A stretch of DNA of 64,000 nucleotides from Thermogutta terrifontis (lineage in GTDB: Bacteria > Planctomycetota > Planctomycetia > Pirellulales > Thermoguttaceae), in contig NZ_CP018477.1 in NCBI RefSeq assembly GCF_002277955.1, positions 868,001-932,000 on the forward strand. The letters are read 5' to 3'. Made by a program: the position numbers and the translations under genes. Below, in pieces: positions 1 to 64,000 of the stretch (the first letter of the stretch is position 1; the number at the start of each line of letters is the position of its first letter). The notes beneath the pieces were generated by a model that worked only from the letters and a program-made list of their open reading frames with translations, was not told the origin of the DNA and ran no database searches.

Positions 1-803
1 TTGCGATCGCACGGCTCGCGGCGACTTTCTTGATGGGCCACTGTCGGCTGGCCGTTTTCCAGTTCGACCTGGGTGATCAGGCGGAAGAAAAGCTCTTCCA
101 GATCGTGCTCGCGGTACTCTTCGCGAAGTTCCGGCAATGTCCCCGCCGCCAGAATCTTTCCGCGATAGAGGATGGCGATGCGGTCACAGAGTTTTTCCGC
201 CTCGCGCATGATATGCGTGGAGAAAATCACGCATTTTCCCTGGTCTCGCAACTCTGCGATGGTTTTGAGCAGCGCTCTTGCCACCAGGACGTCCAATCCG
301 GCAGTCGGTTCATCGAAAATGAGTACGGGTGGATCGTGAATGAGGGCGCGGGCGACGGACACCTTCTGCTTCATCCCGGTGGACATCTTGGCTCCCAGGA
401 CATCGCGGATCTCCCACATTCGCAGCCGGTTGAAAAGCTCCTCCATGCGAGCCCGTAACACGTCCCGCGGCAACCCGTAGAGAAGTCCAAAATATTCGAC
501 CATCTCCCAGGCCGTCATGCGGTCATACACGGCCGTGTTGACAGACATGAACCCGATCGACCGGCGAACCTCATCGGGCTGTGTTAAGCAATCGTAGCCG
601 TTGACCACGGCCCGGCCGGAGGTCGGCCTCAGCAGCGTGGCGAGGATCCGCAGAGTGGTGGTTTTACCCGCCCCATTGGGGCCTAACAGGCCGAAAACCT
701 CGCCTGGTCGGGCAACGAAACTGAGCCCTTCCAGGGCCACAATCCGCCCCCGACGGAGGTCCTCATAGTGTTTGGCGAGATTTTCCACCACAACGCTGCA
801 CAT
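1..803 (-). CDS. ABC transporter ATP-binding protein, NatA-like (partial, runs off left edge)
   Basis: ATPase subunit of an ABC-2 type (NatA/GldA-like) exporter, acting on the cytoplasmic face of the membrane. Reading from ATG at 803, about 267 codons are open to the window edge. Visible motifs are Walker A GPNGAGKT (residues 41-48), a degenerate signature MSTGMKQK (140-147), Walker [13 protein letters not shown] (160-171) and the H-loop in [12 protein letters not shown] (194-205). The usual Q-loop glutamine is not evident in [10 protein letters not shown]. The C-terminal end is missing, and the permease partner must lie outside the window. The substrate cannot be told from this subunit. Confidence 0.93.
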
Positions 804-1340
804 CAAAAACGCTCGTTTTCAGCTTGTTAAAATCATCCGGGAATTTGAGGTGCTCTAAGCCGGCACTCGTGCGGCCTTGTAACATAAACCGCTGAATGTT
901 CGCACATGAAGTCCGTTGGCCACTCTTAAAAGGGGCCATTGGCGGCCCGGCGCAAGCCTGAAGTCGCTGGTCCAGGACTTTTCGCGGTCACTGCCCGCGG
1001 CCGGGGCGACTGGCGCAGGCCCACACCCGATCGGTTGCAACCCATCTGAACTTTTCTTTTCGGCTTCAGAAGATTGTACCACGCGAGAACCCAAGCCAGC
1101 CGGTGAGAATGTCACCCCGCGAAAAACCGTAAGCGGAAAACCGCATTCCGCGGCCGCCCGACAGACATCGCTGTTACGACTGATTCAGGCTTCGGAACAG
1201 CACTGTTTTCACGTGACCGGACACAATGGACCACCAAAAGTGGCATTGTCACCGGGAAACCCAATCTGGACAATGCCGGTCGGTGCTGCCCGACGAATGT
1301 GAGCGACGCACGGTCGAGTCGGAGAATTAGGAAAAATAGG
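804..1340. other. intergenic region without recognised gene
   Basis: Divergent spacer between the ABC ATPase and the MscS-type channel. Both strands contain open frames here (855-1115 minus, 916-1302 plus), but they overlap each other, lack convincing ribosome binding sites and have Ser/Pro/Ala/Arg-rich out-of-frame composition. It presumably holds the two divergent promoters, but no -35/-10 pair is convincing. Confidence 0.5.
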
Positions 1341-4300
1341 ATGAGTCAACCTGTTCGCGTCCTTGCAATATTACTTTTTGTGACTTGCGTTCCGGAGGGA
1401 CTGTCTTTCGCGGTGACGCCGGGCATGGCGTCAGCGGACGACATCGCCGGTGCACAGCCGGACGAGTCGCACAACGGGTATCCCGCGGAGGTGAACCTCC
1501 TGGCGCAGTCGCAAGCGCAGCGGATGAATTCTCTTCGCTCGCCGCTTCGAGTCGCCCGTGCGCAAGAACCAGCCGCCACCGCGCAGCCTGATGCAGGGGG
1601 AGGCACGCCGCCGCTTTCGCCGGTAACGCCTGGAGCCGGGGCGCAGTCACCCGCCGAGCCTTCCGTGCCCGCATTGTCCGCCGAAGACCTTCAGCTTCGG
1701 ATTCAGCGGATTCAGTCTGATCCCAGTCTGGACGAGGCTCTCAAATCCCAGATTGTCGGAATCTATGAGCGCGCCCTCCAGGAACTTGCGGCGGCTGACA
1801 AGGCCAGAGCTCGCGCGGAGCAATTTCGCCAGCAGCGGGAGTCCATTACCCAGGAAATTAAAAAGCTGGAAGCAGAGCTTGCTTCCCTGGAAGCAGCCGC
1901 GGGCACTGTCAATGCGGACGACCTGTCGCTGGAAGACATTCAGAAAGCGGCCCAGGAGGCCGAGGAACGGCTCAATGCGGCGCGGAGTGCCCGTGACTCC
2001 GTTGAGGCGGAGGTGACCCGACGTAACTCCTCGCGACAGTCCGCCAAGCAGAGGGCCGACGCGGCGCAGAAACGGATCGAGGCTGCCCGGCAAGCGCTGG
2101 CGGCGCCCCCCAAGGCGGATCAGATCCCCGCCCTGGCGGAAGCGGAACGCATCCTGCATCAGGCGGAATGGGAATCGGCACGCCGGGAAGCCGAGGCCAG
2201 CAAGGAAGAACTCGCCTATTACGACAAGGCCGACGAAGCCCTCCTCCCTTTGCAGAGACGTGTGGCGGCGCAGCGGTTGCGTGTGGCGGAAGGCGAATTC
2301 CAGCAGTGGCAGCAGATCCTGGCTCAGCGGCGTCAGGCCGAGGCGGTCTCTCGCGCGGAAAAAGCCAAACAAAGGCGGGAGCAGCTTCCGCCCGCTCTCC
2401 GCACGGTGGCTGAACAGGTGGAAAAATCGGCTGCCGAAGTGGCTCAACTCACGGCGAAGGTTAATTCCGTATCGGCTGAACTCACCCGGGCCAATCAGCA
2501 ACTGGAAGAGCTTAAGCAGCAATTTCAGACCACCAGGGACCGGATGGGTGTCGTGGGGATGACGGGGGCACTGGGACTTTGGTTGCGTGCGCAGCGGGCG
2601 AAACTCCCCGACACTTACACCCTCTGGCAGAGAATTCGCAAGCGTCAGGAAGACATTCGCCAGGCCCAGTGGAACCTGCTGGAATTGAGCGATCGGCACG
2701 CGCAGGCACCGCCACTCGAGGAAGAAATCGCACGCTGGCGAAGTCGCCTGATGGGTGAGGATCTTGATCATCATCCGGAGTGGGAGGAAGTCCTCCGGGA
2801 GCTGCTCACGGAGTCTTATTCACTGCTCGAACAGCAGGTCAAACTCTACAATCGCTGGCTCAATGACCTGGTGGATTTAGACAACACGGAGAGGGCGACC
2901 ATCCGGCTGATCGAAGAGTACCGCCGGTTTATCGACGAGCACATTCTGTGGATCCCCAACACCCCCGCCTTTGAACCATCACAGTGGTCTGAGCATTTCC
3001 GCCTCACGCTGGGTGTGATCAACACGCTGGTTGGGGTCGAAACATGGTCTGAAATTGGGGGAATTATTGAGCGGGATGTGGTCAATAACCCCAGTCTGTG
3101 GATGTCCACCGTTTTGCTCTTATTGATTTGGGGTCTGCTTCTTTTCCGATTGAGAAAAATTCTGCCCGATCTAGCCGCCCGAGTCAGCCGAGGAGCCTTC
3201 TACGGATTCTGGCCAACGCTCCACGCGGTAGCCATTACAGTGGCGGAAACGCTCTGGCTCCCCTCGGCTCTTTTCTTTTTGGCGTGGCGGCTGGTGTCGC
3301 CTTTGGAAAGCACTTCGTTGAGTTTGGTCATTGCGGCGGGGCTGCGCTCGGTGGCTGAGTTCTTGCTGGTCTTCGATGGGTTGCGTCGGGTCGCGGCCGC
3401 CGGCGGTTTGGGGGAAGCTCACTTCGGCTGGCCACCGAATCTCGCGACGGCCCTCCGCCGTCAACTCCGCTGGTTCATCTTCCTGGGAGTGGTTGTCACG
3501 TATTTCTGCGCAGCCATTCATGCCAGTAATGACCAGCGGTGGGAAGCCGGCCCAGGGCGTTTGGCCTTCCTGGCGATGATGGCTCTTTATGCGGTGATGG
3601 CGGCGATCCTCTTCCGCCCGCGGGGGTCCGTCTGGGAAGCGGTGCGCATTCACAACGACAGAGGATGGTTCTATCGAGGACGGACGGTCTGGTGGCTTGC
3701 CGGGGTGGGAACCCCAATTGTTCTGGCCGTGCTTTCTTTGCTTGGCTACAGCTACACGGCCATCGAGCTGGCCCAGCGATTCCGAGAGACGATCATCCTG
3801 CCGTTAGGACTGGGCGTCTTGGAAGAGCTCTTCAACCGCTGGCTTGTTGTTCGCAAGCAGCGGATTGGCCTCAATCGTGCCCGGCAAAAACGTATGATGG
3901 AAGCTCAGAGTACTGAAGCTGCCACGGAGAGCGGCGGGGTCGTGGCGCCACCCGCGGAATCCGAGCCCGATCTTTCCTTGGTCGGTTCCCAAACGCGGCG
4001 ACTGTTCGGCACGCTTCAGGTCGTGCTCGCGGTGTTCCTGCTGTGGTGGATCTGGGCAGACGTTCTGCCGGCCCTGGGAATGTTACGGCAGGTGCGATTG
4101 TGGGGGGGAACTCCGGCGGCAGTCTCCGCGGCGGAAGCGACATCGGCTGCACCTGTGGGGACTGTGTCGGTCCAGGAGGGGGCTCAAGCGGCAACCCTGC
4201 CGGTTCCGGTAAGGGCGGTCACTCTGGCGGATGTGCTCCTGGCCGTTGTCACGCTTGTGATTGGTGCGATGTTCGCGAAGAATATCGCGGGTCTTATGGA

Positions 4301-5084
4301 GATTGTGCTTCCGCAGAGATTGCCCGTCGATCCGGGTCTACGCTATGCCCTGCACACGGTGGCATCGTATCTAGTCATCGGAGTGGCCATTATCTTGGCC
4401 TGTGGACGCCTGGGGTTGCAGTGGTCGCAGGCCCAGTGGTTGGTGGCGGCTCTGGGTGTCGGGTTGGGATTCGGATTGCAAGAAATCTTCGCAAATTTTG
4501 TCTCCGGTCTCATTATTCTCTTTGAAAGACCGATTAGGGTGGGCGATTTGGTCACGGTGGGCGAGTTTTCGGGAGTCGTCACAAAAATCCGCATCCGCGC
4601 AACGACAATCCTCAATTTTGAGCGTCGCGAACTGATCATTCCCAATAAGGAGTTCATCACGGGAAAAGTCATCAACTGGACGTTGAGTGATCGCACCAAT
4701 CGCGTCGAAGTAGCTGTGCGTGTGGCGTATGGAACCGATCCCGATCGGGTGATCTCGCTGCTTCTCGATGTCGCCAAAAACCATCCTCATGTCATGTCAG
4801 ATCCGGCGCCCGTTGTACTGTTTGAGGGATTTGGCGATAGCTCGCTCAATTTCCGGCTCTTTGCGTATGTGGCGAATTATGACAATCGTCTGACGGTGAT
4901 TAACGGGCTCCATGCCGCGGTGTACCGCCGGTTGACGGAAGAGGGTATCTCGATCCCCTTCCCGCAGCGGGACATCCACATTTATTACACAGAACAACCG
5001 CGATCCAATCAGTCCAGCGGAGCAGGCGAAGCGTCCTCTTCTCCCGAATCACAGATTCCCCCTCAGGATAAAGGCCCCATTTGA
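1341..5084 (+). CDS. large mechanosensitive ion channel, MscS/MscK (KefA) family
   Basis: A tension-gated channel that releases solutes during hypo-osmotic shock; an inner-membrane protein with a large periplasmic part. About 1247 residues, far longer than MscS (about 290) and similar to MscK. After a signal peptide (VRVLAILLFVTCVPEG) comes a Pro/Ala-rich stretch, a long Glu/Arg/Gln-rich coiled coil (about residues 145-410), and many hydrophobic segments from about residue 587. The C-terminal MscS domain has the TM3-like helix VAALGVGLGFGLQEIFANF, then the beta domain with LFERPIRVGDLV and IPNKEFITGKVINWT. The start is uncertain: GTG at 1299 adds 14 basic residues, but ATG at 1341 sits next to the signal peptide. 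It stands alone. Confidence 0.93.
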   Translation: MSQPVRVLAILLFVTCVPEGLSFAVTPGMASADDIAGAQPDESHNGYPAEVNLLAQSQAQRMNSLRSPLRVARAQEPAATAQPDAGGGTPPLSPVTPGAGAQSPAEPSVPALSAEDLQLRIQRIQSDPSLDEALKSQIVGIYERALQELAAADKARARAEQFRQQRESITQEIKKLEAELASLEAAAGTVNADDLSLEDIQKAAQEAEERLNAARSARDSVEAEVTRRNSSRQSAKQRADAAQKRIEAARQALAAPPKADQIPALAEAERILHQAEWESARREAEASKEELAYYDKADEALLPLQRRVAAQRLRVAEGEFQQWQQILAQRRQAEAVSRAEKAKQRREQLPPALRTVAEQVEKSAAEVAQLTAKVNSVSAELTRANQQLEELKQQFQTTRDRMGVVGMTGALGLWLRAQRAKLPDTYTLWQRIRKRQEDIRQAQWNLLELSDRHAQAPPLEEEIARWRSRLMGEDLDHHPEWEEVLRELLTESYSLLEQQVKLYNRWLNDLVDLDNTERATIRLIEEYRRFIDEHILWIPNTPAFEPSQWSEHFRLTLGVINTLVGVETWSEIGGIIERDVVNNPSLWMSTVLLLLIWGLLLFRLRKILPDLAARVSRGAFYGFWPTLHAVAITVAETLWLPSALFFLAWRLVSPLESTSLSLVIAAGLRSVAEFLLVFDGLRRVAAAGGLGEAHFGWPPNLATALRRQLRWFIFLGVVVTYFCAAIHASNDQRWEAGPGRLAFLAMMALYAVMAAILFRPRGSVWEAVRIHNDRGWFYRGRTVWWLAGVGTPIVLAVLSLLGYSYTAIELAQRFRETIILPLGLGVLEELFNRWLVVRKQRIGLNRARQKRMMEAQSTEAATESGGVVAPPAESEPDLSLVGSQTRRLFGTLQVVLAVFLLWWIWADVLPALGMLRQVRLWGGTPAAVSAAEATSAAPVGTVSVQEGAQAATLPVPVRAVTLADVLLAVVTLVIGAMFAKNIAGLMEIVLPQRLPVDPGLRYALHTVASYLVIGVAIILACGRLGLQWSQAQWLVAALGVGLGFGLQEIFANFVSGLIILFERPIRVGDLVTVGEFSGVVTKIRIRATTILNFERRELIIPNKEFITGKVINWTLSDRTNRVEVAVRVAYGTDPDRVISLLLDVAKNHPHVMSDPAPVVLFEGFGDSSLNFRLFAYVANYDNRLTVINGLHAAVYRRLTEEGISIPFPQRDIHIYYTEQPRSNQSSGAGEASSSPESQIPPQDKGPI

Positions 5085-6010
5085 CGTGGATATTGCCCGG
5101 ACTTTGAGGACCCGGTTCCACTCAAGGCTGAATCTTCACTAGGACGCATATGTCAGGTCCGTCGGGGTTTCTTCACGTTTTGCCGCGACCACGAAAGCGT
5201 TCCGCTGTTTGGGGAATTCATAAATCGCCCCTACAACGCCGGAGGGACCTGCTTGTCAGGTCCGCCGCTTAACGTTGGATCGTCGATTCCCTTTTGCCGG
5301 GGACTGAAGTCCCGCGCCGAAAGCGGGGCTAAAGCCCCGCACTCCATATGGAGTGCGGCGATTTATCGCCGCTTTTTAGTGAAGGCTTTAGCCTTCACCA
5401 CCTTGCCGTCGGCCCGGATGGCACGACGACGACCCATCGGGGGTGGAACCCGACCCTCCAATCCACACAATGGAGGGACCTTGCTTGTCGGGTCCGATCA
5501 ACACCGCTCGATGACCCATCGCCCTTCGCCGGGCACGACAAGCGTGCCCCTCCGAGCCTTCCGAGGGCCTGCTTGTCACGTCCGCTTTTTGGCTTGCACG
5601 CATGACGGGATATAGACGCGGTTTCACCCGGGCCACGGGATTTGGTGGGTGTAATTTAGGTATTGGATATTGGACCGCGCGGTAGCGGCAATTCATAAAT
5701 CGCCCCTACCAGAATCTGATGACCATGGCCACACTTTATTTCCCGCCACGGCAATTCATCAATCCAGCCAACCGGAATCCCGTTGGCTGGCCCACGCTTC
5801 AAGCACCGTGAACGGATTGCCGCTTCAGTCGGCGGTCAGCCAGCCCGGGTTTTGCCCTTCCACCACGCAGTTCTCGTCCAGCCACCGCTTTGGTGATGGG
5901 TGAAACCCAAATATGGCCGGTTGCGGCGTCCGCGGTGCTGACACATAATGTCTTTGACTTTGTTAGCTTCCTACTGGTGTCGTAAGGGAAAGAGCAAACG
6001 GAGGTGACCG
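5085..6010. other. long intergenic region, mostly composite repeat
   Basis: No gene seen. Bases 5213-5710 are repeat block R1, described separately. Open frames that cross it (5253-5615, 5348-5605, 5388-5696 minus) are translations of palindromic repeats and recur wherever the repeat recurs, so they are not genes. Bases 5711-6000 are unassigned and should hold the promoter for the GH5 gene. Confidence 0.6.
5213..5710 (+). repeat. composite palindromic repeat block R1
   Basis: A near full-length copy of the dispersed repeat. In order: class B half-site ending AAATCGCCCCTAC (5213-5234); class A hairpin GGACCTG-CTTGT-CAGGTCC at 5245-5263 preceded by GGAG; hairpins GGGACT-GA-AGTCCC, GCGGGGCT-AA-AGCCCCGC, the palindrome GCACTCCATATGGAGTGC, GCGGCGAT-TT-ATCGCCGC and GTGAAGGCT-TT-AGCCTTCAC; an inverted class A hairpin GGGCACG-ACAAG-CGTGCCC at 5531-5549; then a distal class B unit at 5681-5710. 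From about 5241 to 5555 it matches both tandem copies at 8713-9350 almost base for base. Confidence 0.9.
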
Positions 6011-7063
6011 ATGTGGCGGCGAGCAACGGTGGTGATGACAACCTGGATGGTCGCTCTCGTTTCGATCGGGTTGGGTGTTTGCCGGGCAGACGGTGCGAAC
6101 CCCGACGATTGGCCCGACGCCTGGACGCAGGTCAAACGGCTGGGGCGAGGTGTGAATATCATCGGGTATGATCCGCTGTGGCGGGATCGTTCCCGGGCAA
6201 GGTTCCGCGAAGAGTTCTTCTCCATGATTCGCAAGGCCGGCTTCCAGCACGTGCGAATCAACCTCCATCCCTTCCGCGATAATCCCAACTACAGTGGCGA
6301 AGGTGCGGGATTGCGGCCGGAGTATCTGGAAACACTCGACTGGGCCGTGGATCGGGCTCTTCAGGCGGGGCTCCTGGTGGTTCTGGACTTCCACGAATTC
6401 ACTGCCATCGGGAAGGACCCTGATCGCCTCAAGGCCCGGTATATGGCGTGCTGGGAAGTGATCGCCGAACGAGAGAAGAATCGGCCGCCGGAGGTGTTGT
6501 TTGAGCTTCTCAATGAGCCCAACTCGGCGATGACCCCCGAACTGTGGAACACCTGGGCCAAGGAGGCACTGAGCATCGTTCGGCGTTCCAATCCGAAGCG
6601 GACCGTGATCATTGGCCCGGGACAGTGGAACAACATTGCAGCCCTCGACAAACTCGCGCTCCCCGACGATCCGAACATCATCGTAACGGTGCATTATTAC
6701 AGCCCCTTCGACTTCACGCATCAGGGCGCACCCTGGGCGGGAAAAGCGGACAAGGTCGGCATTCACTGGGGAACCGAACAGGATCGCGAAGCCGTGCGGA
6801 AAGACTTTGACCGTGCCCAGGCCTGGGCGGAAAAGCACAAACGGCCGATTTATCTGGGCGAGTTCGGCGTGTACGACAAAGCCCCTCAGGAAGACCGGGT
6901 GGCCTGGCTGAGTTTTGTGACCCGAGAGGCGGAACGCCGCGGATGGGCCTGGGCTTACTGGCAGTTTGACGGAGATTTCATCCTCTACGATATTCCCAAC
7001 AATCGCTGGGTGGAGCAGATCCTGAAGGCCATCATTCCCGATGTCGCGCCAGCAGCGCCTTGA
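6011..7063 (+). CDS. secreted glycoside hydrolase family 5 (cellulase-like)
   Basis: A retaining beta-glycosidase (endoglucanase or mannanase type) with a (beta/alpha)8 barrel, exported. 350 residues with a signal peptide at the N-terminus (VVMTTWMVALVSIGLGVCRA). GH5 hallmarks: the conserved His-Arg-containing strand FQHVRINLHPF, the acid/base Glu169 in ELLNEPN, the HYYSPFDFTH strand and the nucleophile Glu284 in YLGEFGVY. The start is supported by GGAGGTGA about 6 bases upstream of ATG. It is followed by a Tat-exported Gfo/Idh/MocA protein, a pairing seen in planctomycete sugar catabolism. The exact substrate is not determinable. Confidence 0.93.
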   Translation: MWRRATVVMTTWMVALVSIGLGVCRADGANPDDWPDAWTQVKRLGRGVNIIGYDPLWRDRSRARFREEFFSMIRKAGFQHVRINLHPFRDNPNYSGEGAGLRPEYLETLDWAVDRALQAGLLVVLDFHEFTAIGKDPDRLKARYMACWEVIAEREKNRPPEVLFELLNEPNSAMTPELWNTWAKEALSIVRRSNPKRTVIIGPGQWNNIAALDKLALPDDPNIIVTVHYYSPFDFTHQGAPWAGKADKVGIHWGTEQDREAVRKDFDRAQAWAEKHKRPIYLGEFGVYDKAPQEDRVAWLSFVTREAERRGWAWAYWQFDGDFILYDIPNNRWVEQILKAIIPDVAPAAP

Positions 7064-7300
7064 CGGTGGGATGGCGTTTGCCTGCTTGTGCGTTTGCACT
7101 CTGCAGTTGGGATGTGAGCGATTCTGACGACGTCGCGCGGCAGCCGTTTCTTCCGGCTGTCGTTTTTGTTGCGCAGGCATGGAAAGCATTGCATTCCATG
7201 GCTGGAGAGCTTATCTTCAGAGTCGGTTTGTGGCAGCAGAAATGCCCCATTGATACCCGTGATCTTTCCCACATGAGTCTGCATGTTGAAGGAGATGACC

Positions 7301-8671
7301 ATGTCTGCATCGGCACGAAAAGGCGAAGAACGGTCACCGCACACCACGCGGCGCGATTTTCTGGTGACAGGCGGGATGGCGGGAGTTGGTGCGCTGGCGC
7401 TGATGGCGCGGGCAGTGCCGGCCGTCCATGCGGCGGAAAGTCACACCATCAGACTGGCGCTCATCGGTTGCGGAGGCCGGGGTTCCGGGGCCGTCAAGGA
7501 TGCCTTTTCCGTGGCTAACGGTCCCGTGGAACTGTATGCCATGGCCGATATCTTCGAAGACCGGCTGGAGAGCTCGCGCAAAGTGCTTTCCGACATGTAT
7601 GGTCAGCAGGTTAACGTGGAAGGCCGCTGTTTCGTCGGTTTTGATGCCTACAAGCACGCCATTGATTGCCTGCGACCAGGTGATGTGGCGATGCTAACGG
7701 GGTATGCGGCATTTCGGCCCATGCAGCTTGAATACGCCGTGAGCAAAGGCGTGAACGTGTTCATGGAAAAATCGTTCGCCTGCGATCCGGTGGGCGTGCG
7801 TCGCGTGATAGCCGCAGGCAAGAAAGCCCAGGAGAAAAACGTCAAGATCGCCGCGGGGCTCCAGTGCCGACATTCGGTCAATCGACATGAATTGATTCGT
7901 CGCATCAAAGATGGCGAGCTGGGCGACATCATTTCAGTTCGGGCATATCGCATGGAAGCCGTGGGGCCCCTCGGACCCAAGCCCGCCGATGTTCCCGAAC
8001 TGTTCTGGCAGATCCGCAATTTCTTCCGATTCTTCTGGGTGTCGGGAGGGCTGTTCAGCGAAATGGATATTCACCAGATCGACGAAATCTGCTGGATTAA
8101 AGACGCCTGGCCGGTCCGGGCCCACGGCGTGGGAGGCCGGGCCGTCAACAGCACGGATCGCAGCCAGAATCTCGATTCCTATTTCGCTGAATGGACGTTC
8201 CCCGATGGCACACAGGGGATCGACGTCGTGCGGTACGTTCCCAACTGTTACAACCACTTCGCCACGTACATTCACGGCAGCAAGCGGGCGGCGCAGTTTT
8301 CTGGGCCGGTGCACGCCGGCATTGTCAGAATCTTCAAGGATCAGAGGATTGACGAGGACAACATCCTCTGGGAGGCTCCCAAGGAGAAGCTGACGCCCTG
8401 GCAGGCGGAATGGGCCGACTTCTTTGATTCCATCCGCAATGACAAACCCCACAACGAGGCGGAACGAGCGGCCCTGGCCAACCTGGCGGCCATCATCGGT
8501 CGGGCGGCCGTGCACTCGGGCCAGGTCGTCACGTGGGACGAGGCGATGGCCTCCCAGTTCCAGTTTTGCCCCAACATCGATCAGATGACGGCCGAAACAC
8601 CCCCGCCAATCCAGCCCGATGAGCGAGGATTCTATCCGGTGCCGGTGCCCGGCCAGTGGAAGGAAATCTGA
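7301..8671 (+). CDS. Tat-exported Gfo/Idh/MocA family oxidoreductase
   Basis: NAD(P)-dependent dehydrogenase-like protein acting on sugars or sugar derivatives outside the cytoplasm. 456 residues from ATG 7301, which has GAAGGAG about 6 bases upstream; ATG 7283 (six residues longer) lacks a site. A twin-arginine signal TRRDFLVTGGMAGVGALALM precedes the Rossmann motif RLALIGCGGRGSG. The usual EKP catalytic motif reads EKS (VFMEKSFACDPVG), which is a little unusual. The second half is the alpha/beta substrate domain (GGLFSEMDIHQIDEICW). Planctomycetes carry many such paralogues next to hydrolases and sulfatases; the real substrate is unknown. Confidence 0.92.
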   Translation: MSASARKGEERSPHTTRRDFLVTGGMAGVGALALMARAVPAVHAAESHTIRLALIGCGGRGSGAVKDAFSVANGPVELYAMADIFEDRLESSRKVLSDMYGQQVNVEGRCFVGFDAYKHAIDCLRPGDVAMLTGYAAFRPMQLEYAVSKGVNVFMEKSFACDPVGVRRVIAAGKKAQEKNVKIAAGLQCRHSVNRHELIRRIKDGELGDIISVRAYRMEAVGPLGPKPADVPELFWQIRNFFRFFWVSGGLFSEMDIHQIDEICWIKDAWPVRAHGVGGRAVNSTDRSQNLDSYFAEWTFPDGTQGIDVVRYVPNCYNHFATYIHGSKRAAQFSGPVHAGIVRIFKDQRIDEDNILWEAPKEKLTPWQAEWADFFDSIRNDKPHNEAERAALANLAAIIGRAAVHSGQVVTWDEAMASQFQFCPNIDQMTAETPPPIQPDERGFYPVPVPGQWKEI

Positions 8672-9718
8672 CCTCGGCGGGGAAGGTGATTCCAGACGAC
8701 GGCGGCCTTTTCGGAGGAACCTGCTTGTCAGGTCCGCCGCTTAACGTTGGATCGTCGATTCCCTTTTGCCGGGGACTGAAGTCCCGCGCCGAAAGCGGGG
8801 CTAAAGCCCCGCACTCCATATGGAGTGCGGCGATTCATCGCCGCTTTTCGGTGAAGGCTTTAGCCTTCACCACCTTGCCGTCGGCCCGGATGGCACGACG
8901 ACGACCCATCGGGGGTGGAACCCGACCCTCCAATCCACACAATGGAGGGACCTTGCTTGTCGGGTCGGATCAACACCGCTCGATGACCCATCGCCCTTCG
9001 CCGGGCACGACAAGCGTGCCCCTCCGACTTTTCGGAGGCACCTGCTTGTCAGGTCCGCCGCTTAACGTTGGATCATCGATTCCCTTTTGCCGGGGACTGA
9101 AGTCCCGGGCCGAAAGCGGGGCTAAAGCCCCGCACTCCATATGGAGTGCGGCGATTCATCGCCGCTTTTTAGTGAAGGCTTTAGCCTTCACAAACTTGCC
9201 GTCGGCCCGGATGGCACGACGACCCATCGGGGGTGGAACCCGACCCTCCAATCCACACAATGGAGGGACCTGCTTGTCAGGTCCGATCGACACCGATCGA
9301 TGACCCATCGCCCTTCGCCGGGCACGACAAGCCTGCCCCTCCGACTTTTCGGAGGCACCTGCTTGTCAGGTCCGCTCTTTGAGTTTTTCGGATCATGGGG
9401 GATTGGAGCGCCTGGTTTTACCCGGGCCGCAGGACGCCGCGGAAGGCGTGTCGCCGCGGGCAAACTGGAGGGGCGGTTTCCTCCACCCCGGTTTGCACGG
9501 GCAATCACCGCTGGATGTCGCCTCTGCGATTGGTTATCGCCCCCAATGGCCAGAAATCCTTGGTCGGTGTGGTGGGCGGTCTATTGTGCTTGTGAGGGGC
9601 AATGGTCCGAAATATATTGGCAGGTGTCGCGAAAGCGGCCGGGGCTTCGCACAGGATTCGATCCGGTGCTTATAGGCACGGGGAAAAACGGTATCTGGGG
9701 AAATTCGGGAGGGCTCTC
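8672..9718. other. intergenic region dominated by tandem repeat block R2
   Basis: No gene is supported. Bases 8705-9375 are two tandem composite repeat copies plus a partial third hairpin. A 215-codon frame at 8656-9303 and a 260-codon frame at 9141-9923 exist only because the repeats lack stops in that frame; they contain the same peptide twice and have no homology I recognise. Bases 9376-9700 are unassigned. Confidence 0.7.
8705..9375 (+). repeat. composite palindromic repeat block R2, tandem duplication
   Basis: Two head-to-tail copies of a unit of about 321 bp (8713-9033 and 9034-9350), then a third class A hairpin (GGCACCTG-CTTGT-CAGGTCC) near 9353-9373. Each copy has the order class A, spacer with CTTAACGTTGGATC, GGGACTGAAGTCCC, GGGGCTAAAGCCCC, GCACTCCATATGGAGTGC, GGCGATTCATCGCC, GAAGGCTTTAGCCTTC, inverted class A. 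The copies differ at few positions; in the second copy the last hairpin reads GGGCACG-ACAAG-CCTGCCC, an uncompensated change. Confidence 0.92.
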
Positions 9719-10789
9719 ATGGATTCTCGCGAACTTAATCGCCGCGAGTTCGTTCGCATCACGACGACGGCGGCCACGGCTGCCGCGGCAGGCATGGCTG
9801 TGGCTTCGGGCTCCGCTGCCCCGGCTGATCGGGGTGATCCCACCAAGACCCGCAGTTACAACGAGAATATGGAATACCGACGACTCGGCCGAACGAATCT
9901 ATGGCTGTCGGCCATCGGTTTAGGGGGCCACTGGAAGAAGATCCCCTACGAGTACAACACGCCGGAATTCAAGAAGAACCGCCGCGAGGTGATCGCTGCC
10001 TGCCTGGATCACGGGATCAACTATGTCGATGCCTGCTGGGATCATGAGGTCATCGCTTACGGGGAAGCAATCAAGGGGCGTCGTGATGAGATTTACTTCG
10101 GATACTCCTTTGGTGCCCACGAGAGCCGATTCCCGGAATGGGGCGGATCGCTTCAAAAAATGAAGGAAGGCTTTGAAATGGGGCTTAAGGCGGGTGGTCT
10201 CGACTACGTGGATCTGTGGCGAATTACCATGCACGAACAGACCAGCCGCAGTAATACCGAAAAAGAGATCGAGATTGCCATGGAAGCCCTGGAATGGGCG
10301 AAACGGACGGGCAAAGCTCGGTTCACCGGCGTGTCCAGCCATGACCGTAACTGGATCACCGAGGCCGTGGCCAAGTACCCACAGTTGGAGGTCATTGTGA
10401 CACCCTACACGGCCGGAAGCAAACGCGCCCCGCAGGGAAGTATGTTTGAAGCGTTTGAAAAATACGACGTGGGCTTCATCGGGATCAAGCCGTTTGCCAG
10501 TGGGGCGGTATTCAAGTCGCGTGGTATGCCCGATTCTCCAACCAAGGAAGAAGATGATCGCCGGGCCAGGCTGGTCCTCCGCTACGTGCTGAGCTGCCCT
10601 CAACTGACGACCGCGATCCCTGGTCTCATCACCGTGGATCAGGTGAAAAACGCCGCTCTCGCCATCATCGAACGTCGCAAGGAAGACCTGTCGGCCTCCG
10701 AGCAGGCGGAGGTCCAGGAGATTGCCGATCACATGTGGAAAAACCTGCCCCATGACTACGGCTGGCTGCGGCAGTGGGAGTGGGTATAA
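9719..10789 (+). CDS. Tat-exported aldo/keto reductase-like protein
   Basis: Aldo/keto reductase fold, predicted extracytoplasmic. 356 residues from ATG 9719, with GGGAGG about 6 bases upstream; longer frames from 9602 lack a site. The twin-arginine signal is LNRREFVRITTTAATAAAAGMAVASG. The fold is shown by RRLGRTNLWLSAIGLGG, INYVDACWDHEVIAYGEAI, VDLWRITMHE and GVSSHD. The tetrad Asp, Tyr and His positions look present, but the segment that normally ends in a catalytic Lys (ATK-like) reads EIYFGYSFG, so the Lys seems missing. It may not be a classical NADPH reductase. Confidence 0.85.
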   Translation: MDSRELNRREFVRITTTAATAAAAGMAVASGSAAPADRGDPTKTRSYNENMEYRRLGRTNLWLSAIGLGGHWKKIPYEYNTPEFKKNRREVIAACLDHGINYVDACWDHEVIAYGEAIKGRRDEIYFGYSFGAHESRFPEWGGSLQKMKEGFEMGLKAGGLDYVDLWRITMHEQTSRSNTEKEIEIAMEALEWAKRTGKARFTGVSSHDRNWITEAVAKYPQLEVIVTPYTAGSKRAPQGSMFEAFEKYDVGFIGIKPFASGAVFKSRGMPDSPTKEEDDRRARLVLRYVLSCPQLTTAIPGLITVDQVKNAALAIIERRKEDLSASEQAEVQEIADHMWKNLPHDYGWLRQWEWV

Positions 10790-11042
10790 AGACCAGCGAT
10801 CGGGAGTCAGTCACGCTCGAGATCGCCCGTCCTCTGAACCATCAGTCCGCGACCCGTCCCTGAGGTGGCGCTTCCGCCGAATGTCAGGTAGCGCGACTTC
10901 GGGGTGGATCTTCGGGAGGAGCCGCCGGACTGTGCCGAAATAGCGTGGCCGCAGTAAACAAAATCAGGACAAAATACATTGTCGCTTGATATTGAGAAAA
11001 CCACGTATTGGGCAAGATGCATATTCTCCGGGAGTCAGTGGA

Positions 11043-11729
11043 ATGAGAAATCTGAGGATCATTGTGTGCGCGGCGGCACTGCTCTTCCTGATTGCAGGTG
11101 TTTGGGGATTGCGCAAAGGTGTGGGGCGAGAGACACCGGCGCTGGAAAAGCGGGCAGCTCAGGCCGCTGCGTCATCTACTGCCGGATTGCAAGGGTCAGT
11201 GCATGACGAAGGATCAGCAAGGAAGGATAAGGATAACGATAGTAGTTCACAGAAAACGAATGGCAGCACGCCGTCGGAATCCGCCGGTCCCTCAAGCGGC
11301 CAGGGGACCCAGATGGTCCTGGTGGAAAACCCCCGGTTCAACCGAGATAAGCCGGTTTTGTTTGACAGCCGACTGGAAACCGACAATTCTTCCTGCATGG
11401 TGTGTCACGCCGATTTTGAGGAAGAGCCGATTTCCGCCGTTCATCTGAAGGCCGGCATCACCTGCATGGGATGCCACGGCGACTCGCTTGCCCATCGGGG
11501 AGACGAGTTCAATGTTGTCAAGCCCGACGTGATATGGGGTCGGGCGGAGATCGAGCCATTTTGCAAACAGTGTCACCCGCAACACCGGGATCCGACTGGG
11601 GTGGAGGCGTACCGGCAAAAGAATCTCGGCAACCGGCGGGAAAATGGCCGGTACGTAAGGAAGGACTCTCCCTGCACCGATTGCCACGGAAAACATGCCA
11701 TTGTCCCCGCCGAGGGGAACTTCAGATAA
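11043..11729 (+). CDS. tetraheme cytochrome c-type protein, membrane-anchored or secreted
   Basis: Electron carrier with four covalent c-type hemes. 228 residues from ATG 11043, with GGGAG upstream. The N-terminal segment LRIIVCAAALLFLIAGVWGL is a signal peptide or anchor. A low-complexity Ser/Lys/Gly linker (about residues 40-90) follows. Four CXXCH sites are visible: CMVCH (118), CMGCH (141), CKQCH (174) and CTDCH (211). NapC/NirT and doubled-CXXCH proteins are related in layout, but I cannot assign a specific family. It lies 172 bp upstream of the ThuA gene, same strand, possibly co-transcribed. Redox partner unknown. Confidence 0.88.
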   Translation: MRNLRIIVCAAALLFLIAGVWGLRKGVGRETPALEKRAAQAAASSTAGLQGSVHDEGSARKDKDNDSSSQKTNGSTPSESAGPSSGQGTQMVLVENPRFNRDKPVLFDSRLETDNSSCMVCHADFEEEPISAVHLKAGITCMGCHGDSLAHRGDEFNVVKPDVIWGRAEIEPFCKQCHPQHRDPTGVEAYRQKNLGNRRENGRYVRKDSPCTDCHGKHAIVPAEGNFR

Positions 11730-11900
11730 TCGCAGGCAGGTCCGGGACGACCGCGGAATGTTGCGTGCGGCAGGCGCAGTGTCCCCACGGTTGGCCAGCA
11801 GTGCGGACGGCAGTGTGGGGCCAGGAGAAGAACATTCTGAATTTTTCAAGAGAACGGATAGCAACTGACGCTACACAGATCGAGTTGGGGAGGGCTGACC

Positions 11901-12812
11901 ATGCAACGTCGGGAGATGATCAAGCTGGTGTCAAGCGGTTTTCTGGCGATGATGACACGCTCCCTCGCCCGGGCCGAAACGGCACAGCAGAAGAAGAAAG
12001 TGCTCTTTTTCACCCGCAACGTCGGTTACTATCACGACATCGTAAAACGGAAGGACCCCAACGAGTTAAGCTTTGCCGAGCAGCGATTCGTGGAAATCGC
12101 CGGAGATATGGACGTTGAGGTGGTTTGCACCAAAGACGGGCGAGTGTTCGATCAGGATCTATCCGGGTACGATGCGTTCGCGTTCTATTGCAATGGCGAT
12201 TTGACCCAGCCGAATGACGCCAATGAGCCTCCCATGAGTGCCACGGGAAAGGAACGGCTTCTGGCGGCTGTTCGTGGAGGAAAAGGATTTTTGGGCTTCC
12301 ACTCCACATGTGGGTGCTGGCGAACGCCGGGTGACCTTTATGCGAATGCTCCGCGGGAGAAGGTCGATCCGTTTCTGCGGATGTTGGGCGCGGAGTTTCT
12401 GGCCCACGGTCCCCAGCAGGAGGCTTCCCTGACACTCGTCTCCCACCGTCTCCCGCCGATCGCGTCTTTAGGCATTGCGGAGGGGGTGGCATTCTACGAC
12501 GAGTGGTATTCCATGAAAAACTTTAATCCCGACATGCACGTCATCCTTGTGCAGGAAACGCGGTACCTCGAGGGCGATTGCTACCGCCGTCCGCCTTTCC
12601 CGTGCACCTGGGCAAGGCGAGAAGGTGAAGGCCACGTGTTCTTCACCTCAATGGGACATACGGAAGACGTGTGGACGAGCCCTATCTTCGCCACCTTCGT
12701 GACGGCGGGTCTGAACTGGGTTCTCAAAAATGTCAATGTCGATCTACCTGCCAATTTCTCTCGTGTCACACCTCAGGCCGATGTGCTTCCGGCACCGCCG
12801 AGCAAGAAGTGA
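11901..12812 (+). CDS. ThuA-domain (trehalose utilisation-like) protein
   Basis: ThuA proteins have a class I glutamine-amidotransferase-like fold; ThuA takes part in disaccharide use, and planctomycetes have many secreted versions of unclear activity. 303 residues, ATG 11901 with GGAGGG 8 bases upstream. The N-terminus (MQRREMIKLVSSGFLAMM) resembles a Tat or Sec signal. Family features: VLFFTRNVGYYHD at the start, GYDAFAFYCNGDL, GGKGFLGFHSTC, the DEWYSMKNF segment and GHVFFTSMGHTEDVW near the end. Downstream of a tetraheme cytochrome and convergent with a sulfatase. Confidence 0.9.
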   Translation: MQRREMIKLVSSGFLAMMTRSLARAETAQQKKKVLFFTRNVGYYHDIVKRKDPNELSFAEQRFVEIAGDMDVEVVCTKDGRVFDQDLSGYDAFAFYCNGDLTQPNDANEPPMSATGKERLLAAVRGGKGFLGFHSTCGCWRTPGDLYANAPREKVDPFLRMLGAEFLAHGPQQEASLTLVSHRLPPIASLGIAEGVAFYDEWYSMKNFNPDMHVILVQETRYLEGDCYRRPPFPCTWARREGEGHVFFTSMGHTEDVWTSPIFATFVTAGLNWVLKNVNVDLPANFSRVTPQADVLPAPPSKK

Positions 12813-13041
12813 GTTCATCGCGTTTTGAATAAACGGCTGGAATCGGGAACGTCGCGCAAAAAGCGGGGTCGAACCGATCGAAGCAGGCGATCCGACGAAA
12901 AAAGCGGACCTGACGGGCTGGTTTCTTTTAAAAACTGGCGAACGACACTTCTCGTGGAAAAAGACGGAATATCCAACCGCTTGAGCACGGCCACGCTGGT
13001 TCTTCTGTGAGTTTGGACCTCCGCTTGACAAGGGAGGTCTG

Positions 13042-14562
13042 TTAGTCACCCTGCTGAGCCCGTCGTTGGGCCCGCCGAGGTCGGTTCTCCGGTTGCCGAG
13101 CTTTTTCAGCCGGTTCCGGCGTGTGCGGAGTGGGCATCGGGGCGTGGATTTCTGCCCGCCATTTCTTCAGCAACTCGTGAAGCTCGGCAGCTTTCTGGGG
13201 ATTCTGCGAGGCCAGATTCTTTTCCTCGCCGATATCTTCCCGGAGATTGTACAGCTCCAGATGGCCATCTTCGAAAAACTCGAGGAGCTTCCAGTCCCCC
13301 AGCCGGATTGCCCCGACAGGTGTTGTCCGCCAGGTGCCCTGACCGGCTCCCAGATAGCCGGGGAAATGCCAGAAGAGCGGCCTTTCCGGGAATGGGGCTT
13401 TGTCCCCCTGCTTCAGCAACGGCACGAGGCTCACGCCGTCAAGCACGTAATTGGCGGGCGGCTTTGCGCCGGCCAGTTCGAGGAGCGTCGGATAAATATC
13501 GACGCTGTGGATTGGCACGTGGCATTCAGTCCCGGACGGGATGTGGCCCGGCCAGCGGAAAATAAACGGCACGCGGATCCCTCCCTCGTAGAGCATGCCT
13601 TTTCCACCGCGAAGGGGCGCGTTATCGGTGATGCTTCCGCCCATGATCCCCAGGCGTTCATAGCCGCCCACACCCCCGTTATCACTGGTGAAGATGACGA
13701 GCGTGTTCTCGTCCAGTCCCAGCTCTTTGAGCGTGGCCAGTACCCGTCCCACGCTCTCGTCCACGCTGGCGATCATCGCCGCGTAGACGGGGCTGTTATG
13801 ACCGCCGGCCGGGGGTTTTCCTTCAAAACGCTTGATGAGCTCGGCTTTCGCCTGATGGGGGGAATGGACGGCAAAATGGTGAAGGCAGAGGAAAAATGGC
13901 TCCTTGGCATGGCGGCGAATAAAATCCACGGCCTTGTCCGTCAGGAAGTCTGCCAGATAAGTGCCTTCCGGATAGGAAACCGGCGGATTCGTCGTGAAAT
14001 TGAAATGCCGTCCCGCCGAAGTAATGGCTTCGTCAAAACCGCGGGCCCTGGGGTGGTGCTCAGTGTCCTCTCCCAGATGCCACTTTCCGAACAAGCCCGT
14101 GACATATCCGGCACTCTTGAGGGCCTGCGCCAGCGTGACTTTTTCCAGCGGCAGTTTCTCCACGTTATCGACGGGGCGGAGAGGTCGGGTTCGCCACGCA
14201 AACCGTTCGATGCTGCCCACCGTGTACACCCCCGTTCGGGGTCCATATTGCCCACTAATCAGGGCGGCTCGTGTCGGCTGACAGTTAGGACCCGCCGTGT
14301 AACCATCGGTGAATTTCATGCCCTCGGCGGCCATGCGGTCGATGTTCGGCGTCTCGTAGTATTTGCTTCCGTAACAGGCCAGATCCGTGTAGCCGAGGTC
14401 GTCCGCGAGGATGAAGACGAAATTGGGGCGATTCCCCACTCCGGTTGTAGATTCTCCTCCCCGAACGTTGTAGACACCACCCCAAACTGTGGTGACAATC
14501 GCTCCGACGGCGGCAAGGACGAACATCCCTCGGCCGGCTATAATGGGATAGCGATGACTCAC
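13042..14562 (-). CDS. secreted sulfatase (arylsulfatase type I, formylglycine-dependent)
   Basis: Hydrolyses sulfate esters, probably on sulfated polysaccharides. 506 residues from GTG 14562, with AGGAGG about 8 bases upstream; the overlapping ATG at 14571 hits a stop after two codons. An N-terminal hydrophobic segment (GMFVLAAVGAIVTTVWGG) is the export signal. Calcium-site DD (54-55) lies in NFVFILADDLGYTD; the formylglycine Cys94 is in CQPTRAALISGQ; FGKWHLG and TLVIFTSDNGG are also typical. The maturase (FGE) is not in the window. The 512-codon plus-strand frame at 13066-14604 is its shadow. Confidence 0.96.
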   Translation of the reverse strand: MSHRYPIIAGRGMFVLAAVGAIVTTVWGGVYNVRGGESTTGVGNRPNFVFILADDLGYTDLACYGSKYYETPNIDRMAAEGMKFTDGYTAGPNCQPTRAALISGQYGPRTGVYTVGSIERFAWRTRPLRPVDNVEKLPLEKVTLAQALKSAGYVTGLFGKWHLGEDTEHHPRARGFDEAITSAGRHFNFTTNPPVSYPEGTYLADFLTDKAVDFIRRHAKEPFFLCLHHFAVHSPHQAKAELIKRFEGKPPAGGHNSPVYAAMIASVDESVGRVLATLKELGLDENTLVIFTSDNGGVGGYERLGIMGGSITDNAPLRGGKGMLYEGGIRVPFIFRWPGHIPSGTECHVPIHSVDIYPTLLELAGAKPPANYVLDGVSLVPLLKQGDKAPFPERPLFWHFPGYLGAGQGTWRTTPVGAIRLGDWKLLEFFEDGHLELYNLREDIGEEKNLASQNPQKAAELHELLKKWRAEIHAPMPTPHTPEPAEKARQPENRPRRAQRRAQQGD

Positions 14563-14839
14563 CTCTGCATCCTCCTAAATTGCGGCTACTTTTGGCCCCC
14601 TTGAGGGGGGCGCTCGATTGGGTCGCCCCGGTCGCGGCCCTTGTTCACGGTTCTTATTGCGCGAGTCTTTGCAAGCGCAGAATCGGGGGCGGGGTTTTGT
14701 GAGTTTTCTCCTGCGTGGGTTGTTTGGGAGATCGGAGTGGGACCCTGTCGCGGGCTCCTTTCGTCGTCGATCCAGTCATGTCCGTGTCACACCAGCGTGA
14801 GCTGACAAAATATCCAATCCGTCGATAAAAGGGCTGTGT

Positions 14840-16303
14840 ATGCTGAGGCGATGGCGTCGTTGGTGGCTGCAACCCTGTGGTGCCCGGGCGGTTCTTGCTT
14901 TGGCGCTACCACTCGTCATCTCGTTCGCATCCTGGACGGTGATGAATTTCACCGACCGGATGTTCCTGGTCTGGTACGACACGTCTGCCGTGGCTGCCGT
15001 CCTGCCCGCCGGGATGGTGCAATGGACACTGGTTTCCTTCGCCATGGGATTGGTCAGCTACGTCACGACGTTTGTCGCCCAGTATGAGGGGGCCAAGCGA
15101 CGCCATCGGATAGGGCCCGTTATCGGACAGGGGCTTTGGCTATCCCTCTTCTTTTTGCCACCCCTCATGCTGACAATTCCGCTTGCCCGGTGGATGTTTC
15201 TGGCGGTCGGGCATCCTCCGCATTTGGCGGAACTCGAGGCCCGTTACTATCAGGTGGCGATGCTTTCAGCGGGGGCGATGCTGTTTTCGGCCGTCCAGGC
15301 TGGGTTCTTCACGGGCCGGGGGGATACCCGGAGTGTGATGCTCGTCGATACTGCCGCTGCGGTGATCAATCTCGTGCTCGACTACCTGTGGATTTTTGGC
15401 AAGCTGGGGTTTCCGGAGGGAGGCTTGGAAGGGGCGGCCTGGGCGAGCACTGTCGCCCAGTGGTTCAAAGTGCTGTGCTATCTTGCGCTGATGTCATCTT
15501 CGCGGTATGCTGAGTACCGGCTCGCCGATGCGCGTCGCCTGGAGTGGCCGCTCCTCCGTCGACTGTGGTATTTTGGGGCTCCGAATGGCTGGCAATGGTT
15601 TTTGGAAGGGGCTGGGTTCACAGGCTTTTTGCTCCTGGTGGGCCGTCTCGGGGAGGAAGCCACCGCCGCCAGCAATCTCGCCTTTAACGTGAATAGCCTC
15701 GCGTTCATTCCCCCGCTGGGACTTTCCATTGCCGTGACGACGCTGGTCGGGCAGGAGCTGGGGGCCAATCGTCCACGGCGGGCAGAACGCGCTGCGTGGA
15801 CGGCTTTCCAACTGGCCGCCCTCTATACGGGTGTGCTGGCTGTCGCCTATGTTTTCATTCCGGATGTTTTCCTGTTTGCCTATTCAGCGGGAGCCGCAGG
15901 GGAAAGTTTTGATGCCCTTCGGCCAACGGTGATTCTGCTCTTGAAATTCGTCGCGGCTTACTGTCTCTTTGATGCCATGAACCTCATTTTTTCGGGGGCT
16001 CTTCGCGGGGCAGGGGACACGCGATTCATCCTTCGGGTGGGGGTTCTCATGTGCCCGATCCCCGCCGTGCTCACCTGGCTCGGCACCGAGTGGTTCGGAG
16101 CGGGATTGATCTTCTCCTGGGTGGTTCTCACACTTTGGACTTGCGCCCTGGGGTTGATTTACCTCCTTCGCTTTGTCCAGGGACACTGGCGTGAGATGCG
16201 GGTCATCGAGCCTGCTGTCATCGAGGATTCCCTCGAGGTGGGAGTGTCTGGTGCGGTGGCTGAGCTGGAGAGCGTCTCCGCCCTGGCGAAGGACGTGGAT
16301 TGA
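14840..16303 (+). CDS. MATE family multidrug/Na+-drug antiporter
   Basis: Inner-membrane antiporter of the multidrug and toxic compound extrusion family (NorM-like). 487 residues with about 12 hydrophobic segments in two repeated halves. The first begins ALPLVISFASWTVMNFTDRMF and the second RLWYFGAPNGWQWFLEGAGF. Family-type residues include GLVSYVTTFVAQYEGA and PLGLSIAVTTLVGQELGAN, the latter the conserved VGQxLGA motif. The C-terminal tail of about 40 residues is soluble. It stands alone; a repeat block follows. Substrate not predictable. Confidence 0.93.
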   Translation: MLRRWRRWWLQPCGARAVLALALPLVISFASWTVMNFTDRMFLVWYDTSAVAAVLPAGMVQWTLVSFAMGLVSYVTTFVAQYEGAKRRHRIGPVIGQGLWLSLFFLPPLMLTIPLARWMFLAVGHPPHLAELEARYYQVAMLSAGAMLFSAVQAGFFTGRGDTRSVMLVDTAAAVINLVLDYLWIFGKLGFPEGGLEGAAWASTVAQWFKVLCYLALMSSSRYAEYRLADARRLEWPLLRRLWYFGAPNGWQWFLEGAGFTGFLLLVGRLGEEATAASNLAFNVNSLAFIPPLGLSIAVTTLVGQELGANRPRRAERAAWTAFQLAALYTGVLAVAYVFIPDVFLFAYSAGAAGESFDALRPTVILLLKFVAAYCLFDAMNLIFSGALRGAGDTRFILRVGVLMCPIPAVLTWLGTEWFGAGLIFSWVVLTLWTCALGLIYLLRFVQGHWREMRVIEPAVIEDSLEVGVSGAVAELESVSALAKDVD

Positions 16304-16394
16304 CCGAGATGTGCCAGGGATCGGCAGTGCCTTTCGCAACGCCGACCTTTTTCTGGACCGGTCTGAAAATCGGGCAGTTCGGCGTCGTCTATTC

Positions 16395-16577
16395 CGGAGG
16401 GGCGTGTTTGTCACGTCCGTATTTTCTCGGAGGGACCCGCTTGTCGGGTCCGATCAACACCAATCGATGCCCCATCGCCCTTCACCGGGCACGACAAGCG
16501 TGCCCCTCCGAACTTCCGGAGGGACCTGCTTGTCACGTCCGGTTTTTGCCGGTAGGGGCGATTCATGAATCCCCAGA
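16395..16577 (+). repeat. composite palindromic repeat block R3 (class A/B only)
   Basis: Four class A hairpins without the class C chain. They are GGGCGTG-TTTGT-CACGTCC (about 16400-16418), GGACCCG-CTTGT-CGGGTCC (16433-16451), an inverted GGGCACG-ACAAG-CGTGCCC (about 16487-16505) and GGACCTG-CTTGT-CACGTCC (about 16522-16540, mispaired). All but the inverted one are preceded by GGAG. A class B half-unit GGTAGGGGCGATTCATGAAT ends the block. Confidence 0.88.
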
Positions 16578-16691
16578 CAACTCATCCGGCCCGTGGCGTG
16601 TCGTAGCAAAGTAAGGAAAGTCAGCGGGCAGGGGCGTTGACTGCCTTGCGGTCGGCACAGCAAAATAACAATTTTCGGTTCACGTCTGAGA

Positions 16692-16723
16692 ACCGCCCGG
16701 CCTGGGCGGTGTCTTTCCTTTTT
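16692..16723 (+). terminator. terminator-like hairpin upstream of argB
   Basis: ACCGCCC-ggcct-GGGCGGT (7 bp stem, 5 base loop), followed by GTCTTTCCTTTTT. It fits a Rho-independent terminator with an interrupted U-tract. It is 210 bases after the repeats and only about 47 bases before the argB start, so it could end MATE transcription or attenuate argB. Confidence 0.5.
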
Positions 16724-16769
16724 GGGCGGGTGGATTTCACGTTCTTGGTCACCGGGAGAGGTTCGAACC

Positions 16770-17678
16770 TTGCAGCAAGCCATTGAAAAAGCGGACGTGC
16801 TCATTGAGGCCCTACGCTGGATTCGCACCTTCCGCGGCAAGATCACGGTCATCAAATTGGGCGGAAGTGTGATGGAAGAGCAGCGGGCGATAACCCACCT
16901 GCTGCTTGACATCCTTTTTATGGAGACTGTTGGGATGCAGCCCGTGGTGGTGCACGGCGGTGGGGCTGCCATCAGTCGGGCGATGCAAAAGGCCGGCATC
17001 CAGCCGCGGTTTGTGCGGGGTCGCCGCTACACGGATGAAGAGACGCTCAAGATTGTGGAGGAGGTCCTGGCCTACGAAATCAATGAGAGCCTCGCGCGCG
17101 GCATCGAGGAACTCGGCGGACGCGCCCAGGCGCTCAATTTCCGCACCAAAAATGTTCTTTTTGGCCGGAAGCTCGTGCTTCAGGACGAAAACGGTGAGCC
17201 GGTCGATCTGGGCTACGTGGGGGAAGTGACGCGTGTCGATGCGGACACCATCAAGGAATTGTGCAACCAGGGAGTGGTGCCCGTCATACCGTCGATGTGC
17301 CTGGCTGACGATGGCAGCGGGGTGAAGCTGAATGTTAACGCCGATACGGCGGCCACGGCGGTTGCCCAGGCAGTCAAGGCCGAAAAGCTTGTTTTCCTCA
17401 GCGATGTGAACGGTGTTCGGCTTCGCAAGGATGACCCCAATTCGCTCATTCACTCGTTGACGGCCGAGCAAGCCCGCGAACTCATCCGCCAGGGAGTGAT
17501 CGACGCGGGAATGATTCCCAAGGTGGAGGCCTGCCTGGAAACTCTCAAGCACGGCGTGAACAAGATTCACATCATTGATGGCCGCCTGCGTCATTCCCTC
17601 TTGCTGGAAGTTTACACCACCAAGGGTGTGGGCACGGAGATCATTCGCGATGGGGCGACGCCCTCTAACGGTGCGTGA
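16770..17678 (+). CDS. argB: acetylglutamate kinase
   Basis: Phosphorylates N-acetyl-L-glutamate with ATP, the second step of arginine synthesis. 302 residues from TTG 16770 (GGGAGAGG 8 bases upstream); an upstream TTG at 16722 adds 16 non-family residues. Amino-acid kinase motifs: [40 protein letters not shown] and [11 protein letters not shown]. The N-terminal helix [21 protein letters not shown] is typical of hexameric, arginine-sensitive kinases, so feedback inhibition is likely. First of three arginine genes (argB, argD, argF) on this strand; argC and argJ are not in the window. Confidence 0.96.
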
Positions 17679-17893
17679 GGGGCATGTTCCGCCAAGAATA
17701 GCAAACTTTTTGCCATGGTGGGATTGTTTGTTCTTCACGGAGGATGCCTCGGGAGTTTTATTTGCAGCGGTGATTTGAGGAGGTGACGGCCAGCAAGGCC
17801 AGTAAATCTTGTGCACGTGTTGGCTTTGGTTGAAAGTTTAGTTTTTTCGGCGGCCCAGGAACGTCTGATTCGGTCGGAGAAGGAAGCACTGAG

Positions 17894-19120
17894 GTGAACC
17901 GTCCTCAATTGAGCTCGAAGGACATCATTGGCCTGTTCGATCGGTACGTCATCGGCAACTACCGACGGTTTCCCGTGGCCCTGGTCCGCGGGGAGGGTGT
18001 CTACGTTTGGGACGCGGAGGGCAACCGCTATCTCGATCTTTTCCCTGGGTGGGGCTGCAATCTTCTTGGCCACTGTCCGCCGAGGGTGGTCGAAGCCGTC
18101 CGCGAGCAGGTGGGGCGCCTCATTCACGTTCCCAATACTTGGTACACAGAACTGCAGGGACTGTGGGCCCAGGCGCTTTCCGAGCGGAGTTTTGGAGGTC
18201 AGGCATTTTTCTGCAATTCGGGGACCGAGGCCAACGAGGCGGCCATCAAGCTCGTCCGCCTCCACAGTCCCAAGGGACGGTACAAGATCATCACGTTCGA
18301 GGGCGGTTTCCATGGCCGAACGCTGGGTTCGCTCTCCGCCACCGCGCAGCCCAAGTATCACGAAGGACTGGGACCGCTGCTGCCCGGCTTTGTGTACTGC
18401 CCTTTCGGTGATCTGGATGCCGTGGCGAAGGCTATTGACACCGAGACGGCGGCCATCATGGTGGAGCCTATTCAGGGGGAAGGGGGCGTGGTTCTTCCGC
18501 CCGACGGTTTTCTGGCGGGACTCCGCCAACTTGCCGATCGGCACAATTTGCTACTCGTGTTTGATGAAGTGCAAACCGGTTGCGGTCGCACAGGGCATTG
18601 GTTTGGCTACCAGTACTTTGGCGTGACGCCCGACATCATGACTCTGGCCAAATCGCTGTGCGGTGGTCTGGCGGGCGGGGCGATGCTCGCAAAGCCCGAA
18701 ATAGCCGCCAGCCTCCGTCCCGGCATGCACGCGTCCACTTTCGGGGGCAATCCGATCGCGGCGGCTGCGGGTCTGGCCACCATCGAGATGATCGAAAAGG
18801 AAAATCTTCTCGAAAAGGCGAAACACATCAGTGCGGTCTTCCGCCAGCGATTGGAAGAGCTTAAAAAAACGTGTCCCATCGTCCGCGAAGTCCGCATCGC
18901 CGGACTTATGATCGGGATTGAACTGACGCTGGAAGGGGCTCCGGTCGTGGATGCCTGTCTCCGCCGCGGTCTGCTCATCAACTGTACTCATAACACGGTG
19001 ATCCGCCTGTTACCGGCCATGATCATGAATGACGATCAGGTCCACGAAGGCTGCGACATTCTGGCGGACGTGCTCGCCGCCTACGCGGCAGGCCGGTTGG
19101 AATCGGCTGGCAAACCATAA
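17894..19120 (+). CDS. argD: acetylornithine aminotransferase
   Basis: PLP-dependent class III aminotransferase converting N-acetylglutamate semialdehyde to N-acetylornithine. 408 residues from GTG 17894. Motifs: [15 protein letters not shown] (phosphate binding), [39 protein letters not shown] (the Asp that contacts the PLP nitrogen) and Lys253 in TLAKSLCGG as Schiff-base lysine. The 215-base spacer after argB contains an isolated AGGAGGTGA (17778-17786) with no gene after it. Assignment as ArgD rests on sequence plus its place between argB and argF; related ornithine or succinylornithine aminotransferases are less likely. Confidence 0.94.
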
Positions 19121-19163
19121 TTGCCGAACATGGCAAGCGGCTCACGAAAGCGTGGAGGGCCTC

Positions 19164-20099
19164 ATGATGATAAAGCTGGAACGTCGACACCTGTTAACGG
19201 TAGAAGATCTTTCGGCAGCCGAGATCGAACGGATTTTTTCCATCAGCGAAGACCTCAAGGCCAAATTTCTGGAAGGTGTTCGTGAGCCGCTCTTGCCCCA
19301 GCGTGTGATGGCCCTGATTTTTGAAAAGCCGTCCCTCCGCACCCGGGTGAGTTTTGAAACAGCGATGGCTCATCTCGGCGGGAGTGCCATTTTCCTGGGA
19401 CAGGATGCGGGATTTGGGAAGCGGGAAACGATGGCCGATTTTGCCTCGGTCCTCAGTCAGTATGTGGATGTCATCGTATTCCGCGGTAATAAACATCAAA
19501 CTGTGGAAGAACTCGCTTACTACTCCAGTTGCCCTGTGATCAACGGCCTGACCGATTACGCCCATCCCTGTCAGGCCCTGGCGGACCTGTTCACCCTGCG
19601 GGAAATCGCCGGTAAACTGCGGGGACACACCCTGGCCTGGGTGGGCGACGGAAACAATGTAGCGCGCAGCCTTGCGGAGGGCTGTGCCAAACTCGGTGTG
19701 CGATTTGTCATGGCGACCCCGGAAAAGTATCGCTTCGAGCCGGAGTTTGTGGATCGCCTGCGGAAAAAATATCCAGATTTCCAGTTTGAGGTGGTGGATC
19801 GCCCCGAGGACGCTGTGCGGGACGCCCTCGCGGTGTATACGGACGTCTGGACGAGTATGGGACAGGAGGCCGAAGCGGAGCAGCGCCGCAGGGATTTTGC
19901 GCCCTATCAAGTCAACGCCAAACTAATGGCCCATACGCAGAAAGGCGCGGTGTTCATGCACTGCCTGCCCGCTCATCGGGGAGAGGAGGTGACGGACGAG
20001 GTGATCGACGGGCCGCAGAGCGTCGTCCTCCAGCAGGCCGCCAACCGGTTGCACGTTCAGAAGGGCATCCTGGCGTGGCTTCTCGGGGCGCATGCGTGA
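19164..20099 (+). CDS. argF: ornithine carbamoyltransferase
   Basis: Makes citrulline from ornithine and carbamoyl phosphate, in the arginine pathway. 311 residues from ATG 19164, with GGAGG 8 bases upstream; it starts 43 bases after argD, so the two are likely co-transcribed. Carbamoyl-phosphate motif SLRTR (57-61; many relatives have STRTR), then DYAHPCQALADL (ornithine/CP domain) and HCLPAHRG (266-273), the ornithine-type signature. Length and motifs fit the family. Confidence 0.96.
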   Translation: MMIKLERRHLLTVEDLSAAEIERIFSISEDLKAKFLEGVREPLLPQRVMALIFEKPSLRTRVSFETAMAHLGGSAIFLGQDAGFGKRETMADFASVLSQYVDVIVFRGNKHQTVEELAYYSSCPVINGLTDYAHPCQALADLFTLREIAGKLRGHTLAWVGDGNNVARSLAEGCAKLGVRFVMATPEKYRFEPEFVDRLRKKYPDFQFEVVDRPEDAVRDALAVYTDVWTSMGQEAEAEQRRRDFAPYQVNAKLMAHTQKGAVFMHCLPAHRGEEVTDEVIDGPQSVVLQQAANRLHVQKGILAWLLGAHA

Positions 20100-20146
20100 G
20101 TGAGTCGGACCAAGCCGGTCAGCGTTGTGGATAGGGAGACAGCGAC

Positions 20147-20884
20147 GTGGTGACGCGCGGGGATGGTCGAATCTGGAACGAGCTGCGCCCCATAACGATC
20201 CAGCGGCGCTTCACAACGGCTTCCGCGGGAAGTGTTCTCATCTCCGCCGGGCGGAGTATCGTACTCTGCACGGCCAACGTCGAGCCGCAGGTCCCCGCCT
20301 GGCTGGCAGATCAGGGGAGCGGTTGGCTCACTGCGGAATACAGCATGCTGCCCGGCAGCACGACTCCGCGCAAGCAGCGGGAGCGCAGCCGTGTGGAGGG
20401 CCGCACTGCCGAAATCCAGCGGCTGATTGGGCGCAGCCTGCGTGGCGTGGTGGATCTTCAGGGGCTGGGGCCTCGCACCATCACGATCGATTGCGACGTC
20501 CTTCAGGCGGATGGCGGCACGCGCACGCTCAGCATCACCGGAGGGTTCATCGCTCTCGTGGATGCCCTCCGGACGATCCAGGCGGAACTCCCCAACCCAG
20601 AGCGTTTACCGCTCCACGACAGTGTGGCGGCGGTTAGCGTTGCCCAGTGGGGCGAGGATCTCGTGCTGGATCCCAACCAGCAGGAAGACAATGAAGCGGC
20701 AGTGGATTTTAATGTTATCATGACGGGGAGCGGAAAGTTTGTGGAAATTCAGGGGACAGCCGAGCACGCGCCTTTCGATCGTTTGCTCCTCGAACGTATT
20801 CTGGACCTGGCCGCACAGGGGATTGCCGAACTGACCCGCCTCCAGCGAGAAGCGCTGGGGGAGGACTGGCCGTGGGCTTCCTGA
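20147..20884 (+). CDS. rph: ribonuclease PH
   Basis: Phosphorolytic 3'-5' exoribonuclease that trims tRNA 3' ends; a hexamer. 245 residues from GTG 20147 (a second GTG follows directly), GGGAGACAG upstream. Family landmarks: GRSIVLCTANVE, AEYSMLPGSTTPRKQRER with the RNA-contacting Arg cluster, GRTAEIQRLIGRSLRGVVDL, TITIDCDVLQADGGTRTLSITGG, and GTAEHAPFDRLLLERIL near the end. Forty-seven bases after argF, so probably co-transcribed. Confidence 0.96.
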   Translation: MVTRGDGRIWNELRPITIQRRFTTASAGSVLISAGRSIVLCTANVEPQVPAWLADQGSGWLTAEYSMLPGSTTPRKQRERSRVEGRTAEIQRLIGRSLRGVVDLQGLGPRTITIDCDVLQADGGTRTLSITGGFIALVDALRTIQAELPNPERLPLHDSVAAVSVAQWGEDLVLDPNQQEDNEAAVDFNVIMTGSGKFVEIQGTAEHAPFDRLLLERILDLAAQGIAELTRLQREALGEDWPWAS

Positions 20885-20948
20885 GCGGTCTGATCCAGGT
20901 CGCATGATGCGTTTTGCGAGGGCATATCGCAACGTGTGAGACCACGAC

Positions 20949-21743
20949 ATGTTACAGAAATACTGGCGGCGGCTGAGTCAAGACGTCGGGCATCGGGTAA
21001 TAAAAGTGAGCCCGTTTGTGTTTGTCGTCTTCACTGTGTTTGTTGTCCCTTCGTGCCGGCCGATGCCCCCGATGGGCGAGGACGCCAAGGAGTCGCGAAG
21101 GCCGTCGCGGCGAACGGAGTTCCGTGAAGTCAAGTACACAGACAAGACGCCCGAAGAGTGGCGCGAGCTGTTGGGGCATCCTAATCCGCAGGTGAGGGAC
21201 CACGCGATTGACGCCCTGGTTCAATACGGTCCGGACCAGGTGCCCTTTCTCGCCAAGATGGTGGAGGATCGCAGCAAACCCACGGCGCGCATGGCGGCGA
21301 TCAGAGCCCTGGGCGCGTTTGGTCCCCGTGCCGCCGCGGCAGTTCCTGTGATCGTGGCCGCTCTGCAGGATCAGACCTGGGACGGGCGAGATGTCGCCGC
21401 CGAAAGCTTGGGATTCATCGGCCAGGCTTCGCCGGACGTTGAGCGGGCCCTGTGCGAGGCCCTCAAGGATGGCGATGAAAGGGTACGCATGGCGGCTGCC
21501 CGGGCACTCGGGCGCTGCCGAGCGGCAAGTCAGGAGGCTGTGAAGGTCCTCGCTGCTGCCCTTAAGGATGCCGATCCCAACGTGCAAATGGCGGCAGTAG
21601 AAGCATTAGGAGAGCTTGGCCCCGCTGCCCAGTCTGCTGTGCCCCAGTTGGAAGAGTTGGCCCGGCAGGGAACGCCTGTCCTTCAGGCAACCGCCCAGGA
21701 AGCCCTCAGCCGGATCACGGGGAGAAAAAACGCACCGCCATAG
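20949..21743 (+). CDS. HEAT-repeat lipoprotein
   Basis: Probably a scaffold exposed on the periplasmic side; no catalytic motif. 264 residues. An N-terminal hydrophobic segment ends in VVPSC, a plausible lipobox. From about residue 70 come five or so helical HEAT/PBS-lyase-type repeats with the pattern A--ALG-FGP-A-AAVP, e.g. RMAAIRALGAFGPRAAAAVP, RMAAARALGRC and QMAAVEALGELGPAAQSAVP. It follows rph by 65 bases and is convergent with cstA. Confidence 0.8.
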   Translation: MLQKYWRRLSQDVGHRVIKVSPFVFVVFTVFVVPSCRPMPPMGEDAKESRRPSRRTEFREVKYTDKTPEEWRELLGHPNPQVRDHAIDALVQYGPDQVPFLAKMVEDRSKPTARMAAIRALGAFGPRAAAAVPVIVAALQDQTWDGRDVAAESLGFIGQASPDVERALCEALKDGDERVRMAAARALGRCRAASQEAVKVLAAALKDADPNVQMAAVEALGELGPAAQSAVPQLEELARQGTPVLQATAQEALSRITGRKNAPP

Positions 21744-21802
21744 GACCTGGATGGCGTGCAATCTTTTCCCGGTTAACTGCACTGGTCCCAAGCAGTGCGA
21801 TC

Positions 21803-23722
21803 TCAAAACACGGTCTCTGCCCGCTCGCGCTGCTCTTGTGCTGCGGGTTGCTCTTCCAGCGGAATGGTGGCTGGACGTTGAGGACCGCGGAGAAATGCCG
21901 TGATGCCTTCCAGAATCAGCCAAGCTGCCATGATCAGCACGATAACGGTTGTCACCCACAGGACGGTTTTTCCTTCCCGATAGAATCCAATCAGATTATA
22001 AATCATGGCGGCCCCGGTCATGAGGAGCATGAAAATCATCGGCACGAGCGTGAAAGCGTACATCCGCTGATTCTGATAGAGGTACACACTCACGATCAAC
22101 AGGGCCAATCCGGCCAGAAGCTGATTGGTTGTGCCGAAGAGTGTCCAGAGGGCTTTCCCCGCGGGAACGACGGCAAAAAAGCCGATTCCCGCCACCGCCA
22201 TGAGGGAGCCAAAGTATCGGTTGGCCAGGAACTTCAAACCCACCGCCTGGCAGAGCTCTTCCACGTTGAAGCGAAGCAGGCGGGTTGCGGAATCCAACGT
22301 GGTGAGTGCGAACGCCGTGACGGTCACCGCGATGAACGTGGAGCCGATACCGGTGGGAATTCCCAGGTGAGAAAGAATGTTGGCACTTCCGCGAACCACG
22401 GCATTAAGCTGGGCGGCCAGCCCTCCGATAGCGCTCCAGCTCGCGTAAACACCCCTGTCGCTCCAGTCAAATTGAGAAAGCCCCGCAACACAAGCCGCAA
22501 TAACGAGCACGGCCAGCGCGCCCTCCACCAACATCGCGCCATACCCAACCAGCAGGGCATCCTTTTCCCGATTGAGTTGCTTGACGGTCGTCCCACTGGA
22601 GACCAGGGAATGGAAACCGCTCACTGCTCCACAAGCGATGGTGACAAAAAGCAGCGGGATCAGGGGCGGGGCTCCCGGCACATTCAGCCGAACCGCCGGT
22701 GCATCAATCTTGGCGTATTCACTGCCTACTGCCGTAGCCACCAGCATCCCTACAAATAGGGCGATCAGGGCGAAGTAGAGCTGAAAACTGTTGATGTAAT
22801 CCCGCGGCTGAAGCAGCAGCCAGACGGGCAGCACGGACGCTAAGAAGCCATACAAAAGGAGTGCCCCGATCCATGCGTAATTGGCTCTGCCCAAAACAGT
22901 GTCGGGATCCTTGATGGATCCCAGCTCGCGAACCACATCATCCCGGCCCTGGGCCTTGAAGTAATCAATCGCAGCGGCCGCACCGTACGGACGGGAAAAT
23001 CCTGGCCTTCCCATCGTGGGTTTGGCATCGCGAGCCTGTTCCAGGGCCTGTCGGGTCTGGGGGGTACACAGCCATTCATAGGTCAGGACGGGGTTCTTTT
23101 CGCCCAAATAGATAAGGCCGGCAAACACGACAAGGGCACCCAATGTAGCGGGGAGGAGCGGTACTTTCAGCCGATATACGGACAATCCAAAAAGGACGGC
23201 CAGCAACATCAGGCCGACCGAGGGAATAATCGCGTCGGGATTGTAATTGAGGAACAAATCGGCCAGCGTGTTGCAGAACGCGCCCATCGCAAGTGACATG
23301 AGAAAGAAAATGATCAGAAGCGAAAGCAGTCGGGCGCGTGGACCAAGGACATAATACGCCACTTCGCCCACCGAACGCCCCCGATGCCGAAGGCTCACCA
23401 CGAGGGCACCCAAATCGTGGACGGCCCCGATCAGAATGGCACCGAAAACCACCCAAAGGACCGCCGGCAACCAACCCCAAATGACGGCCAGGGCAGGCCC
23501 CAGGATTGGGCCCAGGCCGGCGATTGATGCAAAATGATGACCAAATAATACCGGTGTTTTCGCGGGACAGTAATCGATGCCGTCATACATGGTGTGGGCA
23601 GGCGTGGGACGATCGGGGTCGAGCTGAAACACCCGCCGGGCCAGAAAGCGGCCATATACCTGGTAACCTAGAAAAAGCAGGGCAAATGCCCCGAAAACGA
23701 CGACAGCGGCCTGATCCAGCAT
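21803..23722 (-). CDS. cstA: carbon starvation protein A (peptide/pyruvate transporter)
   Basis: CstA-family membrane transporter for peptides or pyruvate, induced by starvation in enterobacteria. 639 residues; ATG 23722 with GGGGAG upstream. About 14 hydrophobic segments. Family motifs: YDGIDYCPAKTPVLFGHHFASIAG with GLGPILGPALAVIWGWLPA, VHDLGALVVSLRHRGRSVGE and SGFHSLVSSGTTVKQL. Compared with the core fold it has an insertion (about residues 210-270) that includes EWLCTPQTRQALEQARDAK. Single gene; a small hairpin GCACTG-ggtcccaag-CAGTGC region at 21779-21798 lies between it and the HEAT gene. Confidence 0.95.
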   Translation of the reverse strand: MLDQAAVVVFGAFALLFLGYQVYGRFLARRVFQLDPDRPTPAHTMYDGIDYCPAKTPVLFGHHFASIAGLGPILGPALAVIWGWLPAVLWVVFGAILIGAVHDLGALVVSLRHRGRSVGEVAYYVLGPRARLLSLLIIFFLMSLAMGAFCNTLADLFLNYNPDAIIPSVGLMLLAVLFGLSVYRLKVPLLPATLGALVVFAGLIYLGEKNPVLTYEWLCTPQTRQALEQARDAKPTMGRPGFSRPYGAAAAIDYFKAQGRDDVVRELGSIKDPDTVLGRANYAWIGALLLYGFLASVLPVWLLLQPRDYINSFQLYFALIALFVGMLVATAVGSEYAKIDAPAVRLNVPGAPPLIPLLFVTIACGAVSGFHSLVSSGTTVKQLNREKDALLVGYGAMLVEGALAVLVIAACVAGLSQFDWSDRGVYASWSAIGGLAAQLNAVVRGSANILSHLGIPTGIGSTFIAVTVTAFALTTLDSATRLLRFNVEELCQAVGLKFLANRYFGSLMAVAGIGFFAVVPAGKALWTLFGTTNQLLAGLALLIVSVYLYQNQRMYAFTLVPMIFMLLMTGAAMIYNLIGFYREGKTVLWVTTVIVLIMAAWLILEGITAFLRGPQRPATIPLEEQPAAQEQRERAETVF

Positions 23723-23961
23723 AAGAGTCTCCCCTATCCGTGTTTGCTGTTGTCATCCAACGGGGACCGTTGGCAGGTGTGGGGCCTGGTGTAAACGGAA
23801 AAACGCTCAAATTTAGCATAAATCTCCGCTCACCCTGCCGCAACGTTTTCGTGGAAACGACAGTGTGGCGGTTAAGATTTCCGTGATCCACTCGCACCAA
23901 CCCCGCGAGGCTGCACCGTGGTGCTCATGCGCCCTGTTTGCGCCTGCCATCGCCGCTTCGT

Positions 23962-26900
23962 TCATTCACCGAGGATGGCGTCCACTTGGAATTGGCCTTC
24001 GGCCGTGCCACCGCCCGGATCGAGTCGCAGGGCCACGATAATCTGACCGTCCCATTGTGGATGATCGGCCAGGCTGAGGCGATATTCGTGAAGCTGGCCG
24101 TCCGGCTCCACCGCGAAGCGAAGGGATTTCTCTTCATCGAAGTTCGGCGAACGCTCGGTCGTCCAGAAAAGCTGCGCCATTCTTCCGGCGGTGGTACTCA
24201 TCCTGATGACGACGGTCTTGTAAACCGCGGCCGGAACGCGGAGGTTGGGCCGAATGATGTACGGATCAGGGCCCGTGATACGACCCGCTAGGATGCCATC
24301 CTTGACCTCGAGGTCAGCCACATCGTGGGCGGCGATCCAGCCCTCCAATCCCGTCTCGAATGTAAACGTGAGGAGCTGCGCCAGCCGCGGAATTCGATCC
24401 ACAGTGCGCTGGACGGCCGGTTTGATGGAGACGGTCGCCGGGCCGGTCGCTCCCACCTGAATCGTCAGCAGCGCGGTGCCGGGGTCATAGCACCAGGCGG
24501 AGCCGTCCTCCAGGTGAGGCTGCTCATTTTGGGGAATTGGTTGCCCGTTGATGGCCACTTCCTGCGGGCTGGCGATATTGGCAATCAACACCGGGCCGAC
24601 TTCTCCCGGTGGAAACGCGATCTGAAATTCGAGGGCATCGCCGCTCAGGTGGACCCGGTCAATCGTTCCCAAGGAGGTGAGTGCAAACCGCTGATTCTCG
24701 GGCCCGACGTAAACGGTGCGAGGTTCTTCGTCCCGCCCGATCAATTTGGTGACACACCCGATGATCTGCCGGGGGGCGAAGACCCACGGACATTTTTCTC
24801 CTGTTATGGCGCTGATATTGTCCGGCCAGAGCGCCACGTTTTCGCCTTCCTGATCCTGCTGATGGATAGCGCTGTGAATGACAATGGTCGCCACCTCCGT
24901 CCACGGAAGACTCTGATCAAATTCCGCTAGTTTCAGGAGGGCGTTGGCGTACCGCAGGCCATTCCACTGAACAGGACGCCCGAACCACGAACCGTGGTAC
25001 CACGTGGCCCCGAACACGGGAATGCTGGCCCCCTGGAGAAACGGCTTCTCGGGATCGCTCCACAGATAAACGAACGGTAATCCCCGCCTGGCCCAGAGAA
25101 CGGCATCCTGGAGCCACCGTTTTTCGCCCGTGAGGCGGTAGGCCTCGATGTACGCGTCCACAGCATCGGCGGCAGCTAGGATGTCCGGGGTATGGACGGG
25201 CACTTCCCAGACTTGTGCCGCACGAGGAACGCGGAATTGTTCCATCAACTCCAGCGTTTTCACCATTTCCTCATAAAGGCGACGATCACCCGTGATGCGA
25301 GCGAAGGTTAGGATTTCGTAGGCATTGCGGGCGCAGGTCCCGACTTCCAGGGCGTCATTGGGACCAAGTTCGCGGTAGTCCATGCCGACGAAAGGTCCAC
25401 TGCCCGGCCGGTCGGCGTCAAATCGCCAGCTTCCGTCCTCACGCCGGGAAGCCAGAAGAGCGGCGACGCGACTTGCATTGGCCCAGACGCGATCCGCACG
25501 ACCTCCGACGCGGAGCGCATCCAGCCGTGGCGGGAGCTTGAGTTGCTCGCAAACTTCTTTCACACGTTCCTCGCAGCGACCTTTCAAACCCGGATCGCTG
25601 GTCAGCATGGCCCCAAGCACGAGATCGGCGGCAAAATCGGACGGCAGGGCCTGGTGAGAAAGAATGGCGTTTCCTTTGGTGGTCCACCACTGACGGGTTT
25701 CCGGATCCCACAGCGACTCCAAATAGGCCCGCGTGGAGAACTCAATTTCACCAGGGAGAGAGTTATGAGGTAGAGGATGGGCAGGGGCGATCCTGAGGTT
25801 TTTCACGTAGTCCGTGATGACGGCAAGTGCGTCCTCCGCCTGACCATCGGTCCAAAGATCGGCCGCCAACCGGAGTGTTCGATTCGGCTCGAGTTTGTAG
25901 GGTTTCGAGGCCATCCGACTGTTGACCGGTGTGTACTCCGGCACCGGCGGCAAGAAGAGTTCCATCAGGTGACTTCGCTGATGGTTGAAGCGGTCTGGCG
26001 AGGCGAACCCAAATGCCGGGGGAAGTCGGTCACCGGCAGGTCGATTGTCCCAGATCAGGCCCACCGTACCGTGTGGGCCATGAATTCCCACTGCGGGAAT
26101 GGTGATCATGTAAGGATGGACAACATAGCGCACGCGATCGGGATGGTCTTCCGCGATGTCGAGGCTATCGCTCGACAATTCGTCATCCACCAGCCACTCC
26201 AATCCTGGGAAGATGGCCTCATCGCGCTGATGGATGTAAACCATGGGCAATCCCCAGGCGAGAATGTCCACAGGTTGGTCGCTTTCCAGTTGTGAATCCA
26301 TGCGACAGATGCTGGCCCCCGCTCCGAGGGTGAATCTCACAGTTGCCCGAATCGTGGCGCCATTGGCGGTTTTGACAGTGCAGGGAAAGATCAGAACGCC
26401 GCCCGGGCTGTTCGTCGCCGGGCCCAGTTGGCAGGAGTCCGCGGCGAGCAGATATTCTTCCGCCTGGTCCTGGCCGTGACGGACGACGAGTCGTCCCATG
26501 GAAATCAGCCAGCCGGCGACCTTCCAGCCTTGTGGGGTTTTCACCTCGAGGCGTCCGGCAGAAAATCGCTGCTGGCATGGGTAGAACACCAGACGCAGGT
26601 TTTCGTTTTCCAATACAGGCACTGGCCGCGGCGCCACTGAAAACCGGCCCAGAGGTGGCGGTGGCGAGATACTTTTGACAACCATCACCCGCGATTGACC
26701 CGACCACCCCCCTCCCAAACTCTCCGCGATCGGGACGTCCTTGGCCTGCACGGAGACTTTGACGGGCAGGTTGGGAGTTTCCGCGTCAGCAACAAAGGTG
26801 TGTCGCACGATGGTGCGTCGGGTGGGAAACAGAGTCTTGACGACCTGTCGCGTCGATCCCTGCGGCGTTTCAAATGTGACGGTGATTCCACTCAGATTGA

Positions 26901-27915
26901 CCTGGCCGGTGTTTTCCAGTTCGCACTCCAGGACAGCCGTCTGGCCCACCGTAACCACAGGCTCCGCCGGCCCGAAGCTCCGAACACGCAGGGCCGGCTT
27001 GAGTTCCAACCGGCGCACGTCCTGAAGTTCCCCACAAACAGCCCTGGCGAGAAGAGTCATGGGGCGGTCCCGCACGCCTGTCCATGCGAAATAGAGCGGC
27101 TTGATTTCGTCTGGAGCCAGCCTGGGAATGGTCATTTTTTCCGGGCGATAGCGTGCCGGGCCGGGAACGGTGATCGTAGCCTCCACGTTGTCCGCAGGAC
27201 GATCGCCCACATTGGCCACCAACACCCGAATGCGAGCCTCCCGATCGGGCGTTTGCGGGTCTTCCTCCAGCATGACCTTTTTGATGTGAGGTACCGGGCC
27301 CACCTGAACGATGTACTGAACATCGTCAAGAAGCAGCTCTCCCGCCGTTCCCACAATCCGTGCTGCAAAGTGGACGCTTTTGACCTTGGGATTATCGGTG
27401 TAGTCGTACTTCAACCGGGCGTGGTGCCACTGGCCGTCGCCGATGTGATCTTCCGGGACGGTGAACGTTGCGCGGGGTGAACCCGTTCGCTCAATGCCTT
27501 CTTCATTGACCGGGATGACGTAAATATTGAGCTTCGCTCCCCGAGCGGAAACAGCCTTGTACCAGAAATCGATGCCGCCTTTCAGCTCGGTGATGAGTCG
27601 GGTTCGGTTGAGGCCGGTCTCGGATGTTGCCGTCTCGGCCGTGCGAACCAGTCGCAAGGAATACTTTCCAGAATGTGCGTCGGGGGAGACGGTCACTTCG
27701 CGGCCCACGGGGCCCCAATCCACGGGGAAACCGTTTTTGCCGAGAACTTCAAAGGAACCGTTGGTGCACGGATTTTCCGGGGAAACGGAGCCGCTCTCGG
27801 CTGCAATCGTTGGGCTGCTGGCAAATACCACGGCCAGCACTGTGATGGTCAGGATGGCCGTCGCACGTGTTTTCCGTTTCCGCCAGCCAACAAGAGATTT
27901 CATCAACGCTCGCAT
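23962..27915 (-). CDS. very large secreted multidomain protein, probable carbohydrate-active enzyme
   Basis: About 1317 residues from ATG 27915, placed 8 bases after AGGAGG; ATG 27921 overlaps the site. A signal peptide (ATAILTITVLAVVFA) is followed by a jelly-roll-like carbohydrate-binding module (NPCTNGSFEVLGKNGFPVDW to ELLLDDVQYIV), then two beta-sandwich CARDB/NPCBM-like regions, a beta-rich middle, and from about residue 730 an alpha-helical stretch like an (alpha/alpha)6 toroid (TRAYLESLWDPETRQWW, RVAALLASRREDGSWRF, GTCARNAYEIL). A second binding module ends the protein (LLTFTFETGLEGW to QFQVDAILGE). The toroid suggests a lyase or glycosidase, but I cannot place a catalytic residue or family. 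Confidence 0.8.
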   Translation of the reverse strand: MRALMKSLVGWRKRKTRATAILTITVLAVVFASSPTIAAESGSVSPENPCTNGSFEVLGKNGFPVDWGPVGREVTVSPDAHSGKYSLRLVRTAETATSETGLNRTRLITELKGGIDFWYKAVSARGAKLNIYVIPVNEEGIERTGSPRATFTVPEDHIGDGQWHHARLKYDYTDNPKVKSVHFAARIVGTAGELLLDDVQYIVQVGPVPHIKKVMLEEDPQTPDREARIRVLVANVGDRPADNVEATITVPGPARYRPEKMTIPRLAPDEIKPLYFAWTGVRDRPMTLLARAVCGELQDVRRLELKPALRVRSFGPAEPVVTVGQTAVLECELENTGQVNLSGITVTFETPQGSTRQVVKTLFPTRRTIVRHTFVADAETPNLPVKVSVQAKDVPIAESLGGGWSGQSRVMVVKSISPPPPLGRFSVAPRPVPVLENENLRLVFYPCQQRFSAGRLEVKTPQGWKVAGWLISMGRLVVRHGQDQAEEYLLAADSCQLGPATNSPGGVLIFPCTVKTANGATIRATVRFTLGAGASICRMDSQLESDQPVDILAWGLPMVYIHQRDEAIFPGLEWLVDDELSSDSLDIAEDHPDRVRYVVHPYMITIPAVGIHGPHGTVGLIWDNRPAGDRLPPAFGFASPDRFNHQRSHLMELFLPPVPEYTPVNSRMASKPYKLEPNRTLRLAADLWTDGQAEDALAVITDYVKNLRIAPAHPLPHNSLPGEIEFSTRAYLESLWDPETRQWWTTKGNAILSHQALPSDFAADLVLGAMLTSDPGLKGRCEERVKEVCEQLKLPPRLDALRVGGRADRVWANASRVAALLASRREDGSWRFDADRPGSGPFVGMDYRELGPNDALEVGTCARNAYEILTFARITGDRRLYEEMVKTLELMEQFRVPRAAQVWEVPVHTPDILAAADAVDAYIEAYRLTGEKRWLQDAVLWARRGLPFVYLWSDPEKPFLQGASIPVFGATWYHGSWFGRPVQWNGLRYANALLKLAEFDQSLPWTEVATIVIHSAIHQQDQEGENVALWPDNISAITGEKCPWVFAPRQIIGCVTKLIGRDEEPRTVYVGPENQRFALTSLGTIDRVHLSGDALEFQIAFPPGEVGPVLIANIASPQEVAINGQPIPQNEQPHLEDGSAWCYDPGTALLTIQVGATGPATVSIKPAVQRTVDRIPRLAQLLTFTFETGLEGWIAAHDVADLEVKDGILAGRITGPDPYIIRPNLRVPAAVYKTVVIRMSTTAGRMAQLFWTTERSPNFDEEKSLRFAVEPDGQLHEYRLSLADHPQWDGQIIVALRLDPGGGTAEGQFQVDAILGE

Positions 27916-28020
27916 GATCATCTCCTCCTTTGGAGTGCGGCGATTTATCGCCTTGGAGTGCGGCGATTTATCGCCGCTTTTTTGAGACGGCTTTAGCCGT
28001 CGCGAAACCGCGTGTGTCGC

Positions 28021-28165
28021 CTGTATTTTCCCGTTTGTGTATTCCTTTGTGTTCTGACGCTCGAATTTTTTTCATTCCGACGCTCGCACTTTTTCATTCC
28101 GACGGTTGTCTTCTTTTGTATTCTGAGGCTTGTATTTTTTATGCTCACGCTTTCATTCTTGCCCC
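28021..28165 (+). repeat. T-rich degenerate tandem repeat (array 1)
   Basis: About six copies of a 20-24 base unit resembling TTTTTCATTCCGACGCTTG, with variants of the last word (GACGCTCG, GACGGTTG, GAGGCTTG). It lies between the hairpins of the first class C module. Confidence 0.75.
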
Positions 28166-28279
28166 ATGTCGCGGGGAGCTAAAGCTCCCGCGCGAAAGCG
28201 GGGCTAAAGCCCCGCACTCCATGGAGTGCGGCGATTCATCGCCGCTTTCCTGAGACGGCTTCAGCCGTCGTGAAACCGT

Positions 28280-28368
28280 GTGTGGGTGCCCGTATTCTCA
28301 CGCTTGCGTATTCTTTTGTCTTCTAACGCTTGTATTTTTTTATTCCGACGCTTGAATTTTGCCTCACG
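28280..28368 (+). repeat. T-rich degenerate tandem repeat (array 2)
   Basis: Shorter array of the same unit inside the second module, four copies ending CACGCTTG, TAACGCTTG, CGACGCTTG and similar, separated by TTTT-rich spacers. Confidence 0.7.
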
Positions 28369-28447
28369 CTGCGGGGAGCTAAAGCTCCCGCGCGAAAGCG
28401 GGGCTAAAGCCCCGCACTCCAAAGGGCGATTTCTCGACTTCCTGTTT

Positions 28448-29035
28448 TCACCACTCAGGTGCCACGTCGAAGTCATCGACTACGTGAAGACGGTCTGTCT
28501 TCAATCCATAGATAGTGTGCACGTGGGCGGGTTTCGCTGTCGTTTCGAACCATTGTGCCGAGCACCACGGGTAATGGGAGGCGATGCGTACAAGTCCATG
28601 TTTTACCGGATTTTGGTGTGTGTAGCAGAGCCTCGCGAAATAGGACTTTTGATATGTCAACCTTACTTCCCAGTAGTTATGCCAAACGCGTCGATGTGAA
28701 AGTCCATCACAGCGATTAACCCAGACGGCGGTGCGGCCATGGACGAGCCGAATCAGTTCCCGAAGCGTCTCGCCACTTTGACTACCAGGCGGAGCGTGAG
28801 CGACGAAGTGATAATGGTTAGAAAAAACCGCCCAAGCTTCCAGTTCCCAATTCAAATCACTTGCCACCGTAAGTAGGGTATCGCGGAGATAGCGCAGGCG
28901 TTCAGCTCCTCTGAAGATGTTCTCTTTACCGTGAGTTGCAGCGGTAACGAAATAGGTGCCGTGCTCTGAGAGTTCATGAAGGGGCGCGTGTGGCCACGAG
29001 GCGCGAGAGTTAACTGTGTCATCGTACGAACTCAC
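28448..29035 (-). CDS. REP-associated tyrosine transposase (RAYT, Y1/HUH, IS200-related)
   Basis: Single-strand DNA nuclease of the Y1 transposase superfamily that binds and cleaves REP hairpins. 195 residues from GTG 29035 (GAGG about 9 bases upstream). Features: N-terminal GTYFVTAATHGKENIF, HUH-type metal site H74-Y-H76-F in WAVFSNHYHFVAH, and the nucleophile candidate Tyr138 in CYTHQNPVKHGLV, the usual RAYT layout. An IS200 transposase is shorter and lacks the WCS-rich tail. It has no terminal repeats of its own; both sides carry class C repeats (27931-28422 and 29091-29427). No frameshift, so it may be active. Confidence 0.92.
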   Translation of the reverse strand: MSSYDDTVNSRASWPHAPLHELSEHGTYFVTAATHGKENIFRGAERLRYLRDTLLTVASDLNWELEAWAVFSNHYHFVAHAPPGSQSGETLRELIRLVHGRTAVWVNRCDGLSHRRVWHNYWEVRLTYQKSYFARLCYTHQNPVKHGLVRIASHYPWCSAQWFETTAKPAHVHTIYGLKTDRLHVVDDFDVAPEW

Positions 29036-29090
29036 AGCCTAACCTCTTTAACCGCCGATTGGTTTACTTTGGGATTGTTTGAAACTCGTG

Positions 29091-29427
29091 TGGAGTGCGG
29101 CGATTTATCGCCGCTTTTTTGAGACGGCTTTAGCCGTCGTGAAACCGCGTGTGTCGCCTGCATTTTCCCGTTTGTGTATTCCTTTGTGTTCTGACGCTCG
29201 AATTTTTTTCATTTCGACGCTTGTCTTCTTTTGTCTTCTGACGCTTGATTTTTTCACTAATCCTTGCCTTCTTTTGCATTCTGACGCTTGAATTCTTTGT
29301 CTTGTGACACTTGTATTTTTTTCATTCCGACGCTTGCATTTTTTCATTCCGATGCTTGCATTCTTGCCTCGTGCTGCGGGGAGCTAAAGCTCCCGCGCGA
29401 AAGCGGGGCTAAAGCCCCGCACTCCAT
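29091..29427 (+). repeat. composite repeat block R5, right of the RAYT gene
   Basis: A third class C module in the same orientation as R4. Bases 29091-29221 match 27954-28084 with about three mismatches by eye. Hairpins GCGGCGAT-TT-ATCGCCGC and GACGGCT-TT-AGCCGTC are followed by the longest T-rich array, then GGGAGCT-AA-AGCTCCC and GCGGGGCT-AA-AGCCCCGC, ending CCGCACTCCA at 29427. Confidence 0.92.
29160..29370 (+). repeat. T-rich degenerate tandem repeat (array 3, longest)
   Basis: Eight or so units of about 23 bases, consensus near TTTTTCATTCYGACGCTTG. Unit ends read GACGCTCG, GACGCTTG, GACGCTTG, ATCCTTG, GACGCTTG, GACACTTG, GACGCTTG, GATGCTTG. No constant spacer or flanking cas gene, so not CRISPR. 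Confidence 0.8.
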
Positions 29428-29447
29428 AAAGGCCGCGCATTCTAAAG

Positions 29448-32400
29448 TTACTCGTGCCTGGTCTCTTCGTGCCCTTTGGTAAGGAAGTTAACGGGCGTCA
29501 CGATTCTAACCGTCACCGGCCCCAGCAGGCCCGAGCGATGGAGCGGCGCCTCTTTCCACGGCACCCGCCAGGCCAGCGCGTGTTTGATGTTGGTATAGGT
29601 GAATGTTCCGAATTGCGGCTCCCGGGCGTCGCCGGTCAACCGGTTCGACCAATCATTGGCAACCCGAACGACTAACTCATTCTCGCCATTCCGAACGGCC
29701 TCTGTGATGTCCAGCTCATACGGCGGGGTCCAGAGATTGCCCACCCAGTGGCCGTTGACCATCACTTCGGCCACGAACCGGACTTCTCCTAGATCAATGA
29801 ACACCCGCTGATGGGGTGAGATTTCGCCAATTTGAAATGTCTTGCGGTAAGTTGCCACGCCGGAAAAGTACCTGATGCCCGGCTCAAAATGATCAGTCCA
29901 GGAGATCAGCTCCTGAAAGGTCGTCTTTTCGGGGGCTCCCCAACCCGGCGGAAACTCCACCTGCCACGCACCCGTCAATTTCTCGTGTTGAACCGGTGTA
30001 GCCATGAAGGGGATTCTCCTCCCGGAGGCCAGAACAAGCTGATATTCGCCCGGCGTTTCGCAGCGAACTCTCAGAGAACCATCATCGCCCAGTTCAATCT
30101 GCACGGGCGGTTTTCCCGTGGACGGAGTGAACAGGAGATCTTTTCCGTCTTGTAGGACACCGACCACGGCGTCCGTCTCCGGTGGGTTTTTCCCCTGCCG
30201 TGGTACGACGACGAAGAGGGTCCCCAGCGGTGGAAGCGAGAGCGGCACTTCCATTCCCTCGGCGGTCTGACGAAAGGCGGCGAGCTTGGTTCTTTTTCCG
30301 GTGACCGGATCCCAAATCTCCGGAGTTCCACTTTCGGTGCGGATTCGCGCGACCAGATTTTCCCACCGTGGAAGGCGATTCCAGAAGAAATAGATATGCA
30401 CGGCCGGGGTCCGACGGTGGACATAATCGATGGACGCGCCCTCGGCTGTATGCACGACCACGTCCGGTGGAATACCGAGGTGCTGGAGTACCTCTTTGAG
30501 CGGCATTCCCCAGAATACGCGGCCTGCCCCGTAGGTCCGGTGACCGCTGGCTGAGGGGTTTTCACCCCAGATGCGGTCAGCGATTGCTTTGACCTTTTCA
30601 TCACAACCCGGATAATCCGTCAGAGAGGGGCTTTTCTGCGGTTTTTCGCCCACCACCGTGGCGCCGGCCTCGATAAGAGAAGCCAGTTTGTCCATGACTT
30701 CTGGCCTGATCTCACTCCCTGGCGGCAGGACTAGAACGGGAGTGCCCTCATGCTCCGGGGCAAAGCACACACGCCCATTGCGAACGAATGCCCGCTCCAG
30801 AAGGGCCTTCGTGTCGGTCACCGTGTAGTCGTAGCCAAAGCCCAGTTCGGGATCGATGCTCTTGGGCATGACGAAATTGAACCCCCGATCGCCGTAGTAA
30901 TAGCAGACGTCGGTGACCGGTTCGCCCTGCTGAAGCAGGAAGCTGCACCGGGCGATATACTCGACGAATCCCCCAGCCAGCGGCCACCAGGCAATCGAGG
31001 GCGAAAAATGCGTGCCCGCCGTGTAGACCCAGCCTGGCAGTTTGGCCTGTGCCGGTCGATGGGCTGCCGTGTGGAACGTGAAATGGTTGGCCCCTTCGCA
31101 GAATGCCCGGTCGGCAATGGGCTTTAACTCGGCCGGTCCATCCTGCCAGTGTCGCCAGCTCGTGAACGCCTCCATATCGACCATCGGCTTACCATAGATC
31201 TGCGCAGCGCAGGCTGTTTCCTTGACCACCCAGATGTGCTCATCCACCCAGAACTCGCCTCGCGGGATGTCAATGGCGCCCTGGGCTTTGAGGGCGTCCA
31301 CCGGAACGGGATGGAGCGGCAGGCCAGGACCGCCGGCCTCCGCGCAGAGTTTCAGCCCATGTTTATGGCAGATTTCCGTGGCCCGGCCATAGAAGGCATC
31401 CACAATCAAATCGGAGAGCGTTGTCTCGTAATCACGAATGAATCGCCGCGTGGTCGCTTCGTCCGTCATGATGCAGCCCAGCAGGACCGGCAGGAAGGGC
31501 TTCATGTCGTAACCACGACGGCGCTGAAATTCCTCCAAAAGTTTTGGTGTCCAGGTAGCGCCGCGGAGTTCGTAGCTGCACACGTAGAGCTGCTTGAGGG
31601 CTGTTTGATCGAGCGGTCCCAGTTCGTCAATCAGCGGTTCGAGAATATGGCGAAAGTGCCAGTCTGTGGCGGCTGGATTGAAATGGTCGATGGCCCAGCC
31701 TGCGGAATTCGGGCTGGGGAGAACGAGTTGTTGCCCCGTGTTCCCATAGCCAAAGCGAATGATTCGCCATTTCCCGGCCGGGACTTCCCAATGCAATTTG
31801 CCGTCGGGCCCCAGCCGGTCGGTGAGGTCGATGACCTGTGTGGGCGATGCGATAACCACAGGGGGTTCCTCGGCCGAGGCCCAGCTATTCCGCGGGCCGT
31901 TGCGGACACCGTCGTGAATGCAATCCGCGGACCATGGCCCCGAGGTTTTCCACTGGGTGGTGAATCGCACGAGAGCCGCCCCCGTGCGGCTGCCACCATT
32001 GACCATCCGGGAGACGACGTTATTGCCCTGGGGAGTGCAGAGCTCGAATTCCCCGAGCTCCCATCGCGATTCGCGCGGATTGTGCTTGGAAAGGAGTTCC
32101 AGCTTGACGTATCGCGCGTGAGTAGCTGGAAAGTCGAAGCGCTGCGGCTCCGTTGTCGGTTGCAACTCTCCCTTGACGACCAGGCGAAACGCGTCGGGGG
32201 CGTCGTTCGTGTCTGACAGGTAAACGGCGAAACCCTTCACGAAGCGGTGAAGTGGCCCGGTCTTGCTGGCATCTTCCGACTCGGTGTTGCACAGGATGAC
32301 GTGATCAACGAGGTAACGACCAGGCGGCGCCAGTTGGAAAACGAACGTGGGTAAATCGTAAACTGTGTCCGCCGGTAGCGCCAGCACAGCGATATCCCGA

Positions 32401-32939
32401 TAGATCGGAGGCAATCCGCCCGGATGTTTGTAGGCAGCGGGAGGGAGTTCCGGCTGTGGGATGATGGCCTCAAAAGTCCCGGGCCCTTCACAACTGATCT
32501 GAGTGGTGAAAAGTCCCATCGCCCCGTACTCGGGCGTCACCCAGGGACCGCCGGCGTTCCAGCTACTTGAGGTGATGAGGCCTATTTCCATGCCCATCTC
32601 TTTCGCCTTGCTGAGGAGCGGCACAAGCTGGCGCACCCATTCCCGGCTCATGAAGGCCGGTCCCGCGGGGATAACCTTGTCGGGGTCACGCGCGCCGATA
32701 TCGAAGACGTACAGCCCGCTGAGGCCCTTTTCCCGGAATTGTCGCAACTCGCACAAGGCCTGCGGGACATCGACGTAGCCATTCATCCAACACCAGTACG
32801 CAGCCGGTCGTGCCACGTCCGGGGGATTACGAAATCCCAGTACAAGCTCGTCTGGAATCTCGGTGGCCAGCGTCGTGAAAAAGCTGCTCAGGCTTACGAT
32901 TCCCATTGACAGGACAGCAGTTAGAGGACGCTTCAGCAT
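29448..32939 (-). CDS. secreted GH106-type alpha-L-rhamnosidase
   Basis: Removes terminal L-rhamnose from polysaccharide side chains. 1163 residues with an N-terminal signal (LTAVLSMGIVSLSSFFTTL). The catalytic region begins NPPDVARPAAYWCWMNGYV, continues GLSGLYVFDIGARDP and EIGLITSSSWNAGGPWVTPE, and includes KLCAEAGGPGLPLHPVPVDAL and MEAFTSWRHWQDGPAELKPI. A galactose-binding-like beta-sandwich (about 230-310) is inserted. The C-terminal GH2-like sugar-binding module has YRKTFQIGE and VNGHWVGNLWTPPYELDIT. The GH106 assignment is from domain order; exact linkage specificity is unknown. It runs convergently toward the repeats. Confidence 0.88.
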   Translation of the reverse strand: MLKRPLTAVLSMGIVSLSSFFTTLATEIPDELVLGFRNPPDVARPAAYWCWMNGYVDVPQALCELRQFREKGLSGLYVFDIGARDPDKVIPAGPAFMSREWVRQLVPLLSKAKEMGMEIGLITSSSWNAGGPWVTPEYGAMGLFTTQISCEGPGTFEAIIPQPELPPAAYKHPGGLPPIYRDIAVLALPADTVYDLPTFVFQLAPPGRYLVDHVILCNTESEDASKTGPLHRFVKGFAVYLSDTNDAPDAFRLVVKGELQPTTEPQRFDFPATHARYVKLELLSKHNPRESRWELGEFELCTPQGNNVVSRMVNGGSRTGAALVRFTTQWKTSGPWSADCIHDGVRNGPRNSWASAEEPPVVIASPTQVIDLTDRLGPDGKLHWEVPAGKWRIIRFGYGNTGQQLVLPSPNSAGWAIDHFNPAATDWHFRHILEPLIDELGPLDQTALKQLYVCSYELRGATWTPKLLEEFQRRRGYDMKPFLPVLLGCIMTDEATTRRFIRDYETTLSDLIVDAFYGRATEICHKHGLKLCAEAGGPGLPLHPVPVDALKAQGAIDIPRGEFWVDEHIWVVKETACAAQIYGKPMVDMEAFTSWRHWQDGPAELKPIADRAFCEGANHFTFHTAAHRPAQAKLPGWVYTAGTHFSPSIAWWPLAGGFVEYIARCSFLLQQGEPVTDVCYYYGDRGFNFVMPKSIDPELGFGYDYTVTDTKALLERAFVRNGRVCFAPEHEGTPVLVLPPGSEIRPEVMDKLASLIEAGATVVGEKPQKSPSLTDYPGCDEKVKAIADRIWGENPSASGHRTYGAGRVFWGMPLKEVLQHLGIPPDVVVHTAEGASIDYVHRRTPAVHIYFFWNRLPRWENLVARIRTESGTPEIWDPVTGKRTKLAAFRQTAEGMEVPLSLPPLGTLFVVVPRQGKNPPETDAVVGVLQDGKDLLFTPSTGKPPVQIELGDDGSLRVRCETPGEYQLVLASGRRIPFMATPVQHEKLTGAWQVEFPPGWGAPEKTTFQELISWTDHFEPGIRYFSGVATYRKTFQIGEISPHQRVFIDLGEVRFVAEVMVNGHWVGNLWTPPYELDITEAVRNGENELVVRVANDWSNRLTGDAREPQFGTFTYTNIKHALAWRVPWKEAPLHRSGLLGPVTVRIVTPVNFLTKGHEETRHE

Positions 32940-33192
32940 GGCATCACCCAGTGTCGGTCAAAGACTGTTGCCCAGGCGCGATTCCCGAGGTTTCTCAACG
33001 CGACGCCATTTTAACACATTCTTAGCGCTCTCATAACGGTTTCCTAACACGGTTCCCGTATAGTGACTCTGAACAACGATCGGAGAGAACCTCGACAACG
33101 CACGTCGGTGTGAACAAGGCAGTCCCTGGGATTGGGTCCTCTCGGAGGGCTGCCACAACAATGGGAAGCGGTTAAGGACCCATCAACCGATC

Positions 33193-33200
33193 AAAGGAGG
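33193..33200 (+). promoter_or_regulatory. strong ribosome binding site of DUF1559 gene
   Basis: AAAGGAGG ends 6 bases before ATG 33207. It rejects the longer frame from 33132, which would place 25 extra non-family residues before the prepilin-type N-terminus. Confidence 0.8.
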
Positions 33201-33206
33201 AACCAT

Positions 33207-34214
33207 ATGAACCGTATCGCGTCACGAGAGTCCACGGAGAAAAGTGGTTTTACGCTCGTCGAACTCCTGGTGGTCGTTGCGATCATCGGGATTCTGATCG
33301 CACTGCTTTTGCCCGCGGTTCAGGCGGCCCGCGAAGCCGCAAGAAGAAGTCAGTGCAGCAACAACCTCAAGCAAATCGGTCTGGCTTTCCATAACTTTCA
33401 GGATGTGTACGGCTGGCTGCCGAACGGGGCGCGGGACGGCGACCACCGGGTTCCCGATCCGCTGACCGCCTGCTGCAATTCGCGGACCCGGCATGGGTGG
33501 AGCTGGCTCTACCACATCACCCCGTTTATTGAACAGAAGCCGATTTATGACCTGGCCAGCGACGCTGACGATCCTCCGACGCAGGGTTCAGGACAGAACC
33601 GCAAGGAAGACATCGTCGCCCAGCGAGGAGTTCCCATCTATTATTGCCCCTCCCGCCGCTACATGGAGTTTTACGGAAGCGGTAGATTCTATCGCTCCGA
33701 CTATGCAGGAAACGGCGGCCAGCGCGACGGCGGAGATGTGCGTGGGTCGGGAAGCAACGGACTCCGCGGCGTCGTGATCCAGACAGACGCGAAGAAGACG
33801 CGGGTGGAGATGCTCCGGGATGGGTCGTCCAACATCATCATGGTGGGCGAAAAGGCTCTCCATCCCAAGGCCTTTGGTTCAGAGGGTGGGGATAACGAGA
33901 GGTGGAATAACCCCGGCTGGGACGAAGACATCATCCGCTGGGGCGCTTTTCGCAGAAGCGATGGCACGGAATACGGGCTGACGCCCATCCCGGATAGTAA
34001 GGCCCCCTACGACCCAGGCTCCGGTTGGACGACTGTGGTGGACGTTGACGGACGAACGTGGGGACGTTGGCATCCCTTCTTCGGTTCTTCCCATCCCGGC
34101 GGACTCAACGCATGCATGGCCGACGGAGGAGTGCGGTTTCTGAGCTTCACCGTCGACCATCAGGTGTTCCGCCGCCTGAGCCTCAGCGATGATGGCGAGC
34201 CCGTCCAGTACTGA
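33207..34214 (+). CDS. DUF1559 protein with prepilin-type N-terminus
   Basis: Pseudopilin-like surface or secretion protein of a family greatly expanded in planctomycetes. 335 residues. The prepilin cleavage/methylation motif is GFTLVELLVVVAIIGILIA, followed by LLPAVQAAREAARRSQCSNNLKQIGLAFHNF (conserved DUF1559 start). The C-terminus has the typical FGSSHPGGLNACMADGGVRF (H-X9-DG). Function is not established; a role in a type II secretion or pilus-like apparatus is inferred from the N-terminus. The next gene is a small lipoprotein, a common pairing. Confidence 0.95.
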   Translation: MNRIASRESTEKSGFTLVELLVVVAIIGILIALLLPAVQAAREAARRSQCSNNLKQIGLAFHNFQDVYGWLPNGARDGDHRVPDPLTACCNSRTRHGWSWLYHITPFIEQKPIYDLASDADDPPTQGSGQNRKEDIVAQRGVPIYYCPSRRYMEFYGSGRFYRSDYAGNGGQRDGGDVRGSGSNGLRGVVIQTDAKKTRVEMLRDGSSNIIMVGEKALHPKAFGSEGGDNERWNNPGWDEDIIRWGAFRRSDGTEYGLTPIPDSKAPYDPGSGWTTVVDVDGRTWGRWHPFFGSSHPGGLNACMADGGVRFLSFTVDHQVFRRLSLSDDGEPVQY

Positions 34215-34557
34215 CGGTTTGCGCAAATTCACACTCCCCACCCTCACGCCGCCGGTTGGCTGCCCGCGGACCTTTCCCCCCGTGTGTGTCACTCGCCTGG
34301 GCTTCGCGGGCAGCCGACCCTCTCTCACCAGTCATCGACACAGTCACCGGGCAAGAGATTTGCGCGCCTCTCAGGGAACACTGGGAGCGGTTGACGAGGA
34401 ACTCGGGACTGGGACCTCCAACCGTGGCCTGCAGCCGGGCGCGTTGCTACGCCGAAAGTTGGTGGCTCCAGGAGCGGATCCAAGCAGCGACACGTTGGGC
34501 CGATACGCGAACCGACATGATCTGTTGTCGTCGTATTCAAAAAGGAGGATTCTGAAA

Positions 34558-34773
34558 ATGACGCAACACAAAAGCAAATTGAGAAAAACAACACGGCTGT
34601 TTGGTGCGGTCATTCTGGGAGTTGTATTGGGGCTTGTATTGGGGAGTGTGCCAGGTTGTGGCCAGAAGAAGGCTGAGCCGCCACCGCTCACGGAAGACCT
34701 CAAGGCCAGGATCCAGCAAGAGGATGAGGCGATCACGGCGGCGGAAAAGGCCCAGTCGCAGCTTCGCCCATGA
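34558..34773 (+). CDS. small lipoprotein downstream of DUF1559 gene
   Basis: 71 residues from ATG 34558, which has AAAGGAGG 10 bases upstream. A basic N-terminus (TQHKSKLRKTTRLF) and a hydrophobic segment (GAVILGVVLGLVLG) lead to the lipobox VPGC, then a short charged tail (EDLKARIQQEDEAITAAEKAQ) that is probably helical. It is the only frame here with a good site; the longer 194-codon frame from 34189 is spurious upstream of this point. Such small lipoproteins often follow DUF1559 genes. Function unknown. Confidence 0.8.
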   Translation: MTQHKSKLRKTTRLFGAVILGVVLGLVLGSVPGCGQKKAEPPPLTEDLKARIQQEDEAITAAEKAQSQLRP

Positions 34774-35051
34774 CTGCACATTTTGCTTTCGTGCAGTAAT
34801 GGTCGGCTACCGCCGGGCACGCCATGATCCTCACGCAACAACTGCCAGGACTTGCTGTCAATTGTGGCCGATTCCGCAAAATTTCACGCGTTATTGAATA
34901 AACGGGGCGAATAATTAAGCCAGAAATTGATATAAATCAACAAATCAGATCAGAAATGTCAACTTGTCTTTTTATGGGGTTCCTTCGTAGACTATTATGA
35001 GTCGGGGATCGGCATCTCTCACGTCGGCGGGTCGAAGGCGAGGGTCGAGTC

Positions 35052-35327
35052 ATGATCGGGAGCGAATTGGACACGATTCCGTGCGTGGAGGAGCTCAAAC
35101 CCGGTGACCGAATTGAGGTGGAACACCGTGTTACGGTCGGCAGCAAGAGCTGGACCACCCGCACGGTGGGGACGGTGGTGCGGACCGAGCGGGTCGCTCA
35201 CGGCCTGCATTTTGACCGGGCACCGGACGAAAAAACCTACAGCGATGTGATCCTCCTGGAACTGCCGGACGGTGAACTCACAACCATCACACTGGATGAA
35301 TTCACCGTGATCCGGCGTGCGCCGTGA
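35052..35327 (+). CDS. conserved small hypothetical protein, beta-rich
   Basis: 91 residues, ATG 35052. Sequence pattern suggests an SH3-like or beta-barrel domain: GDRIEVEHRVTVGSKSWTTRTVGTVVRTERV, then DVILLELPDGELTTITLDEF. No signal peptide, so cytoplasmic. It precedes the radical SAM gene by 159 bases. I do not recognise a function. Confidence 0.65.
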   Translation: MIGSELDTIPCVEELKPGDRIEVEHRVTVGSKSWTTRTVGTVVRTERVAHGLHFDRAPDEKTYSDVILLELPDGELTTITLDEFTVIRRAP

Positions 35328-35486
35328 CGGCTTCCCGTCATCTCGGGGGCCATCCATCTGTCGATTGCTTATTCGAATTCGAAGCGCTGAGGAGGGGCCG
35401 TCTTCTTGAGGAGAACCGAACGCGAACGAGATTCCGAAATTCGCCCGCCATTGGGTGCTATCGATCCCTTTCATTCCAGCCCAGCC

Positions 35487-36353
35487 ATGTCGGTCCCCGG
35501 CCATTTGCCCACCGTTTTCACCCGCCACGAACGCACCTTCGGAGACTTCCGGTTTGTCTATCCGGTGGTGAGCCGTCGGGCAGGCGGGGTCTCCATCGGC
35601 GTCAACCTTAACCCTGACAAGATTTGCAATTTTGATTGCGTCTATTGTCAGGTTGATCGCCGCGAGTTGCCGGGACGCGTCTTCGTGGAGTTGGATCGGC
35701 TCCGCGACGAGCTCCATGAAGCAATTCGGCTCGTCCGGCAGGGTGAGCTGTTTTCCACGGAGAAATTTGCAGAAACGCCGCTGCCCCTGCGCCGCCTCCG
35801 CGATATTGCGTTCAGTGGCGATGGCGAGCCCACAACGTTCACCAATTTCGAGCAAATCTGCCAGCTTGCCGCGGATGTTCGCCATTCCGAAGGATTGGAT
35901 GACATCAAGCTGGTCCTCATCACAAATGCCTCCATGTTCCACCGGCCGGGCGTCCAGCGGGGACTGGCGATCCTCGATGCGCACGGGGGTGAAATTTGGG
36001 CCAAGCTGGATGCCGGTACCGAGGAGTATTTCCAGAGAGTTGCCCGAACTTCCATTCCTTTCCAGCGAATTCTGGACAACATCACGGAGGCCGCCCGCGT
36101 CCGCCCCCTTGTGATTCAGTCTCTTTTTATGCGTTTGAATGAGCAGGCCCCTCCGCCAGAGGAAATCGTTGCGTACTGTGAACGTTTGAAAGAAATCGTT
36201 CAAGCCGGCGGACGGATCAAACTGGTGCAGATTTACTCCGTGGCGCGTCCGCCTGCCGAATCGTTTGTCAGCGCGCTCTCAGCTCAGGAGCTGGAAGCCA
36301 TCGCCGCCCAGGTGCACTCCAGCACCGGCCTCACAACGGCGGTTTATCCGTAG
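35487..36353 (+). CDS. radical SAM protein (COG0731-like)
   Basis: 4Fe-4S/SAM-dependent enzyme, reaction not known. About 288 residues from ATG 35487; a TTG at 35406 would add 27 residues without family character. The cluster motif CNFDCVYC (CxxxCxxC) follows SIGVNLNPDKI. A later GEPTTFTNFEQI segment is the GGEP-like SAM site (here SGDGEPT). ITNASMFHRPGVQRGL and WAKLDAGTEEYF resemble COG0731 Fe-S oxidoreductases, which include the tRNA-wyosine enzyme group. Metabolic role undetermined. Confidence 0.85.
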   Translation: MSVPGHLPTVFTRHERTFGDFRFVYPVVSRRAGGVSIGVNLNPDKICNFDCVYCQVDRRELPGRVFVELDRLRDELHEAIRLVRQGELFSTEKFAETPLPLRRLRDIAFSGDGEPTTFTNFEQICQLAADVRHSEGLDDIKLVLITNASMFHRPGVQRGLAILDAHGGEIWAKLDAGTEEYFQRVARTSIPFQRILDNITEAARVRPLVIQSLFMRLNEQAPPPEEIVAYCERLKEIVQAGGRIKLVQIYSVARPPAESFVSALSAQELEAIAAQVHSSTGLTTAVYP

Positions 36354-36374
36354 GTCCAAGGACGCTCGCAGTAA

Positions 36375-39300
36375 TCAGCTCTCCGGTTCGTAGGCGAGAT
36401 ACGGCGCAAGCCAGCGCTCGACTTCCTGGACCGGCATCCCTTTGCGGCGGGCATAGTTCTCCACCTGATCGCGGGTCACGCGGTCCACCGTAAAATACCG
36501 GGCCTGGGGATGGGCGAAGTACCATCCGCACACCGAGGCCGGTGGATCCATGGCGAAGCTCTCGGTCAGCCGGATTCCCGTCGTTTCAGTGGCATGCAAC
36601 AGTTTGAAAAGCGTGGCCTTCTCAGTGTGATCCGGACATGCGGGGTATCCTGGGGCTGGCCGAATGCCCCGATACCGCTCCTTAATCAGGTCTTCATTGG
36701 AGAGGTTCTCGTCCTGCCCGTAGCCCCAGTCACGCCGCGCCTGGGCGTGAAGCCTTTCGGCGAATGCTTCAGCCAGCCGGTCGGCCAGCGCTTTGACCAT
36801 GATGGCCCGATAGTCGTCGCGCTGTTCCTCGTACCGCCGTGCCAGGGCCGCCGCCTCATGTCCCGATGTGACGGCAAAGGCTCCGATATAGTCCAGACGG
36901 CCGCTCTCCACCGGCGCGATGAAGTCAGCCAGGGCGAAAAATACTTCCTGCCCCTGACGTCGCCACTGCTGCCGCAATGTGTAGAACCGGGCAAGGACCT
37001 CGCTGCGTGTCTCGTCGGTGTAAACAAGGATGTCGTCGCCTTCTGAGTTGGCCGGCCAGAATCCGTAAACTCCCCGCGGGTGCAGAAGCTTGCCGGCGAC
37101 GATTTCTTCAAGCATCCGCTGGGCATCCCGCCAGAGGGCCTCTGCCTGCTGGCCGAACCGGGCATCACTGAAGATTTTGGGATACGTGCCGGGTAACTCC
37201 CAGGCGATGAAGAAAGGCGTCCAATCAATGTAGGGAATCAGTTCCTCCACGGGCACCTCCACCGTCCGCGTGCCCAGAAAGCTCGGTTGCGGAATGTCCA
37301 CGTGAGCCCAGTCACAAGTGAACCGACGTGCCACCGCTTCGCGGTAGGGGACCAAATTGGCCGTGCGACGCTGGGTGTAACTTTCCGCCAGTTTGGCCTG
37401 CTCTCGACGGATCTCTTCTGCAAACGCGATGCGCTCCACGGGGTTCATCAGCCGCTCGACCACGCCCACACTCTTGGAGGCGTCGGGCACGTGAACGGTG
37501 ATTCCCGCGTATTCCGGCGCGATTTTCACCGCCGTGTGCTTCGCGCTGGTCGTCGCTCCACCAATAAGAAGCGGCAGCGTCATCCCGCGACGATTCATTT
37601 CCCGAGCGACGTGGACCATCTCTTCCAAACTGGGGGTGATCAGCCCGGAAAGCCCCACGATGTCGGCTTTCTCGCGCTCCGCTGTCTCCAGAATTGTTTC
37701 GCAGGGAACCATCACTCCCAGGTCCACAATCCGATAGTTGTTGCAGGCCAGCACAATGCCCACGATATTCTTGCCGATATCGTGCACGTCACCCTTCACC
37801 GTTGCCAGGACGATGGTGCCGCGATGCTGTCCGTTTCCGCCCGACCGCGCTTTCTCAGCTTCCATGTAGGGCGTCAGATAGGCCACGGCCTTCTTCATCA
37901 CTCTGGCCGATTTAACAACCTGGGGAAGAAACATTTTTCCCTGGCCGAACAGATCGCCGACAACCTTCATTCCGTCCATGAGGGGGCCCTCGATGATCGC
38001 CAGGGCCGAGGGCATTTGCTGGCGAATTTCCTCCACATCCTGTTCAATGAACTCGTCGATCCCATGGATGAGAGCATGTTTGAGCCGTTCCGCGACCGGA
38101 GCCTGTCGCCATTTTTGCTCGCTCTTGGTCGCCGCGTCGGTGGGTGTTGTCGAAAGTTTTTCCGCAAAGCGGATAAGCCGCTCCGTGGCATCCGGCCGAC
38201 GGTCGAACAGCACGTCTTCCACAAGCTCCCGCAATTCCGGGTCGATCTCTTCGTACACGTCGAGCTGCCCCGCGTTGACGATCGCCATGTCGAGGCCCGC
38301 CTGAATGGCATGATACAGGAAGGCGGAGTGCATGGCGCGGCGGACCGGCTCGCTGGAGCGAAAAGAAAACGAAATGTTGCTCACGCCTCCAGATGTCTTC
38401 GCCCCAGGGCAGCGCTGTTTGATTTGGCGGACAGCCTCGATGAAATTGATCGCATACCGGTTGTGCTCTTCGATTCCCGTTCCCACCGTGAGAATATTGG
38501 GGTCGAAAATGATGTCTTCCGGTGGAAAACCTACTTTCTCCGTTAGCAGGCGGTATGCCCGCTCGGCGACGCGGACCTTGTGTTCGATCGTGACCGCCTG
38601 CCCCTCCTCATCGAAGGCCATGACCACGACCGCCGCCCCGTAACGGCGGATTTTTCGCGCCTCCTCCAGGAAAACACTTTCGCCTTCCTTCAGACTGATC
38701 GAGTTGACGATCCCTTTGCCCTGCAGGCATTTGAGTCCCGTTTCAAGGATCGACCATTTGGAGCTGTCGATCATGATGGGCACGCGGGCAATATCGGGTT
38801 CGGCGGCCAGGCGATTGAGAAACTCCCGCATGGCCTGCTCGCCGTCCAGCAGGGCATCGTCCATGTTCACGTCGAGGATATTCGCCCCACCTTCCACCTG
38901 CTGCCGAGCAATCGCCACCGCCTCATCATAGCGACCTTCGCGGATTAGCCGTGCAAACCGCCGCGACCCGGCGACGTTCGTCCGCTCACCAATCAGAATG
39001 AAGTTGCTGTCAGGACGAATGACCAGCGGCTCCAACCCGGCCAGTCGTGTCCAGCGCGAAACTTCCGGAGGTGTGCGCGGACGCTTGTCCCGGACTGCTT
39101 CCGCGATGGCCCGGATATGAGCCGGCGTCGTCCCGCAGCAGCCGCCCACGATGTTGATCCAGCCATTCTGAGCAAACTCCGCCAGGACGGCTGCCATCTG
39201 CTCGGGCGTTTCGTCGTATCCGCCGAACTCGTTGGGAAGACCCGCATTGGGATGGCAGCTCGTCCAGATCGGCGCGAGGGTGGAAAGTTCTTCCACAAAC

Positions 39301-40112
39301 GGCCGCATCAGCTCCGGCCCCAAGGCGCAGTTAATCCCCACACTGAAAAGAGGGGCATGCGAGATCGAAATCCAGAAAGCCTCCAGAGTCTGTCCAGAGA
39401 GCGTTCGGCCGCTCCGATCGGTGATCGTCACCGAGGCCATCACCGGCACGCGCTGCCCGGTCGCTTCAAAAACGTCTTCGATGGCCACAAGGCACGCCTT
39501 CGCGTTGAGCGTGTCGAAGATCGTTTCCACAAGCAAAATATCCACCCCGGCTGTCAGCAGGGCTTCCACCTGCTCTCGGTAGGCGGCGTAGAGATCGTCG
39601 AACGTGACCGCACGATATCCCGGTCGGTTGACGTCCGGCGAAAGCGAGGCCGTCCGGTTCGTCGGGCCGATCGATCCCGCCACGAAACGGGGCCCACTGT
39701 CAGGATGGCTGGAGCAATACCGAGCGATGGCATTTCTGGCGCACTGAACCGCCGCCGCGTTGATGGCGGCCGCATGATCCGTGAGGGCATAGTCGGCCAG
39801 CGAAATGCGATTGGCATTGAATGTGTTGGTCGTGATGATGTCGGCGCCAGCTTCGAGATAGGCAAGATGGATATCCGTGATGGCATCGGGCCGGGTGATC
39901 GAGAGGAGATCGTTGCACCCCTTGAGAGGGGATGGGTGATCCGCGAAGGCGTTGCCCCGGTAAGCCGCCTCATCCAGGTGCAGGGCCTGAATCATTGTTC
40001 CCATCGCACCGTCGAGGATGAGGATCCGCTGGCGGATAAGCTCATTCAGAACTGCTAATGGGTCATGCATGATTTCACAGGCGTGTCCTGAATTTTCTGT
40101 CACGTCGGGCAT
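36375..40112 (-). CDS. metH: cobalamin-dependent methionine synthase
   Basis: Transfers methyl from methyltetrahydrofolate to homocysteine. 1245 residues, the full four-domain form. Homocysteine/Zn domain: [10 protein letters not shown], with zinc ligands in [10 protein letters not shown] and [11 protein letters not shown]. Folate domain: [18 protein letters not shown] and [15 protein letters not shown]. Cobalamin domain: [17 protein letters not shown], where His777 is the lower axial ligand. C-terminal activation domain: [18 protein letters not shown]. The start could instead be ATG 40070, since neither has a clear site. No cobalamin or SAM riboswitch was seen upstream. Confidence 0.97.
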
Positions 40113-40833
40113 GAGGTTTTACTGGGATCTCAATCTTTCTGGGGGGTATTACACCGGACCGGCCATGAAAGCGCCGCTCCGTTGAAATAAAAGCGTTTCC
40201 CGTTCGCTTTCACCATCGCGTCCGCTTACTCAATGATAGGCGCGCGGAGTAGGGTTGGCGAACGTGGAATGGCCTGGGAGGCAGGCTTTCCCGGCTAAAC
40301 AACGCACATTCGCCCGAATCCGAGGAATCGCCAGTTTTGCAAAAACCTGCGAGATGTGATGGGGCACAATGCATCGTAGGGGCGATTAACAAATCGCCCC
40401 TACCGGTGAACAGTTGTTGTGCGCGTCCGAGAAAGAACCTAATGTGGAGGGCCACGCTTGTCGTACCCGGTGTCAGTTAACCATCTGATGTCAAACCTGG
40501 TAGGGGCAATTCATGAATTGCCCCTACCGGTGAACCCATGTTGTGTCCGTTAGCGAAAAACGTGATTCGGAGGGGCACGCTTGTCGTGCCCGGCGAAGGG
40601 GGATGGGTCATCGATCGGTGTTGATCGGACCCGACAAGCGGGTCCCTCCGAGGTAGGTTCGTCCCGATTTCCAACACACGGACCCCGACGAGGATCGGGG
40701 CGTTGAGGCCAGCAATTGGCAGGGCAATCGTTCGCCCATCGTCTTCGGTTCGGAACCTGGGATGAGTACGAGGACGAACGGAAACCTCCCAAAAGAGGCG
40801 GCCACGGACCGGCGATCATCTCCACTTGAACAT
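40113..40833. other. intergenic region with repeat block R6
   Basis: No gene seen between metH and the PEP-CTERM gene. Repeat block R6 lies at 40376-40650. Bases 40651-40833 are unique and unassigned. Confidence 0.6.
40376..40650 (-). repeat. composite palindromic repeat block R6 (class A and B)
   Basis: Class B GTAGGGGCGATT-aaca-AATCGCCCCTAC (40377-40404), class B perfect 30-base palindrome at 40499-40528 with arms GGTAGGGGCAATTCA, class A GGGCACG-CTTGT-CGTGCCC near 40582-40600, and inverted class A GGACCCG-ACAAG-CGGGTCC near 40628-40646. The class A/class A pair here recurs in block R7 with nearly the same spacer. Confidence 0.88.
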
Positions 40834-40866
40834 AAAAAACCCCGGCGAGCGCAAACTCAACCGGGG
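40834..40866 (-). terminator. Rho-independent terminator of the PEP-CTERM gene
   Basis: On the minus strand CCCCGG (from 40866) pairs with CCGGGG (to 40840), with an inner GAG/CTC pairing, followed by a run of six T (40839-40834). It is 91 bases after the PEP-CTERM stop codon. Confidence 0.8.
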
Positions 40867-40956
40867 ATTCTGCCGTTATCGCGAATCTTCGTTGTGATTG
40901 CCGTGGTTACCAGGACGAAAGCGGCGATTGGCCGCAGGTGATTCTCAGTGCTCCGA

Positions 40957-41790
40957 TCACGCCTTTTTGCGGCGACGCAGAACGACGGCGCCCAGTCCCG
41001 TAGCCCCCAGCGATGCCAAACCCACCAGCGTGGCCGGCTCAGGGACTGCGTTCACCTGCATCACTATCGCTCCGCTAGGATCGCCCCAGGTATCTGGGTT
41101 AAGATTAAGTGATGTCATCGGATATACCGCCAGTTTAAACGTGTACTCGCCGTTCTTGTTGGGGTCGAACGAAATGTCCGTCTGATTTATGACGACGCCG
41201 CCGGGTGGATTTGTGCTGGATTGCGGAATGGACAAAAAGTTCATCGCGAGATTCCAAGAGTTCTCGACCTCGCCTGCCACCTGGTCGTCTTGTCCCTCGC
41301 CATTCGGAGTGTTTGAATTGCCATCGTCATCGCCATCAAGGATTTGACTGAAATTCGCGATCAACCAGGCATAGTTGAGTGTACCAGTGTTTTCACCCGG
41401 ATCGAAATCGTAGAACAGCTTGACTCCCAGGTACTGGTTAACATTGGGAGCCGCCACATAGAAGCCAAAGTTCCATTTGGCGTAATCCTTGTCGTATCCC
41501 GTGCCGCCATACTTCCCGGTTTCTACGTAGTAGATACCTGGTGCCACCGCGTAAACAGGGGACTGCCCATACCGCCCATGGGCCATCAGGGCCAGGAAAA
41601 CGTCGGCTTCATTATTGCCATCCAAGTCTAATTCAGTCCACACCAACTTGCTGTTACTTCCAACAATCCCTGAGCCACCAAATTGAACGTTACCGATCCA
41701 ATCTGGCCGCCCAAAATAGGCGAAAGCGCTGCCCGATAGGCCGCACACCACGACCCCAAGCGACAACACCCAACACAGTCTGCGCAACAT
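40957..41790 (-). CDS. PEP-CTERM sorting domain protein
   Basis: Exported surface protein of 277 residues. Signal peptide CWVLSLGVVVCGLSGSAFA, then an extracellular part rich in Gly/Asn/Asp (a Ca-binding-like LDGDDDGNSNT). C-terminal tripartite PEP-CTERM tail: VPEP motif, hydrophobic ATLVGLASLGATGLGAVVL and basic RRRKKA. Exosortase cleaves such tails for surface sorting; exosortase is not in the window. ATG 41790 has GGAGGAGG about 6 bases upstream. It stands alone with its own terminator. Function unknown. Confidence 0.93.
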   Translation of the reverse strand: MLRRLCWVLSLGVVVCGLSGSAFAYFGRPDWIGNVQFGGSGIVGSNSKLVWTELDLDGNNEADVFLALMAHGRYGQSPVYAVAPGIYYVETGKYGGTGYDKDYAKWNFGFYVAAPNVNQYLGVKLFYDFDPGENTGTLNYAWLIANFSQILDGDDDGNSNTPNGEGQDDQVAGEVENSWNLAMNFLSIPQSSTNPPGGVVINQTDISFDPNKNGEYTFKLAVYPMTSLNLNPDTWGDPSGAIVMQVNAVPEPATLVGLASLGATGLGAVVLRRRKKA

Positions 41791-42851
41791 GGCTGACCTC
41801 CTCCAGGAATCAAGAACCGTTGACGACTGCCAACTTCCTCTAACGCCGATTCACCCATTCAAATCGGAAGCAACGGGTAAGCAAACGCACCGCCCCAGTT
41901 CCGACCGCCTCGATCCGAAGGAGCAAGCGCCCGTTACCGCGAGTGCCCTCCCGACTTCCGCCGTGCCGACTCGAAACCCGTTGCGAAAAAACCGTGTCGG
42001 CACAATCACTGGCCTTATCTTAATCACCCGAATTCAAAAATCAACTCCGGACCGTGCAAATTTGGCGGGTATTATGTCCTATTCGGTCAGATAAAAGTGG
42101 GGGTCTCGGTAACTGTCCGGGACGGGAAAGCCTACCGACTCATCCCCACATTTTGTGAGGATCCGCGAGAGGCCAAGGTCTTGCAGGGGCAATTCTTGAA
42201 TCGCCCCCATCGGTCATCGTTGTGCGATCTGGGCCCAGGGCAGGGCGGTGAAGGCTAAAGCCTTCACCAAAAAGCGGCGATGAATCGCCGCACTCCATAA
42301 ATCGCCGCACTCCATGGAGTGCGGGGCTTTAGCCCCGCTTTCGGCGCGGGACTTCAGTCCCCGCGGAAAGGCAATGGATTGTCCAACGTCGAAAAGCGGA
42401 CGTGACAAGCACATCCCTCCGAGTATGCGGACCTGACGAGCGGGTCCCTCCGAAAAGTCGGAGGGGCACGCTTGTCGTGCCCGGTGAAGGGGGATGGGTC
42501 ATCGATCGGTGTTGATCGGACCCGACAAGCGGGTCCCTCCATGTGCGGCAGCGGCAATTCATGAATGGCCCCTACCGAAATCGGAGCCACTTGGCCGTGC
42601 TACCATGCGTTGCAGGCACGATTCATGGATCACCCCTACCTTAGCCTAAGTGCGCCACGGGGTGGAAGCTGCCTCTCAGGGCCGCTTCCTAACACCAAAC
42701 GGGTCACCGCCAGACGGTGCCGATGTGGGATACCCAATCGAGCGGCGGCGCGATAAATTGAGCGTTTTCGGGGCCAATCTTCAGAACCCGCACGGGCGCC
42801 TGATTTTTCTGGATTCTTTCCGATTTCCGCAATTTCCGGTCTTAACCAGCC
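41791..42851. other. long intergenic region with repeat block R7
   Basis: Divergent spacer between the PEP-CTERM gene and pheS. Repeat block R7 (42185-42578) is the only structure recognised. Short frames at 41789-42094 and 42650-42859 have no family features. The pheS promoter should lie in 42580-42850. Confidence 0.6.
42185..42578 (-). repeat. composite palindromic repeat block R7 (reverse orientation)
   Basis: Holds all three classes and reads in the opposite direction to R1 and R2. From low to high coordinates: class B half-site; GTGAAGGCT-AA-AGCCTTCAC; GCGGCGAT-GA-ATCGCCGC; GCACTCCATGGAGTGC; GCGGGGCT-TT-AGCCCCGC; GGGACT-TC-AGTCCC; class A pairs including GGGCACG-CTTGT-CGTGCCC at 42464-42482; and a class B unit near 42550-42578. 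Confidence 0.9.
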
Positions 42852-43877
42852 ATGGATGACATTTTGCAACAACTCAGGCAGGACCTCGATGCCGCTCAGG
42901 ACTCCAAACAACTGGAGCAGGTGCGCATCAAGTATCTTGGGCGAAAGGGTTTGATCACGACCCTCGCCAAAAGCACCGACTTCAGCCGTCTATCGCCCGA
43001 GGAAAAGCGGAGCTTCGGCCAGCGGTTGAACACCCTCAAGTCGGAGGCCGAGCGCCTCCTCGCGGAAGCCGCAGCGCGGATCCAGGCTTTGGAGAAAGAC
43101 CGCGTGCGGCGGATCGCCGGCCTGGACCTATCGCTCCCCTCGATCGACCGCCGCATGGGAAGCATCCACCCCATCGCACTTGTTCAGATGGAACTGGAAG
43201 AGATTTTTCAGGGGATGGGCTTCCGCGTCCTCACGGGATACGAAGTGGAGCTGGAATATTACAACTTCGACGCCCTCAATATCCCGCCGGATCATCCCGC
43301 GCGCGATATGCAGGATACGTTCTGGCTGGAAAATGGAATGCTCCTGCGGACACACACATCCGCCAATCAGGTCCGCGCGCTGGAAACCTATGGCGTGCCC
43401 CTGCGGGCGATCTTTCCTGGGCGGTGCTTTCGTAACGAGGCCATTGACGCCAGTCACGAGAATACTTTCTACCAACTCGAAGGCCTGCTCGTGGATCGCG
43501 ATATTTCCGTCGCCCATCTCATCGCCGTGATGAAGACCCTGTTAAGCCAGGTGTTCCGGCGAGAGGTGACGGTTCGCCTTCGGCCCGGATTTTTCCCGTT
43601 CGTGGAACCGGGCTTTGAACTCGACGTGCAGTGCCTCATTTGTGGAGGAAAAGGGTGCTCCACGTGCAAACAAACTGGCTGGATCGAGTTGATCCCCTGC
43701 GGGTTGGTCCATCCCAAGGTCCTGGAATATGGCCGCGTTGATCCTCAGGTTTACAGTGGCTTTGCCTTTGGCATGGGGTTGACGCGTCTGGCCATGATGA
43801 AATACGGCATTCCCGATATCCGGTTGTTCAACTCCGGCGATATTCGGTTTTACGAGCAATTTCCGGCCGCATTTTGA
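42852..43877 (+). CDS. pheS: phenylalanine--tRNA ligase alpha subunit
   Basis: Charges tRNA-Phe as an alpha2-beta2 enzyme with PheT. 341 residues. N-terminal coiled coil (about 1-90), then class II motif 2 in FRNEAIDASHENTFYQLEG and motif 3 GFAFGMGLTRLAMMKYGI. HPIALVQMELEEIFQGMGF is the family motif. A four-Cys segment, CLICGGKGCSTC with cysteines at 261, 264, 269 and 272, is inserted before the last strand and could bind zinc. pheT follows after 150 bases. Confidence 0.97.
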   Translation: MDDILQQLRQDLDAAQDSKQLEQVRIKYLGRKGLITTLAKSTDFSRLSPEEKRSFGQRLNTLKSEAERLLAEAAARIQALEKDRVRRIAGLDLSLPSIDRRMGSIHPIALVQMELEEIFQGMGFRVLTGYEVELEYYNFDALNIPPDHPARDMQDTFWLENGMLLRTHTSANQVRALETYGVPLRAIFPGRCFRNEAIDASHENTFYQLEGLLVDRDISVAHLIAVMKTLLSQVFRREVTVRLRPGFFPFVEPGFELDVQCLICGGKGCSTCKQTGWIELIPCGLVHPKVLEYGRVDPQVYSGFAFGMGLTRLAMMKYGIPDIRLFNSGDIRFYEQFPAAF

Positions 43878-44027
43878 GCACGTGATCCGCGGCGATGCCA
43901 GAACGGGTTCCCGTGCAAGCCCATCGTGTGAGAAAACCAAGCAAGGGAGCCGGTACCGTCGTGGGGTAAGGTTTTTGGCAGGTTAACACGTGTTGAGAAC
44001 ACATTTCCGAGAAAGACGGAGCAAGCC

Positions 44028-46412
44028 GTGAAGATCTCCCTGGATTGGATCAGCGATTTCGTTGATATCGGCGATATCCCCGCCGAAAAGCTCGCCGATC
44101 GTTTGACCATGTGCACCGCCGAGGTGGAAGATGTCCAGGAAATCAAGCGGTACGTGGACGGGGTTTTGATCGGGGAAGTCGTTTCCTGCACCGAATTGCC
44201 CGAGACAAGGGGCCTGAAACTCGTCCAGGTGCAGTGTGGAGATCGGCGCTATCAAACGGTGTGTGGGGCACCCAACGTCCGCACGGGAATGAAGGCCCCT
44301 TTCGCACCGGAAGGAACCAGGCTGGCTGGGGGAGTGGTTATTTCGCTCGAGGAGATTTATCGATTTCGCAGTGAAGGCGTGCTGTGCTCCCCCGCTGAAC
44401 TGGGCATGAGCCGCTGGCACGAAGGGTTGCTGGAATGCCCCGACCATCTCCCGAGTGGGACGCCACTCAGCCAGTGGATTCCACCCAAGGATGTGCTCAT
44501 CGAAATTGACAATAAGAGCCTGACCCATCGGCCAGACCTGTGGGGCCATTACGGCTTTGCCCGGGAAATCGCGGCCATTTTTCGGCGTCCCCTGCGACCA
44601 CTGCCGGTGGTTGATCTTTCCCGCTATGACGACCTTCCCGCGTATCCGCTCACCATTGACGACCTGGAGAATTGCCCTTGTTATGCCTGTCTGGAGTTGA
44701 AAATCCGTGCGGCCGTGCCGTCACCCCTTGTCATTCAACGGCGGCTTCACGCCCTCGGCCAGAGGACGTTCAACCTCATGGTGGACCTGACGAACTACAT
44801 CATGTGGGAACTAGGTCAGCCCACTCACGCCTTTGATGGAGACAAGGTCCACGCGATTCGGGTCGCGCCACTTGGAAGACCGGGCACCTTCGTCACCCTG
44901 GATGGCCAGGAGCGTCAGCTTTTGCCGGATGATCTCCTCATTTGGAATGAGAAGGAACCGGTGGCGTTGGCGGGAATCATGGGGGGATTGGAAAGCGAAG
45001 TGACCGCCAGTACGACGAAAGTGCTCCTGGAAAGCGCGAACTTCAAGGCCTCGCGCATTCGGCGGACATCGGTTCGCCTGGACTTGCGGACCGAAGCGGC
45101 GCAACGCTTCGAGAAAGGCCAGCCCCCCGTCAATGTCAAAGTGGGGACCGCCCGGCTTCTAAAGTGCCTGGAAGAATCCGGCGAGCCGTTCGAGGTCACT
45201 TCGCGCTTCACGGTGGCGGGTGATCTCAAGGAGCATCCTCGACCACTGGCCATCCCCTGGCAAACCGTGGACACCATGGCCGGGCAAACCATCCCCCGTG
45301 AGGAAGCCGTCCGCATTCTCGAGGACCTCGGTTTTGTCGCCAAATCGGAAGGTGACATACTGCAAGTGGGTCTACCGCCGCACCGCAGCGAAAAAGATCT
45401 CTCCATTCCCGCAGACGTGGTGGAGGAAATCCTTCGCATCTACGGCTACGACCGGATTGTGCCGCGATTGCCGGAAGGCCCGATGGCAGCCCTGCCCGTC
45501 AACGAAAGTTTGAGAAAAGAGCACAAAGCCCGGAAAATCCTGGCCGGGGCTCACCAGTTCATCGAAGTCCAGAACTACATCTGGATGGACGATGTCTGGC
45601 TGAATGAAATCGGTTTTGCACCGGCGGAAACGCTCACTCTCAAGAATCCGCCGTCGGCGACGTGCCGCCGGCTGCGTACAATGCTCATGCCCAATCTACT
45701 GGCGCTGGTCCGACCGAATCGCTCCCATCGCGATGCCTTCCGCATTTTCGAGATCGGACGCGTGTTCTTCCCCGATAGTCCAGGGGGCTGTCGCGAGCGG
45801 ACGCATCTGGCGGGCATCAGTTTTCGGCAGGGGGCACGAGGAGATCTTGAAGAACACTACCGGAGTATTCGCGGGGCTTTGGAAGATCTGAGTGCCGGCC
45901 TGTCGGAAGCTCCGTGGCGTTTCGTCCCCGGTCGGGAATCTCCGCTCCCCTGGCAGGTGCCGGGATATTGGTGTGAAATTCGGGCGGGAGAGAGCACGCT
46001 GGGAAGCGTTGGTGTGCTGGACCCCGTCCTGGCACGAACGGTGGCCCTGGAAGGACAGGTGGTCTGGTTCGAGATCGACCTGGATGCAGTGGTCGGCCCT
46101 GTTTACCCCGCCGTACGTTATAAGGCCCTGCCCATCTATCCACGGTCATGGCAGGATTTTTCCCTGCTGTGGGACATGACTCGGGGCTTTGACAGCCTTG
46201 AGACAGTGCTCGATGGATTCACCCACCCACTCGTCAGCGAGCGGGAATTCCTCTACGTCTACAAGGGGAAAGGATTGCCCCCAGGACAGGCCAGCTACAC
46301 CTTCCGTTACTGGTTGGCGGCCCCCGATCACACCCTGAGCGGCGAAGAGATCGAGGGATTTCGCCAGGCGTTTCTGGCTTTCCTCCAGCAGGCGGGCATT
46401 TCCCTGCGGTGA
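44028..46412 (+). CDS. pheT: phenylalanine--tRNA ligase beta subunit
   Basis: Editing and tRNA-binding subunit of phenylalanyl-tRNA synthetase. 794 residues from GTG 44028. N-terminal OB-fold (VLIGEVVSCTELPETRGLKL ... TVCGAPNVRTGM), B3/B4 editing region (KSLTHRPDLWGHYGFAREIA, NYIMWELGQPTHAFD), a B5-like region (IPADVVEEILRIYGYDRIV), and the catalytic-like core (RTMLMPNLLALVRPN). The C-terminal FDX-ACB domain (PIYPRSWQDFSLLWD ... GLPPGQASYTFRYWL) contacts tRNA. The full length is normal. Confidence 0.96.
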   Translation: MKISLDWISDFVDIGDIPAEKLADRLTMCTAEVEDVQEIKRYVDGVLIGEVVSCTELPETRGLKLVQVQCGDRRYQTVCGAPNVRTGMKAPFAPEGTRLAGGVVISLEEIYRFRSEGVLCSPAELGMSRWHEGLLECPDHLPSGTPLSQWIPPKDVLIEIDNKSLTHRPDLWGHYGFAREIAAIFRRPLRPLPVVDLSRYDDLPAYPLTIDDLENCPCYACLELKIRAAVPSPLVIQRRLHALGQRTFNLMVDLTNYIMWELGQPTHAFDGDKVHAIRVAPLGRPGTFVTLDGQERQLLPDDLLIWNEKEPVALAGIMGGLESEVTASTTKVLLESANFKASRIRRTSVRLDLRTEAAQRFEKGQPPVNVKVGTARLLKCLEESGEPFEVTSRFTVAGDLKEHPRPLAIPWQTVDTMAGQTIPREEAVRILEDLGFVAKSEGDILQVGLPPHRSEKDLSIPADVVEEILRIYGYDRIVPRLPEGPMAALPVNESLRKEHKARKILAGAHQFIEVQNYIWMDDVWLNEIGFAPAETLTLKNPPSATCRRLRTMLMPNLLALVRPNRSHRDAFRIFEIGRVFFPDSPGGCRERTHLAGISFRQGARGDLEEHYRSIRGALEDLSAGLSEAPWRFVPGRESPLPWQVPGYWCEIRAGESTLGSVGVLDPVLARTVALEGQVVWFEIDLDAVVGPVYPAVRYKALPIYPRSWQDFSLLWDMTRGFDSLETVLDGFTHPLVSEREFLYVYKGKGLPPGQASYTFRYWLAAPDHTLSGEEIEGFRQAFLAFLQQAGISLR

Positions 46413-46559
46413 GTCTTTCACCGGTAGGTTCCCTTGTCCAAGGACTTTGTTTGCCAGGGCTACAATGAAGAGAGAAGGTGCCATCCGGTTCGGTACCCGA
46501 GGTCTATCCATTGGCGATTCTGAAAGCACTTCTTCTGTGAAAGTAGCGACCTTGGTCTT

Positions 46560-47522
46560 ATGATGCCTGCAGCGGAAACGAAGATTCGCTTCATTGACCG
46601 GCTGGAACAAGCGGTCCGGCGACGGGGAACACCCGCTTTGGTCGGGATCGATCCTCATTTGGACCTTCTTCCGCCCAATATTCTGCCGGCCGAAGGTCCT
46701 CAGCGACGGCTGCTGCCCAGGCAGCGCCTGGCCGTGGCGGTGCGAGAATTTTGCGCGGGCGTGCTGGATGTGATCGGCTCAATGGTGCCGATCGTCAAGT
46801 TTCAGATGGCGTTTTTTGAGCAACTCGGGCCGGAGGGGATGTCCGCTCTTGCTGAACTGGTGGGACACGCTCGGAGGTACGGCCTGCTCGTGATTCTGGA
46901 CGGTAAACGGGGCGATATCGGGAGCACTGCCGTCGCCTACGCAGAGGGGATGCTGGGTCCAGCTCCTGTTAGCTCCTGGGGCGGTGACGCGGTGACGGTC
47001 AGCCCCTACCTCGGGGAAGATAGCCTCCAACCCTTTATCGAGACGGCAGTCGCCCGGCAGGGCGGCGTGTTCGTGCTGGTGAAGACATCCAACCCTGGGA
47101 GTGGACTATTCCAGGACCTCATTGCCGAAGGCATGCCGCTTTATCGTCACGTGGCTGCCTGGGTCGAGCAGCAGGCCGTTCGCACCAAGGGACGCTGCGG
47201 TTATGGGGACGTTGGCGGGGTTGTGGGGGCCACTTTCCATGAGCAGCTCGCGGAACTCCGGCAGGTGATGCCGCACACCTGGTTCCTTGTTCCCGGTTAT
47301 GGGACCCAGGGAGGCACCGCAAGGGATGTCGCGCCAGCGTTCGATCCCACCGGTCTGGGGGCTATAGTCAATAACTCACGAGGCATCCTCTTCGCGTACC
47401 GACGCCGGGAGTTCGAGCGATTCGGCCCCACCCGGTGGCAGGAGGCCATCGAAGCCGCCACCCGGGAAATGATCGATCAACTCCGCACAGACACCCCTGC
47501 CGGTCGACTGACCAGTCGATAA
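46560..47522 (+). CDS. pyrF: orotidine 5'-phosphate decarboxylase (type 2)
   Basis: Decarboxylates OMP to UMP, last step of pyrimidine synthesis. 320 residues, the longer type 2 form. Substrate motif TPALVGIDPHLDLLP at the start, MVPIVKFQMAFFEQLG, and catalytic LDGKRGDIGSTA with Lys116. Late segment TWFLVPGYGTQGGTA is the phosphate-binding loop. 147 bases after pheT; whether they share a transcript is unclear. Confidence 0.96.
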   Translation: MMPAAETKIRFIDRLEQAVRRRGTPALVGIDPHLDLLPPNILPAEGPQRRLLPRQRLAVAVREFCAGVLDVIGSMVPIVKFQMAFFEQLGPEGMSALAELVGHARRYGLLVILDGKRGDIGSTAVAYAEGMLGPAPVSSWGGDAVTVSPYLGEDSLQPFIETAVARQGGVFVLVKTSNPGSGLFQDLIAEGMPLYRHVAAWVEQQAVRTKGRCGYGDVGGVVGATFHEQLAELRQVMPHTWFLVPGYGTQGGTARDVAPAFDPTGLGAIVNNSRGILFAYRRREFERFGPTRWQEAIEAATREMIDQLRTDTPAGRLTSR

Positions 47523-47595
47523 ACAGTCGCACACAACCACCTACGGGGGAAAACCCATCCGGAGGAGTGCCGCGGACGCCTGAATAGACGGGGGA

Positions 47596-48183
47596 TTACG
47601 AGGGCGTCTCGATGGCTTTTGGTTCCCACTGGAGGATTTCTAACTGGCCGTGCCGCATTTCCGCCTTCCATAGATCTCCCAGTGGGGCATGTGTGATCAA
47701 GCGCTTGATGATGCTCGCCATCGGTTCTGCCACGACCAATCCGATGGTCTCCCCCTGGTGCCGCCGATGAAGCCGCCGCAACCAATCCATGACGCGTGTC
47801 TCGGCCTCCTCGATCGTTTCGCCCTCCGGTGGGCAGATGCAGTCCGGGATTTCCTGCCACTGTCGGTAAATCTTTGGTTGCCGGGTGCGAATTTCCTCGA
47901 TCTTCATTCCCTGCCACAGTCCGTAGTCCAGGTTCCGCAGGGCGTCGATCTCCCGGGAACGCACATTCAACGCTCGGGAAATCGCCTCCGCTGTCTCAAC
48001 CGCTGGCCGACAGGGAGCGTAATACAGGGCGTCCAAACGAATGCTGCCACTCCGCAACGACTCCACCTCCTTGTTGACTTCCTGGAAGCCCTGGGTGTTG
48101 AGGGGGATGTCCAACTGCCCCCGGACTCGTCCTTGAACGTCGTAATCAGTGGCACCCGGACGAATCAACACTATTTTGATCAT
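47596..48183 (-). CDS. histidine-phosphatase-fold protein lacking both catalytic histidines
   Basis: Phosphoglycerate-mutase/histidine phosphatase fold, 195 residues. The usual catalytic RHG box reads R8-P9-G10 in VLIRPGATDYD, so the phospho-accepting His is Pro. The second active-site His, normally in a VAHG motif, is replaced in VVAEPMASI (E153-P154). The Arg of the phosphate pocket (YYAPCRPAVETAEAI) is kept. It cannot work as a normal histidine phosphatase and may bind a phosphate ligand or regulate something. Its ATG overlaps the rpe stop by 4 bases, so the genes are translationally coupled. Confidence 0.88.
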   Translation of the reverse strand: MIKIVLIRPGATDYDVQGRVRGQLDIPLNTQGFQEVNKEVESLRSGSIRLDALYYAPCRPAVETAEAISRALNVRSREIDALRNLDYGLWQGMKIEEIRTRQPKIYRQWQEIPDCICPPEGETIEEAETRVMDWLRRLHRRHQGETIGLVVAEPMASIIKRLITHAPLGDLWKAEMRHGQLEILQWEPKAIETPS

Positions 48184-48890
48184 AATGCAACCTTACTCTG
48201 ATGATCCTTCACCAAGGCCGCCAGTTCCCGATACCGCTGGGAGTAATTGTCATGCCCCAGCAATCCTGTGCCCACGATGAACATCGTGGCACCGGCCTCG
48301 GCGCACTGACCGATTGTCTGTCCGTTCACGCCTCCGTCCACGGAAATCATCAAACCGTCTGGAGCCAGTTGGCGCAGTCGGCGAATCTTGGGGAGAACTT
48401 CCGGGCGGAAGCTCTGGCCCCCAAAACCCGGCATAACGCTCATCACCAGCACCAGCTCGCAATCGTTCAAATAAGGGATAACCGCTTCGACCGGAGTCGG
48501 CGGATTAAGCGATACACCCGCACACGCCCCGGTCCGATGAATCATTTCAAACAACGGTCGGGGATCGGGAGCCACCTCAATGTGGACGGTCAAATAGTCG
48601 GCACCTGCTTCCCGAAAGCGTTCAATATGTGCTTCAGGATTGGAAATCATCAAGTGGACGTCCAGTATCAACCGGGTGGCCTTCCGAACCGCCTGGACGA
48701 TGGGGATTCCGAAGCTCAAGTTGGGCACAAAGTGCCCGTCCATAATGTCCAGGTGCAAAAAGCGTGCCCCCGCGGCCTCCAGACGTTCGATTTCCCGGGC
48801 CAGATACCGGAAATCAGCCGCCAAAAGCGACGGCCCAATCATCACGTGCCCAGCCTGATATTCCTCAAAAAGCGGCGAACGAGCAATCAT
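48180..48890 (-). CDS. rpe: ribulose-phosphate 3-epimerase
   Basis: Interconverts ribulose 5-phosphate and xylulose 5-phosphate. TIM barrel with IGPSLLAADF, FLHLDIMDGHFVPNLSFG (metal His and Asp), LILDVHLMISNPE, SVMPGFGGQSF and ISVDGGVNGQT. The start is ambiguous: ATG 48890 gives 236 residues; ATG 48953 adds 21 odd residues, and ATG 48842 gives the usual family N-terminus. Coupled to the downstream histidine-phosphatase-like gene by an ATGA overlap. Confidence 0.94.
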   Translation of the reverse strand: MIARSPLFEEYQAGHVMIGPSLLAADFRYLAREIERLEAAGARFLHLDIMDGHFVPNLSFGIPIVQAVRKATRLILDVHLMISNPEAHIERFREAGADYLTVHIEVAPDPRPLFEMIHRTGACAGVSLNPPTPVEAVIPYLNDCELVLVMSVMPGFGGQSFRPEVLPKIRRLRQLAPDGLMISVDGGVNGQTIGQCAEAGATMFIVGTGLLGHDNYSQRYRELAALVKDHQSKVAL

Positions 48891-49145
48891 CGATCCATGC
48901 CGCCCCCGGCCCTGAAAAGTTTGATCTTTTTGATCCGGTTGAACCCAGTCCATATAATCCCGTCATTTTCCTTAATCCATCCCCGTTTTCAATCCTCCAT
49001 TTGGTGGGATCACCAGCATGCAGGCCGACTGGGGTGAGATTGTCTTTCTCGATCTCTATGCAGAATGCCTTATTTTCCCAGTTTAACAAAGCTCGCGCTG
49101 TTTAAACCACCAGATTTCTTCTCGCGATATCGCCAACCTAAGGTC

Positions 49146-50807
49146 TCAACGGGAACGGGCGAGCTCTGATTTCGCTTTCGAGTCAAATTCCATTTCCTCA
49201 GCAACTCTTTCCGAGCAGCTCAAGCCCGTCGTTAGCGATTGCTCTTCCACATCGTATGTTCTTCCCGCGATGCCCTCGCGCCAGCGGCGGCGGGCCTCCT
49301 CGGCCAGTTTTTGCCCCCACGGGGTAGGATACACTCCCGTAATGCACGCCCGGCAGAGATCGTTGGCATCAATCCCAATCGCCCGCGCTACCGCCTCCAC
49401 CGGCAGGTAGCGGAGCGAATCGGCCCCCAGATCCCGGGCCATCTGCGCCTGAATTTCCTCCGTTATTTCCCCGTTTTTCAGATACCTGGGGGCAAAAAGC
49501 TCGCCCATCGAAGACATGTCGATCCCGTAAAAGCAGGGGGAAACAATCGGTGGACAGGCCACGCGGACATGAATTTCCGCCGGTTTCCCCAGCTCCCGCA
49601 TGCGATGGATGAGAACCCGCATCGTCGTCGAGCGAACGATGGAGTCCTCCACGAGAAGAACCCGTTTCCCCTCCAGGACTTCGCGCAACGGAGTGTATTT
49701 CGCCCGGGCCTTGGCATCTCGGTTGAGATTGCTTTCGATAAACGTCCGTCCCGTGTAACGGTTGCGGATAAGCCCCTCCAGGCAGGGCACCCGCAGGGCA
49801 TACGCCATGGCGTCGGCGGCGGCCTTGCTGGTATCAGGCACAGGGACGACGATCGTCTTCCCGTCATCGACGGGCACCGTTTCCAGCCGGGCTAACTCTT
49901 CGCCCAGGGCCTTGCGAGCCAGGTACACGCTCCGGCCATCGAGTGTGCTGGCCACGTTGGAAAAATAAATCCACTCGAAGAAACAGTGGGCACGATGGGG
50001 CGCCGTGGCGAACTGCACAAAGCGGATCCCTTTTTCTGAGACGATGATGGCCTGACCGGGAGCCACCGGTTTGATCATTTCCGGAGCAAACCCCAGGTTC
50101 AAGAGGGCCACGCTTTCGCTGGCCGCGGCGAAGAGCGATCCATCGCAGGCCCAACTCAGGGGCTTAAACCCCAGCGGGTCCCGCACCACCATGAGTTCCC
50201 CAAGGGCATTGAGAAACACCATGCTGTAGGCGCCATCGAACTCCCGGGGAAATGCCCGACACACGTCCGCGAGGTCCGGAGCGGGGTTCGGATTCAGCTC
50301 CCGACACAGGACGTGCATGATCACTTCGGTGTCTGTGTTCCGGACCAGATGGTTGTCCTCGTCGCGGAGCAGTCGTTCGCGGAGTTCGGGGAAATTTGCG
50401 ATTTGACCGTTAAAGGCAAAACTGAACCACTTGTGTTTGCGGATGTGATGACGCTCGAACGGCTGGGCATAGCTGGGGTCGTCCTTGCCGCACGTTGCAT
50501 AACGGACATGCCCGATCGCCGCCCGGCCCGCAAAGTTTTTCATCAATTCCTCGAACCGATCGCGCTGGGAAAGGGCAAACACCTCCGCCACTGTTCCCAC
50601 GTTTTTGTAGGTGAGTAGCAAATGCGAATGCCGGTCGTTGAACCGGGTGATCCCGGCGGCGAGCTGCCCCCGGTTCTGGATGTCCAGGAGCATGCGGGGG
50701 ATCAGCGTCGGCGCAGAATCGGGGCCTCCGGGGCAAAGCGGGCTAACCGTGTCGCTGGAGAAGTGATAAACCGCGACGACTCCGCATTCTTCGGCTAAAT
50801 CACGCAT
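49146..50807 (-). CDS. purF: amidophosphoribosyltransferase
   Basis: First committed step of purine synthesis, making phosphoribosylamine from PRPP and glutamine. 553 residues. The Ntn nucleophile is Cys8 in EECGVVAVY after a short propeptide, as in the Bacillus-type enzyme. GHVRYATCG and FAFNGQIANFPELRERL belong to the glutaminase domain. The PRPP loop is VLLVEDSIVRSTT. Cysteines in ACPPIVSPCFYGIDM and NDLCRACITGVYP match the 4Fe-4S form. An extra C-terminal tail of about 40 residues is present. Start ATG 50807. Confidence 0.96.
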   Translation of the reverse strand: MRDLAEECGVVAVYHFSSDTVSPLCPGGPDSAPTLIPRMLLDIQNRGQLAAGITRFNDRHSHLLLTYKNVGTVAEVFALSQRDRFEELMKNFAGRAAIGHVRYATCGKDDPSYAQPFERHHIRKHKWFSFAFNGQIANFPELRERLLRDEDNHLVRNTDTEVIMHVLCRELNPNPAPDLADVCRAFPREFDGAYSMVFLNALGELMVVRDPLGFKPLSWACDGSLFAAASESVALLNLGFAPEMIKPVAPGQAIIVSEKGIRFVQFATAPHRAHCFFEWIYFSNVASTLDGRSVYLARKALGEELARLETVPVDDGKTIVVPVPDTSKAAADAMAYALRVPCLEGLIRNRYTGRTFIESNLNRDAKARAKYTPLREVLEGKRVLLVEDSIVRSTTMRVLIHRMRELGKPAEIHVRVACPPIVSPCFYGIDMSSMGELFAPRYLKNGEITEEIQAQMARDLGADSLRYLPVEAVARAIGIDANDLCRACITGVYPTPWGQKLAEEARRRWREGIAGRTYDVEEQSLTTGLSCSERVAEEMEFDSKAKSELARSR

Positions 50808-51858
50808 ATGTCTTTCCCAAGAAAGAGCACCGAGGCGACTTGTCTGGCCGACGGATCATCGGAGTTTCAGCCGCCTCTGTGATTCATTCTAAGACGCCCT
50901 GCCCACGGATACAACGAGCGGGATGAATTCCGCCGCTTTCGAAAACTGATTACGTCACAGTCGCTTCCGCAACGCGCTCACCGTGGTGCACATCCAAAGC
51001 GGCGGGGGTCAAGGCCTCTCTCGCAGGAGGGATTTTCCGAAATTCTTGCATCGAAATCACAGGAAAAACGCGACGCTGGCTATCGCGTTGCCAGCATCGC
51101 CCGAATAATGTGTGACTTTTTCCGCAATGCGCTGGACAGGAAACTCGCCGTAGATAGAATGGATATCAAAAGCCGTAGGATCGCGCGATTGCCGAAGACT
51201 GGCGGGGGCGAACCGGTCGCCAGTTGGCGTGTCCCCATATTATGCGACGCTCTGTACGAGAGGAGAACGAGTCTCATCCGGAAACCTTTGAAGGAGCATT
51301 TCTTCATTACGAGGAACTTAAGCGAGGGTTTTTACAACAAAAAAACGACCCGCCACCGTTTGAGAAGTTTTCTCGGTTAGGGAAATTTACTCCCCTGGAA
51401 ACCCAAGGCATCCAGGTATCTTTCGCATCCTCGATGGCGAATTTTCGTGAATCTCCCGGATATCGGTGTCTTCTGCGGTAATTTTGCCGGTTGTTATTAA
51501 ACATGGGCTTCGCACGTATTAGCTTTGATAGCGTGATGGGGAATCTCTCAGACTTCTGAGCTTGGATCAGATTGCTCGCCGTTTGAAGAACATCGTTAGC
51601 CCCCTCTTTCTGGATCCCTTGCCGATAGCGGCCATACGCCTTGGTTGAACGGTGCTTTTGTCTTTCTACAACGGCAACCAGACCGCTTGGAGTGTCAACG
51701 CCGCTCGGCTCCACCCTTTCTGGAGCTACACAGAGTTGGCAAAACGGTTGCCAACCCAGGTGGCCGGGTAAATCGCCGTGATAATTAGCGAGGAAATTTG
51801 CGAAGTGGGCAAATAGTCTTTCGCATTCAGCAAAGATGCGCGATCGAGGAGAAGTCCA
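50808..51858. other. long spacer without supported gene, AT-richer than surroundings
   Basis: Between purF and an unknown protein gene. A 251-codon minus-strand frame (51307-52062) overlaps the following gene by 204 bases; its product has unusual codon use and no domain I recognise, and it lacks a clear site. Short plus-strand frames (51108-51380, 51224-51481) overlap each other and look random. The AT-richer base composition could mean a decayed or foreign segment. Confidence 0.45.
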
Positions 51859-52890
51859 ATGAAGCGTCCCAAGAAACTCCACAAAAAGTGTCACCCTGTG
51901 ACTCACGAAACCCGCGACGTGGCGCGGATCTGGTGGGATGCCGAGGAAAATAAACTCTGCTGGTTTACCGAGAGAAACCGCACCCCGATCAAGTCCCCGG
52001 AACAGCTCCAGTGTCTGGCCGAAGGGTATTCCTGCGTTCTGGTCTCGGGTGCGACGGACCAATGGCCGGCACGCTTTGCCGCGCTACAGGGATTGGATCC
52101 AGAGCGCGTACAAATTGTGCTGGTTCCGCACCGCAGCCAGCGCGGCCGATGCTCCGCGGAACCGGATTCGGACGAGGGCAATCAGGAGAAGGTCCTCGTG
52201 CGCAGGGTGGTGGAAGGGTATGACGGTCCGCTGACCATGCTTCAGGTGGCGGTTTTCTGCCCGCAAAGTCCGCTTGATCCCGTGGCTACGTTTGCCGGAA
52301 CCTGGATGGGTCAGTTCCACAAATTCTGGGACATCCCCATTACCCGGGAAACGGCGGAATTCTGGGCCCGGGTGGGTGACGTTCATTACTGGCTGGCCCC
52401 TCCGGATGCCTGTCCGCCTGATCTTTCCACCCCGGTGGAGCTGCATGAGAAATGCGACAATCCCGCGTGGGAACAAGAGGACGCCAGCGTCAAGATTTTC
52501 GCATTGTTCTTTGGTCCGCCCAAGAAAAAGAATCGCCTTCCGGTTCCCAAGTGGCCGCTGGGAAGGGTCGCCGCGAGTATCATTGCTCGCCGCTCTCAGC
52601 GCAAGCTGCTGCCGCAGGCATGGGCGGGCTCGCCGGACGCGGAGGCGGTCCTCCAGCAAATTCTCGAGTCGGCGATTCAGTCTCTCGGAGATCCACGGGC
52701 ATGGCTGTGGCGGGCCCTCCTTCGCACCTCGGTGCCCCAGGTCAATCTCGCCTATACGGAGGCCGTGCTGGCATGGGTTCTTGCCCGGTTGGTCCATCCT
52801 GAATTGTTTCCTCCGCCGATCGATTTGATCGATTCGCCCGCCGTGTCTTACTGGCGCCAGCACCGGGAGCTGGATCATCCATCCCCCTGA
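51859..52890 (+). CDS. hypothetical protein, unknown family
   Basis: 343 residues, ATG 51859 preceded by GAGGAGA 6 bases upstream. No signal peptide. The N-terminus is basic (KRPKKLHKKCHP), followed by a mixed domain with many Trp (ARIWWDAEENKLCWFTE, GTWMGQFHKFWDIP, EFWARVGDVHYWLAPP), a Lys-rich loop FFGPPKKKNRLPVPK, and a helical C-terminal half (AVLQQILESAIQSLGDPRAWLWRALL). Codon usage matches neighbouring genes, so it is probably real. Repeat block R8 begins right after the stop. I do not recognise the family. Confidence 0.7.
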   Translation: MKRPKKLHKKCHPVTHETRDVARIWWDAEENKLCWFTERNRTPIKSPEQLQCLAEGYSCVLVSGATDQWPARFAALQGLDPERVQIVLVPHRSQRGRCSAEPDSDEGNQEKVLVRRVVEGYDGPLTMLQVAVFCPQSPLDPVATFAGTWMGQFHKFWDIPITRETAEFWARVGDVHYWLAPPDACPPDLSTPVELHEKCDNPAWEQEDASVKIFALFFGPPKKKNRLPVPKWPLGRVAASIIARRSQRKLLPQAWAGSPDAEAVLQQILESAIQSLGDPRAWLWRALLRTSVPQVNLAYTEAVLAWVLARLVHPELFPPPIDLIDSPAVSYWRQHRELDHPSP

Positions 52891-52891
52891 A

Positions 52892-53200
52892 CCGGGCACG
52901 ACAAGCGTGCCCCTCCGAAATAATCCGGGCCGTTCCAGAATAATCGCGGAGGGACCTACGTGTCAGGTCCACATACTCGGAGGGACGTGCTTGTCACGTC
53001 CGCATATTCGGAGGGACGTGCTTGTCACGTCCGCTTTTCGGCGTTGGACAATCCATTGCCTTTCGGCAGGGACTGAAGTCCCGCGTGGAAAGCGGGGCTA
53101 AAGCCCCGCACTCCATGGAGTGCGGCGATTCATCGCCGCTTTTCGGTGAAGGCTTTAGCCTTCACAACCTTGCCGTCGGGCAGGACGGAATCGGGTGATC
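52892..53200 (+). repeat. composite palindromic repeat block R8
   Basis: Inverted class A GGGCACG-ACAAG-CGTGCCC directly at the gene end, then class A GGACCT-ACGTGTC-AGGTCC (52953-52970 region, unusual loop), GGACGTG-CTTGT-CACGTCC at 52983-53001 and an identical one about 30 bases on. The class C chain follows with GGGACT-GA-AGTCCC, GGGGCT-AA-AGCCCC, GCACTCCATGGAGTGC, GGCGAT-TC-ATCGCC and GAAGGCT-TT-AGCCTTC. Confidence 0.9.
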
Positions 53201-53353
53201 GGTCGCGGTGGGACCCGACCCTCCAATGCGTCCGGTGGACGCGGCCAACTTTCACGTCGACCGTTCAACCACGCTTCCTGGCGGCAATTGTGATGCGTGT
53301 CCCGGCGGACCTTGGCCTTGACGAATTCATCCCCCTGATGTAGGCTTAAAGTT

Positions 53354-53404
53354 GACGGGGATGGAGTCCCCCGCTAAATGCCCTATCGGGCTGATGACTC
53401 CTAC
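53354..53404 (+). ncRNA. fluoride riboswitch (crcB motif)
   Basis: Aptamer core matches the crcB motif: GGGGATGGAGTCCCC stem, then AAATGCCC-tat-CGGGCTGATGACTCCTAC with the invariant CTGATGACTCCTAC 3' end and the pseudoknot partner in the first stem. It lies 122 bases before crcB, and a terminator follows, so fluoride binding should prevent termination and allow CrcB expression. Identified by eye, without a covariance model. Confidence 0.93.
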
Positions 53405-53447
53405 CGCGCAGGCATTTGCACGGCAGGGGTCGCAGCTCGTTCAGCCG

Positions 53448-53475
53448 ACCCGCTGCACAAGCGGGTTTTTTGTTT
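53448..53475 (+). terminator. intrinsic terminator of the fluoride riboswitch
   Basis: ACCCGC-tgcacaa-GCGGGT (6 bp) followed by TTTTTGTTTT. Placed between the aptamer and crcB, as the expression platform. An alternative pairing of the upstream strand with the aptamer would be the anti-terminated state. Confidence 0.88.
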
Positions 53476-53525
53476 TCTTGCCTGCGCGACAGTCCGAGGT
53501 TTGCGGTAGCTGAAGAGGTGTCTTC

Positions 53526-53909
53526 ATGGCTGTTGCGGAAAAGCTGATCTACCTTGCTCTGGCAGGAGCGCTGGGCACTTTGGCGCGTTATGGCCTGGCC
53601 GGCTTTGTTCACCGCCTTAATGGAGTGAGTTTTCCTTGGGGGACGGTGACGGTAAACATACTCGGATGTTTTGTGGCCGGACTCGTGTGGGGGCTTTTGG
53701 AGAACCGCTGGGTTTTGCCGCCCCACCTCCGGACCGCAGTGATGGTGGGATTCTTCGGGGCTTTCACCACATTTTCCACTTTTATCCTGGAGACTACGGA
53801 ACTTATGCGATCCAGCGAATGGCTGCTTGCCATGGGTAATCTTCTGCTCCAAAATGGGGCAGGTCTGATCGCGCTTATTGTGGGGGGCTTTCTGGCTCGC
53901 ATTCTGTGA
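53526..53909 (+). CDS. crcB: fluoride ion exporter CrcB (Fluc)
   Basis: Dual-topology fluoride channel that exports F-. 127 residues, four hydrophobic segments. Family motifs: GALGTLARYGLAGF, GTVTVNILGCFVAGLVWG (conserved Asn) and FFGAFTTFSTFILETTEL (the Thr/Phe/Ser fluoride path). Preceded by a fluoride riboswitch and followed 21 bases later by a DUF190 gene, so regulation by fluoride is well supported. Confidence 0.97.
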   Translation: MAVAEKLIYLALAGALGTLARYGLAGFVHRLNGVSFPWGTVTVNILGCFVAGLVWGLLENRWVLPPHLRTAVMVGFFGAFTTFSTFILETTELMRSSEWLLAMGNLLLQNGAGLIALIVGGFLARIL

Positions 53910-53930
53910 TGTCGCGGAGTCAACCCTATC

Positions 53931-54278
53931 ATGAAACTTCCTTACGAGGCCCATCTGCTACGGATTTTTATCGGGGAAAGCGATCGAGTGGGAAATCGCC
54001 CGCTCTATGAGGTGATTGTGGAAGAGGCCCGCCGTCGCGGTCTGGCTGGGGCTACCGTGATCCGTGGTTTTCTGGGGTTCGGCGCGAATAGCCGAATCCA
54101 CACCGCCAAAATCCTTCGTCTCTCCGAAGACCTTCCCGTTGTCATCGAGATCGTGGACGCAGAAGAGAAAATCGAAGCGTTCATCCAGGAACTGGACGGA
54201 ATGATTCACGAAGGTCTCGTGACGCTGGAAAAAGTGCGGGTCATCGCATACCGCCACAACAAAAAGGCAACATCCTGA
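53931..54278 (+). CDS. DUF190 (PII-like) protein of the fluoride operon
   Basis: 115-residue cytoplasmic protein of the DUF190 family, whose fold is PII-like; such genes are common next to crcB. Typical start YEAHLLRIFIGESDRVGNRPLYEVIVEEARRRGLAGATVIRG, then DLPVVIEIVDAEEKIEAFI. Ligand and partner are not known, but it may regulate or assist CrcB. Confidence 0.92.
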   Translation: MKLPYEAHLLRIFIGESDRVGNRPLYEVIVEEARRRGLAGATVIRGFLGFGANSRIHTAKILRLSEDLPVVIEIVDAEEKIEAFIQELDGMIHEGLVTLEKVRVIAYRHNKKATS

Positions 54279-54323
54279 CCTTCGGCGCGGCTTACGGCAA
54301 GTTCGGCTCCGAAACAAGGGACG

Positions 54324-54815
54324 CTAGCTCTCCCCTTCGGTGGTTGGCCTATCCCAGTTGGACAGAATTTCCTTGACCAGTTTGACCGCGTGGGGGATGG
54401 CTGCCGCGACTGCGGGCGTGCACTGTTCACCAAATGTCAGGACATCTTCCGCCTCGATGGCCACAAGGACGATGGAATCGTCGGGGGGCAGATGCAACCC
54501 CATCTGACGGCCGAAGGCCAGGGCCGTGGGAAGATTAACATCATGCGCCGAAGCACTGTGCTGGGTGGGAATCTCATTGGGGTGAAGGCACCGGATGGTC
54601 CCCGGTGCCACACCGGACTGCATGGCGTCGATGATGATCGCGCGGTCGAATCCTGCCAGCCGTTCCATCAGCCGCAATCCACCCCAGTGATCCTCATCGA
54701 TGACGAGATCTTCACGAGGGGGCAGAATCTTCTGAAGTTCCTGGACCACCCGAAGCCCTACAGCGTCGTCGGAGAGGATGGGATTCCCCAGGCCAAGCAC
54801 CAGTGTCCGTTTCAT
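54324..54815 (-). CDS. hydrogenase maturation protease (HyaD/HycI/HybD family)
   Basis: Metal-ion-dependent aspartic-like endopeptidase (M52) that cleaves the C-terminus of the [NiFe]-hydrogenase large subunit after Ni insertion. 163 residues. Family start LVLGLGNPILSDDAVGLRV with Asp17; second metal ligand Asp63 in IIIDAMQSG; His91 in SASAHDVNLP, positions matching E. coli HybD Glu16/Asp62/His93. Its target hydrogenase is not in the window. 15 bases after the kinase gene, same strand. Confidence 0.92.
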   Translation of the reverse strand: MKRTLVLGLGNPILSDDAVGLRVVQELQKILPPREDLVIDEDHWGGLRLMERLAGFDRAIIIDAMQSGVAPGTIRCLHPNEIPTQHSASAHDVNLPTALAFGRQMGLHLPPDDSIVLVAIEAEDVLTFGEQCTPAVAAAIPHAVKLVKEILSNWDRPTTEGES

Positions 54816-54830
54816 GGTGGGTGGCAGTTT

Positions 54831-55952
54831 TCAAAGGTGATGGAGGTCGGCAAGCCAGAGCCGAATTTCTGTGGCGTACTCGGAGGCCAGATCCCCCTTG
54901 ACCAGTTGTCGCAGAAATTCTGAGGCTCCGTTCCTGTCCAGGTCGGCGGCCTCGGCGTTGTCAAAGCGTCTTGCCGGATCAGGCGCGATCAAAAGACGAC
55001 AGAAATTGACCAGGGCCTCACTCTTCAGGCATTCCGGAGGCAGGATCGTATGCAATCGCTGCGGCAAGAGCCGTTTGGCCTCCAGCAATTCCGCCCGCTG
55101 CAGATTCGGTGGAAAAACCGGCTGACCGGACAGCATCTCGATGAGGACATAGCCCAAGCTGGCCAGGTCCGAACGAGGCGAAATATCCGCGCCGTCGCTG
55201 TCCAGGACCTCGGGTGCCGCGTAAAGGGGGGTGCAACTTCTTCGGGACGGGGGCATATCCAGATCGACGGCCGAGCCCACATCCACCAGCTTGGCCGTCC
55301 CTGTCTTCTTCAGCATGATGTTGGAGGGCTTGATGTCCCCGTGGACAATACGCCCTCTGTGGAGGGCGGCCAGTCCGGCGAGACAGTCCCGCACGATGGC
55401 CACCGCGACTCCTGGTTTCAGCCGCGGCTGAACCGGCCCGGCTGTCACCACAACCTCGTTCAGATACTGCCAGCGGATCGGCTTGACCCGTTGCTCCAGG
55501 AGTTGGTACATGCGGTTGGTCAGGAGCCGGGCCAGATCGTACCCGTCCACCCATTCCATCTCCATAATGCGGATACCGTCGCGCTCCAGCCAGTTGTGCA
55601 CATCCAGGAGGTTGTCGTGCGCGATCTGGGCCACGCGGCTGGAAACCCAACCGATCCGCTGCATCGCCTCTTCATAGGCGGCTTCACTGGGATACGGATC
55701 AGGGGCGAAGAATTTGAGGGCCACCGGCAAGGTGAAGCCGTCGGCTCCCCGCCGCTGACTGAGGTACACAACACCCTGGCCCCCATGCCCCAGTTTGCGA
55801 ATCAGTTGAAGATGCTCCGTCCAGTTGAGACGGCGTCTCTGTTCGATGAGGTCATGATAGGCCTCCACGAGAGCCTGGAGCCGCTCCCGATTTTGCAAAC
55901 CGCCCCACGTTCGCGTCAGGCCGATATCGTCTATCGTGGTCGATGTTTCCAT
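54831..55952 (-). CDS. Ser/Thr protein kinase (Pkn-like)
   Basis: Cytoplasmic protein kinase, 373 residues from ATG 55952 (a further ATG at 55988 adds 12). Glycine loop GHGGQG (55-60), VALKFF with Lys80, catalytic loop HGDIKPSN (His204, Asp206; HGD in place of HRD), DVG in place of DFG (Asp224), and AAPEVL. The N-terminal 40 residues have no clear domain; no transmembrane segment, so it is not a typical receptor kinase. Co-transcription with the hydrogenase protease (15-base gap) is likely. Substrate unknown. Confidence 0.9.
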   Translation of the reverse strand: METSTTIDDIGLTRTWGGLQNRERLQALVEAYHDLIEQRRRLNWTEHLQLIRKLGHGGQGVVYLSQRRGADGFTLPVALKFFAPDPYPSEAAYEEAMQRIGWVSSRVAQIAHDNLLDVHNWLERDGIRIMEMEWVDGYDLARLLTNRMYQLLEQRVKPIRWQYLNEVVVTAGPVQPRLKPGVAVAIVRDCLAGLAALHRGRIVHGDIKPSNIMLKKTGTAKLVDVGSAVDLDMPPSRRSCTPLYAAPEVLDSDGADISPRSDLASLGYVLIEMLSGQPVFPPNLQRAELLEAKRLLPQRLHTILPPECLKSEALVNFCRLLIAPDPARRFDNAEAADLDRNGASEFLRQLVKGDLASEYATEIRLWLADLHHL

Positions 55953-56265
55953 AGCCAAGCTGGTTCCTTTCCCCACAGCACCCCACATCCCTGTGACACC
56001 AATTCCCTAATCATAAGTTCATCGCGGGCCAAGAGCAAACGCATTTCTGCCCTGGCCTGGCGAGATTACCGGTGCGGTGTTTCATTGAAGCACTCTGAAG
56101 ATGGGTACCCCTTCGGGCAGATGCGTGAAGAAATGGAGGAACCCAACGAACTCACACCCAGACCGAGAAACTTCCTTGGCATGAGGATCGCGACCCTTAA
56201 TGCGTCCCTACGACGCGACCCGACTCCATTTTGTGGCAAGGGATGAGATGCCACGGGGGCCGTGT

Positions 56266-56545
56266 GTGGTAGGGGCAATTCATGAATTGCCCTTACCGGA
56301 ATTGCGCCTATCGGTTCATGGTCAATCCACCCGAATAGTCGGAGCGCAAACGGTGAAATGGATTAGAACGTGCCGTCAGAAGGAGGCTCGTTGGGAAAAT
56401 CCTTCAGAGGGGCACGCTCGTTGTGCCCAGTGAAAGGGATGGATGATCAAACCTACAACGGCGGACCTTACAAGCAGGTCCCTCCAAAAGCGGACCTGAC
56501 AAGCAGGTCCCTCCGAATATGGACGTGACGAGCAGGTCTCGCCGG
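56266..56545. repeat. composite palindromic repeat block R9 (class A and B)
   Basis: Class B GGTAGGGGCAATTCATGAAT plus TGCCCTTACC (56269-56298, one mismatch). Degenerate class A GGGCACG-CTCGT-TGTGCCC near 56409. Inverted class A GGACCTT-ACAAG-CAGGTCC, GGACCTG-ACAAG-CAGGTCC (56492-56510), and a decayed GGACGTG-ACGAG-CAGGTCT. Confidence 0.82.
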
Positions 56546-56630
56546 GCTGGGGCTTGCTCCCGCGCGAACCCGTGTGGACGTCTGCGTTCCTGTCGGCAGA
56601 GAAAAAGTGAGGATGTGTCCGCCCTCCAAT

Positions 56631-56663
56631 TTGTGGACGCCCGTTGACTTGTGGACGCCCGTT
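56631..56663 (+). repeat. 18-base direct repeat upstream of nickel operon promoter
   Basis: TTGTGGACGCCCGTT at 56631-56645 and again at 56649-56663, period 18. The second copy overlaps a possible -35 (TGGACG at 56652-56657). Confidence 0.7.
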
Positions 56664-56697
56664 AATTTTGGTGTTACAATAAGCCGGTGCGTAACAC
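56652..56697 (+). promoter_or_regulatory. promoter with overlapping NikR operator
   Basis: Operator GTGTTAC-N13-GTAACAC (56671-56677 and 56691-56697), the dyad known for NikR in deltaproteobacteria such as Geobacter. It overlaps TACAAT (56675-56680), a good -10, 17 bases after TGGACG. NikR with Ni2+ would block RNA polymerase. No nikR gene is in the window. Confidence 0.85.
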
Positions 56698-56784
56698 GAT
56701 ATCCCTTGCCCGGCCCGCTTGTGCCGCGTGAGGCAATGTTTTGTGCACCGCGTTTCAAGGCACTCAGCTCTATCGCTTGCTGCC

Positions 56785-57615
56785 ATGATCAATGTTCGCC
56801 GCCCTCACCTTCTTCGCAGTTGGATGATCATCGCCTGCGCGATCGCGGGATTCTCGTGTAACTCGCGGGCTGATGCCCATTTTCTGGTTCTGATCCCCAA
56901 CCACGATGTGGTGGAAGAACCTTCCCAGACGAAGCTGGTGTTCGATATCCAGTTCACCCATCCGATGGAGCAAGGGCCGATCATGCCCATGGCCGACCCG
57001 GTCCGGTTTTTCGTCGTTCACAACGGTCGGGGTGAGGATCTGAAATCCGCACTCCAACCGAGAACCCTGGAAGGTCAGCCGGCCTATACAGCGCAGTTTC
57101 AGTTGAAGCAACCCGGCGATCATGTTTTCGCGATTGAGCCAGCGCCTTACTGGGAGAAGTTGGAAAAGAAGTGGATTATTCATTACACCAAGGTGGTGGT
57201 GAATTTTCTGGGTGACGACGGGCAGTGGGAGCGTCCCATCGGATTGCCGGTGGAAATCCAGCCTCTGACGCGGCCGTACGGTCTCTGGGCGGGAAACACG
57301 TTCCGCGGGATCGTGCTGCACGACGGAAAGCCCGTGCCGTTTGCCCGGGTGGAAGTGGAATACTGGAACCAGGATCGCCGCGTTCAGCCGCCCAACGGAA
57401 GCCTGGTCACGCAGGTCGTCAAGACCGACGGCCAGGGCGTTTTCTGTTACACCGTGCCCTGGGCCGGGTGGTGGGGCTTCGCGGCACTGATTGAAGGAGA
57501 ACAGCGCCCAGGCCCCGACGGGCAACCCGCCGAGGTGGAATTGGGAGGCCTCATTTGGGTGCGGGCTGAGGATCCGGTTTCGGTTAGCTCAGCCAAAAAG
57601 GCCCCCGCACCATAA
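56785..57615 (+). CDS. DUF4198 protein of the nickel/cobalt uptake operon
   Basis: Exported protein, 276 residues from ATG 56785; the longer 298-residue frame has no site. A signal (WMIIACAIAGFSC) precedes a His start ADAHFLVLIPNHD. DUF4198 proteins lie next to Ni/Co transporters and are thought to help metal uptake. Two beta-sandwich halves are recognisable (LVFDIQFTHPMEQGP and FRGIVLHDGKPVPFARVEVEYWN, the latter carboxypeptidase-regulatory-like). First gene after the NikR-type operator. Confidence 0.87.
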   Translation: MINVRRPHLLRSWMIIACAIAGFSCNSRADAHFLVLIPNHDVVEEPSQTKLVFDIQFTHPMEQGPIMPMADPVRFFVVHNGRGEDLKSALQPRTLEGQPAYTAQFQLKQPGDHVFAIEPAPYWEKLEKKWIIHYTKVVVNFLGDDGQWERPIGLPVEIQPLTRPYGLWAGNTFRGIVLHDGKPVPFARVEVEYWNQDRRVQPPNGSLVTQVVKTDGQGVFCYTVPWAGWWGFAALIEGEQRPGPDGQPAEVELGGLIWVRAEDPVSVSSAKKAPAP

Positions 57616-57703
57616 GCGCGTGGTGCATCGGAAGCTCGACCGGTGGAAACACCTGGAGAACCCTGTTTTCCGTTTTCGGCATCCGTTTTGAAGGCGCCAA
57701 GCC

Positions 57704-58342
57704 ATGCATATTCCGGACGGAATTCTGACCGCAACGACCGCGGGAACACTGGTGACGGCCGCGGGCTGGGTGGGGACTTTCGCGGGAATCGGTCTGGGGC
57801 TGGCCAGGCTGGAACCGGACGAGATTCCCCGAGCGGGACTACTCACCAGTCTGTTCTTTGTTGTGTCGCTCATCCAAATTCCCATGGGCCCGGTTGCTTT
57901 TCACCTGGTGCTTACAGGGCTTATGGGGCTCGTGCTGGGATGGACGGCCTTCGTCGCGGTCTTTGTGGCGACCGGGCTTCAATGGCTTTTTTTTGGGGCG
58001 GGCGGATTGACAACACTGGGCATCAACACGTCCAACATGGCGTTTCCCGGGGTGCTGTGCGGGTATCTGTTCCGGGGATTCGTTCGCTCCTCGAAACCCT
58101 TTCTGGTCACGGCGGGTGGATTTGCCGCGGGAGCAACGGCCGTGCTCCTCAGCGCGTTTCTGACCGCTTTGTGCGTGTCGCTGGCCGGACAACAGTTTCA
58201 TGTCCTCTCCTGGATCGTGTTTGCCAGTGACGGCGTCCTCGCTTTGGGAGAAGGTTTCATCACCGCGGCGGCCACTTTTTTTCTTCGACGCGTCCAGCCC
58301 GAGGTGTTCGGTGCACCACTTCTGACGCCTGAATCAGGATGA
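57704..58342 (+). CDS. cbiM: CbiM/NikM, S component of ECF nickel/cobalt transporter
   Basis: Substrate-binding membrane subunit. 212 residues beginning MHIPDGIL, where His2 and the amino terminus bind the metal. About seven hydrophobic segments, with GINTSNMAFPGVLCGYLF as the conserved family segment. Metal is nickel more likely than cobalt because of the NikR operator and the hydrogenase protease nearby. The next gene follows after 58 bases. Confidence 0.95.
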   Translation: MHIPDGILTATTAGTLVTAAGWVGTFAGIGLGLARLEPDEIPRAGLLTSLFFVVSLIQIPMGPVAFHLVLTGLMGLVLGWTAFVAVFVATGLQWLFFGAGGLTTLGINTSNMAFPGVLCGYLFRGFVRSSKPFLVTAGGFAAGATAVLLSAFLTALCVSLAGQQFHVLSWIVFASDGVLALGEGFITAAATFFLRRVQPEVFGAPLLTPESG

Positions 58343-58400
58343 CTCGTAAAAAGAATTTCCCGCATCGACGACGGCACTCTTGTCCAGGAGGGTGATCGAA

Positions 58401-59060
58401 GTGTTGCGACAGTCCTTCACGGTGAAATGGGCATTGCTTCTCTCAATGGCCTGCTGGGCGCTCAGCCCAGGAAAAGCCACGGCCCATACGCTCTACCTGT
58501 TTGCCTCCGGCGAAGGGAAATCGATTAAGGGCCAGGTGTTTTTACCGGGCGGAACAGGCGTGCCGGACGCCGAAATCAGCTTGACCACCCCGGATGGGAA
58601 GATTGTCGCCAAAACGAAGTCCGATGCAGAGGGAAAGTTCACGCTGGACGCCCCTTTCCGCAGTGATTTCAAAGTCGTCGCCATAACCGCTGATGGCCAC
58701 CAGGCTCAGTGGAACGTTTCCGCCGCGGAACTGGCCGAGTTGCCAGGTCCACCCAGTTCATTGAGTGGTAAGCCCGAGGGGAACTCCTCGGACGTTGCGG
58801 ATCATTCTCCGCCTACCACCCCAGTTTCCTCCGGTAGTCACAGTCAGCAGGAATCGCCAGCGACGGGAATCGCCGCTCCTCTCGCCGATTTAAGGTCAGA
58901 AATGAACACGCTCAAAGCGCAACTTGTCAAACTCCGCGAAGAATGGCAGGAGTTTCGCGCGACCACCCAGTTGCGTGACGTGCTGGGCGGATTGGGCTAT
59001 ATCCTTGGCATCGCAGGGATTGCGTTCTATATTCTGGCGCGAAAGCGAGAGCGCTGGTGA
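58401..59060 (+). CDS. NikL/CbiN-like accessory membrane protein
   Basis: 219 residues from GTG 58401, 9 bases after AGGAGG. Signal peptide (WALLLSMACWALSPG) then HTLYLFASGEG with a carboxypeptidase-regulatory-like beta sandwich (GTGVPDAEISLTTPDGKIVAKTKSDAEGKF). A Ser/Pro-rich linker, a coiled coil (LRSEMNTLKAQLVKLREEWQEF) and a C-terminal transmembrane helix (GGLGYILGIAGIAFYILA) followed by basic residues complete it. The layout matches NikL of nickel-type ECF transporters rather than CbiN of cobalt types. Confidence 0.82.
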   Translation: MLRQSFTVKWALLLSMACWALSPGKATAHTLYLFASGEGKSIKGQVFLPGGTGVPDAEISLTTPDGKIVAKTKSDAEGKFTLDAPFRSDFKVVAITADGHQAQWNVSAAELAELPGPPSSLSGKPEGNSSDVADHSPPTTPVSSGSHSQQESPATGIAAPLADLRSEMNTLKAQLVKLREEWQEFRATTQLRDVLGGLGYILGIAGIAFYILARKRERW

Positions 59061-59117
59061 ATCTTCGAACAGGGTGTGCCATTTCGCATCAGATTGCCGA
59101 CAAATCGGGCTGCTCTG

Positions 59118-59888
59118 ATGAATCGCCAGTGGGATGAATTCGAACTAGCGGCGGCTCCCGGCCCGCGGATCATCGACGCGTTTGATCCGCGGCTGCGGGT
59201 GATCGCGCTCCTCCTTTTCGCCACGGCGACTGTTTTCGCCAGGCAGGCACTGACCCTTGCTGGACTCGGTGTGTTGAGTGGCATTCTTCTGGCTCTTGCC
59301 CGTTTTTCTATGCGCCGCACGTTGCGGCGGATTCTTCCCGTGGTGGGGTTTGGAGTGATTCTGGCCGGTGTTTTGCCCTGGACGGTTCCCGGCCAACCGC
59401 TGGGCCCCGGCTGGCTCGCCCACGCAAGCTGGGATGGTCTGTATCAGGCTCTGATGATCTGGGCCAAAGCCACCATCGTTCTGGGCGGTGCCGCCGGCTT
59501 GGTGGGCACGCTGGAAATTCCTGTACTGGGGCACGTGCTCGCCCATTTGCGTCTTCCCCGCAGGCTGGTGCAAATCGTCCTGCTGAGCATTCGCTATTTG
59601 AAAGTTCTGGAAGACGAATACCATCGCCTCCACACGGCGGCGAGAATGCGGGGGTTTCGTCCCCGGTGGAACCGGTGGACTTTTCACACCTACGGCCAGA
59701 TGGTTGGCATGCTCATCGTCCGCAGTCTTGCTCGATCGGACCGCATTCTGGCAGCCATGAAGTGTCGCGGATTCAAGGGGTATTTCTATCTGTGGCGGCA
59801 TTTCCATTTCAGTTGGCGCGATGTTTGGTTCGTGGCGGCCCTTTCTCTGGCAGGATTGGCCTATTTGCGACTGGAGCGTCTGCTGTGA
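59118..59888 (+). CDS. cbiQ: CbiQ/NikQ, T component of ECF nickel/cobalt transporter
   Basis: Integral membrane coupling protein, 256 residues from ATG 59118; GTG 59076 gives 14 more and cannot be excluded. Family segments: DAFDPRLRVIALLLFATATVF, and the two coupling motifs AARMRGFRPRW and AAMKCRGFKGYF (A-R-G type), which bind the ATPase. Its stop overlaps the cbiO start by 4 bases (GTGA). Confidence 0.93.
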   Translation: MNRQWDEFELAAAPGPRIIDAFDPRLRVIALLLFATATVFARQALTLAGLGVLSGILLALARFSMRRTLRRILPVVGFGVILAGVLPWTVPGQPLGPGWLAHASWDGLYQALMIWAKATIVLGGAAGLVGTLEIPVLGHVLAHLRLPRRLVQIVLLSIRYLKVLEDEYHRLHTAARMRGFRPRWNRWTFHTYGQMVGMLIVRSLARSDRILAAMKCRGFKGYFYLWRHFHFSWRDVWFVAALSLAGLAYLRLERLL

Positions 59889-60715
59889 CGGTGCCAGGCA
59901 ACTTGCATAAGACGCCCACTGAACCCGGGGATTCCCCGCTCACCGAGCCCCCCGAGAACTCCCTTCCCGCGCCGCCTGCCGTCGCCAATCACCCAGCCGT
60001 CCAAAGCAGCGCGCAACCCGATCCTGTCGGGTGCGAGCCCTCGTCGCCGCTCATCCGACTGGAAGACATTCATTTCCAGTATGAAGGGCAGCCCCCTCTG
60101 TTTCAGGGGCTTGCGTTTCAGCTCCGCGCCGGAGAGAAGCTCGGGATCATCGGGGCCAACGGAAGCGGTAAGACCACGTTTCTCCTCATGCTCATGGGCT
60201 TGGTGCAACCCCAGAGAGGAATGATCGAGATTTTCGGACGGGTTCGCAGCCGGCCCGGTGATTTCGACGATCTGCCGGGAAAAATCGGCCTGCTCTTCCA
60301 AGACAGTGATGATCAGCTCTTCTGTCCCACAGTGGCCGAGGATGTCGCGTTTGGGCCATTCAATCAGGGAAAGAGCGTTGTCGAAGTGCGCCAGATCGTT
60401 CGTCGCACACTGGCAGAACTGGGACTGGAGGGCTGGGAGAATCGCATCACGTACCGACTCTCGGGCGGAGAGAAAAGACTCGTCGCGCTGGCCACTGTCC
60501 TGGCGATGGATCCGCAAGTTCTTCTTCTGGACGAACCCACCGCGGGTCTGGATCCCACGGCGTCAGCCCGGGTGGAAAGCATTTTGGCGAGTCTGCCGCA
60601 GGCGATGATTATCGTCTCCCACGATCGGGATTTTCTGGAGCGGCTGTGCCATCGCATCCTCATTTTGCGGGAAGGGATTTTTTTCCCTTACCCGAAACAG
60701 GACGCGCGGAGCTGA
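59885..60715 (+). CDS. cbiO: CbiO/NikO, ATPase of ECF nickel/cobalt transporter
   Basis: ATP-binding subunit, 276 residues from GTG 59885. Walker A GANGSGKTTF, Q-loop LLFQDSDDQLFCPTVAEDVAFGP (a typical CbiO motif), signature LSGGEKRLVAL, Walker [14 protein letters not shown] and H-loop SHD. The first 56 residues are a Pro/Ser-rich extension not needed for the domain, which starts at LIRLEDIHFQY; no later start codon fits in frame nearby. It ends the operon. Confidence 0.94.
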   Translation: MTVPGNLHKTPTEPGDSPLTEPPENSLPAPPAVANHPAVQSSAQPDPVGCEPSSPLIRLEDIHFQYEGQPPLFQGLAFQLRAGEKLGIIGANGSGKTTFLLMLMGLVQPQRGMIEIFGRVRSRPGDFDDLPGKIGLLFQDSDDQLFCPTVAEDVAFGPFNQGKSVVEVRQIVRRTLAELGLEGWENRITYRLSGGEKRLVALATVLAMDPQVLLLDEPTAGLDPTASARVESILASLPQAMIIVSHDRDFLERLCHRILILREGIFFPYPKQDARS

Positions 60716-60842
60716 CGCTTTTCCTGGTCATCATGCTTCCCACGATTGCAACCCGGGCCATCCCCCTGCTTGATGCTGCTGCCACGCCCGCGCTCTCGCT
60801 GGTTATGCCCGCGGTTGACTCCGGCATTGTGACGCACCCAAT

Positions 60843-61865
60843 TCACTGGTTGGGTACAAGTTCCCTTCCTGCCCGAGTTGCCAGGGCCCGCCAGACGGGC
60901 AGCTCAATGGTCTGTGCGTAGAACCGTGCGGAACCATCGACGTGGACGGCATTGACGCCGCCCGGGTGAAAACTGCGGGCGGTCACAATCGCGTAGGTGG
61001 GAGCCCCGTTGATTCCGTTCTTCCCTTCCTGCCACGAGTTGTAGTCGCAATCTTCCGTTCTTCCGCCGATGTCACATGGCACACGGGTATTGGGAGGCAA
61101 ACACGCGGTGAAGCCGGTATGGTGGACACGCCCGTCCGGCCATTCGGTGTGCCCGGTGGTCTTCGCTTCTCCCGCCGATGCGACAACAGTCGAGGCCTCG
61201 GCTGCGGAAGCCGGAATGTTGGTGGACGGCGGCCCGCCGTTCCGCCGATACGGCTGCCAGGCTTTGACTTCCGACGCCAGCAGTGTGTGGCTCGTGCCAT
61301 CGATGACCCCCGCCCAGGTCACCGCCGAGTTGGGAAAGGCGATGCCGTCGCCGCCTCTTCCGGTAACGGGGTCGTACACGAAGTACACACCGAGATTGAA
61401 CCCGTAGGTTGTCGGATACAGACGTGGCTTTCCGGCCCCTGTATCCCGTATTTCCGAAGACTTGGGATCGCTGGGACAGGCAAACACGGGAATCCGGACG
61501 CCATCAATCACGAGTTGTGAATCCCAGGCTTCCACCAGGTTCACCTGCGAGCCGAGCGGCACCTGCTCTATAAAAGGCAAAATCCGCCCGTGCACTCCCC
61601 ATGACACGTTATTGCCCGTCGCCTGGACGTTCCGGTCCACAATCGCGCTCGAGGGAAAACACCCCCAGTTGCTGGCGTAATTATGAACCGCCAGCCCGAG
61701 TTGCTTGAGGTTGTTGAGACATTGAGCTCGCCGAGCCGCTTCCCGTGCTGCCTGCACGGCCGGCAGCAAAAGCGCGACGAGCAGTCCGATAATCGCAATG
61801 ACCACCAGAAGCTCAACGAGGGTGAATGCCGAACGCCCATCATCCATGGGTCGCAACGTCTTCAT
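60843..61865 (-). CDS. DUF1559 protein with prepilin-type N-terminus
   Basis: 340 residues, ATG 61865, GGAG upstream. Prepilin motif AFTLVELLVVIAIIGLLVA then LLPAVQAAREAARRAQCLNNLKQLGLAVHNY. The C-terminus has ARSFHPGGVNAVHVDGSARF, matching the DUF1559 H-X9-DG box. Second copy in this window; convergent with cbiO. Function of the family unknown, likely surface or pseudopilin-like. Confidence 0.95.
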   Translation of the reverse strand: MKTLRPMDDGRSAFTLVELLVVIAIIGLLVALLLPAVQAAREAARRAQCLNNLKQLGLAVHNYASNWGCFPSSAIVDRNVQATGNNVSWGVHGRILPFIEQVPLGSQVNLVEAWDSQLVIDGVRIPVFACPSDPKSSEIRDTGAGKPRLYPTTYGFNLGVYFVYDPVTGRGGDGIAFPNSAVTWAGVIDGTSHTLLASEVKAWQPYRRNGGPPSTNIPASAAEASTVVASAGEAKTTGHTEWPDGRVHHTGFTACLPPNTRVPCDIGGRTEDCDYNSWQEGKNGINGAPTYAIVTARSFHPGGVNAVHVDGSARFYAQTIELPVWRALATRAGRELVPNQ

Positions 61866-62330
61866 GTCACGTCACTCCGTAGTTCCCAGTTCTGTAAGAA
61901 AACCTTGCCAGCCAAATTCGCGGGATTGTCAGTGTCTCCATCGACCGCCCGACAGGACTGGCCCGCGACCGCGGCCCAATTCCCGACAACCCGCTCTTCC
62001 CGTCGGTGTGGAATCTCCCATTTCGGGAAAAGGACGCTGCGCGATCGCAAACGCCATTCCAACTTGCCTCATAGCAGAGGGAAAACGGGCAGGCACGTGA
62101 AAATCCTCCAAAAACGCATCGAAGCCCAGGACGAACGTCCTACGTGCCAGCCAAACAGCACCGTTCGGTGTCGCGCCGGTCGACACCGTGTCGCACGGAT
62201 CGACACCCTTCCGGGAAACTTCCCAAAGGTTCACAATGAAAAATGTGGCAACAGCGCGTTTGTAAACTCCGTCCTCGGGCAAGTGATCGCTAATCCGGCC
62301 AGAAGGCCGTCGTCTTCCAGGAGCGAAACA
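61866..62330. other. divergent spacer with tandem dyad
   Basis: Between the DUF1559 gene and a radical SAM gene. Apart from the tandem dyad at 62169-62207, nothing is recognised. The open frame upstream of 62331 is not family-like. Confidence 0.55.
62169..62207. promoter_or_regulatory. tandem 19-base dyad, possible operator
   Basis: GTGTCG-N7-CGACAC at 62169-62187 and again at 62189-62207. The two dyads have a 20-base period, so they would lie on the same face of the helix, 124 bases before the radical SAM start. No known regulator is assigned. Confidence 0.5.
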
Positions 62331-63257
62331 GTGGTTCTCCACCAGACGGAACCGAATTACGTGAAACTCCACTCCAGTGGTGAACTAAAAAAGCGCGCGG
62401 AAACGGCCATTGCTCGGCTGGCAGAATGCACTCTGTGCCCCCGGCAATGTGGAGCCGATCGGTCACACGATGAGCCGCGGGGCTCGTTTTGCGGCATTGG
62501 TCGGTATGCCTGGGTCTCCAGTGCTTTCCCCCACCACGGCGAGGAACCCTGCCTTCGCGGTTGGAACGGTTCGGGGACGATCTTCTTCTCCGGGTGCAAT
62601 CTCCGCTGTGTATTCTGTCAGAACAACGACATCAGTTGGTACCGCACGGGCTCCCCCTGCGATGCCCAGCGCTTGGCACGACTGATGATCCGTCTTCAGG
62701 AGTTGGGGTGCCATAACATCAATTTCGTTACGCCCAGCCATGTGGTCGCGCAAATACTGGAGGCCCTTCCCATCGCCGTGGAAGAGGGGCTGCGAATTCC
62801 CCTTGTTTACAACTCGGGCGGTTATGATTCGGTGGAAACACTGCACCTCCTCGACGGAGTGATCGATATTTATATGCCGGATATCAAGTTTACCGATCCC
62901 GCGGTTGCGGAACGCTTCGCGCATGCCCCCGACTACTGGGAAGTTTGTCAGGCCGCCATTCGCGAAATGCATCGGCAGGTCGGAGATCTCATCCTCGATG
63001 AGCGCGGCCTTGCCGTGAGAGGACTTCTCGTCCGCCACCTGGTGATGCCCAACGGCCTTGCTGGTACCGAAAAAGCCATGCGATTCCTTGCCGAGGAAAT
63101 TTCACCGCACACCTATGTGAACATCATGGCACAGTATCGTCCGGAGGGCCGGGCGTGGGATTTTCCCGAAATTGCGCGGCGGTGCACTCCCCAGGAATAT
63201 CAAGAAGCCGTGGCGATCGCACGGCGGTTGGGCATCTACCGGCTGTGCCGCGACTGA
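62331..63257 (+). CDS. PflX-like radical SAM protein (COG1313)
   Basis: 308 residues from GTG 62331, with AGGAG 7 bases upstream. Zn-like N-terminal CTLCPRQCGADR, radical SAM motif FSGCNLRCVFCQN (CxxxCxxC) and FVTPSHVVAQILEAL, LVYNSGGYDSVETL, DIYMPDIKFTDP, typical of the pyruvate-formate-lyase-activase-like PflX family. Reaction not established. The frame extends upstream to 61683 but that part is non-family. Confidence 0.88.
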   Translation: MVLHQTEPNYVKLHSSGELKKRAETAIARLAECTLCPRQCGADRSHDEPRGSFCGIGRYAWVSSAFPHHGEEPCLRGWNGSGTIFFSGCNLRCVFCQNNDISWYRTGSPCDAQRLARLMIRLQELGCHNINFVTPSHVVAQILEALPIAVEEGLRIPLVYNSGGYDSVETLHLLDGVIDIYMPDIKFTDPAVAERFAHAPDYWEVCQAAIREMHRQVGDLILDERGLAVRGLLVRHLVMPNGLAGTEKAMRFLAEEISPHTYVNIMAQYRPEGRAWDFPEIARRCTPQEYQEAVAIARRLGIYRLCRD

Positions 63258-63368
63258 TGGATGACAGTCGTTCCGCAGCAGAAAAATTCGGCCAATTGGT
63301 GAGCCTTTTTGGGGTGAGAATTTAGTAAACCTCTTCAACATTAGCGGTGGCGATCAGGAAGCATCTCG

Positions 63369-64000
63369 ATGTCCAGAAGGAAACCGTTGGGACTTTTCAT
63401 TACTGGGACCGACACAGGGGTGGGAAAAACCTACGTCGGGGCGCTCATTGCCCGAGAGCTCGTCCGAGCCGGGCTCCATGTGGGCGTTTACAAACCCGCG
63501 GCCAGCGGTTGTGTCCGGCAGAAAGGGGAGCTCATTTCGGAAGATGCGTTGACCCTGTGGGAAGCCGCTGGAAGACCGCTCTCGCTGGCGGAAGTGTGTC
63601 CTCAGCGTTTCGAGGCCCCGCTGGCCCCCCACCTTGCAGCGCGGCTGGAAGGAAAAGCCGTTGATCCCCGGCTTCTGCGTGAGGGCCTTCGCCCGTGGCA
63701 GCAGTGGGCGGACGTGGTACTCATCGAGGGTGCCGGCGGGCTGATGTCGCCCATCAGTGACGAAGATTATGTGGCCGATCTGGCTTATGAGTTTGGCTAT
63801 CCTCTGCTGGTGGTGAGTAAGAATGTTCTGGGAACGATCAATCACACACTCCTGACACTCATCGCTGCCACCACATTTCGCGAGGGGCTGGAAATCGCGG
63901 GGATTGTTCTCAACGAACCCCATCCTCGCGATCCCCAGGACATCAGCGTCGAGAGCAACCTCGCCGAGCTCGCCGCCCGCTGCGTACCGCCCGTCCTCGC
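63369..64000 (+). CDS. bioD: dethiobiotin synthetase (partial, runs off right edge)
   Basis: Closes the ureido ring of biotin with ATP and CO2. ATG 63369; 210 codons are open to the edge, so close to full length. P-loop-type GLFITGTDTGVGKT at residues 8-21, KPAASG, and the biosynthetic motif IEGAGGLMSPI. A short frame at 63347-63664 in another phase is a shadow. Other biotin genes are not in the window. Confidence 0.94.
   Translation, partial: MSRRKPLGLFITGTDTGVGKTYVGALIARELVRAGLHVGVYKPAASGCVRQKGELISEDALTLWEAAGRPLSLAEVCPQRFEAPLAPHLAARLEGKAVDPRLLREGLRPWQQWADVVLIEGAGGLMSPISDEDYVADLAYEFGYPLLVVSKNVLGTINHTLLTLIAATTFREGLEIAGIVLNEPHPRDPQDISVESNLAELAARCVPPVL

Follow-up and report, generated by a model that had tools for sequence, protein, structure and literature searches.

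A RAYT of Thermogutta terrifontis, its candidate cognate repeats, and a clade of related enzymes accompanied by GGA(G/C)T-tagged hairpins

The window analyzed here, a stretch of 64,000 nucleotides of the Thermogutta terrifontis genome, contains a gene for a REP-associated tyrosine transposase (RAYT) amid three classes of palindromic repeats, A, B and C. This raises the question of which of these repeats the enzyme acts on, and by which guide word it would recognize them. Our analysis makes it probable, in our judgement by a comfortable measure, that the locus is a REPtron belonging to a RAYT clade that reads GGA(G/C)T, not GTAG, with class C as the cognate repeat and classes A and B as separate families. 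The observed and computed results on which this reading is built are family membership, the predicted fold, the association of a tag with related genes, the structure of the clade, the intergenic location of the repeats and unit-sized differences between sister species.

The gene at the center of the locus is:

28448 to 29035, minus strand: RAYT (HUH/Y1 REP-associated tyrosine transposase), 195 amino acids, with H74-Y75-H76 and Y138

The ORF has a GTG start, lacks internal stops and is intact, and its translation carries the motifs NHYHF and CYTHQNPVKHG. It matches the Pfam family Y1_Tnp with 25.9 bits (cut-off 23) and the NCBIfam equivalog NF047646 (REP_Tyr_transpos) with 83 bits (cut-off 80); the latter match was found in all 36 sequences examined of the 64 that make up the clade delineated below. 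A profile of that clade, run against solved structures, retrieved E. coli TnpAREP (4er8; E = 8.5 × 10−11) as the sole protein at E ≤ 0.01, and a fold search with the predicted model of the window RAYT (pLDDT 84) ranked 4er8 first (E = 7.2 × 10−10), with 22% identity in the fold alignment. H74, H76 and Y138 are invariant across 28 aligned rows. In the genome, a single contig of 4.81 Mb, the gene is the sole Y1_Tnp match, and its sequence matches only itself. Thus, the single Y1/HUH transposase of REP-associated type recognized in a preliminary description of this DNA is borne out: the protein combines a Y1 HUH domain, HuH motif and catalytic tyrosine with single-copy status and flanking REPs that recur elsewhere. 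An IS200/IS605 transposon was considered and rejected, as such elements show multiple near-identical autonomous copies as opposed to one. A search of plasmids gave a sole match, at 25% identity. We infer from the sequence that the protein could be catalytically competent and mobile.

The gene differs from its surroundings in composition, with a GC3 of 0.54 versus 0.66–0.72 in five other genes of the window. In the tree described below it groups with rows from Acidobacteriota with moderate support (83/90), and a close RAYT is absent from the seven other genomes of the host family within the genome sample examined. Together, these three features make a horizontal gain likely, and the gene was probably acquired in this way.

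The RAYT is enclosed by class C modules, as had been described before: those at 27955–28220 and 28223–28420 lie on one side and that at 29092–29425 on the other. Each module consists of two units that face each other with their tags outward, and each unit runs from the tag GGAGT through hairpin 1 (GCGGCGATTTATCGCCGC or GCGGGGCTTTAGCCCCGC, with small variants) and a T-rich spacer to hairpin 2:

27932 to 27954, plus strand: partial class C unit seen in the sequence, with tag GGAGT and a shortened hairpin 1
27955 to 28001, plus strand: class C REP unit; tag GGAGT 27955–27959, hairpin 1 27960–27977, T run, hairpin 2 27986–28001; terminator-like by pattern
28174 to 28220, minus strand: class C REP unit; hairpin 2 28174–28189, hairpin 1 28198–28215, tag (ACTCC) 28216–28220
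28223 to 28269, plus strand: class C REP unit; tag 28223–28227, hairpin 1 28228–28245, hairpin 2 28254–28269
28374 to 28420, minus strand: class C REP unit; hairpin 2 28374–28389, hairpin 1 28398–28415, tag 28416–28420; 27 bases from the end of the RAYT ORF
29092 to 29138, plus strand: class C REP unit; tag 29092–29096, hairpin 1 29097–29114, hairpin 2 29123–29138; 56 bases from the RAYT start; terminator-like by pattern
29379 to 29425, minus strand: class C REP unit; hairpin 2 29379–29394, hairpin 1 29403–29420, tag 29421–29425

A pattern scan of the window found no class A or class B repeat beside the RAYT.

We then counted the repeats across the whole genome, a check that the preliminary description had proposed. 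The strict class C pattern, TGGASTGCGN{4,14}CGCTTT, has 198 matches (98 + 100); class A (GGAG plus GGRCNYG-CTTGT-CRNGYCC) has 508 (252 + 256); and class B (GTAGGGGCAATTCATGAATTGCCCCTAC, a palindrome tagged with GTAG at each end, GTAG...CTAC) has 211 (114 + 97), many of its sites being counted on both strands because it is nearly palindromic. The reversed patterns gave 0 + 0 for each class. A looser class C pattern yielded 164 + 203 matches against a background of 83 + 54. In a sample of 464 kb (about 9.6% of the genome), comprising the window and 20 evenly spaced 20-kb samples, none of the 126 strict matches, which fall in 33 blocks, lies inside a gene called by codon usage (77% of bases coding), a count that addresses the earlier proposal to test whether the repeats are exclusively intergenic. 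A cruder caller that accepts any long ORF places 38 of the same 126 inside ORFs; the window matches so placed (5326–5553 and 8798–9284) are outside all genes of the codon-usage caller. The repeats thus display the traits of REPs, namely high copy number, intergenic location by the codon-usage caller, palindromic structure and arrangement in inverted pairs. Five of the seven other class C blocks listed include at least one back-to-back pair with the tags 2–4 bases apart, with class A and some class B units alongside.

With the strict patterns and the codon-usage caller, the nine intergenic blocks reported earlier for the window are recovered, two of them beside the RAYT. The other seven, given without a strand as a whole (plus and minus signs mark the units), are:

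5241 to 5553: intergenic repeat block A+ C- C+ A-
8798 to 9342: intergenic repeat block C- C+ A- C- C+ A+ A-
16429 to 16540: class A block, intergenic
40376 to 40649: intergenic block of two class B palindromes and two class A units
42250 to 42540: intergenic block of hairpin 2 and C- C+ A+ A-
52894 to 53163: intergenic block A- A+ A+ C- C+ and hairpin 2; the C- unit (30 bases, 53086–53115) is absent from the aligned site of a congener (G297)
56269 to 56514: intergenic block B+ A-; in the same congener an additional class A unit of 29 bases stands in tandem at about 56460

Just downstream of the block at 52894–53163 lies a fluoride riboswitch (RF01734; 53348–53410, plus strand; 54.9 bits versus a gathering score of 34). 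An ARAGORN call of a tRNA-Leu (caa) at 9218–9307 on the minus strand, inside a class A/C block, is probably a false one prompted by the palindromic repeats. Along the contig, the repeats are concentrated in the first 1 Mb: the forward class C matches listed, a hand-picked set reaching to 2.38 Mb, number 21, 26, 10, 12 and then 2, 1, 2, 3, 1 and 1 per 250 kb, and 68 of the 93 sample matches to all seven patterns fall within the first 4 of the 20 samples.

One scan of genome contigs with the RAYT returned 67 related loci. Sixty-three of these (L002–L064) code for proteins with 41–64% identity to the window RAYT and come from Verrucomicrobiota, Planctomycetota, Lentisphaerota, Kiritimatiellota, Hydrogenedentota, Acidobacteriota and unassigned bins, along with one bin labelled Proteobacteria; the remaining four (26–30% identity) belong to KSB1 and Calditrichota. 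The idea of a system particular to planctomycetes is therefore not upheld, since the close loci span several phyla and the window copy itself sides with Acidobacteriota. The flanks of the close loci are marked by one word: GGA[CG]T stands directly before a stem of at least six pairs at 60 of the 63, with 211 matches. Other words before hairpins, namely GTAG (6 loci, 7 matches), GTGG (4), GTAGT (1) and GGAG followed by A, C or G (4), are rare; scrambled control words occur at 2–10 of the 63 loci, and GTAG, GTGG and GGAG plus A, C or G are at this background level. When the stem starts with GC and has at least five pairs, a GGAST tag is found at 62 of the 63 loci, the sole close locus lacking a tagged class C-type hairpin being L030. 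A looser count over all 67 loci gave GGAST at 64 (282 matches) versus 13–29 (18–34 matches) for five scrambled five-letter tags; four-letter words, more prone to chance matches, gave 24–59 loci in this count, and in two of the 64, L068 and L030, none of the hairpins begins with GC. Among 204 distinct tagged units, 188 have a T immediately before the tag, and hairpin 1 is followed by T at the first, second and third positions in 180, 178 and 192, respectively. The stem sequence varies among genomes, with the tag, the GC start and mostly the TTT end held constant. As for the other classes, strict patterns of A and B have no match in the flanks of the 63 close loci, and a relaxed class A pattern has one (L061).

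A tree of 83 RAYTs places all 64 rows with the label GGAST (the window RAYT and L002–L064) on one side of a branch with support of 97/97, and none of 500 label shuffles was as tightly clustered; here L002–L064 carry the label by default, L030 included though it lacks such a hairpin, and the remaining labels, GTAG, GTAGT and GTGG among them, were given by visual inspection. Seven rows (L018, L023, L027, L036, L052, L062 and L102) have in-frame stops, entered as X. RAYTs on other branches are flanked by hairpins with GTAG (e.g., L087, L088 and L093), GTGG (L090 and L105) or GTAGT (L076 and L082), or by no recognizable tag, and the other RAYTs of the host's taxonomic class mostly show GTAG, GTGG or GTAGT where tagged hairpins occur. 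GGA(G/C)T hairpins at 62 of the 63 loci, no strict class A or B match there, and a single clade set against differently tagged RAYTs together make class C the likely cognate REP of the window RAYT. The view that the palindromes are the REPs of this enzyme is therefore supported for class C, as its probable REPs, and lacks support for A and B; either of the latter as its cognate was rejected as the main reading. With GGA(G/C)T as the foot word in place of the conserved GTAG/GTGG, class C and its relatives fall outside the GTAG REP superfamily.

How might such an enzyme come to read a different word? For the E. coli enzyme, PMC6006769 counts Q95, E100, H101 and R104 among the residues located at the GTAG guide and regards what W94 does there as unclear; section 23 of PMC8266576 mentions Q95, D100 and R104, and H101 as a GTAG-contact residue is taken from PMC6006769 alone. 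Aligned in E. coli numbering, 63 of the 64 clade rows keep W94 and 63 have E or D at 100. At position 95, H or F is present in 54 rows and Q in 6; position 101 is T in 59 rows and V in the window RAYT; and position 104 is T in 61. By comparison, position 101 is H in all eight GTAG-tagged tree rows and in E. coli. L080, on a long branch outside the clade, combines T101 with GGAGT hairpins. When the comparison is widened to 68 rows, some of them already in the tree and some genes being counted twice (e.g., L082/L099 and L087/L100), 15 of 18 H101 rows have GTAG hairpins versus 3 of 18 for a control word; GTAG hairpins also accompany six of eight further H101 RAYTs that had no part in the tree comparison. 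R101 is less uniform, with GTAG or GTAGT in 8 of 21 rows and GTGG or nothing in the others; a prediction that R101 goes with GTAGT failed, the KSB1/Calditrichota RAYTs L065–L068 being R101 with GTAG. Outside the clade, T101 accompanies GGAGT hairpins in only one of four RAYTs, and L077, L084 and L085 lack any tested tag. The pattern, a correlation across few independent events, suggests that residue 101 is a specificity switch for the tag, and this residue may take part in reading the second tag base. A bolder version, which we hold tentatively and with slightly more doubt than belief, is that the whole clade, spanning PVC bacteria, Hydrogenedentota and Acidobacteriota, switched its guide from GTAG to GGA(G/C)T through H101T, R104T and replacement of Q95 by H or F, with L080 as a possible second independent occurrence.

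In the reading that we favor, the single-copy RAYT would bind class C hairpins folded in single-stranded DNA, read the GGAST word just 5' of hairpin 1, use its HUH metal site and Tyr138 to cleave a dinucleotide close by, and join the cut strand elsewhere, by which non-autonomous class C REPs would spread between genes. Classes A and B would be separate REP families in common intergenic blocks, their own RAYTs being missing or not yet recognized. For the window RAYT, binding, cutting, the cut site and mobility are proposed by analogy: according to PMC8266576, single-stranded REPs are what TnpAREP enzymes cleave, and in one GTAG enzyme the dinucleotide at which cleavage occurs varies with the guide word in the manner expected from pairing. 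By the same analogy, the window RAYT most likely reads GGAST on class C hairpins. We looked for a trace of such pairing in 204 units from 62 loci, 14 of which have both GGAG and GGAC tags. No flanking base convincingly tracks the G or C at the fourth tag position, the best three of 20 columns being those with 4, 7 and 8 of 500 within-locus shuffles; as no flanking base clearly follows GGAG or GGAC, the pairing rule is unconfirmed here. Should pairing with the guide word indeed decide where the enzyme cuts, natural GGAG elements would be expected to differ from GGAC elements in the dinucleotide that is cleaved.

Next, we examined the co-occurrence of gene and repeats in 297 genomes of the host's class that are at least 85% complete, taking matches above 150 bits as clade RAYTs. 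Seven genomes have one. An eighth (G153) has a broken remnant (L089; 44% identity over residues 126–187, one stop), with GGAST hairpins nearby. At least six strict class C copies are present in 23 of the 297 genomes: five of the seven with a clade RAYT versus 18 of the 290 without (p = 3.4 × 10−5). The association is significant but loose. Accordingly, the co-occurrence anticipated in the preliminary description is seen statistically, but 18 genomes without a clade RAYT hold 6–118 copies. Across those 18 and four more genomes, a search with the clade profile found no clade RAYT, the best match (110.9 bits) being of the GTAGT type. Among 30 loci around other RAYTs of those genomes, only L108 has a GGAGT class C-type hairpin (a single one, about 1.3 kb away); within 400 bases, a further hairpin at this locus is preceded by GGACT. 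Thus, either these genomes keep the repeats in the absence of the gene, or their assemblies have lost it. Conversely, G120 and G246 have a clade RAYT and no copy of the strict pattern, and tagged hairpins flank their RAYTs (L071 and L070), so the strict pattern misses some REPs. Many repeats without such a RAYT had been named beforehand as what would speak against the pairing, and on this point the outcome is mixed: G238, with 118 copies, and the congener G297, with all three classes (265 class A, 65 class B and 60 class C matches), have no such RAYT that we could find, and both are drafts, of 20 and 1120 contigs, respectively. G297 has no Y1 match at all, and its contig with the RAYT-neighboring gene ends before the RAYT site; its congeners G298 and G299 have one Y1 match each. 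No empty site was obtained from these three genomes: G299 has no match, and the contigs of G297 and G298 end or fail to bridge. In G238, by eye, about six of ten GGAGT inverted pairs (L181–L190) have mutually complementary outer sequences that differ among copies (e.g., L187 and L189), as if the elements sat centrally in older palindromes.

Two repeat blocks could be aligned between this genome and G297, and each differs by one unit: the class C unit at 53086–53115 is extra here, and the class A unit at about 56460 is extra in G297. Single units have been gained or lost between these sister species, in either direction; at 53086–53115, TGG stands on both sides, making a deletion as possible as an insertion. 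These differences bear on the idea that the class C repeats are relics, the RAYT being silent or domesticated for some other task and present changes being due to recombination and to slippage during replication. A REP family can persist after its RAYT has gone. Slippage or deletion is compatible with differences of unit size and with the TGG microhomology at the 30-base one, genomes do retain repeats without a detected RAYT, and section 3 of PMC8266576 likens tnpAREP genes more to housekeeping than to transposase genes. Against this, the gene is intact and its catalytic residues are conserved without exception in the alignment, and we regard the relic explanation as unlikely.

Still less probable, in our estimate, is that the one RAYT serves A, B and C as parts of a single composite system. 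The three classes do occupy common blocks, are all missing from G298 and G299 and all present in G297, and share a genome in which only one Y1 gene was found; the class A foot, GGAG, is also close to GGAST. However, the lack of strict A and B matches at the close loci and of either class beside the window RAYT argues against it, as does class B, which has GTAG at both ends: RAYTs flanked by GTAG or GTAGT have, with few exceptions, H or R at position 101, not T or V. The ranges differ as well. Of 40 genomes searched for class A, only this one and G297 contain it, set against the 23 of 297 with GGAST repeats in at least six copies, and among the genomes and loci examined we found no RAYT with flanks of the class A or B type.

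That the repeats are kept as bidirectional transcription terminators or mRNA-stabilizing hairpins, with the RAYT an incidental neighbor, is very improbable, for despite the T run after hairpin 1, two terminator-like class C units and the absence of matches from codon-usage genes, those two (of six full units at the RAYT locus) compare with 3.0 expected by shuffling, the 30 blocks that have called genes at both edges (5 convergent, 9 divergent and 16 tandem) do not depart from all gene pairs (p = 0.22), and hairpins preceded by the tag adjoin 62 of 63 related RAYTs from several phyla. The repeats may have a secondary role as terminators.

Returning to the REPtron reading, the closest known counterpart is the E. 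coli TnpAREP/REP system (RAYT group 2, subclass 2.2; 4er8), which shares the HUH/Y1 fold, the retained W94 and E/D100, a single-copy gene flanked by REPs in both orientations and the intergenic location of the REPs. It differs in using GTAG, where the window system has GGAST with one base before the stem, and in Q95, H101 and R104, in place of which most clade rows have H/F, T (V in the window RAYT) and T. Subclass 2.8, defined in PMC6006769 by NHYH, W[YH] and YIHYNP and noted there to have relatives in other phyla, resembles the window RAYT in NHYH and WH; by that description, through which alone we compare them, its REPs have GT[AG]G, unlike the GGAST here. Class B (GTAG...CTAC) has the layout of the double-foot REPs of subclass 2.4 (PMC6006769, section 13), but unlike in those, the sole Y1 gene found in the genome is the window RAYT, with no class B beside it. 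The TIR-associated tyrosine transposases (TIRYT; PMC3733652, section 16) are likewise Y1 genes flanked by non-GTAG inverted repeats, some of which form families, and several are from Acidobacteria; as described there, their repeats are long terminal inverted repeats, some with GGGGWSAS, in contrast to the short tagged hairpins here, and the two groups might overlap. GGAG, which the preliminary description took for a known REP word, does not occur in the main text of the three REP papers searched for it, and among the matches listed from open papers in PubMed Central we found no prior description of a GGAST-tagged RAYT clade. We conclude that the RAYT–REP pair at this locus is real; such pairing is already known, and the clade with the GGAST tag is a variant of it. 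Its hairpins add a REP type in bacterial groups for which PMC3733652, PMC6006769 and PMC8266576, in the parts consulted, list few. Further, a clade with a different guide word at 62 of 63 loci offers natural variants of enzyme and substrate for comparison with GTAG pairs, and this comparison, which names the residues to swap, amounts to a natural experiment on how RAYTs choose their DNA.
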